From positions 1-38,188 of the forward strand of contig NW_024468333.1 of assembly GCF_002104995.1 (NCBI RefSeq): DNA of 38,188 nucleotides, read 5' to 3'. The stretch comes from Linderina pennispora (lineage: Eukaryota > Kickxellomycota > Kickxellomycetes > Kickxellales > Kickxellaceae). Below are positions 1 to 38,188 of the stretch, piece after piece. The first letter of the stretch is position 1, and every line of letters begins with the position of its first letter. The position numbers were made by a program, and so were the translations under genes. A model generated the notes under the pieces. The model was not told where the DNA came from, did no database searches, and saw only the letters and a list, made by a program, of their open reading frames with translations.

Positions 1-3000
1 TGGCGACGCTGACGGATCCCAAGGACCTGGTACCCTATCTTGATTCGCTGGTGCCTCTGCTGCGCGGTGTGCTTGTGGACCCTGTTCCTGAAACGCGTGC
101 CACGTCGGCCAAGGCCTGGGCTCGCTGGTGCAGAAGCTGGGCGAAACGCAGTTCCCGAGCCTGGTGGCTGACCTAGTGAAGGTGCTCAAGAGCGACGCGT
201 CGGGTGTCGATCGGGCTGGAGCTGCGCAGGGTCTGTCTGAGGTCCTGTCGGGTATCGGCATGGAGCGTCTCGAGGGCCTGGTTCCCGAGATCCTGGCCAA
301 CTGCAACTCGTCGCGCGTGCCTGTGCGCGAGGGCTTCATGATGCTGCTGATCTACCTTCCGGTGACGTTCGGCGAGGAGTTCCAGAAGTTCCTGCCGCAG
401 GTGATCCCGCCTGTTCTGTCCGGCTTGGCCGACGAGAACGAGCAGGTCAGAGACGCTGCTGCGCGCCGGCCGCATCCTGGTCATGTCGTATTCCAAGACG
501 GCTGTCGACCAGCTGCTGCCCGAGCTGCTGGCTGGCGTGCAGCACGAGTCGTGGCGCATCCGCCACTCGTCGATCGAGCTGCTCGGAGAGTTCCTGTTCC
601 GGGTCGCCGGTATCAGCGGCAAGCAGGCCGAGAAGGAGCGCGAGGAGGCGCGTGCTCAGTTCTTTGCTGTCCAGGAAGGCGGCGAGGATGGCGAGGATGG
701 CGAGGGTGCTGGCGAAGGCGGCGAGGGTGCTGGTGAGGCTGGCGAGGGCTCTGACGAGGACGAGGACGACGAGCTGGCCATCTCGAAGCAACCTGCGCAA
801 CGTGCTGAACGAGAACCTGGGAGCCGAGCGCTGCAACTCTGTGCTGGCGTCGCTGTATGTGGCCCGCAGTGACGTGTCGGCGATGGTGCGCCAGGCGGCG
901 TTCTCAGTGTGGAAGAGCATTGTCAGCCATACGCCACGCACGCTGCGCGAGTGCCTGCCCAAGATCATGGACATTGTGCTGAGCGGTCTGCGGCAGACGA
1001 GTACGAGCGCCGCACAACCGCTGCTCGCACTCGGCGACCTTGTGCGCAAGCTGGGCGAGTCGATCATGGCCGAGATTGTGCCGATTCTGGAGAAGGCCCT
1101 GTCCGACCAGACTTCTGGAGCAGCCGGTGGCGTGCGCCACGGAGTGTTTATCGGTCTGTCGAGATCCTGCAGTCAGCAGGCAAGTCATACATCGACGTGT
1201 ATGCTGACGCGATGATCCCGCTGGTCCGCCGCGGCCTGTGCGACGAGGACGCCATGGTGCGCGAGGCGGCAGCCTCAGCCTTTGACAGCCTGCAGCAGGC
1301 TGTTGGCCCGAGCATCATTGACTCGGTGGTCCCACCGCTGCTCACAGCGCTGACTGTGCAGCAGGGCGGCGAGGGAGCCAAGGACGCAATTCTCCCGGGC
1401 ATCAATGCCGAGCACGCGCTCGAGCTCTGCGCGAGCTGATGGCAGTGCGTGCCAACGTGGTGTTCCCGGTCCTGATCCCGACACTGACAGCCAAGCCTGT
1501 ACAGCGTTCCACGCCCAGGCCCTGGCATCTCTGATCCAGGTGTCTGGCAGCAGCTTGAGCAGGCGGCTGCCGCAGATCCTGGTGTCGCTGTTCGAGTCGC
1601 TGCCAGTACACCACGCCAATGGCGATGCCGAGGCGGAGAGTGCCCTGCGCGACACTGTGCGTGTGGTGGTGACTGCGCAGCGCAGGACGAGGACACGCTC
1701 GAGGCCCTGATGATGCTGTTCCATGAGTCGGTCAAGATCAACGAGAGCACCAAGCTCAGCGAGGCGCCGGAGGTCGTGTCGCGTGTGGCCGAGGCGTGCT
1801 TTGCGCTGGCCGCCATGTGCCAGGCGTTCGGGCCAGGCTCTGCAGCGCGCGGGCGCACTGTGCTTGGTACACATGTGATCGACTGGCTGCGGGTGCTTAT
1901 TGACCTGCTGGCGTGCCGTCGGATCTGGTGGTCAAGGCGGCCTGGACAGCGCTCGACGCGCTGGTCAAGACTGTGCCCAAGGAGGACTTTGACGGCTATG
2001 TCGGCCCGGTGAGCCGCTCAGTGAAGCGGGCTACCGACTCGCTGCCTGTGGGCACCACGACGCTGCCTGGCTTCGATCTGCCCAAGGGCGTGGGCCCGAT
2101 CCTGCCCATCTACGCCCAGGGTCTGCTGGTTGGCTCGGCCGACTCCAAGGAGCGCGCTGTGCGTGGCATGGCGCGTCTTGTGCGGTTCACGAGCCCTGCA
2201 GCCCTGCGGCCGTTCGCGAACTGGCATTACGGGCCGCTGATTCGTATTGTCGAGACCGTCACCCAGCCAACGTCAAGGCAGCGATTCTCAGCACGCTTGG
2301 CCTGCTGCTGACGCAGATTCCGGCGCTGATGCGCCCGTTCCTGCCGCAGCTGCAGCGCACGTTTGTGCGTGGCCTGACCGAGCAGGACGATGCAGTCCGC
2401 CAGCGTGCTGCCATGGCTCTGTCAGCCTTGATTCCGCTGCAGCCGCGTCTTGATCCGCTGGTCAGTGAGCTGACGGCCGGAATCCGCCAGGCTGAGGCCT
2501 TGGCATGCGCCTGCCATGATGAAGGCCATCCGGGCCGTGCTGCGTGCTCCCAACGCGAAGTCGCTCTCTGCCAACAGCGTGCAGGGCATCGAAGACGTCG
2601 TTGTTGACAAGGCCAATGGCGATGGTGGACGCCGTCGAGGGCAGCGCCGATTTCCGCTGGCAGGCGCTCAAGAGCGAATGCTTCGGCGCCCTGTGCGCTA
2701 TGGTGCCTGCCGAGGATGCGTCCGCCTTGTCGAGCAGTACGCGCTGGCCACCTCTGACGACCCGTCAGAGACCCAGGCGCTGAAGCTGCGGGCTATGGCT
2801 GCCGCTCTGGCTGCCGCTCCGCAGGTCTTTGCCCAGTCGGAGGCCCTGCAGAGCAGCATTGTTGCTGGCGTCGAGCAGGCGCTTGTGCCCAGCACCTCGG
2901 TGCACCAGCCGATGGCTGCTCTTCAGGCCATCGGTGTGGCGAAGTCTGCTTGCTGCAAAGGAGTAGCTACCCCTGGCAGCGCCATTGTCGAGCCGCTGGT

Positions 3001-3456
3001 GTCTGCGCTGGTGCGTGCTGTCGACCCTGCAACCATGTCGGCCTTTGACTCGGAGACGCAGCAGGCTGCGCTGGCTGCGCTCAAGTCGCTGGCCAAGCGC
3101 CGCTACGCAGACCTCATCGAGAGTGTGCGTGACCAGGTCGTCATGGCCGCCATGGCACATGTGCGCGACCGCAACATCCAGGTCAAGCTGGCCGCCGAGC
3201 GCTGCGCCCTGTACGCCCTGCGCATGGCGCGCGTGCCGGCCGAGGACTTTGACGGATCCGACGAGCCCTCAAGGCGTATGTCGAGAACATGGGCGGCGCC
3301 AGCTCCGAGAAGGGCAAGCAGGTGCTGGACTACCAGCGGCGCGTGCTGAACAAGCTGGCCGAGAGCACCCGCGAGCTCGACTACCTCAGCGACGACGACG
3401 AGGACCGGGCTGCCAACCACAATGACGAGGACGACGATGAGGACAATGCCGAGTAA
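1..3456 (+). CDS. GCN1: Translational activator GCN1, C-terminal part (5' end outside window; multiple frame breaks)
   Basis: About 1,150 residues of HEAT-repeat protein can be followed to a TAA at 3454-3456. The order of recognisable segments matches eukaryotic Gcn1: [76 protein letters not shown] and an acidic tail. Gcn1 binds ribosomes and the Gcn2 RWD domain and activates eIF2-alpha phosphorylation under amino-acid starvation. The segment covers the end of the eEF3-like region and the Gcn2-binding region. Reading is continuous only across frame changes near 115, 460, 786, 1161, 1424, 1504, 1680, 1913, 2266, 2498, 2508, 2618, 2725 and 3265. Most are explained by loss of one base from GG or CC. 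Residues encoded by about 673-775 form a Gly/Glu/Asp-rich insertion between HEAT repeats. Identity is secure; whether the gene is intact in the organism is not. Confidence 0.93.
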
Positions 3457-4702
3457 CTGCATTTTTCTCCAGGATATTAAACCAACAAGTAAACAAACAT
3501 TTCTATGTTTACAATGGCGTGGCAGATGCCTTCGCTATTCGCTTTGTAAACGTGCGAATCGTGGCAATTATGTGGTCGGATACTCAGGCTTTGTGGCGTG
3601 TGCGCCTTGTCATATATTGACAGGTGCGATGGCCAAGCTGTACATGGTGTGCTTGAGGCAATATGCTATTTTCCTTTTCGCACCGCTGTCTCCCAGGCTT
3701 TTGCATCTGCATTTGCATGTGCAAATCCCTCCCCTCAAAAGCAGCGCCTCTCGCTGTGTTGCGCCATGAGATGGCCAAGACATCCTGGCTGCACACTACG
3801 TATGGTGCGGCAAATAACATGCAATAGGAGGAGCCCGTACATCTGGTTCTGCAGAGCTGAGAATAAAAGCAGCCGCGGGCGGACCGCGTTTGCTTCGCGC
3901 TGTTGCTGAATGGGGACCGGTCGGTGGAGCCAATTAATGGAGATGCGCGCTATTTGGGGGATGTTGGTGATCGCCATTCCTGGCCTTGTTCAGGTCGCTT
4001 GCCCCACCAGGGCAAAATGGGCCGCTGAATAAACTGCCGGCGGTGTGGACACGCAAAGCAGATCGCGCTGCACTAGCATTTCCTGGGTAAACGGCGCTGT
4101 GCCTGGCTGGTGGTCGACGCTTGCATGGCTCATGGCGGGAGTCTGGTGGACATGGTGCCACTGCGACACACCCGCGGCCAGCATAGAGCGGACACCGGTT
4201 TTGATACCGGGCTTCTAGAAGAGAAGGTGTGCCCATGTAGCACACAGGCTGGTGGCAGGCCCCTTGCATTCGGGCTCATTGTCAGGCCATCAAAATCGCG
4301 TCAGTGTGGAAGCTGTGTTGAATGTTTTTTTTGGGAATCTGAGTGTGAGACGATGTCGATCCTTCCCGGCCCGCCAACCGGTCCTTCTATTTTTTTTCCT
4401 CATACAGCCATTGTTTTGCATCTTGGGCTGCCTTGCCCACAGCGGTCTGCCTGCCTTGCGCGGTTTTTAAGGACGGAGTTCTGGCACAGCCTTCGGCTCC
4501 TGATCCTTCACTGCTTTTCGCACTCCTACTCCTCCTTCCCTTCTCTCTCCCTCCTTTTTCGAGCTCCCTTTCGAACCTTTGAGGACACTAAATAGGCCGG
4601 TTCTATTACTGCTCCTCTTGCCCCTTCCCCTACAATCCCCGCGTTCCCTGTTACCAGGATACACTTCCTACATATACTCGAAGCGGAAACATAGCACCAA
4701 CA
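3457..4702. other. Intergenic, GCN1 to first GH17 gene
   Basis: No convincing gene is seen. Open frames here are short, lack a recognisable domain or begin without ATG. The last 250 bases are pyrimidine-rich (about 4500-4640), as expected for the promoter and leader of the highly expressed GH17 gene. Several T-runs occur at 4325-4332 and 4390-4397. No tRNA-like A/B boxes were found. Confidence 0.6.
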
Positions 4703-5836
4703 ATGCAGGTCATTATTTCCTTTGTCTTTGCGCTTTTCGTGTTCACTCTGGCCAACATTGGTGTGTCGGCTGCCCCGGTGCCGCAGAAGATTGGCGACGC
4801 GCTGGACATCCAGTACAACGCTGCCACCAACCCCTACGCAAACGTCAACTGGTCGCCGTCGCCTGCTGCCCCCACCACCACGGAGGCTGCCGCCGCTAGC
4901 TCGGCTGCTCCCGTTGCCTCTGCTGCCCCAGTGACCACCGAGGCTGCTCCCGCCCCAGCCTCCTACTCCACCTCCGCCGCCGCCCCTTCGCCGTCGACCA
5001 GCACCGACAGCAGCAAGCCCCTGTGGGGCTTGGCGTACTCGCCGTACAACAACGATGGCTCGTGCCCCGATCAGTCGGCCGTCACCGCCCAGCTGCAGAA
5101 GCTGGTCTCTGTCACCGACAACATCCGCCTGTACTCGACCGACTGCTCGCAGCTCGAGTTTGTGCTGAAGGCAATCTCTGAGAACAACCTGAACCTTGGC
5201 GTGTACGCCGGCATCTGGACCACGGACGGCGCCTCGCGTGTGCAGTCGGACCTCGAGAGCTTTGTCTCGGCCGTCCATGCGCACCCGGGACTCGTCAAGG
5301 GCGTGTCGGTCGGTAACGAGGATCTGTTCAAGGGCATGGCTGAGTCCACCCTGATCGGCTACATCAACCAGGTGCGCTCGCGCCTGCAGTCCGAGGGCCT
5401 CGGCAACATCCCCGTGTACACCACCGAGACCGACGCCAAGGTCACCTCGACTCTGATTGACGCCATCGACCTTGTGCAGGTCAACATCTACGCTGTGTTC
5501 GATGCCACCTTCACGTCCATCTCCAACTCGGTGCAGTCTGTGATTGCCCGTGCCAACAACATCCGCGGCATGGCAGGCAGCAAGCCTGTCCGCCTCGGCG
5601 AGACCGGCTGGGCCTCGGCTGGCACCTCAGGCCCCTGCCCTCTGACCCTCGCCAACCAGCAGCAGTACACTCAGGCGTTCCGCTGCGCCGCCAAGAGCAG
5701 CAACCTGGACTACTTCTTCTTCGAGGCGAAGAATGCCGACTGGAAGACGGGCGCGTCCCTGCTTGAGAAGAACTTTGGTGTCTTTGACTCGTCGTTCAAC
5801 GCCAAGTTCAACCTCAACTCCCTGGGCTCGTGCTAG
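4703..5836 (+). CDS. Secreted GH17 family beta-1,3-glucanase/transglycosylase with Ser/Thr/Ala/Pro linker
   Basis: 377 residues in one open frame. An N-terminal signal peptide (about 1-24) is followed by a low-complexity Ala/Pro/Thr/Ser linker (about 50-104), probably O-glycosylated. The GH17 domain runs from about 105 to 377 and begins KPLWGLAYSPYNNDGSC. In GH17 enzymes the acid/base and nucleophile are two Glu residues; here they fit E206 in VSVGNED and E300 in LGETGW. The family (Bgl2, Scw4, Scw10) cleaves or re-joins beta-1,3-glucan in the cell wall. There is no C-terminal hydrophobic tail, so a GPI anchor is unlikely. A second GH17 gene follows on the same strand about 1 kb downstream, which suggests tandem duplication. 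Codons are strongly GC-ended, typical of a highly expressed gene. The substrate is inferred from the family. Confidence 0.93.
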   Translation: MQVIISFVFALFVFTLANIGVSAAPVPQKIGDALDIQYNAATNPYANVNWSPSPAAPTTTEAAAASSAAPVASAAPVTTEAAPAPASYSTSAAAPSPSTSTDSSKPLWGLAYSPYNNDGSCPDQSAVTAQLQKLVSVTDNIRLYSTDCSQLEFVLKAISENNLNLGVYAGIWTTDGASRVQSDLESFVSAVHAHPGLVKGVSVGNEDLFKGMAESTLIGYINQVRSRLQSEGLGNIPVYTTETDAKVTSTLIDAIDLVQVNIYAVFDATFTSISNSVQSVIARANNIRGMAGSKPVRLGETGWASAGTSGPCPLTLANQQQYTQAFRCAAKSSNLDYFFFEAKNADWKTGASLLEKNFGVFDSSFNAKFNLNSLGSC

Positions 5837-6856
5837 GCAACTACACCCCCTGCCTTCCATCGCGTGTACTTTTAGCACACATTCTTCACCGTCGACGTAT
5901 ATCTCAGCTTTCTCTCCAACCCCCACCTCCCCTACGTCCTTTTGATATGCTCTACGAACCTCAATGTCTCTTTTCTCTCTCCATTTCTTATGTTTTTTAT
6001 TATTGGGCTTTTCTTCGTTGACTAGACTTTTCTTTCGTTCGATATGACAATACAATCTGCTTGAATCATCATTCAACTGTGTTCCATGGATCTGTGGAAC
6101 ATGAGGCCGTATCTAGACGAGTTGGGGTAGTTATGTGCCCAACCGAACGTTTCCAGTATAGAAATCTGTCCCCAGTGGTTTCACTGTGCTTGACACCAAT
6201 ACATAGCCTGGTAGTCTTGCTGTCAAGCACCGCGGACATGGCACATTTAGCTTTTGGAGGGAAGAGGTCCCTCTCATATGACCACGTGTAAAGACGCGCA
6301 CTTGGAAGCAGCCGCCTGGTTGCTTTGTGGGAATCCACGCAGGATGCATGGTGAGCGGCGTGTTCGCATGAGGCCCTTTGACTTAATCTCCTTTCTAGAA
6401 TGCATGTGGTAGTGGCATCGAGGGCGGGAGGAGCGCGTTGCTATGCACGATGACTCCATTCTTCGTCGCCGCACATATAATATGCCAGTGTACGCTTCGG
6501 AGGTTTTCCCGTTATTTCTGGCACGCCCTTAACCCTGGAAGTGACGATAATTAAATATTAAGGAGGCAAACCCGGGGGAGGCTAGAAAGCAAGGGGTGAT
6601 TTATAAATAGAAAAGCAAGGCTCCGCAGTCCTTACTATTCACCCCCATTTAGCCTGCAAAACGCATATGCACTTTATTAATGTAGAGTCGAGTATGAGCA
6701 CTAAATCTGCTACCATGTCCTTTTGATGTGAGCAACTGTGCCAGGCTGTATATAAACCAACTTGTTCTCTGGCAGCAATATAATCTACACATCAATTCAA
6801 ACCTGCATTACCATTCACATTGCATTACACCATCAATACCTCTTCACCCACCTACG
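5837..6856. other. Intergenic between the two GH17 genes
   Basis: 3' flank of the first and promoter of the second GH17 gene. The DNA becomes AT-richer toward 6600-6850. Two TATA-like sequences occur, one near 6600-6609 and the better placed one at 6749-6756. No further open frame has recognisable content. Confidence 0.6.
6749..6756 (+). promoter_or_regulatory. TATA box of the second GH17 gene
   Basis: TATATAAA lies about 100 bases upstream of the chosen ATG (6857), in an AT-rich leader. This position also argues against using any in-frame start upstream of 6857. Confidence 0.6.
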
Positions 6857-7772
6857 ATGCTGGCCATCTACTCCACCCTCCTCGCACTTGCACTGACGCT
6901 AATAGCAAGCGTTGTCACCGCAAAAACCCCAGAGTCTAACCGACCGCTTTGGGGTCTGTGCTACTCGCCGTACAACAACGACGGATCATGCCCCGCTTAT
7001 GAGTCAGTCGAAAGCGGTCTGAACGCCGTAGCCGATGTTGCCAAAAACATTCGTCTGTTCTCAACCGACTGCAGCCAGCTCAAGTTTGCACTAAAGGCGA
7101 TCACAAAGAACGACCTCGACATGGGTGTCTATGCTGGGCTGTGGATCACTGACGGCGACCAACGCAAGAACTCCGATGTGGCTGCTTTCATTGACGCTGC
7201 CAAAGCCTACAATTCATCGGGCCTGATCCGCGGCGTATCTGTAGGCAACGAGGAAACATTCAAGAACATGGATTCTGCGCAAGTCGTTGGCCATATCAAC
7301 GACGTTCGCTCCAAGCTGCGTGGTTCCGGGCTCGGACATATCCCTGTGTACACCACTGATGTTGATAGCCACTTTACGCCGGAAATGGCCAAGGCCAGCG
7401 ACGTGGTCAACGTTAACGTGTACTCGATGTTTGACGGGAGCCCGATAACCATGGACCAAGCCGTGCAGCGGGTGATTGCCCGCGCCAACCATGTCCGCGA
7501 TTCGGTTCGCCCAGGGAAAGAAGGTGCGCATCAGCGAGTCGGGATGGGCAGCGGGAGGCAATCTGAAGGGCATGCCGCTGACCTTGGAAAACCAGCAGAG
7601 CTACCTGCGCAAGTTCAAGTGTGCTGCCGAGAAGGCAGGCTTCGAGTATTTTTTCTTCGAGGCAAAGAACGCCGACTGGAAGAAGAGCATGAAGCAGGCA
7701 GACTACGAGTACAACTTTGGCGTCTTTGACTCCAACTTTGGCCACAAGCTTGACTTTAGCATCAAGTGCTGA
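6857..7772 (+). CDS. Secreted GH17 family glucanase, paralogue without linker (one frame break)
   Basis: About 304 residues. The start at 6857 gives a clear signal peptide (MLAIYSTLLALALTLIASVV) and then goes almost directly into the GH17 domain (RPLWGLCYSPYNNDGSC). It is close to the upstream gene throughout but lacks the Ser/Thr/Pro linker. The catalytic Glu residues are conserved in VSVGNEE and RISESGW. The frame changes by +1 (or -2) near 7490-7510: upstream reads RANHVRD and downstream reads IRFAQGKKVRISE. The C-terminal part then ends at 7770-7772 with the paralogous FFFEAKNADWK and NFGVFDSNF segments. Everything around the break reads as normal GH17, so I treat it as a probable sequence error. 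Codon use is less GC-biased than in the first copy, suggesting lower expression or older divergence. Confidence 0.88.
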
Positions 7773-8450
7773 AAGCACTGCATAGTCATATTTTTCACAT
7801 GTAAAACACTTCATCACAACTGCGTATATCATTCAACATAGCACCACATTCTGCATTATGAAAAGGCAATGCCCCGCCCTTCTTGTGGAGAGGTAATCTT
7901 GCCCAGGGCCAACGACTAATCAGCAATGATATTGGTAGCTGTGTAGGAGCAAAGTGTCCAAGCTGCATTCATTGCGGAAAAATGTAAAAATAACTGCGCG
8001 ATGAGGTGAGGTATCGCACGTATGATCCCAAATGCCCCTGCAAAACTTCCAGAAGGCACTGCGCAACAGCTATTTTCGCATCTGCCTCAAGGACTCATGG
8101 CCGCCATATATCTGCAATAGGCGTATTCTACACCTGGGCATGGCAAGCGGATTTTCCGACGTCGTGATATCTAAACAAGGGCGATTTGCCCCTTGCGCCC
8201 CTCAGCCGACCCGCGGGGCAGCAGCGCTGACACTGGATGAAGTCTAAAAATACTGGCACTCTAGCCGCATGCCGCAGAATGTTCGGATGCATCGCTGTGC
8301 GCCATTCGTTTCCGCGCCCACAGCCGGGGGTGGCTGGCTGAGCTTAGTGAAAGACACTTATATAAGCCGGTGCATGCCCAGGGCCAGCTGTGGAGAGGAA
8401 AGCAAGGACTTCCTCTTCTTTTTTCTTTTCGGCCACTCTTTTTCTTCACC
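7773..8450. other. Intergenic, GH17 to I78 inhibitor
   Basis: No gene is supported. The last 100 bases hold the promoter of the small secreted protein, including a TATA box at 8359-8365 and a pyrimidine-rich leader. Confidence 0.6.
8359..8365 (+). promoter_or_regulatory. TATA box of the I78 inhibitor gene
   Basis: TATATAA within CTTATATAAG, 86 bases before the ATG at 8451. It is followed by a CT-rich leader. Confidence 0.6.
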
Positions 8451-8768
8451 ATGAAGCTGTTTGCGACTCTTGCTCTCCTCCTCGTCTCTGCAGCAGCAGC
8501 TGCAGTCCCAGCCAAGCGCCAGGCGCCCGGCATTGGACAGGACGGCTGCAATGCTGCCAAGTGGGGTCCTCTGCTGGTTGGCAAGAAGATCATCCTCCCT
8601 AACAGGTGTGTCCACGGCACCCACAACAACGTCTTCTATGCCAAGGGGCTCCCTGAGGGGACCCGCATCATCCCCCCTGGCACTCCTGTCACCGCAGACT
8701 ACCGCTTCAACCGCCTCAACCTCGAGGTCACTAGCGACTATATTGGTACCAAGGTGTGGTGCGGCTAA
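8451..8768 (+). CDS. Secreted peptidase inhibitor, I78 family
   Basis: 105 residues. The start at 8451 gives a signal peptide (MKLFATLALLLVSAAAAAVP) followed by a Lys-Arg (AKRQAPG), which looks like a Kex2 processing site. The mature part has a Cys near its start (DGCNAAKWGPLLVGK), then GTRIIPPGTPVTADY, RFNRLNLEV and a terminal VWCG. That is the pattern of the MEROPS I78 family: early Cys, a RVI-x-PG-x-x-VT-x-D core, RLN and a final CG. Known fungal I78 members inhibit serine proteases such as elastase. The reactive-loop residues here are inferred only by position. A third Cys (NRCVHG) is unusual. Its likely role is protection against host, competitor or own proteases outside the cell. Confidence 0.8.
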   Translation: MKLFATLALLLVSAAAAAVPAKRQAPGIGQDGCNAAKWGPLLVGKKIILPNRCVHGTHNNVFYAKGLPEGTRIIPPGTPVTADYRFNRLNLEVTSDYIGTKVWCG

Positions 8769-9060
8769 ACATCTTTGCGGCGCCTACATAGCTTCCCAAG
8801 TCGAGGTTTTGATAGCTTGCCCCCATGGCGCTTGTACACCTTGACAATATAATTGACGGTATTGCGAACAATTCATGGTTGCAAAGTGTGGCGTGCAGTA
8901 TTGACAGAGAAAGCAGTATGCTAAAAAAACATATGGTCTGCCCAAAACCACGTGCAATTGGATATATGGTATACACATGGCCACAACGGAGTGGGGGGTT
9001 TAACAACTGCCCCTTGATACTGTCTTCCACTGTCTACCTTATACCCGCACAACCACAGCC

Positions 9061-9942
9061 ATGGACACAAAAGGAAAGTGCATTCTGTTTGTCAGCGGAC
9101 TCGACCAGGAAGTCACAGAGCAGACACTGCAGGCAGCATTCATCCCGTTTGGCGAGATCGTCGAGGTCAGTCTGCCGCCCGACACGGGGTCCAAGAACCG
9201 GCACCGCGGATTCGGATTCATTGAGTTCGAGGAGTCTGATGATGCAGCAGCAGCAATCGACAACATGGAGGGGTCCGAGCTGCAGGGCCGCACCATCACG
9301 GTCCGGTATGCGCGCGGCAACGCCAGCTCCCTAGGCGAGATGCTGACAAAGGGCACGCGTGCGATCTTCAACGAGTCGGCGTGGATCGACAAGAACATGC
9401 CGGGGATGCAGCCCGCTGGCGCCATGGACACAGAGACGCCGGTGGACAACCCGCATGTGTTTCTGGAGTTTGCTGTGGATGGGAAGCCAAGCGGGCGGGT
9501 GGAGATCGAGCTGCGGCGCGATGTGGTTCCTCGCACGGCACAGAACTTTCTGGCGCTGTGCACACGCGAGCGGTCGATCGGGTACCAGGGATCGAAGGTA
9601 CACCGGATCATTCCAGGGTTCATGATCCAGGGCGGCGATTTCACCAATGGCGACGGGACTGGCGGCAAGTCCATCTACGGCAGCAAGTTTGACGACGAGA
9701 ACTTTGCACTGAAGCATGACGGCGCTGGAGTCCTGTCGATGGCGAATGCCGGACCCAACACCAACGGCTCGCAGTTCTTCATCACACTGGACAAGACGCC
9801 GTGGCTGGATGGCAAGCATGTCGTCTTTGGACGGGTCACCAAAGGCATGGATATTGTGCGGACAGTCGAGGCTCTGGGCGACAAGAACGCGCCCACGCAG
9901 CCAAAGAAGCCCATCACCATCTGCAACTGCGGCACTGTATGA
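9061..9942 (+). CDS. RRM-containing cyclophilin (PPIE/CYP33 type peptidyl-prolyl isomerase)
   Basis: 293 residues, close to the usual length of about 300. An N-terminal RRM (about 6-84) has RNP2 ILFVSG (8-13) and RNP1 RGFGFIEF (49-56). A short linker leads to a cyclophilin domain (about 131-293). Catalytic-site residues are intact: R182 in [16 protein letters not shown]187, Q190, and W248 and H253 in [14 protein letters not shown]. Proteins with this architecture associate with spliceosomes and in animals regulate chromatin through MLL; the fungal role is probably pre-mRNA splicing. The ATG at 9061 is the only sensible start. The gene converges on ZPR1 with 35 bases between the stop codons. 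Confidence 0.95.
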
Positions 9943-9977
9943 CGCTTTTCATTTTGTGTGTACCGAAGAATGCTATT

Positions 9978-11423
9978 TTACTCCTGCGCAGGCTGCTGGT
10001 CGTCGCCGACGTCAATGTCGTTGAGGCCCAGATCCTCGTTTTGTTCAAAGGTGCGCTCAAACTCCTCCTCCTTCATGTTGGGGTCGGGATCGGGGGCGTA
10101 GATGTTCTGGATGTACGAGTTGGCGACGGGGTCCTCGAGAACCAGCGTCAGCGGGAAGGTCTTGCCATCAGCGGCATCCTGCAGAAGCTGCAGGAAGGCG
10201 ACAAACTTTTGGCGGCGCTCGGCAGCCACCGAGTCGCCCTCCAGGAACGGCACCCGACGGTCCAGCTCATCGTGCACCTGGCGCAGCAGGCCCTCGACGG
10301 TGGTGAAGCGGCCGCCCAGGGTTCCGGGGATCAGGTCCAGATCGATCTCGGGGATAGACAGACCGCTGGTCTCGGACTTGAGGATGTCGCGCGACAGGTC
10401 CTCGCGGTCCTCGAGTGTCAGCGTGATGCGCTTGCCCTTGGCGCTGATGGCGCCGCCGCACTTGACCTCGTTGGACTTGTATCCGCAGATGTCGCAGGTG
10501 GTCGACATGATGATGACATCCTTGAAGTGCGGGATGTCGATCATCTGCATGCGCGTGTCGCACGGGGCATTGCACGACGAGCAGTTCGCAGGGAACGACA
10601 GGACCTCGTTGCTCTCGGAGGCCTCCTTGACAGCACGGATCACGCCCTTGGACGCCTCGGCCTCCTCGCGCATGTCGATGCGGGGGCCACGCGGCTGCTC
10701 CTGCTGCTCACCGTCGGCATCGGGGTTGACCATGCCGAGCTCGATCTCCTGCTCATGGGTGCGCTTGTACGTGTGCATGGTAAGCTTGGGGTCGACGTTG
10801 GGCACGCACAGGTTCTCGACGTACGAGTTGCCGGTAGGGTCGTCGAGCACCAGGGTGAACGCATGCTCGTGGTCCTCCCCATCCTCGGGCAGGGTCAGGG
10901 CGCCACGGAACTTGTCCAGAAGCTTCTCGATCGCCACATAGACCTCGGGCTGCTGCTCCTTGCGCTGCTCCAGACCGATGCTGAGGTCCTCGATGAACCG
11001 GTTGATAATGCCCTCGATGGTGGTCAGCGACGAGTGCTGGGCAGGCGGCGCAGCAAAGTCCATCTCGGGGATCGACACCGACGCGGTGCTGTTGCGCACA
11101 ATCTGGCGGTTGAGGTCACTCTTTGTGGTGCACTTGCACTCGTACCGGTGACCCTTCTCCTGCACGGCCTCGCCGCTCTGCACCTCGTTGTTCTTGAACC
11201 CGCAGTGAGCGCACTCGAAAGCCATCACAATGATTGACTTGAAGTGCGGGATGCGCGTCAGCAGCAGCCGTGTCACGCCGTTTTCGTGACACCGCATGCA
11301 CATGCTCTCGATTTCTGTCGCCGACACATTGGCGTCGAGGTCGGTGAACAGCTGCGTGCCAGCGTTGATCGTGGGCAGAGGCTGCTCGGGCTCTGTTGTC
11401 TTGCTCTGGTCCTGTGCGCTCAT
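9978..11423 (-). CDS. ZPR1: Zinc finger protein ZPR1
   Basis: 481 residues in one frame. It has two ZPR1 modules, each a CX2C-X25-CX2C zinc finger followed by an alpha/beta domain. The first finger uses C42, C45, C71 and C74 with TRIPHFKSIIVMAFECAHCG. The second uses C281, C284, C310 and C313 with IDIPHFKDVIIMSTTCDICG. The two halves also share SIPE-containing and LEDP/LDDP-containing segments, as in all ZPR1 proteins. ZPR1 binds eEF1A and acts as its folding chaperone; it also shuttles to the nucleus in growing cells. Length and architecture match yeast Zpr1. The MEA1-like gene lies 147 bases upstream on the same strand. Confidence 0.96.
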   Translation of the reverse strand: MSAQDQSKTTEPEQPLPTINAGTQLFTDLDANVSATEIESMCMRCHENGVTRLLLTRIPHFKSIIVMAFECAHCGFKNNEVQSGEAVQEKGHRYECKCTTKSDLNRQIVRNSTASVSIPEMDFAAPPAQHSSLTTIEGIINRFIEDLSIGLEQRKEQQPEVYVAIEKLLDKFRGALTLPEDGEDHEHAFTLVLDDPTGNSYVENLCVPNVDPKLTMHTYKRTHEQEIELGMVNPDADGEQQEQPRGPRIDMREEAEASKGVIRAVKEASESNEVLSFPANCSSCNAPCDTRMQMIDIPHFKDVIIMSTTCDICGYKSNEVKCGGAISAKGKRITLTLEDREDLSRDILKSETSGLSIPEIDLDLIPGTLGGRFTTVEGLLRQVHDELDRRVPFLEGDSVAAERRQKFVAFLQLLQDAADGKTFPLTLVLEDPVANSYIQNIYAPDPDPNMKEEEFERTFEQNEDLGLNDIDVGDDQQPAQE

Positions 11424-11570
11424 TTGGGCTGCTGGCTGCTGAAAAAATAAAAGTAAAAATGAATTTGGACAGCAAAGTGAGAAACAGGAGAAAAAATTTT
11501 TGCTGGCTTTCCAGAAGACCAGAATCCCTGCGCCGTGAATAGCTGGTGGAAATCCATAGAACGGCCCACT

Positions 11571-12179
11571 CTACCCGGCCTTCTCGCTGCCGCCAGCACC
11601 GTCGTCGCTGGGCTTGCGCCTGGGCATCCACGCGCCCTCAGGCACAATCTTGGCCCACTCGGGGATGCCATGATTACTAATGTGGATTCCGGCCATGATA
11701 CTCTTGATCTGGTCAATGTGGTCTGCCGCCATGCGTGTGCTGCGTGCGACATCCACCTCCAGCGGCCGGATCTGCCGGGCCATCTGCGGCAGCTGCTGGC
11801 CTGCTGCAGACGCCGGGCCCGCCCGCTCGTCTACTGCACCGCTGGTGTCGAGGTCAGAAAACAGCTCCTGGTGCATCCGTGCATCGATCTCGCGCTCAAT
11901 GCTGATGTCCAAGCCTGCCGAGTCTGCCGAGTCTGGCTCATCAGCATCGTCGCATTCGTCATCAAGAGGCACGTAACTGTCCTCGTCAACAAAGACCGGC
12001 TCATCAAAGTCCGAGTCCGAGTCCGAGTCTGAATCGCCGGCGCACTCGTCTTCCGAGCCACTACTATCTCGTGTTTCGGGTTTTGCTGTAGATTCAGCCT
12101 CTGTGCCGCTGTGGAGATCCTCTGGTGCTGGTGCTGGTGCTGCTGGCTCTTTTGTGCTCTGCTCGGCCTGCGGTGACAT
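11571..12179 (-). CDS. MEA1-like (male-enhanced antigen 1 family) acidic protein
   Basis: 202 residues from the ATG at 12177-12179. The N-terminal two thirds are disordered and acidic with Ser/Asp/Glu runs. The only ordered part is near the C-terminus: DHIDQIKSIMAGIHI then HGIPEWAKIVPEGAW. This resembles the conserved C-terminal box of MEA1 proteins (an IKxxMAG helix, a short loop, then PxWA and a W). The molecular function of the family is not well established. An in-frame upstream ATG at 12257 would add 26 residues, but 12179 sits better with the divergent pantothenate synthetase promoter. The frame is intact. The assignment is by motif recognition and should be checked with a profile search. 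Confidence 0.68.
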   Translation of the reverse strand: MSPQAEQSTKEPAAPAPAPEDLHSGTEAESTAKPETRDSSGSEDECAGDSDSDSDSDFDEPVFVDEDSYVPLDDECDDADEPDSADSAGLDISIEREIDARMHQELFSDLDTSGAVDERAGPASAAGQQLPQMARQIRPLEVDVARSTRMAADHIDQIKSIMAGIHISNHGIPEWAKIVPEGAWMPRRKPSDDGAGGSEKAG

Positions 12180-12393
12180 TGGAACCAGTGAAGGAAAAAT
12201 TAAAAAAGATAATCGGAACCCCAGTTCTGGGCCGGGCCAAAAAGGCATTGGCTCCATAGGCTTGCACCAACCCCGCTGCCGGTTTGTGGGAAGCTGGGTC
12301 CCTATCTCGCCACCCTTGCTTCTCTTCTCTGCTCCCAGCTCCTCCCGGCTTTATCACCGAGCTTTTGTTATCTACCCCCTGTCCTTCTCCAAC

Positions 12394-13302
12394 ATGGCCA
12401 ACATCGTCCAGGTCCTGCATACCGTCAAGGAAGTCCGCGAATGGCATGCGGCTCAGCGCCAGGCCAACAAAACGGTCGGCTTTGTGGCCACCATGGGCGC
12501 CCTGCACAGCGGGCACCTGAACCTGGTCCAGCAAGCATCGTGCGAATCCGGCTCGGTAATCGTCAGCATCTTTGTGAACCCCGCACAATTCGCGCCGCAC
12601 GAGGACCTGGATCAGTACCCGCGCACGCTCGACGCTGACGTGGCAAAGCTGACAGAGTTTGCCCAGACCGCCACAGGCCAGGCGTTTGCTGTGTTTGCTC
12701 CATCCGTCAGCGAGATGTACCCACGCGGAATCACCACTCACCGTGACCAGCAAAAGGGCACGTTCGTCGAGGTGCTTGGGCTCAGCGAGATGCTGGAGGG
12801 CGGCACGCGCCCGCATTTCTTCCGCGGCGTAGCCACGGTTGTCAGCAGGCTGTTCCATATCACCATGCCCGACAAGGCGTTCTTTGGCCAGAAGGACGTG
12901 CAGCAGTGCTGTGTGCTGCGCGCTATGGTGCGCGATCTGCATTTCCCTGTCGAGCTGCGTATCGGCGCGACTGTGCGCGACCCCACTGATGGCCTGGCAT
13001 TGAGCAGCCGCAATGTCTATCTGACGGAGGACCAGCGCAAGAGAGCCCCGGCTTTTTATCGCGGACTGTGCAAAGCCAAGGCGCTGTTCGAGTCTGGCGT
13101 GTTGGATCGCGATGAGCTTGTTGGTGCTGTCATCAAGGAGGCTGCCACGCAGGATCTTGAGATTGAGTACATCAGCCTCAGCGACCCAGATACCCTGGAG
13201 GAGGTCGACAGTGTCACTAGCTCAGGTGCTATCCTTTCGGGCGCCTGGAGAATGGGCACCACCCGCCTCATTGACAACATGCTCATCGGCTTCGAATTCT
13301 AG
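12394..13302 (+). CDS. PAN6: Pantothenate synthetase (pantoate-beta-alanine ligase)
   Basis: 302 residues starting MANIVQVLHTVKEVREW. The enzyme joins pantoate and beta-alanine with ATP to make pantothenate, the precursor of coenzyme A. Family motifs are intact: TMGALHSGH with the HxGH nucleotide site (38-41), SIFVNPAQF, the acidic DLDQYPRT, FFRGVATVV, FFGQKD (163-168), VRDPTDGLALSSRN (the KMSKS-like segment, about 194-207) and a C-terminal domain. An in-frame open stretch extends upstream to 12103 but overlaps the divergent MEA1-like gene and reads as leader sequence. I therefore chose the ATG at 12394, which matches the usual start of the family. No targeting signal is visible, so a cytosolic location is likely. 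Confidence 0.95.
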   Translation: MANIVQVLHTVKEVREWHAAQRQANKTVGFVATMGALHSGHLNLVQQASCESGSVIVSIFVNPAQFAPHEDLDQYPRTLDADVAKLTEFAQTATGQAFAVFAPSVSEMYPRGITTHRDQQKGTFVEVLGLSEMLEGGTRPHFFRGVATVVSRLFHITMPDKAFFGQKDVQQCCVLRAMVRDLHFPVELRIGATVRDPTDGLALSSRNVYLTEDQRKRAPAFYRGLCKAKALFESGVLDRDELVGAVIKEAATQDLEIEYISLSDPDTLEEVDSVTSSGAILSGAWRMGTTRLIDNMLIGFEF

Positions 13303-13570
13303 ACGCAATAAATGCCATTCTGCATGTGACTACCGTCTTCAGTACATTACATGCTTGAGTCGGTAGACACTGGCATAAGGCTTTGTGCCAAGCACTAAAC
13401 CCCGAGCCAGGTGTGCGATGATGGACGATCTGGCGCTGATTCGCATTACGATACTCAGCCTTGGATCTTTGAGGCGCACAATGGCCACTTGCCCCCTGGC
13501 GCATCGCTTTCATCATACTGTTGTGGTGTGGTGCTGGAGATGATAAAAGGCTGGCCCTTGGCATCCGTTG

Positions 13571-13657
<87 letters not shown>

Positions 13658-13837
13658 CTTGCTGAATAGAAACCTTCAAACCACCTTTTCACAACATTAC
13701 TACTCACACCAAACAACATCTGGGATTGCTAATCATAAGCACTCGGCCATAACGCATGCAGGTGTCGTAAAACACGAATTTGCTCACTTTGCGCTGGATA
13801 CATCAAAATACCGCATTTGCATTATTCGTAGCCAGAC
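13303..13837. other. Intergenic with a long dinucleotide tract
   Basis: Separates pantothenate synthetase from the first F-box-like gene. The main feature is the (TC)n tract at 13574-13654. Nothing else is recognisable; the flanks read as ordinary 3' and 5' untranslated DNA. Confidence 0.6.
13574..13654 (+). repeat. (TC)n microsatellite, about 40 units
   Basis: An uninterrupted 81-base TC/CT dinucleotide tract. It lies 183 bases upstream of the F-box-like gene start, so it may be in that gene's promoter. The true length may differ because such tracts assemble poorly. Confidence 0.97.
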
Positions 13838-15304
13838 ATGTCTTTTACGGCACTTCAATCCGCTGGGATAGCCGAGCCTATCTTTGCTCTTGTGTTCGAG
13901 GATTATCTTCGGAACCCCCTTTATTCTCACCATGACTACAACACCACGCTAGTGACCATGAGTGACGCGCTTCCCGAGGTTCGCACATCCATCTATGACG
14001 CATACCGACGCAAGGCGCTGATTTTCTACAAAGGTGAAGGCGTGGTCGACTCAAACCTGGAAAAAATCGATCTCATGGGTGAAGCTGATATTCAGATCGA
14101 ACAGCGCCGCCTAGCACGAGTCGATGAGGTCGTTATTAGCCTGTGCGAGGAGAACGTGTCCCTGCGAGACGCATACACGAGTTTGCTGTCGCTGGATCCG
14201 CTCAAAGCACCATGGACATCAGTTAAGACACTGAGCCTGTTTATTGACAGCGAGGAAGCTGACGATGGATTCCCAGCCGATCTCAATGCACAGCTAGCAG
14301 ATGCCTTTCCAAACCTTGAGACTGTAATCTTCAATAGCTCAGGCTTTCGTGTTGGTGAAGAGTTCTTTGTCAACGAGTTCTTGGTGCCATTCAAGGGGCA
14401 ACTGAAGAGTCTCTACCTCCTGCAGCATCTCACCCATGATGGTATGATATCATTACTTTTCTCGCCAGATAACTTTGACTACTCGCTGCTAGAAGGTCTT
14501 CGATCGCTTGTTGTCAGCAGGGATGCCATCCAAGGAAACTTTTCGGATCCCAACTTGCCACACGATTTTAGCCAAATAGCGCTTCAGCAGTTGCCAGAAA
14601 CATTGGATTACTTTGAGTTGGCGCAGTGGGGACACGGAGAGTTCGACTTTAGCGGGAACCTGAGCTTTGGCAATATCACAGTGTTGAACTTGGCCGGGGT
14701 TCTCGTCGAGCCCCATGCTGCTGACTGGATTGGTAACCTCCCTAGGCTCCGCCACCTTTCCATCGGTTTGTATTTTGAGTGTGATCCACTTATGATCCAC
14801 CCCTATAGAGCGCTGGCTGAGAGTGGCGACATTAGCAAGCCGCTTCATACGTGCCTCGAATATCTTGCAGTTTTTGACCATCGAGTGATGGGTGAGGGAC
14901 TGTACGATCTCGAGCAGTATCCATACGACCTTGAGGACAACGATGTCGCCAGTATTGCTGAGTTTGTGGTGCGCGTTCCCAGCCTCGTCACATTTGCAAC
15001 TAACCCATTTGTTTTGGAGGGGGTGAAACATATGGTCAATTTCTACATTGGTATCCCCTATAACAGCCCCTACACCAGGCACTGCAAGGACATCCATTTC
15101 AAAGAGATAGGATACGCTCGACAGGAGATTCGCAGATTTAGTAGCGAGTATGACTCGACTATATCAGACTTGGCGGATGGCAGCTACGAGTTTGATATTT
15201 CAGTACTAGCAGATAGCCCGAGCGGTGACTTGGGTATGTCAGAGCTGGAGTATGACACAAGCAAAGAGTATAGCTTTGACTGGGTGGCTGACTATTCCGA
15301 ATAA
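13838..15304 (+). CDS. F-box/LRR-like protein of unknown function
   Basis: 488 residues, one intact frame. No domain can be named with certainty. The N-terminus (about 1-75) has the helical layout of a degenerate F-box. The middle (about 140-400) has irregular leucine-rich strands such as FPNLETVIFNSSG, LEGLRSLVV, ITVLNLAGVLVE, LPRLRHLSI and LEYLAVFDH, which suggests a solenoid. The C-terminus is acidic and Asp/Ser/Tyr-rich. The next gene has a similar plan, so the two may be diverged members of one family. Codons are much less GC-ended than in the housekeeping neighbours, which fits a low-expression, fast-evolving gene. If it is an F-box protein it would select substrates for an SCF ubiquitin ligase; this is inference. 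Confidence 0.75.
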   Translation: MSFTALQSAGIAEPIFALVFEDYLRNPLYSHHDYNTTLVTMSDALPEVRTSIYDAYRRKALIFYKGEGVVDSNLEKIDLMGEADIQIEQRRLARVDEVVISLCEENVSLRDAYTSLLSLDPLKAPWTSVKTLSLFIDSEEADDGFPADLNAQLADAFPNLETVIFNSSGFRVGEEFFVNEFLVPFKGQLKSLYLLQHLTHDGMISLLFSPDNFDYSLLEGLRSLVVSRDAIQGNFSDPNLPHDFSQIALQQLPETLDYFELAQWGHGEFDFSGNLSFGNITVLNLAGVLVEPHAADWIGNLPRLRHLSIGLYFECDPLMIHPYRALAESGDISKPLHTCLEYLAVFDHRVMGEGLYDLEQYPYDLEDNDVASIAEFVVRVPSLVTFATNPFVLEGVKHMVNFYIGIPYNSPYTRHCKDIHFKEIGYARQEIRRFSSEYDSTISDLADGSYEFDISVLADSPSGDLGMSELEYDTSKEYSFDWVADYSE

Positions 15305-15560
15305 TATACTGGCTGCCATAGAGTCTACAGAATATAACCAACACTACCTTATGCACGGATACAGTATGAGCACTTCAGCTATATACATTGCTCTCCCTCG
15401 TTAGTCTACTCGACTGGATCAGGTGTCGATTATAATGTAGCCTGCACGACTGATGTTGTCCCCACAATGGCGTTTGGCTAGTTTATGAATGCGTCAAAAA
15501 GCCCCTGTAGCCTAAAAATAAATACCCTTTTGGACAGCATTCCTTTCCGGTATTCTTACT

Positions 15561-17456
15561 ATGACATCGGTCGCTCAGCAGATCCCGAGTATTATTCTTG
15601 AGAAGGTCATTGGCTATGCACTTTATGCAACAGGTGCCGCAGAGCCTCCTTACCACCACTGCATCTGTTTCCCATATCGCCATGCGGTGCTGCTGCTTGG
15701 CGTGTGTCGCTGGTGGAGGAGTTTGGCATTGAGCACTGTCTACTGCGAAGTATACTGGTGTAACGACCCTGAGTGCAGCCTCTGTGCAGGCTGCAGAAGG
15801 AACGGCTGCTCCTCACTTAGGACATTCGCGGATGCGCTAGGATCTGGGCATCTAGGCTTTGCAAGAATAGCAAAGATACACTGTCGGATCGAGGATATAG
15901 CAAGCGGTGCTGCTATCGATACTCTTAGAAATGCAGCATTTGCAGGGCTCGCTGTCCCTGGAGTGAGGAGCCTCGAGTTCCACTTCAGCAGCATCACCGA
16001 CCGTAGCAAGTTCATCTTGCTCAGCGAAACAGCACCTGCAGTACTGTTCTGCGACGAAATTCGGCGGATGTTCCCAGGTGCCCATAGCGTTGCGGTCTCA
16101 GATCTGGCATTCCAATACTGGCACTACCACGAGACTTTCATAAAGCGACTGCTCTCTGGGCTATTCGCCGGTATTCCTTCGGTGCACACAATCGGTGCCT
16201 ACCCTGCTCTTGACAAGGTGCTGTCAGTTAATCCTACCAGTATCCGTAGCTTATCGGTAGGAGGTGTATGGCCAACGGAACCGAAAATCGAGCTCATCCG
16301 TCGCCATTCAGAAACGCTCGAATACCTCTGTGTCTCGGATGATACACCTGAAGCTTTCCGCGACATTCTTGTCCGACATGACGGCAGGCCTATCGAATAT
16401 CCTCGTGTACGGACACTCATTCTAGATCTAGATACGCTCATGTATACCAGGAAGCAGGTGGTGTATCAGTCCCCTGAGGGAACGCCATTCCCGTCCCTCC
16501 AGCATCTTGTGTGCATTCCAGAGTACCCATTCGCAAACGACATTCTCTTCAGAGGAAACGAGGATAGGCTGGAGGTTGTCCGCATACATGTTACACCCCC
16601 GGTTATTAGGGCACTCACTCGCGACGGCGTAGCTAGAATCGGACGGTTCCCAGCACTGCATTTCGCGGAGGTGACCATGCTGGACACTGACAGCGACGAC
16701 TACATGCAGCTTGATCCTGACGGTTATGATAGCGATGATAGTGACAGTAGTTTCATATCTGCGTACCACTATCAGGGATATGAAAGTGACATGGCGCAGT
16801 TGATATTCAGCATGGGACAAAATGCTCGAATCGTCAAAAGCACCAATTACTTCACAGATTTCAGCTCCGTGCAGCTACAATATTCGGATATTGGGCGCTA
16901 TATCAAGGTTCTTGATATGAGATTCATTGGCTTTACTCTTGGCCAACAGCTCGAGCTAATCAAACACCTCACCTGCCTGACACACTTCGGTGCCAGTCTA
17001 CAAGTAACAGACGATCTACATGGTTACAGTATCCACCATATTAAATGCCGGGGACCATGCACGCAAAAACCTGGATATAGCGACAGAATCAGAAGCATGC
17101 GCGGCCGCTATTTACCTTACTTTGTCCGCGACCATCTGGGTCAACTATCCAGCGTGTTGTTTGATATCCAAGCACATTATGACATCCAGTACCCGGCTTC
17201 TGAGAGTCTTGTCCAGATATTCGGTGATATTTCCGGTAAGCAGGACCAGTGGGCACATCTAGCATCTTATGCCGTGCTTATGTTGCTTTGCCCCTCGCTG
17301 AACTCTGTTCAGGAATGCAAGAAGGGAACTGCTCTGCACCGCAAATCTGACACGCCCGATTTTGAATGGATGTTTGATAGACAGACAATGATGTGCTTTG
17401 ATTCCTTCTCCAGGGCCACTAAAAAAGTTCAAGAGTCAAGCAACACATCAAAGTAG
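15561..17456 (+). CDS. F-box-like/LRR-like protein of unknown function
   Basis: 631 residues, one intact frame. The N-terminus reads as an F-box-like helix pair: IPSIILEKVIGYAL and then LLLGVCRWWRSLALSTVYCEVYW, the usual 'VC+xW+xLA' second helix. A Cys-rich loop (CNDPECSLCAGCRRNGC) follows immediately and could bind metal. The rest has irregular leucine-rich repeats (VRSLEFHFSS, IRSLSVGGVW, IKVLDMRFIGF, LTCLTHFGAS). An Asp/Ser-rich acidic stretch is encoded around 16680-16760. Like its upstream neighbour it has weak codon bias. An SCF substrate-receptor role is inferred from the layout only. Confidence 0.75.
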   Translation: MTSVAQQIPSIILEKVIGYALYATGAAEPPYHHCICFPYRHAVLLLGVCRWWRSLALSTVYCEVYWCNDPECSLCAGCRRNGCSSLRTFADALGSGHLGFARIAKIHCRIEDIASGAAIDTLRNAAFAGLAVPGVRSLEFHFSSITDRSKFILLSETAPAVLFCDEIRRMFPGAHSVAVSDLAFQYWHYHETFIKRLLSGLFAGIPSVHTIGAYPALDKVLSVNPTSIRSLSVGGVWPTEPKIELIRRHSETLEYLCVSDDTPEAFRDILVRHDGRPIEYPRVRTLILDLDTLMYTRKQVVYQSPEGTPFPSLQHLVCIPEYPFANDILFRGNEDRLEVVRIHVTPPVIRALTRDGVARIGRFPALHFAEVTMLDTDSDDYMQLDPDGYDSDDSDSSFISAYHYQGYESDMAQLIFSMGQNARIVKSTNYFTDFSSVQLQYSDIGRYIKVLDMRFIGFTLGQQLELIKHLTCLTHFGASLQVTDDLHGYSIHHIKCRGPCTQKPGYSDRIRSMRGRYLPYFVRDHLGQLSSVLFDIQAHYDIQYPASESLVQIFGDISGKQDQWAHLASYAVLMLLCPSLNSVQECKKGTALHRKSDTPDFEWMFDRQTMMCFDSFSRATKKVQESSNTSK

Positions 17457-17543
17457 AAGCGAATATATTTAGAAATAAAGCTATTGCGGGTTTGCAGGTC
17501 TGCCGTCAGATGCACATGTAAACCGCTTGGGCTTGAATCGCTG

Positions 17544-18098
17544 TTAAATTCGTAGCAACAGCGGTCGCGACATGCACATCAGCCGAATTCCGCGGATGCA
17601 GTGTCCCAGTGGAAGGGTGCTTAGGACAACCATGGTCAGCGCTTGCACTGGTATCCACAACAGTAGATGCACCCGGATAATGATCTCGAGCGGTCCCAGG
17701 CCATAGATTGGTAGCAAGTCTGACGGCCATGTCAGCAGATGGGCTGAAACTACAAATACAAAAGGTAGGAGGACAAATAACTGCGGGGAAGACAACAGGA
17801 CTGACAGGACCACCAGCGGTATGAAGTGATGTCGGGATTTGCTTGTGTGCACTGAGTGCAAGTAGCGAGGCAGAATTAGTCCCCACAGTGCTATTGCCTG
17901 CCAAACCATGGTCCACACTTTGATTGAGAAATGCAGCTGCACCAGAACGATGAGCAGGGGTGTTTTGAAATGCGTAGTCGACAACAACAGGAAAATAGAC
18001 ACACTGATGTTAGTGCGCAGCAGTATTTGCCCCCTACTTGAGGATTCCTTTGGAGGAGAACCAGAACAAAATGGGTATGGTTTGGCGAAATGCAACAT
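17544..18098 (-). CDS. Possible multi-spanning membrane protein, unknown
   Basis: An open frame of 184 codons from the ATG at 18096-18098. It is markedly hydrophobic with about five possible membrane segments, for example SVSIFLLLSTTHF, PLLIVLVQLHFSI, FIPLVVLSVLLSS and LFVLLPFVFVVSAHLL. Charged residues cluster between them. No family is recognised. The opposite strand has no competing gene. Against it: there is no homology, the composition can arise by chance, and no clear TATA box is visible. It converges on the F-box-like gene, with stops about 90 bases apart. Confidence 0.4.
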   Translation of the reverse strand: MLHFAKPYPFCSGSPPKESSSRGQILLRTNISVSIFLLLSTTHFKTPLLIVLVQLHFSIKVWTMVWQAIALWGLILPRYLHSVHTSKSRHHFIPLVVLSVLLSSPQLFVLLPFVFVVSAHLLTWPSDLLPIYGLGPLEIIIRVHLLLWIPVQALTMVVLSTLPLGHCIRGIRLMCMSRPLLLRI

Positions 18099-18192
18099 AG
18101 TATATGAAACGGTTGTAAGATGCACAGCCCCTTCTTTAGTACTAGGCGTATGTTGAATCCTGTGGAATTAATGAAAGGCGTAGTATGAGGGT

Positions 18193-19080
18193 CTAGTGCT
18201 GGATCTGGATAATGGTACCGTCTTGGATCTGGTGGTTGACTCTATCGATGATAGCCTGAGCAAAGTGGGCATCCCCAAAGCCACCCACGCCTGGGAAATC
18301 GTCAAAGCCAGGGAACCGCCCTGGGCCGGCAGGGAAAACAGGGCCAGCAAAACCAATAGGGCCGACTGGATCAGCAGGACCAGGGAAGCCACCAGCACCA
18401 TGGGGGCCCGGCGGACCGGCAAGGCCTTCAGGGCCCGGAGGACCGGCAGGTCCTGGAGCAGGACCAGGGCCAAAGCCAGGCCCCGGAGCGGGACCAGGTC
18501 CTGGAGCAGGACCGATATTAGGCTCAGGGCCAGCGCCAGGTCCCGGAGCAGGACCAGGACCAACGCCAGGTCCCGGAGCAGGACCAGGACCAACGCCAGG
18601 TCCCGGAGCAGGACCAGGACCAACACCAGGTCCTGGAGCAGGACCAGGGCCGGCATCAGGCCCAGGAGCAGGACCAGGTCCCGGAGCGGGACCAACATTA
18701 GGCTCAGGGCCAACACCAGGTCCCGGAGCAGGTCCAGCGCCAGGTCCAGGAGCAGGTCCAACGCCAGGAGCAGGACCGGCACCAGGAGCAGGTCCTGGAC
18801 CAGGACCAATGTTAGGCTCAGGGCCAGCGCCAGGTCCCGGAACAGGTCCAGGGCCAGCGCCAGGGCCAGGAGCAGGTCCAGCTCCAGGTCCCGGAGCAGG
18901 GCCGGCACCGGTATCAGGTCCAGGTCCTGGGGCGGGTCCAGCTCCAACACCGGCGCCAGAGGCTGGGCCAGGACCAACACCAGCGCCTGCCTGAGCAGCA
19001 TCAGCAGGGACGTCATTACCCAGGGGAGCCGCAAGGGCCATCGAGGTAGCGGCAAGGAGGATGAGCGAGATCGAACGCAT
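18193..19080 (-). CDS. Secreted Gly-Pro repeat protein with a collagen-like segment
   Basis: 295 residues from the ATG at 19078-19080. Signal peptide MRSISLILLAATSMALA is followed by about 170 residues made of GP, GA, AP and GV dipeptides (GPGPAPGPGAGP type). A rarer marker GPEPN(I/V)GP occurs three times. Residues about 206-263 change to Gly-X-Y triplets with a few interruptions, as in collagen-like proteins (GPAGPPGPEGLAGPPGPH). The last 32 residues are non-repetitive and mixed polar/hydrophobic (AQAIIDRVNHQIQDGTIIQ), possibly a trimerisation or anchoring tail. A TATA box sits 83 bases upstream. Likely a cell-surface or matrix structural protein; function is inferred. The alternative frames over the repeat are also open but only because the DNA repeat lacks stops. 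Confidence 0.82.
   Translation of the reverse strand: MRSISLILLAATSMALAAPLGNDVPADAAQAGAGVGPGPASGAGVGAGPAPGPGPDTGAGPAPGPGAGPAPGPGAGPGPVPGPGAGPEPNIGPGPGPAPGAGPAPGVGPAPGPGAGPAPGPGVGPEPNVGPAPGPGPAPGPDAGPGPAPGPGVGPGPAPGPGVGPGPAPGPGVGPGPAPGPGAGPEPNIGPAPGPGPAPGPGFGPGPAPGPAGPPGPEGLAGPPGPHGAGGFPGPADPVGPIGFAGPVFPAGPGRFPGFDDFPGVGGFGDAHFAQAIIDRVNHQIQDGTIIQIQH
18511..18834 (-). repeat. Internal tandem DNA repeats in the Gly-Pro gene
   Basis: 18541-18570 and 18571-18600 are identical 30-bp units, and 18601-18630 differs by one base. A second element containing TTAGGCTCAGGGCCA recurs at 18511-18540, 18691-18720 and 18805-18834, giving spacings of 180 and 114 bp. All units are multiples of three, so copy-number changes keep the frame. 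Confidence 0.92.
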
Positions 19081-19162
19081 TATAAAGGGACGTGGAGGAT
19101 ACACGAATTAAGGAAGAGCTATTGGCATGAGGAGCAACCACAACATCCAAAGGAATCTTCGC

Positions 19163-19169
19163 TTATATA
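19163..19169 (-). promoter_or_regulatory. TATA box of the Gly-Pro repeat protein gene
   Basis: TATATAA on the minus strand, 83 bases upstream of the ATG at 19080. Confidence 0.55.
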
Positions 19170-19501
19170 GCCAATTCACTGACTGGAGACACGCTTTCAC
19201 AGAGGCCAGCGACAGCATTCGAAAGTAACCGGCAGATGGCTTAGTCTGCAGACAAGGTACATGCCATCCTTATGCACTGGAAGGCGTGCGAGGGCGGCTC
19301 AATGTGCGCAATGACGTTGTGCGCATTCCTTTTACACACTACAAAGCGTGTAAATAGCTGGCCATATTTGTGTTAGCCACATATACAGATACTTTGAAGG
19401 AACTGAGAAACAACGGCGCTGCAACGTGGAGTTGAGAGATGTCAACAGACGAATTGCGCCATGAGCTCCATCGAACTAGTAGTCAAGTGCGCAACTCTCG
19501 T

Positions 19502-19730
19502 ATGAACAGCCAGCAATTCATTCTGCAGCTGCATTGTTGCAGTCAGCCTCGCTCTCGTTTTCGGTGTCCAAGCCGTTGCTGGCCTCCCGCCACGCCGCTC
19601 TCTCAGCGGGACCATTGACTTTATGCCAGTGACAGAAAACACGAACAATGGCTGTGTGCATGCACGTGATGTGTTCCTAAAGAATGCCAGCATACTGTCA
19701 ATTTCCAATGCCGAAAACTGCAAAAGCTAA
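19502..19730 (+). CDS. Candidate small secreted peptide gene (one frame break)
   Basis: About 75 residues if one extra base near 19535-19541 is allowed. The first frame gives MNSQQFILQLHC from the ATG at 19502. The second frame continues as VSLALVFGVQAVAGLPPRR, a convincing signal-peptide core with an Ala-x-Ala cleavage site. It then reads SGTIDFMPVTEN, NNGCVHARDVFLKNAS, ILSISNAENCKS and a TAA. Two cysteines lie in the mature part. An in-frame ATG at 19439 would add 21 residues but would bury the signal peptide. No family is recognised. The signal peptide depends on joining the two frames, so this remains a candidate. Confidence 0.4.
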
Positions 19731-19823
19731 AAACCATGGGTCCTTGAATTCCTAGCGCTCGGCATCACAACGAAAGCGACAGAGATGCGGCGGTTGTTGC
19801 ACTCGAGAAGAGCTGGAGACAAC

Positions 19824-20991
19824 TTAGTCGAACAGACCGAAGCCCATGTCGTCGTCGGACTCCTCCTCCTCCTCGGCAGCGGCCTCCTCAGCGGCAGCGG
19901 CACCAGCAGCGGGGGCAGCGGTGGCGGCGGCGGCGGCAGCAGCAGCGGCAAGGGCCTCGGGGTTAGCGAGCAGCTCCTTGATCTATAGCGATAAGACAGC
20001 GGGTGGGTGTCGTCGTTAGCAAACACAGATGTTTCTGGGGAATGCAGAGTCCAGCAGCATAGCGGGCTGCTTGTGTGATGGCCTCAGGAAAAAATTAGAG
20101 TATTTGGAAATCACAGGCTTCCTCATAGATTGTTCACGTATTTGAACATCATTGGCAGCATACACACAAGCATGGTACAGTGTGGCATAGACAGCAGATA
20201 CTTACCGACTCGGCAGCCTCGATGGTGTAGTCGGTGGCGACCGAAACAGCCAGGATGTCCTTGAACTGGTTGATGAGGATGTGGGGGACAGCGGGCAGAG
20301 CCAGGTAGTTGGTGGCGAGCGAGATGGCGGCGATGGCGGTGATGTTCTCGACAACGCGCTTGATCAGGTCCTCCTCGGTGATGTCCAGAACAGCCGGCGA
20401 GAAAGTGGTGCCGTTGTCGTAGATCTGGGTGACAGACATACCGTAGGTGAAGGGCGAGATGTTCAGCTTGTTGAGCAGGGTAGCCTCGGAAGCACCGACC
20501 TTGTCACCGATGTGGACAAGATGCACGTCCTGGGTGATCTCAATGGTACCACGGGCAATCTTGGTGGGGATACCGAGGGCCTGGAAGAACGAGGTCTGTC
20601 CGGGCTCCATACCAGTGTTACCGGCAGGGACGAACACATCGACCGGGGCAAGAGCACCGGCACGAGCGGGGGCAGCGACACGGTTAGCGATGATGAGCTC
20701 GCGGACCTCCTTGAGGTCGCCGTTGGTGAAGACGAAACCGATGTTGCCCTTGACGAACGGGGCAAGGAACTCCAGAGCCTCGTTGTCCTGACCCAGGATC
20801 TTCAGGGCACGGCGGACCATGGTGTTCTTGCCCATGAGGACCTCAGCCACACCGCGCAGGGAGCGACGGATCATGTGCATCTGCTGCGAACCGACATTGT
20901 CGACGTTGACAACGAAGATCGACTTGTACGAAGTCAGCAGGTTCTCGAGCTTGGTGAAGTAAGCGGCCTTCTTCTCTCCCTTGGACGACAT
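19824..20991 (-). CDS. RPP0: 60S acidic ribosomal protein P0, two exons
   Basis: Exon 1 runs 20991 to 20206 (262 codons) and exon 2 runs 19982 to 19824. Together they encode 314 residues, the usual length of P0. The N-terminal L10-like rRNA-binding domain begins [19 protein letters not shown] and contains [11 protein letters not shown]. The insertion domain and the P1/P2-binding helices follow. Exon 2 supplies the Ala-rich hinge and the conserved acidic tail ending [11 protein letters not shown], which contacts elongation factors and is shared with P1 and P2. P0 anchors the ribosomal stalk at the GTPase centre. The exon 1 frame runs on into the intron and would give a false C-terminus without the acidic tail. 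Codons are very strongly biased, as expected for a ribosomal protein. Confidence 0.96.
19983..20205 (-). other. RPP0 intron (223 nt)
   Basis: The donor GTAAGT follows a complete Ser codon, and the acceptor is CTATAG before ATC AAG GAG. A branch-point candidate CTAAC (20015-20019 on the minus strand) lies about 32 nt before the acceptor. Splicing joins the P0 body to its acidic tail in phase 0. The intron is long for such an intron-poor region and holds the snoRNA candidate. Confidence 0.93.
20081..20156 (-). ncRNA. Intronic box C/D snoRNA candidate targeting 18S rRNA
   Basis: Inside the RPP0 intron, same strand as the host gene. The box C candidate ATGATGT (20146-20152) matches RUGAUGA at six of seven bases. 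Box D CTGA is at 20084-20087. They are closed by a short GCC/GGC stem (20154-20156 with 20081-20083). The 14 nt directly upstream of box D (20088-20101) are the perfect reverse complement of GAAAAAATTAGAGT, a highly conserved segment of eukaryotic 18S rRNA (TTTGAAAAAATTAGAGTG). By the box D+5 rule the target would be the fourth A of the A-run. A degenerate C' box GTGATTT is at 20108-20114; no convincing D' box is seen. From memory, the yeast guide for this area is snR53 (A796); this needs checking. Confidence 0.75.
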
Positions 20992-21692
20992 CTTTGAATT
21001 AGTGTTCGTGGGGTTTTTGGCGGTAATGCGCTAAAAATTTAAAGAGCTACAGGATTCAAGTTGGATGGTCGAAATTTGCGGGTGGGTTTAGTCCAAAAAT
21101 TCGCTGTCGCATCTATTGACGGTGCCGATTCTGCCACCGGCGCAGGCGAATCCATCGTCGCCCTGCCTCCTGCTGCTCCGCGCCCGGATACTCAAAAATT
21201 AGATACGCACCTAGACTGCAAAAAGATTGAACGAATTCAAAAAGAAAAGGGTGAGCTCGAGCGCGGGCCGAATATATTGGGTGTTTTGCCTGTGCCGCCC
21301 GCAAAGCGCCAGTACCTGATCACAGAAATCAGTCAATCACCGGGCGGGCTGATCACCAGTGCTCCGGGCCAGAGTAGGCTGAGGATTTTCTGCGAGGGCA
21401 TGGACGTGGTGCCCTCCTGTGCGACCTCGCCTAATTTTCTCTTCTCTCTCCACACACAGCAACGTTTATTAACCCCTCGCTCGTCTCACGTCTCCAGGCA
21501 ATATATTGGCATTATCGCTTCTTCCCACATACGTGGCCCCTTGCTTCCAGCACTCTAATTTGGCTCTACTCGACCCCGCTGAGTTTCCCTAAAACCCCTT
21601 GTCTCGCCTTGCACTCTTGGCGCTGTTTCTTCTCGCTCCCTACCACCTGTTTTTACTTCAATCTCTAGCACTATCTGGGAACATATCTGACC
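20992..21692. other. Divergent promoter region of RPP0 and the Gag-like gene
   Basis: No gene is supported. An open stretch from about 21061 to 21558 has no ATG at its head and no recognisable content. Near RPP0 there is an AT-rich element (about 21030-21045). Near the Gag-like gene the DNA is pyrimidine-rich and contains a splice-acceptor-like CTCTCCACACACAG ending at 21459, so a 5'-UTR intron is possible. Confidence 0.5.
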
Positions 21693-23460
21693 ATGGAGGA
21701 AGAAGAAGGACCGGCGTTCATGTCGTTCAGCGGAGCTCCTGGCGAGGATGTCAGCGAGTTTGTCACCAGCGTCGAAGCATTGCGCAAAAACTTCAAATGG
21801 TCCAGCCAAGTCGCATATTGCTATGCGCGGACAATGATCAAAGGCGACGCGCGCAAGACGTTGCCGCTAGTGCGTACTGCAGCGGACAAGCCGACCGAGA
21901 CCGGCCCTGCGGCCAAGACCAGCAAGCCAGCAGAGGAGGTAGTTGGTCCATCGTCGTGGAACAACCTGAAGGCAGCGCTGCTGCTCGAGTACTCTGATGC
22001 GTATGTGCACGAGCGGCAGCTGAGGGATCTGCTGAGCATCCGGCAGCTCGCGGGGGAGTCTGGGTCCGAGTACTCGGAGAGATTCATCGACACAGTCTCA
22101 ACATTGGTGGTCGATCATGCCCTGGACACGCAGGTGCTGACGCAGCTCTACATGATGGGCCTGCGCAACTTGGCGGTCCGGATGCAGCTGACGCTGCGTC
22201 GGCCCAACAGCATCGACAAGGCCATCGGGTTTGTGGCGCCCGATCAGATGTACAGGATAGCCAAGGTTGTGCCGCTGCTGGCTCCGCCACCGTTGGGGAA
22301 CCTGGACGCCGACACGCCAAACATGGCGGACCAGTTCAGCAAAAGCCACCAGCCCGCCGAGCTTTTGCTGGCCAGCCCAGCGACGTTTGACGAGCCCGAG
22401 AGCTTCGACGGAAGCACGCGAGACATGACACCCGATACGCTGGCATGCACGTTCACACTCCCCGCACTCAAATATGACTCGGACGAAGAAGAGGACGATG
22501 CCGGAGAGGCACTGCGTACAGTTGATGGGAAAAGTGCAGGGATGGTGCGGGGTGCAACATCAAACGGTGCGACGTTTTCGCTGGACGACGACGACGCGGG
22601 GTACTCCAATATGCAGTACAGCAGCGGCAACGGCACTGTTTCTCGGACGCGCGCGCAATCGTCGTCACCGTGGCTCACTGGGCAGCAGCAGACGCAGGGA
22701 CATGGCTCGGGTATGTTTTCGCCTGACACGTACCAAGGCGCCCGGCAGCAGCACCATCGCCAAAGCATGTCGGTATATAGCAGGGCCGAATCTGCCCTGG
22801 GCTCAGAGACCAATGGTGGCTACCAGCTCAACTCGATGCACCGCTACAGCACGCAGCCACGGTCGTCCTCATCGGCGTCGCTGCAGGCCGCGCGCGGGTC
22901 AGTGTTCCGCACATTTGACCTCAGCAGCGGTGGTGAGGACGGGCCATTGTCGGGGCTTCCGCCATACCCGCCCTCGGCAGCTGACCGTGCGCCCTCGGCG
23001 TCTAGCAGCAACGGCGACGGCGAGAAGGACGTCAAGTCTGCGGCTGATCTCAACTGCTTAGCAGATCAGCTCGAGCACCTGTCGAGCATGCTGCGTGTGC
23101 AGTCGGACGCACGGCGTAGGCGGCCCCGGCTGTGCTACAGATGCCGGCAAAAGGGCCATCTGGCGGCCGATTGCCCCGCTGCCGGAAGATATTGTAGTGC
23201 CGAACCAGCAGCAGCGCGAGAAGCTGGGTCTGCCTGTGACTAGCACCCAGCAACAGCAACCGCAGCAGCAGAGCCACGGAACACTTTCGAGGGCCAATAC
23301 GCTGCCGTCGGGTCGGTCATCGAGAGCATCGAGCAGGGCAGGTGTTGCCAACGGCGGTCGCAATAGCGGTAATAGCGCCCAGGGCAATGGCCAGAGCAAT
23401 GGCAGCAGCCGCCGTAGACACACGCATTCGCGCAATCGTCCGGCCAAGCAGGCAGTCTAG
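21693..23460 (+). CDS. Gag-like capsid and CCHC zinc-knuckle protein without pol (one frame break)
   Basis: About 588 residues. The N-terminal part (about 10-185) reads as a retrotransposon-type capsid domain: FSGAPGEDVSEFVTSVEAL, KWSSQVAYCYARTMIKGDAR, then SWNNLKAALLLEY and LRDLLSIRQLAGESGSEY. A long disordered Ser/Asp-rich linker follows. A perfect CX2CX4HX4C zinc knuckle uses C481, C484, H489 and C494 (LCYRCRQKGHLAADC). Removing one C from the CCCC at 23174-23177 joins this to a Gln/Ser-rich tail (PEDIVVPNQQQREKLGLP) ending at 23460. No protease, reverse transcriptase, integrase or LTR is seen on either side; the next gene is a normal dehydrogenase. This suggests a Ty3-type Gag captured as a host gene. 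It could alternatively be a non-autonomous element. Confidence 0.75.
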
Positions 23461-23995
23461 GAGCACTGCTTTTCCTGTTTACCTTATCCATTTGTACGTG
23501 CAAGAATCAATTTAACCTATGGCAGGATTTTTCCTGTCCAAATGGCCCCGTCCATCCGCCAGAGCGTGTCTGCATAGTGTGCCTGTGCCTATAGCCCTTT
23601 GTGGCGACGATGGGTATGCCGCTTCTTTCCTGTGTCGATAGTCCTTCAGGGCCAGAAAAACCGGAGGCCACGGGGGCTCGGGGGGCGCGAACGGACCGGC
23701 TCGGGGCTCAAAGCATCCCCCGCTCTGCGCCTGCGACTTTGGATCTGCAAACACGGGCTAGTGGCTCGTGAACAAGTGTCTTTATTTGCTGCACTAGCAC
23801 GTCGGAGCCCGACAGCAGCACAGGCTAATCCTGCTTTGTGACAGCGGCTGTGCGGCTCAGGGGGAAGGCGGCAAGTAACGGAGCAGAGCCGGCTATAAAA
23901 CACAAGCACAAGGCCGCCCACTGAACGCCCACACATATTCCTCTTCTCGCCAGCCTCCCTTTTCTCTTTTTGAGCACACACTTTATTTCCAGGCA
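23461..23995. other. Intergenic, Gag-like gene to dehydrogenase
   Basis: No gene is supported. The dehydrogenase promoter lies at the right end, with a TATA box at 23894-23900 and a pyrimidine-rich leader. Confidence 0.6.
23894..23900 (+). promoter_or_regulatory. TATA box of the dehydrogenase gene
   Basis: TATAAAA, 102 bases upstream of the ATG at 23996. Confidence 0.65.
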
Positions 23996-24793
23996 ATGCA
24001 GATTTCCGGCAAGGTAGCAGTCATCACCGGCGGGTCGCGCGGCTTCGGTAAGCGTCTGGCTGAGATGATCACCGACAAGGGCGGCAAGGTCGTGCTCGGC
24101 GATATCCTCGAGATTGGCCAGCAGGTTGCCGAGCAGCTCAACGCCCAGCACGGAAAGAAGGTCGCGGTATTCCAAAAGTGCGACGTCACAAAGTTCTCCG
24201 ATATCTCCGCCCTGGTCGACCGCGCTGTCAGCGAATTTGGCGTCCTCGACATCATGGTCAACAACGCGGGCATCGGCGGCAGTGTGCCGTGGGCGGAAGA
24301 CGACGGCCAGGCGCTGTCACGCACCATCGACGTTAACCTGAAGGCGCCCATCGAGGGCACCCGGGTTGCTGTGCGCTATTTCATGGAGAACGCTCGCCGC
24401 GGCTGTGTCGTCAATGTGTCGTCGATGATGGGCTTCTTCCCGGCAGAATTTGGCCCTGTGTACGGTGCGACCAAGAGCGGAGTGGTCAACTTTACGGCGT
24501 CATGCGCGACCCTGGCGCTGCTCGATCAGCCGATTCATGTCAATGCGGTGGCGCCCAACTTTGCAGATACCGATATGGGCAGAGACGCCAAGCTGGGTGG
24601 CGACAACAAGATCTTTGAGAAGAACGGCATGCTGACTGTCGATGAGGTTGTTGTCGAAATGGTCCGGTGCATTGAGGATGAGACTCTGGCGGGCGACACC
24701 ATCAAGATTTTGGCTGGATTCAAGCCGCTGGTGCACAAGGGCCGCAAGGCGGTGCCGTCAGGCATCATCACCAAGCCCAAGTCCAAGCTCTAG
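23996..24793 (+). CDS. Peroxisomal short-chain dehydrogenase/reductase (15-PGDH-like)
   Basis: 265 residues, a classical SDR. Cofactor motif TGGSRGFG is at 11-18 and structural NNAG at 89-92. The active-site Ser is in VNVSSMMG (142-143), with catalytic Y156 and K160 in YGATK. Asp36 after the second strand favours NAD(H) over NADP(H). The overall pattern resembles 15-hydroxyprostaglandin dehydrogenase-like fungal SDRs, but the substrate cannot be read from sequence. The protein ends KPKSKL, a canonical PTS1 (SKL), so a peroxisomal matrix location is likely. That would fit a role in beta-oxidation or oxidation of a lipid-derived alcohol. The frame is intact and codon bias is strong, suggesting good expression. 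Confidence 0.9.
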   Translation: MQISGKVAVITGGSRGFGKRLAEMITDKGGKVVLGDILEIGQQVAEQLNAQHGKKVAVFQKCDVTKFSDISALVDRAVSEFGVLDIMVNNAGIGGSVPWAEDDGQALSRTIDVNLKAPIEGTRVAVRYFMENARRGCVVNVSSMMGFFPAEFGPVYGATKSGVVNFTASCATLALLDQPIHVNAVAPNFADTDMGRDAKLGGDNKIFEKNGMLTVDEVVVEMVRCIEDETLAGDTIKILAGFKPLVHKGRKAVPSGIITKPKSKL

Positions 24794-25497
24794 ATAACTG
24801 TCATATCCATGTACTGTAATTCTATTACTGAGTTCCAATATGGCACTGTAGTTGAATATCTGGTAGAATCGCCTATGCCCGTCCTGCCATCTGCTACATT
24901 TCCAGCTATGCAACCCAAACAGGCACCCTTTTATGCGACTTCCAATATCACTGTAGTAGCAGCCCGATCATCGGTCCAGCACAGTATGTGGGACATGTAC
25001 AGCTCCACATGCATGTACTATATTAGCACTGCTTTTGACTAGGCTAAGCAATCATATTCAGTCCGTCAAGCGGTTAATAAATCTGATTATTATGTCGCCA
25101 AATAGGAACAAGACGAATGACTATATGGATAGGGCGGGCTGGCCAATTCTGCTGTGACGTTCTCAGCAGCACATCATTATAATGCACTTGCAGATCGTAG
25201 ATTGCTAAAAATTGTATTAGCTGTCGAATGTGAATGTGGTATCCTTTTACAAGCAAGCATGCAGCCGCCTGCCCAGCTATTCGCTAATTTCTTTCTTTCC
25301 TCTTTAACTCTACATTCAAATGTGGTTCGCTTTTCATTAGCCTTGAGCATTGCAATATCAGCCCGTTTAAAACTCCTCCTAACCGTCAATTCACTAAAGT
25401 TCCATTCAATTCTCAAGGTATCTTTCTTTCCTCTATCCTCCAACTTCAAAAACGTCACATCTCAACCTACATTTCTTCCCTAGACACTACTCGGACA
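24794..25497. other. Intergenic, AT-richer
   Basis: No gene is supported on either strand. The region is visibly AT-richer than the coding DNA and ends in a pyrimidine-rich leader before the next gene (about 25280-25490). Confidence 0.6.
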
Positions 25498-26145
25498 ATG
25501 AAAAGCCCTGCGCTCGTATTCGTCAACCGCTCGGACAGCGAGAACAGGTGGTTTCCTGGGTCGAAAGTGATTAACCCCCGCACTACTAAAGAGAGAGTGC
25601 TTCAAAACTTCAAGGATACCTTTGCCAACTTGAGCGACGCTTCAGATGCAAAGATAATCCAGGTCGCGGAGTACCTCATCGGGTGGAAGGGCAACAACGC
25701 TGCCACTGTACCGCGGAAGTTGACCCCCCGCGAGCTCAATGAGAAGATGGTTCAGGCCGAGGCTGCGGGAATTGTACAGGTCTTGAATAGAAAGGTCTTT
25801 ACCTTGGAAAACGAGACATTCAATCTCGCGCTCGAACTCAAAGACCTTGCCAACTTCCTCGGAGGATACACACACACTGCGGCCACCGGGCTGCACAGCT
25901 ACATCAACGCGCGCATCGAAATCGGGAACGAGAAGGCCACATTCAACGAAGACACATACAAGTGCTTTATCCTTGTACGCGACCAAGAGCTCGTTAGGCT
26001 GTTCTTCTTCAGGTTCAGATGTATGGGCTCGCTGCACAAACCAAGGAACTGGACCATCTACAGCAACTCTGAGATGGTATTTGACTACGTTGTATACGAA
26101 ATCGAGATCCTTAGCTCTGCTTTTTTCGACGTGATGCTCGATTAA
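25498..26145 (+). CDS. Hypothetical protein, no recognised family
   Basis: 215 residues from a clear ATG at 25498, with no signal peptide or membrane segment. The sequence looks like a folded alpha/beta protein with mixed charged and hydrophobic residues (KERVLQNFKDTFANLSDASD, KIIQVAEYLIGWKG, LTPRELNEKMVQAEAAGIVQ, LELKDLANFLGGYTH). It ends DVMLD. The KIIQVAEYLIGWKG to LNRKVFTLENE stretch could be a small helical domain. Codon use is moderate. The pyrimidine-rich leader supports expression. The neighbourhood gives no functional hint: the gene stands alone beside a long gene-poor stretch. Confidence 0.7.
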   Translation: MKSPALVFVNRSDSENRWFPGSKVINPRTTKERVLQNFKDTFANLSDASDAKIIQVAEYLIGWKGNNAATVPRKLTPRELNEKMVQAEAAGIVQVLNRKVFTLENETFNLALELKDLANFLGGYTHTAATGLHSYINARIEIGNEKATFNEDTYKCFILVRDQELVRLFFFRFRCMGSLHKPRNWTIYSNSEMVFDYVVYEIEILSSAFFDVMLD

Positions 26146-26591
26146 CACTCGGCCCAGCTGCGCTTTCATGTCATTTAAAAGACCAAACATGCGAGCACAA
26201 AAGCAGGCATGAACTACTGAGCAACGCTTTACACTCCAATTGCCACTACTACTAAGAACAAGCATGAATAGTTGGGCCAAAGGAGATCAAGCTAGCCTCC
26301 CTTTTCCCTTAGTTCAACTCTTTGTTCATTTTTTTATAAAGGATCGTTCACACTTCTTTAAAGCCAATAAAGGATGTAGGAACTCCTCACTCATCCATAC
26401 ACATGCCGGATACTATTATGCTCAGATTACTCTCCTGTCCGAAGTCCATATGTTTGAATTTGCTGCTGAACAAAGTAAGCCATCTGCTTCGGCTTTTCTG
26501 CGCTGGTAGCTATTGCAATTATATAAAACGGTTTTATGCGAAATAGAAGGACAGCCAACAGCAGTTGACTATACATCACCCTCTTCTTTTG
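26146..26591. other. Intergenic with two TATA-like elements
   Basis: No gene is supported. TATA-like sequences occur at about 26334-26340 and at 26520-26528 (TATATAAAA). The second is 64-72 bases before the ATG of a candidate small gene. Confidence 0.5.
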
Positions 26592-27088
26592 ATGACAAAG
26601 GCTGCTATACGCTTAGCACCAAGCTAGGTATGCATTGGCTGCCAGTCTTGTATCCCTCGCAGCACTGTTCGCCTGGAAACGAGATCTGCAAAATCGAAAA
26701 CTGAAGCTCGGGTGAGAAAAAAGAGCGGAGTTTGAAGCTGCTGGCAAGATATCTTTGACAGGAGGTGGACCCAAGGATCGTGATCCTTTCATTCGAGACA
26801 AAAATAGAAGGAGGCGAGTGCGAGGATACTGGTGGTGAAGGAGTGCTTGCAGTAGGGATAGCAGGAATGCACATCTCCTGCCTCCTTAGTACTACCAGAG
26901 ACAAGGACCGAGCAAGGTTTTTGGCCACTTCCCACCCCATGAACAGCACCTGTCTCCGTGCCAAGCACACAGCTTTTTGGAGTATTCCAGAGGTAAGGGT
27001 TTCTGATTCTACGCTCATTTACTAAATCTGCCTGTCTCCAGCGTCACTGCCGGAGAATGCAATGGAGATGAACAGCACTACTCTATAA
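26592..27088 (+). CDS. Candidate small membrane-anchored protein gene, broken or spliced
   Basis: Low-confidence gene model. A TATA box (26520-26528) precedes an ATG at 26592 (MTKAAIRL). After a one-base shift the frame reads YALAASLVSLAALFAWKRD, a good membrane helix followed by basic residues (LQNRKLKLG). It then meets a TGA at 26713. The same frame continues coherently as EKRAEFEAAGKISLTGGG and KDRDPFIRDKNRRRR, up to TGA at 26836-26838. Further on, a canonical 49-nt intron (GTAAGG, TACTAAA branch, CAG; 26993-27041) could join more exons ending at 27088. I cannot settle the exon structure. It may be one spliced gene, one with sequence errors, or a relic. Confidence 0.25.
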
Positions 27089-27239
27089 ACCTAAATATCA
27101 ATTTTATCAATTTTTTAACCTAGGGGATGAGTGGTTATCGAGTATATGGAAAAAAGTAACTTCTCAAAAAGTGACTGAGGGGAGAGGGAGGGCTGGTCCC
27201 CTGTCTGGGCCTTTGTACGTATGCGTTTCGGCCTTGTCT

Positions 27240-27551
27240 ATGGTGGCGCAGGGGGACTCCGGACCCCGAATATCAACAGATACAACCGACCTTCCAGCAA
27301 TTAGTTTGACGCTCGAGCATCTTAAAATTGAACAAGGAGAGCTGCAGGTCTATCGCCAGATATGCATTCTCATCCGCAGTTTATCATTTTTGCTGAGGGC
27401 GGATATACATGAGAGAAATACCGATGAGATAACCAAGCTCAATAAGGAGAGAGGAGGAATTGGTGGCACCAATGAGTATATGCTGCATGTAGTTAATATG
27501 TATGCTTTGTTGCATTACTGGAAACTGCATTCTCATATCGACTGCATCTGA
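27240..27551 (+). CDS. Possible small protein, unknown
   Basis: 103 codons from the ATG at 27240. The middle reads as amphipathic helix (ISLTLEHLKIEQGELQVYRQ, ICILIRSLSFLLRADIHERN), which is more protein-like than its surroundings. There is no family, no signal peptide and no clear TATA box at the right distance. It may equally be a chance open frame or an exon of something larger. Confidence 0.25.
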   Translation: MVAQGDSGPRISTDTTDLPAISLTLEHLKIEQGELQVYRQICILIRSLSFLLRADIHERNTDEITKLNKERGGIGGTNEYMLHVVNMYALLHYWKLHSHIDCI

Positions 27552-28674
27552 AGTATAATGTAGTAAGCATAGCTTGTATATTTGGATTTCATTACTCAAA
27601 CACTCCCTGCCCAATGGCTTCCTTTTTGGTTCAAATAACCCAAATCATAGAATGTGGACTTTTCTACGGATCCCAAGTTTTTGGAGCCTGCGTCAGCAAA
27701 GGCGACAGAAGCAAGAGCAAAAAGACTACAATAGCGTGCTAGAGTCTAGTGGTGAAAAAGCACCAGTAATACTGCTTATTAGCAGGCACAGGGTTTGATG
27801 GACACGGCTTTTTATATGGCGTATTGAGATGAATACAAGATGCATCCGAGCACGCCAAAGGTCAGCACATCAGCCTTGGCCAGGGCTGGTTAAGAATAGA
27901 AGATGCTGCATAAGCGAAGAAGTTGGCATACAGAGCTGATTTGCCTTTTGTACGCTTGATTTCCAGTGTTTTATGTCAAGAGGACCTTGCGTCTCTTGCC
28001 TCAAGGAAAACAGATGTTCCAGGAGGTATGGTTTTCTGGGGAAGCACATTTCCGCGTCGGTACTCGAGCAGAAAAACGGAGGGCAGCATTCAGTGAGATA
28101 CACAGGGCTTGGCAGGGGTAGCTGCTACGTACTGTTGACAACTTGGCGTTAGAATCTGTCGGGCTTGCAGGAGAGCACGGCTACGCTTCAGAGTCGCTAA
28201 GAATGACAAGCAAAGCTGATTGCACGACCACAGCAGTTCCTAGATCACCCACAGAATCGCCGATTAGATTGCGCTATCGATTAAGTGTTTTGGCTGGCCG
28301 ACAAGTGACGTCAGCGCCCGGAGGGAGAACAAGTACAGCGGGGAATTTATCTCGGACTGGCAGCGATCCCTATGCATTCTGGTTGGCAGCATACCTTTCC
28401 ATAACGAGAAATTCGCCGCACGTCTCGAGCGATAATATCGCTCAGACGTCTTCGAACAAAAAGTATCAATTTTGTCCGCCATGTGGCCTGCAGGAAACAG
28501 ACCGCACAAAGGCAAAATATCTCGCAGCCGAACAGACAGGGGGCTCCCAGATTGCCCGCCGAGAGAGTATAAAAGCGCAGCCGTCCGGGCACCATGTTTG
28601 CTTAGGGATCTTTATTTCTCAACGAAACCAGTTCTCTTCCTCTCCCACCAACACCACTTTCGGAACGAATTGCA
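27552..28674. other. Gene-poor region upstream of urate oxidase
   Basis: No intact gene is supported. On the minus strand at about 27830-28110 there are short protein-like fragments in different frames, possibly a decayed gene, but too short to assign. The right end is the urate oxidase promoter. Confidence 0.5.
28568..28574 (+). promoter_or_regulatory. TATA box of urate oxidase
   Basis: TATAAAA, 107 bases upstream of the ATG at 28675, with a CT-rich leader between. Confidence 0.65.
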
Positions 28675-29613
28675 ATGGAGTCCTCGATCATCAAGTCTCA
28701 GGCCTACGGTAAGGACCGCGTCCGCGTCGTCCGCGTCGTCCGCCACGCCGACGGCTGGCAGGAGGTTGCCGACTACTCGGTCTGCTGCCTGCTCTCGGGC
28801 GACCAGTTCGAGACATCGTACACCAAGGGCGACAACAAGCTGGTGGTCGCCACGGACTCGCAGAAGAACACGGTGTACTACCTGGCCAAGACGCTGCCTG
28901 CCGAGAAGGTCATGGTCCCCGAGGTGTTTGCGATGGAGATCGCCAAGTTCATGGTGAACAAGTACGCGCACGTCACCACGTGCCGTGTCAAGATCATCAC
29001 CAAGCCGTGGGAGCGCATGGCGTTCACCAGCGCTGGGCACCCGCACGCGTTCTACCGCGAGGGCAAGGAGACCCGCTGGACCGAGGCCGTGGTCACCAAG
29101 ACCAACCCGCCGTCGGCGATTGCGCAGACGATCCAGCTGACCTCGGGCTTCTACGACCTGGAGGTGCTCAAGACCACCAACTCGTCGTTCACCGACTTCT
29201 GGCGCGACGAGCTGGCCACCCTGCCGGACATGCCCGACCGCATGCTGTCGACCAAGGTCCTGTGCCAGTGGAAGTTTGTTGCCAACACCGCCGTTGGCCT
29301 GGAGAACACGCCGTTCAACGACATCTACAGCGGTGCTAAGCGCAACACCCTCGATGCGTTCGCCAACGACCCCCGCGCCTGGGTCCACGCCTCGGTCCAG
29401 ACCACCCTGTACATCATGGCGGACCGCACCCTCAACGACTTTGCTGCCGTCGACGATGTGTACTATGCTCTGCCCAACATTCACTACTTCCCGTTCGATC
29501 TGAGCAAGCTCGGCCTGAAGAACCTGGCTTCGGACGCTGAGGTCTACATGCCCATTGCTGACCCGTCCGGCTTCATCACCGCCACCATCTCGCGCCCCGC
29601 CAACAAGCTCTAA
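28675..29613 (+). CDS. Urate oxidase (uricase)
   Basis: 312 residues, one intact frame, usual length about 300. The enzyme oxidises urate to 5-hydroxyisourate in purine catabolism and nitrogen salvage. Both halves of the T-fold are present. The YGKDRVRV motif holds the catalytic Lys (K13) and VVATDSQKNTVY holds the partner Thr (T60). ETSYTKGDNK, LKTTNSSFTDFWRDE and LPNIHYFPFDLS follow, the last with catalytic His270. Tetrameric peroxisomal enzymes of this family usually end in SKL or SRL. This one ends ANKL, a weaker PTS1-like tripeptide, so peroxisomal import is likely but less certain. The codon bias is extreme, suggesting high expression. It converges on THI6 with 334 bases between stops. 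Confidence 0.96.
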   Translation: MESSIIKSQAYGKDRVRVVRVVRHADGWQEVADYSVCCLLSGDQFETSYTKGDNKLVVATDSQKNTVYYLAKTLPAEKVMVPEVFAMEIAKFMVNKYAHVTTCRVKIITKPWERMAFTSAGHPHAFYREGKETRWTEAVVTKTNPPSAIAQTIQLTSGFYDLEVLKTTNSSFTDFWRDELATLPDMPDRMLSTKVLCQWKFVANTAVGLENTPFNDIYSGAKRNTLDAFANDPRAWVHASVQTTLYIMADRTLNDFAAVDDVYYALPNIHYFPFDLSKLGLKNLASDAEVYMPIADPSGFITATISRPANKL

Positions 29614-29947
29614 GCCTGCTGTCGGTTCTCAGCGCAAGATCGGAGGTTTTCTAGCCAGCCCAAGGTTTTCTTCGTTTTTGCTCTACCCGAGGTTCTAATC
29701 CCCCCTCTGTTCGGTCCCCCGTCAAACTCCCACACTTGTATATTAGATATTTCTGGTTTTTGCTTTTTCTTTCTTTCCCTTTTTGTACGTCTGCTTTGTC
29801 TTTTGCTGAAACGGCTGGGACCAGGCAGATATGAATGCATGAAAGAAAAATCCAACATCTCCACCACCTTAGCACTGCGCATGCGCTCATAGTTGGCAGG
29901 TTCATCGCCGCTTTGTGGGGCTGCATTGACTCCATGGCTGAAAGATC
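29614..29947. other. Shared 3' region of urate oxidase and THI6
   Basis: Convergent terminator region with T-rich stretches (about 29740-29800). No gene or structured RNA is seen. Confidence 0.6.
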
Positions 29948-31490
29948 CTAGTGGAGCTGCTCGATCCGCATCTCGGCCAGCAGCTGCTCCTTGGTCAGAT
30001 TATACATCTCGTCGATGAATGCAGCACGGAAGGTCCCTGGTCCCTTGACATCGGGTCTCTGGGCCGCATGCTCGCCGGCCAAGTTAATCGCAACCATCCC
30101 GGTGATTGCGCCGACCAGTGGATCAGTGTGGGCGACAGCGTGGACGTACGTGCCTACGGCAGTACCGGTCATGCAGCCGGAGCCGGTGATGGTGCCTTGG
30201 AGCTTGTGGCCATTCTTGACGGCGAAGGTGCTGGAGCCGTCGGAGATGTAGTCGACGGGCCCGGTCATCACGACAACGCAGCGCTCCTTGAGGCTCAGGG
30301 CCCGCACAATGCCTGCGGGGTCCTTGAATCCGCAGCCGACGGCGTCGACGCCGCGCACGTGCATTTCGTCGGAGCCCACCAGAGCAGCGATCTCGCCAGC
30401 ATTGCCCTTGATCACATGGACGCCAAACTCCTTGAGGAACTCGCTGACGATCTGCGACCGGTACTTTGTGGCGCCGGCAGCCACGGGGTCGAGGATCACG
30501 GGGGTGTTGCGCAGATTGGCCTGCTTCATGGCAGCGCGCATGCCGTCGACCTGCCAGGCATTGAGGGTGCCGATGTTGATCACCAGAGAGGACACGACGG
30601 GCGCCAGGTCGGCCTGCTCGCTGGCGTCGGTGGCCATCATGGGCGACCCGCCGAGCGCCAGGCAGGCGTTTGCGCAGTCGTTGATGACCACGGGGTTGGT
30701 GATGTGCTGCACCAGCGGCGTGTTTTGGCGCGCGGCCTCGAAGGCATCGCCGATTGCAGAGCGGATGGAATCACGTGCGGCCGGAGTCCGTGCAATCCAC
30801 GCGCTCTCAAAGGCAAAGGCAATCTGGCGGCGCAGTATGGCAGCAGCATTGCGCGGGCTCTCAGCGGCAACAATGGCCGAGACGACGGCCAGGCCCGTCC
30901 AGGGGCAGGTTCCCGCGTGTGGTGCGCGTGCAGATCAGCACATGGACGGCATTGTACGAGTTGACCCCGCCAATGGTCACCGCACGCACAGGCCTCGGGC
31001 CACTGACCTCGACCGCGTGCTCCCAGACATCGCGAATGCCCGCCGGCCCCTGCGACCCCTGCTTGAGCTCCTTCGTCTGCGTATCGAAACAGGCGCCGAT
31101 GCCCAGATAGTCGGCGCCGCCCAGGACTGCCTGCTCGGCGTGCTCTCTGGTCTGCACCGACACGCCGATGATCTTGTCGTCGCCCAGGAGCCGCCGGGCC
31201 TCGTGCAATGGCATGTCGTCCTGGCCGATGTGCACGCCATCGGCGTCGATGGCCAGCGCAATGTCGATGCGGTCGTTGATGAGCAGCGGGACCTTATGGC
31301 GCTTGGTCACCTGCTGCACGAGCTTGGCCTGCGCCAAGAAGTCGCTGGTGTCGGCGTGCTTCTCGCGGAGCTGGACGATGGTGACGCCCCCCTGGATGGC
31401 CTCGTCGACGATCTGCGAGAGCGTCGAGCCGGCCGGTACCATGCCGCTGTCGGTGACGAGGTAGAGCGTGAGGTCAAAATCGAGCTTCAT
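29948..31490 (-). CDS. THI6: Bifunctional thiamine-phosphate synthase / hydroxyethylthiazole kinase (one frame break)
   Basis: About 513 residues. The N-terminal ThiE domain begins MKLDFDLTLYLVTDSG and has HIGQDDMPLHEARRLLG, GVSVQT, DYLGIGACFDTQTKEL and VTIGGVNSYN. The C-terminal ThiM domain has VQHITNPVVINDCANACLAL, GGSPMMA, LDPVAAGATKYR, the ITGSGCMTGT nucleotide loop and AGEHAA. The enzyme phosphorylates 5-hydroxyethyl-4-methylthiazole and couples it to HMP-PP to form thiamine phosphate. The domain order matches yeast Thi6. One G too many (CCC on the plus strand at 30894-30896) breaks the frame in the interdomain region. Removing it restores ...PLDGLAVVSAIVAAESPRN... and a single 513-residue protein. 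It is divergent from the THI20-like gene, 285 bp away. Confidence 0.93.
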
Positions 31491-31590
31491 TCTTGCTTGC
31501 GAGAGAAAAAGTGGTGTGGATGGGTGTAAGGAGCTGCACAAGGAGAGATAGCGGGCGCCCAATTTATCCCAAGCTGCTCGCCGCCATATT

Positions 31591-31685
31591 ATCCGCCAGG
31601 CACCCCCGCATCCCGGTTTTGCGGATATTACACTGGAAAGTTCCCTTCTTGGGGGTCTTTTTAGCGAGGGTCTTGTTTTGCGGAT
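31591..31685. promoter_or_regulatory. Repeated CGGAT elements in the bidirectional thiamine promoter
   Basis: TTTTGCGGAT occurs twice in direct orientation (31617-31626 and 31676-31685), and an inverted GCGGAT lies at 31591-31596. All fall in the 285-bp gap between the divergent THI6 and THI20-like genes. CGG-containing repeats are typical targets of Zn2Cys6 activators, and yeast THI genes are driven by the Zn2Cys6 protein Thi2 with Thi3. A shared thiamine-responsive element is therefore plausible, but it is inference. No TPP-riboswitch hallmarks were seen. Confidence 0.4.
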
Positions 31686-31775
31686 CTCGGGGACGTTTCT
31701 TCTTCCCAGCAACGCACCTTGTCTCTTCATTTCGCTGACTCTGCCGCTCTCGCTATTCTCTTGCAATAAATATAA

Positions 31776-33305
31776 ATGTCTGTGAATTCTCCCGCATCTC
31801 CACCCGCAGTGCTCACAATCGCTGGCAGCGACAGTGGCGGCGGCGCTGGTATCCAGGCCGATCTGAAGACCTTCATGGCGCACGCCACCTACGGGCTCTC
31901 AGCCGTCGTCGCCCTGACGGCCCAGAACACGCAATCGGTGCAGTCGGTGTTTGCCGTGCCGCCCTCGATGATCTTGGAGCAGCTTGATGCAGTCTTCTCT
32001 GACATCAGCATCAAGGCCGCCAAGACTGGCATGCTGATGGACTGCGCAACCATCGAGGCCGTGGTCAATGCCTGGAAGCGCAATGCACCCGGAATCCCCC
32101 TGGTCGTGGATCCAGTCATGGTGGCGACTTCTGGCGGCCGTCTGCTCAAGGAAGACGCCATCGATGCCGCTGCGCCAGAAGCTGCTGCCCTTGGCGACAT
32201 TGGTGACGCCGAATCTGCGCGAGGCCGAGGTGCTTCTTGATATGCCAGAGCACTCAATCGAGACCATTGAGGAGATGCAGGTGGCGGGCCGCGAGATTGG
32301 CCAGCGGTTTGGAGTCCCCGTGGTGGTGGTCAAGGGCGGGCATCTGGCGAATGGGCCGATTGTGGATGTGGTGTTTGAGAGCAAGGTCGCAGGAGACCAC
32401 GTGTGTTGAGAACCCACGCGTTGCGTCCACCAGCACCCACGGCACCGGATGCACGCTCAGCGCCCGCCATTGCCGCCAAATCTGGCCAAGGACATGGCGC
32501 CCCTGGATGCCGTCCGATATGCCATCAAATAATGTTAATCAGGCGATCCAGGCCGCCTACCCGGTGGGCCACGGCCACGGCCCAGTCAACCACGCCTATG
32601 CACTGGACGTCTTTGGCAATCCCGCCGCCAACCGTGCAAACCCCCTATCCATTCACGGCCTACTGAAAGCCCACTCCAGCGGCTTGTGGGACAAGTACAT
32701 CCGCCACGCCTTTGTGCGCCAAAGCCGGCACGGGCACGCTGCGCCGTCCGGCCTTCATTTACTATCTGAAGCAAGACTACATCTACCTGAAGCACTATGC
32801 ACGCACCAACGCCCTGGCCGCGTTCAAAAGCGACACGATGCGGGAGATCGGCGGCATGGCCGACATTGCCCTGGGGTGTGCGCGTGAAAGCGAGCTGCAT
32901 GTCAAAATGTGCAGCGACTGGGGCATCTCCAGGGAGGAGATGGAGAACGAGCAGGAAAGCTGGGCCAGCGTCGCTTACACCCGCTATATTCTCGACAAGG
33001 GCACCTCCAGCGACCTCCTCGAGCTGCTTGTCGCCATGTATCCGTGCCTGCTTGGCTACGGCGAGGCCGCTGTGTGCCAGGCAGAGGACCCGGAGACTGT
33101 CACGGAGGGCAATGAGTACTGGCCGTGGATCAGCAACTACGCCGATGCGCATTTCCAGGACGCCGTAAGAAAGGGCAGGCAGCAGATTGAGGACCTGGTG
33201 CAGCAGGAGCAGCCGTCCCAGGCCCGCCTAAACCGCCTGCTCAAGACCTTTGTCGACACGACTGCGCTGGAGATCAAGTTCTGGGACTCGGCGCTGGAGG
33301 TCTGA
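31776..33305 (+). CDS. ThiD-TenA fusion: HMP/HMP-P kinase plus thiaminase II (several frame breaks)
   Basis: About 510 residues, THI20-like. The N-terminal ThiD domain has TIAGSDSGGGAGIQADLKTF, MLMDCATIEAVV, VVDPVMVATSGGRLL, TLVTPNLREAEVLL, VVVVKGGH and HGTGCTLSA. The C-terminal TenA domain has FIYYLKQDYIYLKHYARTNA, AFKSDTMREIGG, MYPCLLGYGEAA with the TenA active-site Cys, and LEIKFWDSALEV with a catalytic-type Glu. ThiD makes HMP-PP; TenA hydrolyses thiamine or salvages degraded pyrimidines. The frame must be corrected near 32167, 32404, 32464, 32479, 32530 and 32715, mostly by removing one extra base. In yeast Thi20 the same fusion is 551 residues. Together with THI6 this supplies and joins both halves of thiamine phosphate. 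Confidence 0.9.
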
Positions 33306-34037
33306 ATGCATTTTTTGTTTGTACGAGATTGCCAACCAGGATGTGCGCTCGAAAGCAGACAATATAGTGCAAGCATGCACAAATGTATGGATGGGTGCTC
33401 TATTTGGGCTTGGACAATTCGCGCCTTTGTCCACAAATGAGATAATCGGCTTTTCTTGCATTCTGGCATTGTTTGCTGCGAGCTAAAGTGTGAAATGTGC
33501 CCGACACTATATCTCTGGTGTTCTTGTGGGGAGAGGTTTTGCAGGCTAGCCTGCGTGCTATTTTTGAACCCGGAAACTGCCAGGCTGTGGTAAACGAGAA
33601 CCGCTCCCGTGGTTTCCTTGAAATTCACAGTGCACGGCTTTAGGGGAATAGCGGAATCACTCCACCTGGGGATGCCTGTTGCACAGAGACCGTGGTACGT
33701 GTCTCGTTCTTGCTTCTCGGATTGTCCCTGCAATTTTAGAGCACCAGTATGGCCGTGCGGGCGTTTGGACGCAGTGCCGAAAAGACTATTTTTTCTCTAA
33801 AGGAGAGTGGATTTTTGCGAAGCGCGCCGGGTGATCATGGATTTACCCAAGCGACATAAGAACAGAGGGGGAGAAAATATACGCCAGGCCATGACAAATT
33901 GCCCACCTTTGCTTTTTTTCTCCCCTTTTTATTCCCTTTTATTTCAAAGACACCTTTTATTTAGCCCTATACCCTTTTATTCCTTTTCTTTCACCAAACC
34001 CCGTACCTGTACATATATACCTTATAAAAAAAGCAAA
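33306..34037. other. Intergenic, THI20-like to Byr4-like gene
   Basis: No gene is supported. The last 150 bases are pyrimidine-rich with three CTTTTATT copies (about 33940-33985) and T-runs. Two TATA-like sequences (34013-34019 and 34022-34028) lie too close to the ATG to be its TATA box in the usual way. Confidence 0.55.
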
Positions 34038-35221
34038 ATGGACCTGAAGAACGACCTGTCGCGGTGGATGGAGTCGCCAGAGGACGATGACGGTGACGAC
34101 TACGGGCTGATTATTGACCACTCACTCACAGAAGCCGCGCTGCCGCCAATGCCCACGCTTCCGGTCGACATGCCACGGCTCAGAACACCGCCGCCGGCTG
34201 CCGCACAGCTGGGGCACTTGCCGCCGTCAGCGCAGCTTGGGCTGATGCCGCCCTCGACGCAGCTCAGTCTAATGCCGCCTGCAGTGTCACCGCGGAGCAT
34301 ACTCCCGCAGAACCTGCCGCTGATACAGCCGGCAGCGAAAAAGCCGCAGACGCTGCTGGACAAGTACGTGGAAAACGACGACGAAGACTACAATGACCTG
34401 GTGCTGCCGAACGAAGCCGACCAGCTGGACTCGCACCTGGCTGCACTGAAGACGCCGCGTAGGCGGATCCCCTCATGGCCACGCAACTCGGAATCGCTGT
34501 TATCCGGCGCTACCGCCGTCTCCCCGTCGAAGCCTGCCAGCGAAAAGGCTGCGCACTCGCGGCCCATGTCTTTGGGCCTGGGCATAAGCACGCCCGAAAA
34601 TGCGCACCGGGTGCCGTCGGCCAGGCAGCGCGTGCTAGAGTGGCAGCTCAAGGGGAAGCAGGAGGCGAGCCACAAGCCGCGCCGGCCGATGCTTATCCGC
34701 AACATGTCGCGGGGCAACGAGCCGGTGGTCATCGGGTGCATGCGGTACGACCCGGTGGGCCGCATGTGGGTGGGCAATGACGAGGAGGGCACGCGGATTT
34801 CCAGCGCCATTGCTGAGTCTGATCGGCAGCTGCGGTCACGTGGGCTGATCCGCAACGAGCCGCTGGACTCGCGCAAGCTCGCGCGCAAAATCTCGGCCCG
34901 CTCTGGCGGCAGCCCACGCAGTGACGAGGGCGAGGAGCCCGTGGACCCGAAGCCCAGGCCCGTGTTTGACCCGCAGAATCTGCGCTGGATTGATCCAAAC
35001 GAGCACAAAGGCGACCCGCTGCACGACCCGTTCTGGAACATCCCCGACCTGCCGGTTGACCCGCCCGTGCTGACAAGATGCGGTCGCGCAGCAGATCCGA
35101 GGCCGTCTCCATGGCCAACGTCTTTGCACTGACCGACGAGCAGCGCCAGACCTTTGCTCACGAGAGCAAAGAGTACGGGGCGTTTGCACGGCGGTGGTTC
35201 CCCAAGACCACCGCAGCCTAA
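34038..35221 (+). CDS. Byr4/Bfa1-like septation-network regulator (one frame break)
   Basis: About 394 residues. Byr4 (fission yeast) and Bfa1 (budding yeast) form the two-part GAP for the septation GTPase with Cdc16/Bub2. The best match is the central GCMRYDPVGRMWVGNDEE segment, like the Byr4/Bfa1 'M+YDPxxxxWxGNE' box. Further basic and Pro-rich motifs follow, then FDPQNLRWIDPNEHKGDPLH. The N-terminus is acidic (MDLKNDLSRWMESPEDDDGD). Residues 57-83 are three nine-residue Gln-Leu/Pro-Pro repeats. A lost A at about 35075 breaks the frame; beyond it the protein continues MRSRSRSEAVSMANVFALTD and ends FARRWFPKTTAA at 35221. An upstream in-frame start would add a pyrimidine-encoded leader, so 34038 was chosen. 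Confidence 0.68.
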
Positions 35222-35304
35222 CCACTATACATTATCCCCCACTAAGCGTTCTACATGCAACCTGTCTATTGTTCTCACTAAAAAGCCTGATAAAAACCGT
35301 CTCT

Positions 35305-35879
35305 TCAGCTGGTCTTTGCCTTGAGCAAATCAACAAACTTGCTCTTGGACATTTCTGCCACCCGCTCGGTGCGGCGGCTCGGAATGGTCTCGATCTGGTC
35401 CAGCTCCGTCTGCTGCGCCTTGACCACATTGAACAGCTTCACCACGCCCCGGGTCGCCACCTTCCGCAGCTTCCGCTCGTAGTCAAACCCCTCCATTGTC
35501 GGAATCACCCGGTCCTTGCTCAGCAGCATCCGCTTCTCGTGCACCAGCGCCTTGCGCGCACGGTAGCTCAGCAGCTCATCCTTGATCTGCTGCTCGCGTG
35601 TGCGGTCCTTGGCCATGATTGGCGCCGCAGAGGGCGTCGTCTGGCCCAGGATCGATGTGAGGATAGTCGAGAACTCTTGCGCGTCAGCATCGTGCTTCTT
35701 GCTCTTCTTGCTCTCCTTTGTCATCTTGTCGTACTCTGAGTCTGACCCAGAGTCGCTGCCACTGGTGCCCACCTCGCTATCCGACGCCGAGCTCGCCTCT
35801 GCGACTTCTGTGGCCTTTTGGACCTTTGCTGTCAGCTTGCCCTTGGCCGTGCCGCTGCGAGTACGCTTTGTGGTGCCAT
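35305..35879 (-). CDS. RRP15: Ribosomal RNA-processing protein RRP15 (one frame break near the start)
   Basis: About 191 residues. Rrp15 is needed for early cleavages of 27S pre-rRNA in 60S maturation. The diagnostic part is LRKVATRGVVKLFNVVKAQQ with KDRVIPTMEGFDYE before it and LDQIETIPSRRTERVAEMSK after. The N-terminus is basic (TKRTRSGTAKGKLTAK) and then acidic/Ser-rich (SASDSEVGTSGSDSGSDSEY). No ATG is in frame with this part. The ATG at 35877-35879 comes into frame if one base is added in CCACAAAG, giving MAP-x-KRTRSG. A TATA box at 35977-35983 supports this start. It converges on the Byr4-like gene (83 bp) and is divergent from RPB10 (311 bp). Confidence 0.88.
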
Positions 35880-35976
35880 GCCTTTTTATGTGTATTAGAG
35901 GTGAATGAGGACGCGAATGAGAGAAAAAAAAAAAAGAAAGAGGGGAGCTGGCAAAAGAAACGCCAAAGAAAAAGCA

Positions 35977-35983
35977 TTTTATA
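35977..35983 (-). promoter_or_regulatory. TATA box of RRP15
   Basis: TATAAAA on the minus strand, about 98 bases upstream of the proposed ATG (35879). The spacing matches the TATA-to-ATG distance of other genes in the window. Confidence 0.5.
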
Positions 35984-36190
35984 CTCTGATCCCACTAATC
36001 ACCCGATCAGGCGAAAATGTTGGCTGAAAAACGACTGCCTTGCGCTGGACCGCCAGGCACTCTTTTGCGTCCAAAAAACCACACTTTTTCGTTCTTTACG
36101 CGTGTTTACAAGGTACAATTCTCTCTTCTCAATCCGGCCCCTCAATTCAATCACATACGCAGACAGCTAACTCTTCGGATCTTTTTTAGA

Positions 36191-36409
36191 ATGATTATCC
36201 CGGTGCGCTGCTTTACTTGCGGAAAGGTCGTTGGCAACAAGTGGGAAACCTACCTGGAGCTCCTGCAGAAGGACTACACAGACAGCGAGGCCCTCGATGC
36301 CCTGGGTCTGAAGCGCTACTGCTGCCGCCGTATGGTGCTGACCCACGTCGACCTGATCGAGAAGCTGCTGCAGTACAACCCGCTCGAGAAGAGACGCACA
36401 CTCGGGTGA
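36191..36409 (+). CDS. RPB10: RNA polymerase I, II and III shared subunit RPABC5
   Basis: 72 residues, intact, against a usual length of 67-70. The atypical zinc site is complete: C7 and C10 in [13 protein letters not shown] and the adjacent C44-C45 in [18 protein letters not shown] and [16 protein letters not shown] are also characteristic. Rpb10 holds together the Rpb3/Rpb11 assembly module in all three nuclear polymerases. The short AT-rich leader and divergent RRP15 promoter are consistent with co-expressed growth genes. The product is shorter than many gene finders' minimum, so it is easy to miss. Confidence 0.97.
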
Positions 36410-36489
36410 ACAAAACTAGACCAGAAAATCTGGGTGCCTTGATTTCTAGCTGTAGTAAATATATTCTGTGTTTTCCACCCCCTTGGCTC

Positions 36490-36876
36490 TTAAAAGAACA
36501 TGCCGCCAGAGCTACTAGGACCCTGCTGGCTGGTGGGCTCTGGCTTGCTGGTAGCTGGTGCGACCGGCTCTGGTTCGGCTGGCTTCAGCTCCTTGATCTT
36601 GTCCTGCAAATCGTCGATTTTGACGTAGGCGTCAGCCGTGTACGCATCGAATTCCTGCTTTTGCGTCAGCCGAACGTATGCAACCAGGGCCAGTGCTGAC
36701 CAGAGTGTGTAGTCGCGGAAGAACTCGCGGATCGTGGACCGCTTCCATGTAAAGTGCTTGCGCCAGTTATTGTAGCTGCGCCATTGCTGCTTGGCCGTCT
36801 CCTCGTAGCCGGCCTTGGAGGCATAGTGTCTGGCTGCGGTCGTAGAGAACTGTCGGGCAAGCACGGCGCGGTTCAT
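36490..36876 (-). CDS. Small mitochondrial inner-membrane-type protein, unknown
   Basis: 128 residues from the ATG at 36874-36876. The N-terminus MNRAVLARQFSTTAARHYAS is a typical mitochondrial presequence: Arg-rich, no acidic residues, QFSTTAAR cleavage-like. Charged helical sequence (YEETAKQQWRSYNNWRKHF) leads to one predicted membrane segment, YTLWSALALVAYVRL (about 55-70). A short coiled coil (DAYVKIDDLQDKIKEL) and a Pro/Ser-rich tail ending GGMFF follow. The layout resembles respiratory-chain assembly or MICOS-type small proteins, but no family is recognised. An upstream in-frame ATG would add 50 residues that do not form a presequence. It converges on RPB10 (80 bp). Confidence 0.75.
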   Translation of the reverse strand: MNRAVLARQFSTTAARHYASKAGYEETAKQQWRSYNNWRKHFTWKRSTIREFFRDYTLWSALALVAYVRLTQKQEFDAYTADAYVKIDDLQDKIKELKPAEPEPVAPATSKPEPTSQQGPSSSGGMFF

Positions 36877-37110
36877 TTTGTGGGCTGTGCCAATTGTAGA
36901 ATGTGGAATTGTTCGCAGATAAAAAGATAAAAAAGAAGGCTTGATTGACCCGTTCAGCCAATGCCTATTTCCGAACCTGCCAGGCATTGACGTGTTTATA
37001 CGCTTAAAAACGAGCATGCGCTGCACTATTCAGAAAACCCGTAAACACCATCTTCTTTCGCTCCTCGCACTTTGCTTCATTATTTTGCGTTTTATATTAT
37101 TGTGAAAACC

Positions 37111-38188
37111 ATGCCACGACGGTTGCAGGCTGGCACGTCGTTCCGCCTGCGCCTGGGTGACACCACCTCGCAGCCCAGCTACAACTCGGTTGAACCATAC
37201 ATGGAAATAGCCGACGACAAGAATCCGGTCTGCGCGTATTTCGAAATAGTGACACTGCGAAGCCTGCTTCTGGAGCACGTCAGCGTCGTGCTGTCCTCGA
37301 CACAGCTGCACTCGCCTGACGTGCAAATCAACCTCATAGCCCCGCTGTGGCAAGCCATCCGGGACAGATGCGGAGTATGGCGTCGCGGCGACATGCGGCA
37401 TACGCAGGAAGCCATCACCTCAGAGACCCTCAGCGGACCTTTGGTCAGCGCCGCCATGCTGTACGCGGCATTGGCCAACCGCGACTACTTTCTGGTACTG
37501 GCCAGCGCCGGACAGTCGCAGGCCGAGCAGCACCAGAGCCGCGCGGAGGTGGCAGAGACCATCGCCATCATGTGTGTCAAGGCGCTGCACAAGCTGGGCA
37601 AGCGGGATCTGGAAAACGCCCTGTGCACCAAGTTCTCGCCGATCGACCTGGACAGCATGCGCCTGGAGATGGCCAATGCAATGCACAACTCGAATGCCAC
37701 CGTCAGCGAATGGCAGCTGCCGAATCCTGTGCGCGGCGAGCAGCACATGTCGCTGATGTCAGCTGAGCACCGTGTGCGGGTTTACCGGCTGGGCAGGGCC
37801 GGTGACGTCGTTGATGACAGTGGCTCCCATACGCCCACGCAGAGAACCTGGGGCTCGGGTATCATGGGCGGCTGGTCGACTCCTGCCACGGAGCTCGCGC
37901 AGATCTACTTGGGGAGCAGGTCGCGGCTGGTGGTGGAGCGGGCACTGGAAGTGGCTATTCGCAGCGAAGCCAAAAGGTTCACTGCACAAAAGGTCGTTGG
38001 CGATGTCGTCCAGCTGCTGTGGGACGGCACATTGCACTGGAAGGGGTACCAGTGTGTCTGTATAGCGCAGCCATCAGCGAACACCCCAGCTGAGCCTGGC
38101 CCACCCCCGCGCAGACTGTCCGATGCAGTCTTGACGATTGCGCGCAGGGACAGCAGCAGGAGCAATGCGTCGGTGGGTCTGGCCGACG
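37111..38188 (+). CDS. TRP/YVC1-like cation channel, N-terminal part (3' end outside window)
   Basis: 359 codons open from the ATG at 37111 to the window edge, with no stop. It reads as the cytosolic N-terminal domain of fungal TRP-type vacuolar channels (Yvc1/TRPY1). The relevant segments are MLYAALANRDYFLVLASAG, SRAEVAETIAIMCVKALHKL, and especially ERALEVAIRSEAKRFTAQKV then VVQLLWDGTLHWKG. Yvc1-type proteins have the same order: helix, a NALE(L/I)AI element, 'AK-x-F', a VQxVV helix and 'xWxGxL'. The membrane domain would follow after 38188. Yvc1 releases vacuolar Ca2+ under osmotic shock. No transmembrane segment is in the window, so the call rests on N-terminal resemblance only. The gene starts 234 bp from the divergent mitochondrial gene. 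Confidence 0.5.
   Translation, partial: MPRRLQAGTSFRLRLGDTTSQPSYNSVEPYMEIADDKNPVCAYFEIVTLRSLLLEHVSVVLSSTQLHSPDVQINLIAPLWQAIRDRCGVWRRGDMRHTQEAITSETLSGPLVSAAMLYAALANRDYFLVLASAGQSQAEQHQSRAEVAETIAIMCVKALHKLGKRDLENALCTKFSPIDLDSMRLEMANAMHNSNATVSEWQLPNPVRGEQHMSLMSAEHRVRVYRLGRAGDVVDDSGSHTPTQRTWGSGIMGGWSTPATELAQIYLGSRSRLVVERALEVAIRSEAKRFTAQKVVGDVVQLLWDGTLHWKGYQCVCIAQPSANTPAEPGPPPRRLSDAVLTIARRDSSRSNASVGLAD

Follow-up and report, generated by a model that had tools for sequence, protein, structure and literature searches.

A candidate box C/D snoRNA with two guide elements in the RPP0 intron of Linderina pennispora

The gene of ribosomal protein P0 (RPP0) in Linderina pennispora is interrupted by an intron, and the locus raises the question of whether this intron encodes a box C/D snoRNA and, if so, which rRNA nucleotides such an RNA would select for 2'-O-methylation. 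The window (the whole stretch of DNA that was analysed, 38,188 nt of contig C207) had been the subject of a preliminary description, in which the intron was proposed to carry a methylation guide with a perfect 14-nt complement to 18S rRNA. The proposal of an intron-encoded box C/D snoRNA in this ribosomal-protein gene is supported here by the boxes, by the register of the guides and by null models, and the element is almost certainly a real snoRNA. The reading preferred, to which a probability of roughly 0.8 is assigned on sequence comparison, is that of a double-guide box C/D snoRNA, encoded in the RPP0 intron and directed at A773 of 18S rRNA and at the U of the 25S A-loop. The snoRNAs of early-diverging fungi (Linderina, Coemansia, Kickxellomycotina) seem to have been little described.

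The coordinates of the host gene and of the candidate snoRNA are given in Table 1. The spliced RPP0 product is 314 aa in length and shows three substitutions relative to a 314-aa database protein of L. pennispora (P0001); as the spliced product matches this protein in all but these three residues, the gene model indicates that the intron is genuine. The distance from the 5' splice site to box C is 53 nt, and for intronic snoRNAs of Neurospora crassa this distance is described as mainly 41-60 nt (PMC2780460). A distance of 64 nt separates the end of the snoRNA from the branch-like A of the GCTAAC motif, and another 33 nt separates this A from the 3' splice site.

Table 1. Features of RPP0 and of the putative box C/D snoRNA in its intron (positions in the window).
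Feature	Position	Strand	Remarks
RPP0 exon 1 (ribosomal protein P0)	20206..20991	minus	262 codons
RPP0 exon 2	19824..19982	minus	52 codons + stop (IKELLANP...GFGLFD); low end counted from 52 residues
RPP0 intron	19983..20205	minus	223 nt, phase 0, GTAAGT...CTATAG
Likely branch site GCTAAC	20015..20020	minus	assigned from its motif
Putative snoRNA incl. GCC/GGC terminal stem	20081..20156	minus	boxes + weak Rfam C/D matches at 20076-20161
Box C ATGATGT	20146..20152	minus	6/7 to RUGAUGA; final base differs (no last A)
D' guide GTGAACAATCT	20127..20137	minus	predicted 11 bp (1 G-U) with 25S A-loop GGAUUGUUCAC
Box D' ATGA	20123..20126	minus	3/4 to CUGA
Box C' GTGATTT	20108..20114	minus	8 nt past D'; imperfect
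D guide AATACTCTAATTTTTTC	20088..20104	minus	predicted 17 bp (1 G-U) with own 18S
Box D CTGA	20084..20087	minus	perfect
External + terminal stem, 5' arm	20153..20172	minus	16 bp in total; bulges on the 5' arm
External + terminal stem, 3' arm	20068..20083	minus	duplex fold

The box C-like ATGATGT and the box D CTGA that had been reported on the host strand were both identified on the minus strand of the RPP0 intron, and the gap between them, previously given as about 59 nt, measures 58 nt, a spacing that fits a C/D guide. Judged by the criteria for this class of RNA, the intron was found to contain boxes C and D, a C'/D' pair, a terminal stem and guides within the range of 10-21 bp. Two of the features in Table 1, the second guide (next to D' and directed at the U of the 25S A-loop) and the external stem, had escaped the preliminary description. 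The GCC/GGC terminal stem of the snoRNA together with 13 bp of external stem reaches -23.5 kcal/mol in a duplex fold; equal stability was obtained in 21 of 20,000 shuffles and in 176 of 10,874 pairs of window segments with the same spacing.

The exact 14-nt complement of 18S claimed earlier, ACTCTAATTTTTTC, is present at 20088-20101 (minus strand), adjoining box D on its upstream side, and the duplex predicted between the D guide and the genome's own 18S is in fact longer, with 17 bp including one G-U pair. When GAAAAAATTAGAGT was searched with up to one mismatch, a single match was returned in the window (mean of 100 shuffles, 0.00), and in the 26.2-Mb assembly this sequence occurs three times, namely in the 18S gene and in both copies of the RPP0 intron. 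The 18S sequence used (contig C138; L002/L006) matches the Rfam SSU model from 1 to 1831. A 5S rRNA gene was also observed on this rDNA contig, upstream of 18S and on the opposite strand (L006:1672-1790, minus). Since the 14-mer starts at position 769 of the own 18S, the nucleotide given by the +5 rule is A773, which agrees with the earlier prediction of the fourth A of the A-run. We take this nucleotide to be yeast A755, using a yeast 18S sequence of 1800 nt with the A-run at 751-764, in which all 16 of the methylated positions compared bear the right letter. To our knowledge, A755 is not among the yeast 18S methylation sites, as judged from these 16. Methylation of 18S A773 under the direction of the D guide is regarded as probable. 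The same guide also matches over 12 nt an AT-rich stretch of contig L013 (another organism), close to where the LSU match of that contig has its 3' end.

The predicted pairing of the D' guide with the LSU A-loop consists of 10 Watson-Crick pairs and one G-U pair. For this comparison the A-loop sequence was taken from the public contig L013, which derives from another organism and is identified as eukaryotic LSU by Rfam; the L. pennispora rDNA contig extends to position 634 of the LSU model (3401 positions) and so ends short of the A-loop. A search of the L. pennispora assembly with a sarcin-ricin pattern, allowing up to one mismatch, gave no match. Um2921, Gm2922 and Psi2923 are described as sequential nucleotides of yeast 25S (PMC9045821), and as GGAUUGUUCACC contains a sole U-G-U, the +5 nucleotide of D' corresponds to yeast U2921, the counterpart of Um2552 in E. 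coli. Against 18S, the best match of the D' guide was 6 bp, with the +5 nucleotide at 1256. From this pairing, it is considered very likely that D' guides the U of the A-loop, a target located in the catalytic centre of the ribosome. Methylation of this nucleotide is listed among the few rRNA methylations common to bacteria, organelles and eukaryotes (PMC8053127). For the C'/D' site of eukaryotes, poor conservation and an uncertain role are reported (PMC8413462). In yeast, methylation of U2921 is reported to persist upon depletion of box C/D function, Spb1 being able to add the mark (PMC9045821); because of this persistence and of the Spb1 route, a mark on the A-loop would on its own be no proof of the guide proposed here.

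Conservation was assessed between the two copies of the locus and among P0 proteins of relatives. Positions 250-38188 of the window align with C1:3057001-3096600 in five main collinear blocks of 96.5-99.0% identity, with about 3% of positions differing, which suggests that C207 and C1 are two haplotypes of one region. Between these alleles, 0 of 79 positions of the snoRNA core were changed, compared with 8 of 144 in the rest of the intron; the identity of the core is by itself weak evidence, because 37% of the 79-nt stretches in 7901-38188 are likewise unchanged. A 2-nt allelic indel falls within the external stem and leaves its pairing intact (-23.5 kcal/mol, vs -27.0 kcal/mol for the C1 allele).

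Among the P0 relatives, 7,997 were scored and the best 120 were listed, and of 23 that were read, seven continue unspliced past the exon end. The closest three of these seven are P0028 (Coemansia sp. RSA 2704, 78%), P0030 (C. helicoidea, 78%) and P0040 (metagenomic, 75%). In the tails of all three, which use two reading frames, the codons are compatible with ATGATG followed after 2-6 nt by the 16-nt element CGTGAACAATCTATGA, where compatible refers to degenerate back-translation of the protein and not to DNA letters. Both elements together were found in 1 of 200,000 residue-shuffled tails for each of the three proteins, and the D' element CGTGAACAATCTATGA alone in 23, 1 and 5 of 200,000 for P0028, P0030 and P0040, respectively. 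The P0030 tail additionally admits ATGATTT as a C' box, 9 nt past D'. These three models appear to be mis-predicted proteins in which a snoRNA-bearing intron has been translated, and mis-spliced protein models in databases are thereby a usable source of intron conservation. The more distant P0063, P0093, P0099 and P0101 (66-69%) seem likewise to read through into an intron at this RPP0 site, and their tails fit neither box C nor the D' element. No snoRNA relative was identified among the stretches examined in viral-contig and genome-contig scans, from which 37 loose viral-contig matches were left out; two of the viral-contig stretches have the same sequence and no box C. A region-limited protein search for further read-throughs returned the query alone.

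The letters of the D guide were compatible with none of the three tails, of which only that of P0030 tests the guide, the tail of P0028 ending at D' and that of P0040 close to C'. In the 35 nt past D' of P0030, every placement of the 14-nt guide has at least three mismatches, whereas in Linderina both the D guide and box D lie within this distance of D'. CTGA is compatible 31 nt past D' in P0030, and the best complement preceding it is 10-11 nt with one G-U pair, which on degenerate letters says little. C. helicoidea thus appears to keep box C, the D' guide, D' and C' but to be without the Linderina D guide at equal spacing; possibly a different guide is present at D in this species, or the guide sits beyond the stop. 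The D guide, seen only in the two Linderina alleles, may on this misfit be younger than the D' guide. The check on conservation in relatives that had been proposed earlier speaks for box C and the D' guide, both of which fit P0028, P0030 and P0040, and, in the tail of P0030, against the D guide at its Linderina spacing.

According to the reading of a double-guide snoRNA, the RNA would be co-transcribed with RPP0 and then freed by splicing. The freed intron would be trimmed to a C/D core closed by the GCC/GGC stem and the 13-bp external stem, and Snu13, Nop56, Nop58 and Nop1 (fibrillarin) would assemble on both box pairs, C/D and C'/D'. Two nucleotides would then be 2'-O-methylated: A773 of 18S (yeast A755), selected by the D guide, and the U of the 25S A-loop (U2921 in yeast), selected by the D' guide. 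The fuller proposal, that 18S A755 (yeast numbering) is 2'-O-methylated in Linderina by a snoRNA with an old D' guide and a lineage-specific D guide, made in step with P0, is offered tentatively and at somewhat less than even odds. The predicted mark on A755 is open to direct test.

The strongest of the alternatives retains the snoRNA and restricts methylation to the A-loop U, selected through D', with the complement next to D acting as an rRNA chaperone or in some other non-methylating way. Such a restriction would account for the relatives fitting just box C and the D' guide and for the misfit of the D guide in the C. helicoidea tail, and it is in line with the 18S sites of N. crassa, Arabidopsis and Dictyostelium discoideum, whose tables, in the parts available, do not list the equivalent of yeast A755 (offsets judged from common sites). 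It is considered unlikely, since the D guide is long, conforms to the +5 rule and directly adjoins a perfect box D.

Chance resemblance, or the remnant of a dead snoRNA, was addressed with null models. Candidates were defined by a box C with up to one mismatch, a suitably spaced CTGA downstream of it and a guide placed 0-1 nt from D; the targets were the own 18S, 5.8S and first 647 nt of the LSU, with 361 nt of L013, so that the 25S was covered in part. Under this definition, the numbers of matches in 100,000 dinucleotide-shuffled introns were 155, 41, 8, 1 and 0 at guide lengths of 10, 11, 12, 13 and 14 nt, respectively. In 277,788 bp of the genome, searched on both strands, the RPP0-intron snoRNA was the sole candidate at 11 and 12 nt and one of two at 10 nt; the C1 copy of the intron was split by a piece boundary in this sample and could hence not be counted. 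A result in keeping with chance or decay is that Rfam 15 gave no match in the window at gathering score. A permissive search of the intron produced seven matches, one of them a riboswitch on the plus strand and the other six C/D families at 20076-20161 on the minus strand, all six far below their thresholds (the best permissive score was 20.2 bits, against a gathering score of 47 for snoR116). The covariance search that had been suggested as a check thus points to the C/D class at the same place and strand in six of seven permissive matches and gives no family at gathering score. With the null models, the agreement of the relatives with box C and D', and two guides in register set against it, an origin by chance or as a remnant is most improbable.

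Even less probable is a role in cis for the conserved element, as a structure for the splicing or autoregulation of RPP0 instead of a trans-acting guide. An external stem does exist in the RPP0 intron, and transcripts of ribosomal-protein genes can harbour autoregulatory structures (PMC8216456). The letters that fit in the relatives are, however, those of a box and of a guide that matches an rRNA site in register, and the fold of the whole intron is unremarkable, being no better than that of shuffled sequences (z -0.52).

The link to snR53 and A796 drawn in the preliminary description did not survive. In the letter-checked yeast 18S, A796 lies in AUAUUAGCAUG, 41 nt downstream of A755 and outside the paired stretch; this, with the A-run at 751-764, makes the predicted site yeast A755, and the snR53 identity was dropped on this numbering. 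An snR53 orthologue guiding 18S A796 (and U6) is scarcely credible. The general 18S region does match, and the D guide can be paired by hand with GAGAAGAUUAG of U6 over 11 bp with two G-U pairs, but this duplex is far weaker than the 17 bp with 18S, and U6 was rejected as a target. The A selected in U6 would presumably be the one beside A47 (human U6 numbering). The box C/D guides snR53, SnoR53Y and CD11 act in the same 18S neighbourhood, CD11 being likewise listed as intronic, but on another stretch: they select A796, which is Am793 in N. crassa and A801 in Arabidopsis, within a UUAGCAUGG context that U6 shares. This context explains the additional pairing with U6 of the snR53 relatives, which is recorded for N. 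crassa CD11 and Arabidopsis SnoR53Y. The sole U6 match reported in the assembly (C35:22174-22272, minus) is rather divergent, scoring 59.3 bits against a gathering score of 44, and by eye there appear to be inverted repeats nearby.

The 18S target of yeast snR52 is Am420, whereas the D guide described here pairs at A773 (yeast A755). As is predicted for the D' guide here, snR52 also guides Um2921 of the 25S A-loop (PMC11121408, PMC9045821), with Spb1 as a backup for this nucleotide (PMC11121408). The homologue of snR52 in N. crassa, CD42, is entered with Am417 as its only target in the available part of its table, and for the A-loop U of Arabidopsis a reliable guide had not been found according to PMC8053127. 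CD25 of D. discoideum is likewise a C/D snoRNA with two targets, one of them the A-loop U (Um3254); its SSU target is Am612, equal to yeast Am619, as against A755 here (PMC8817022, in part). As regards the host, the fungal introns RPL7/snR59 and NOG2/snR191 also combine a host and a guest that are both ribosome-related, with conserved intron position (PMC8476143, excerpts); hosts and guides differ from those described here, and the available main text of that paper does not mention 'RPP0'. Introns of 27 Drosophila genes for cytoplasmic ribosomal proteins are reported to contain snoRNAs (PMC2246290, in part). The class, the intronic setting and the ribosomal-protein host are thus ordinary. In the open-licence literature searched, no description was found of the pairing of U2921 and A755 guides or of residence in RPP0, and another A-loop guide arrangement would show the duty moving between snoRNAs.

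Other guide-like sequences were noted in the genome. CATGCTAATCCCTGA occurs at C1:2860322 (L052) and C194:30836 (L053), where CATGCTAATC followed by CCTGA resembles an snR53-type guide with box D, and GTGATGC comes after it; this is a candidate for the true snR53, although no clear box C was seen upstream. A second GTGAACAATC element is present at C1:2956244 (L054) and C188:12967 (L056), preceded at 8 nt by GTGATGG, which resembles box C and has the spacing of the RPP0 snoRNA; it is followed by a D'-like box ending in TGA that differs between the two copies, and no box D was seen. The reversed pattern, used as a control in the search for this element, likewise gave two matches, and a second or decayed U2921 guide, or chance, are all possible. 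With Rfam at E up to 1, no match was obtained on L052 or L054.

Elsewhere in the window, an ORF with repeats of Gly-Pro-Gly-Ala type and, by eye, a signal-peptide-like start is located at 18193-19080 on the minus strand, and an 18 bp difference was observed between its alleles. A Gag-like ORF at 21693-23243 ends near what appears by eye to be a CCHC zinc-knuckle motif (CYRCRQKGHLAADC) and is possibly the remnant of a retroelement.
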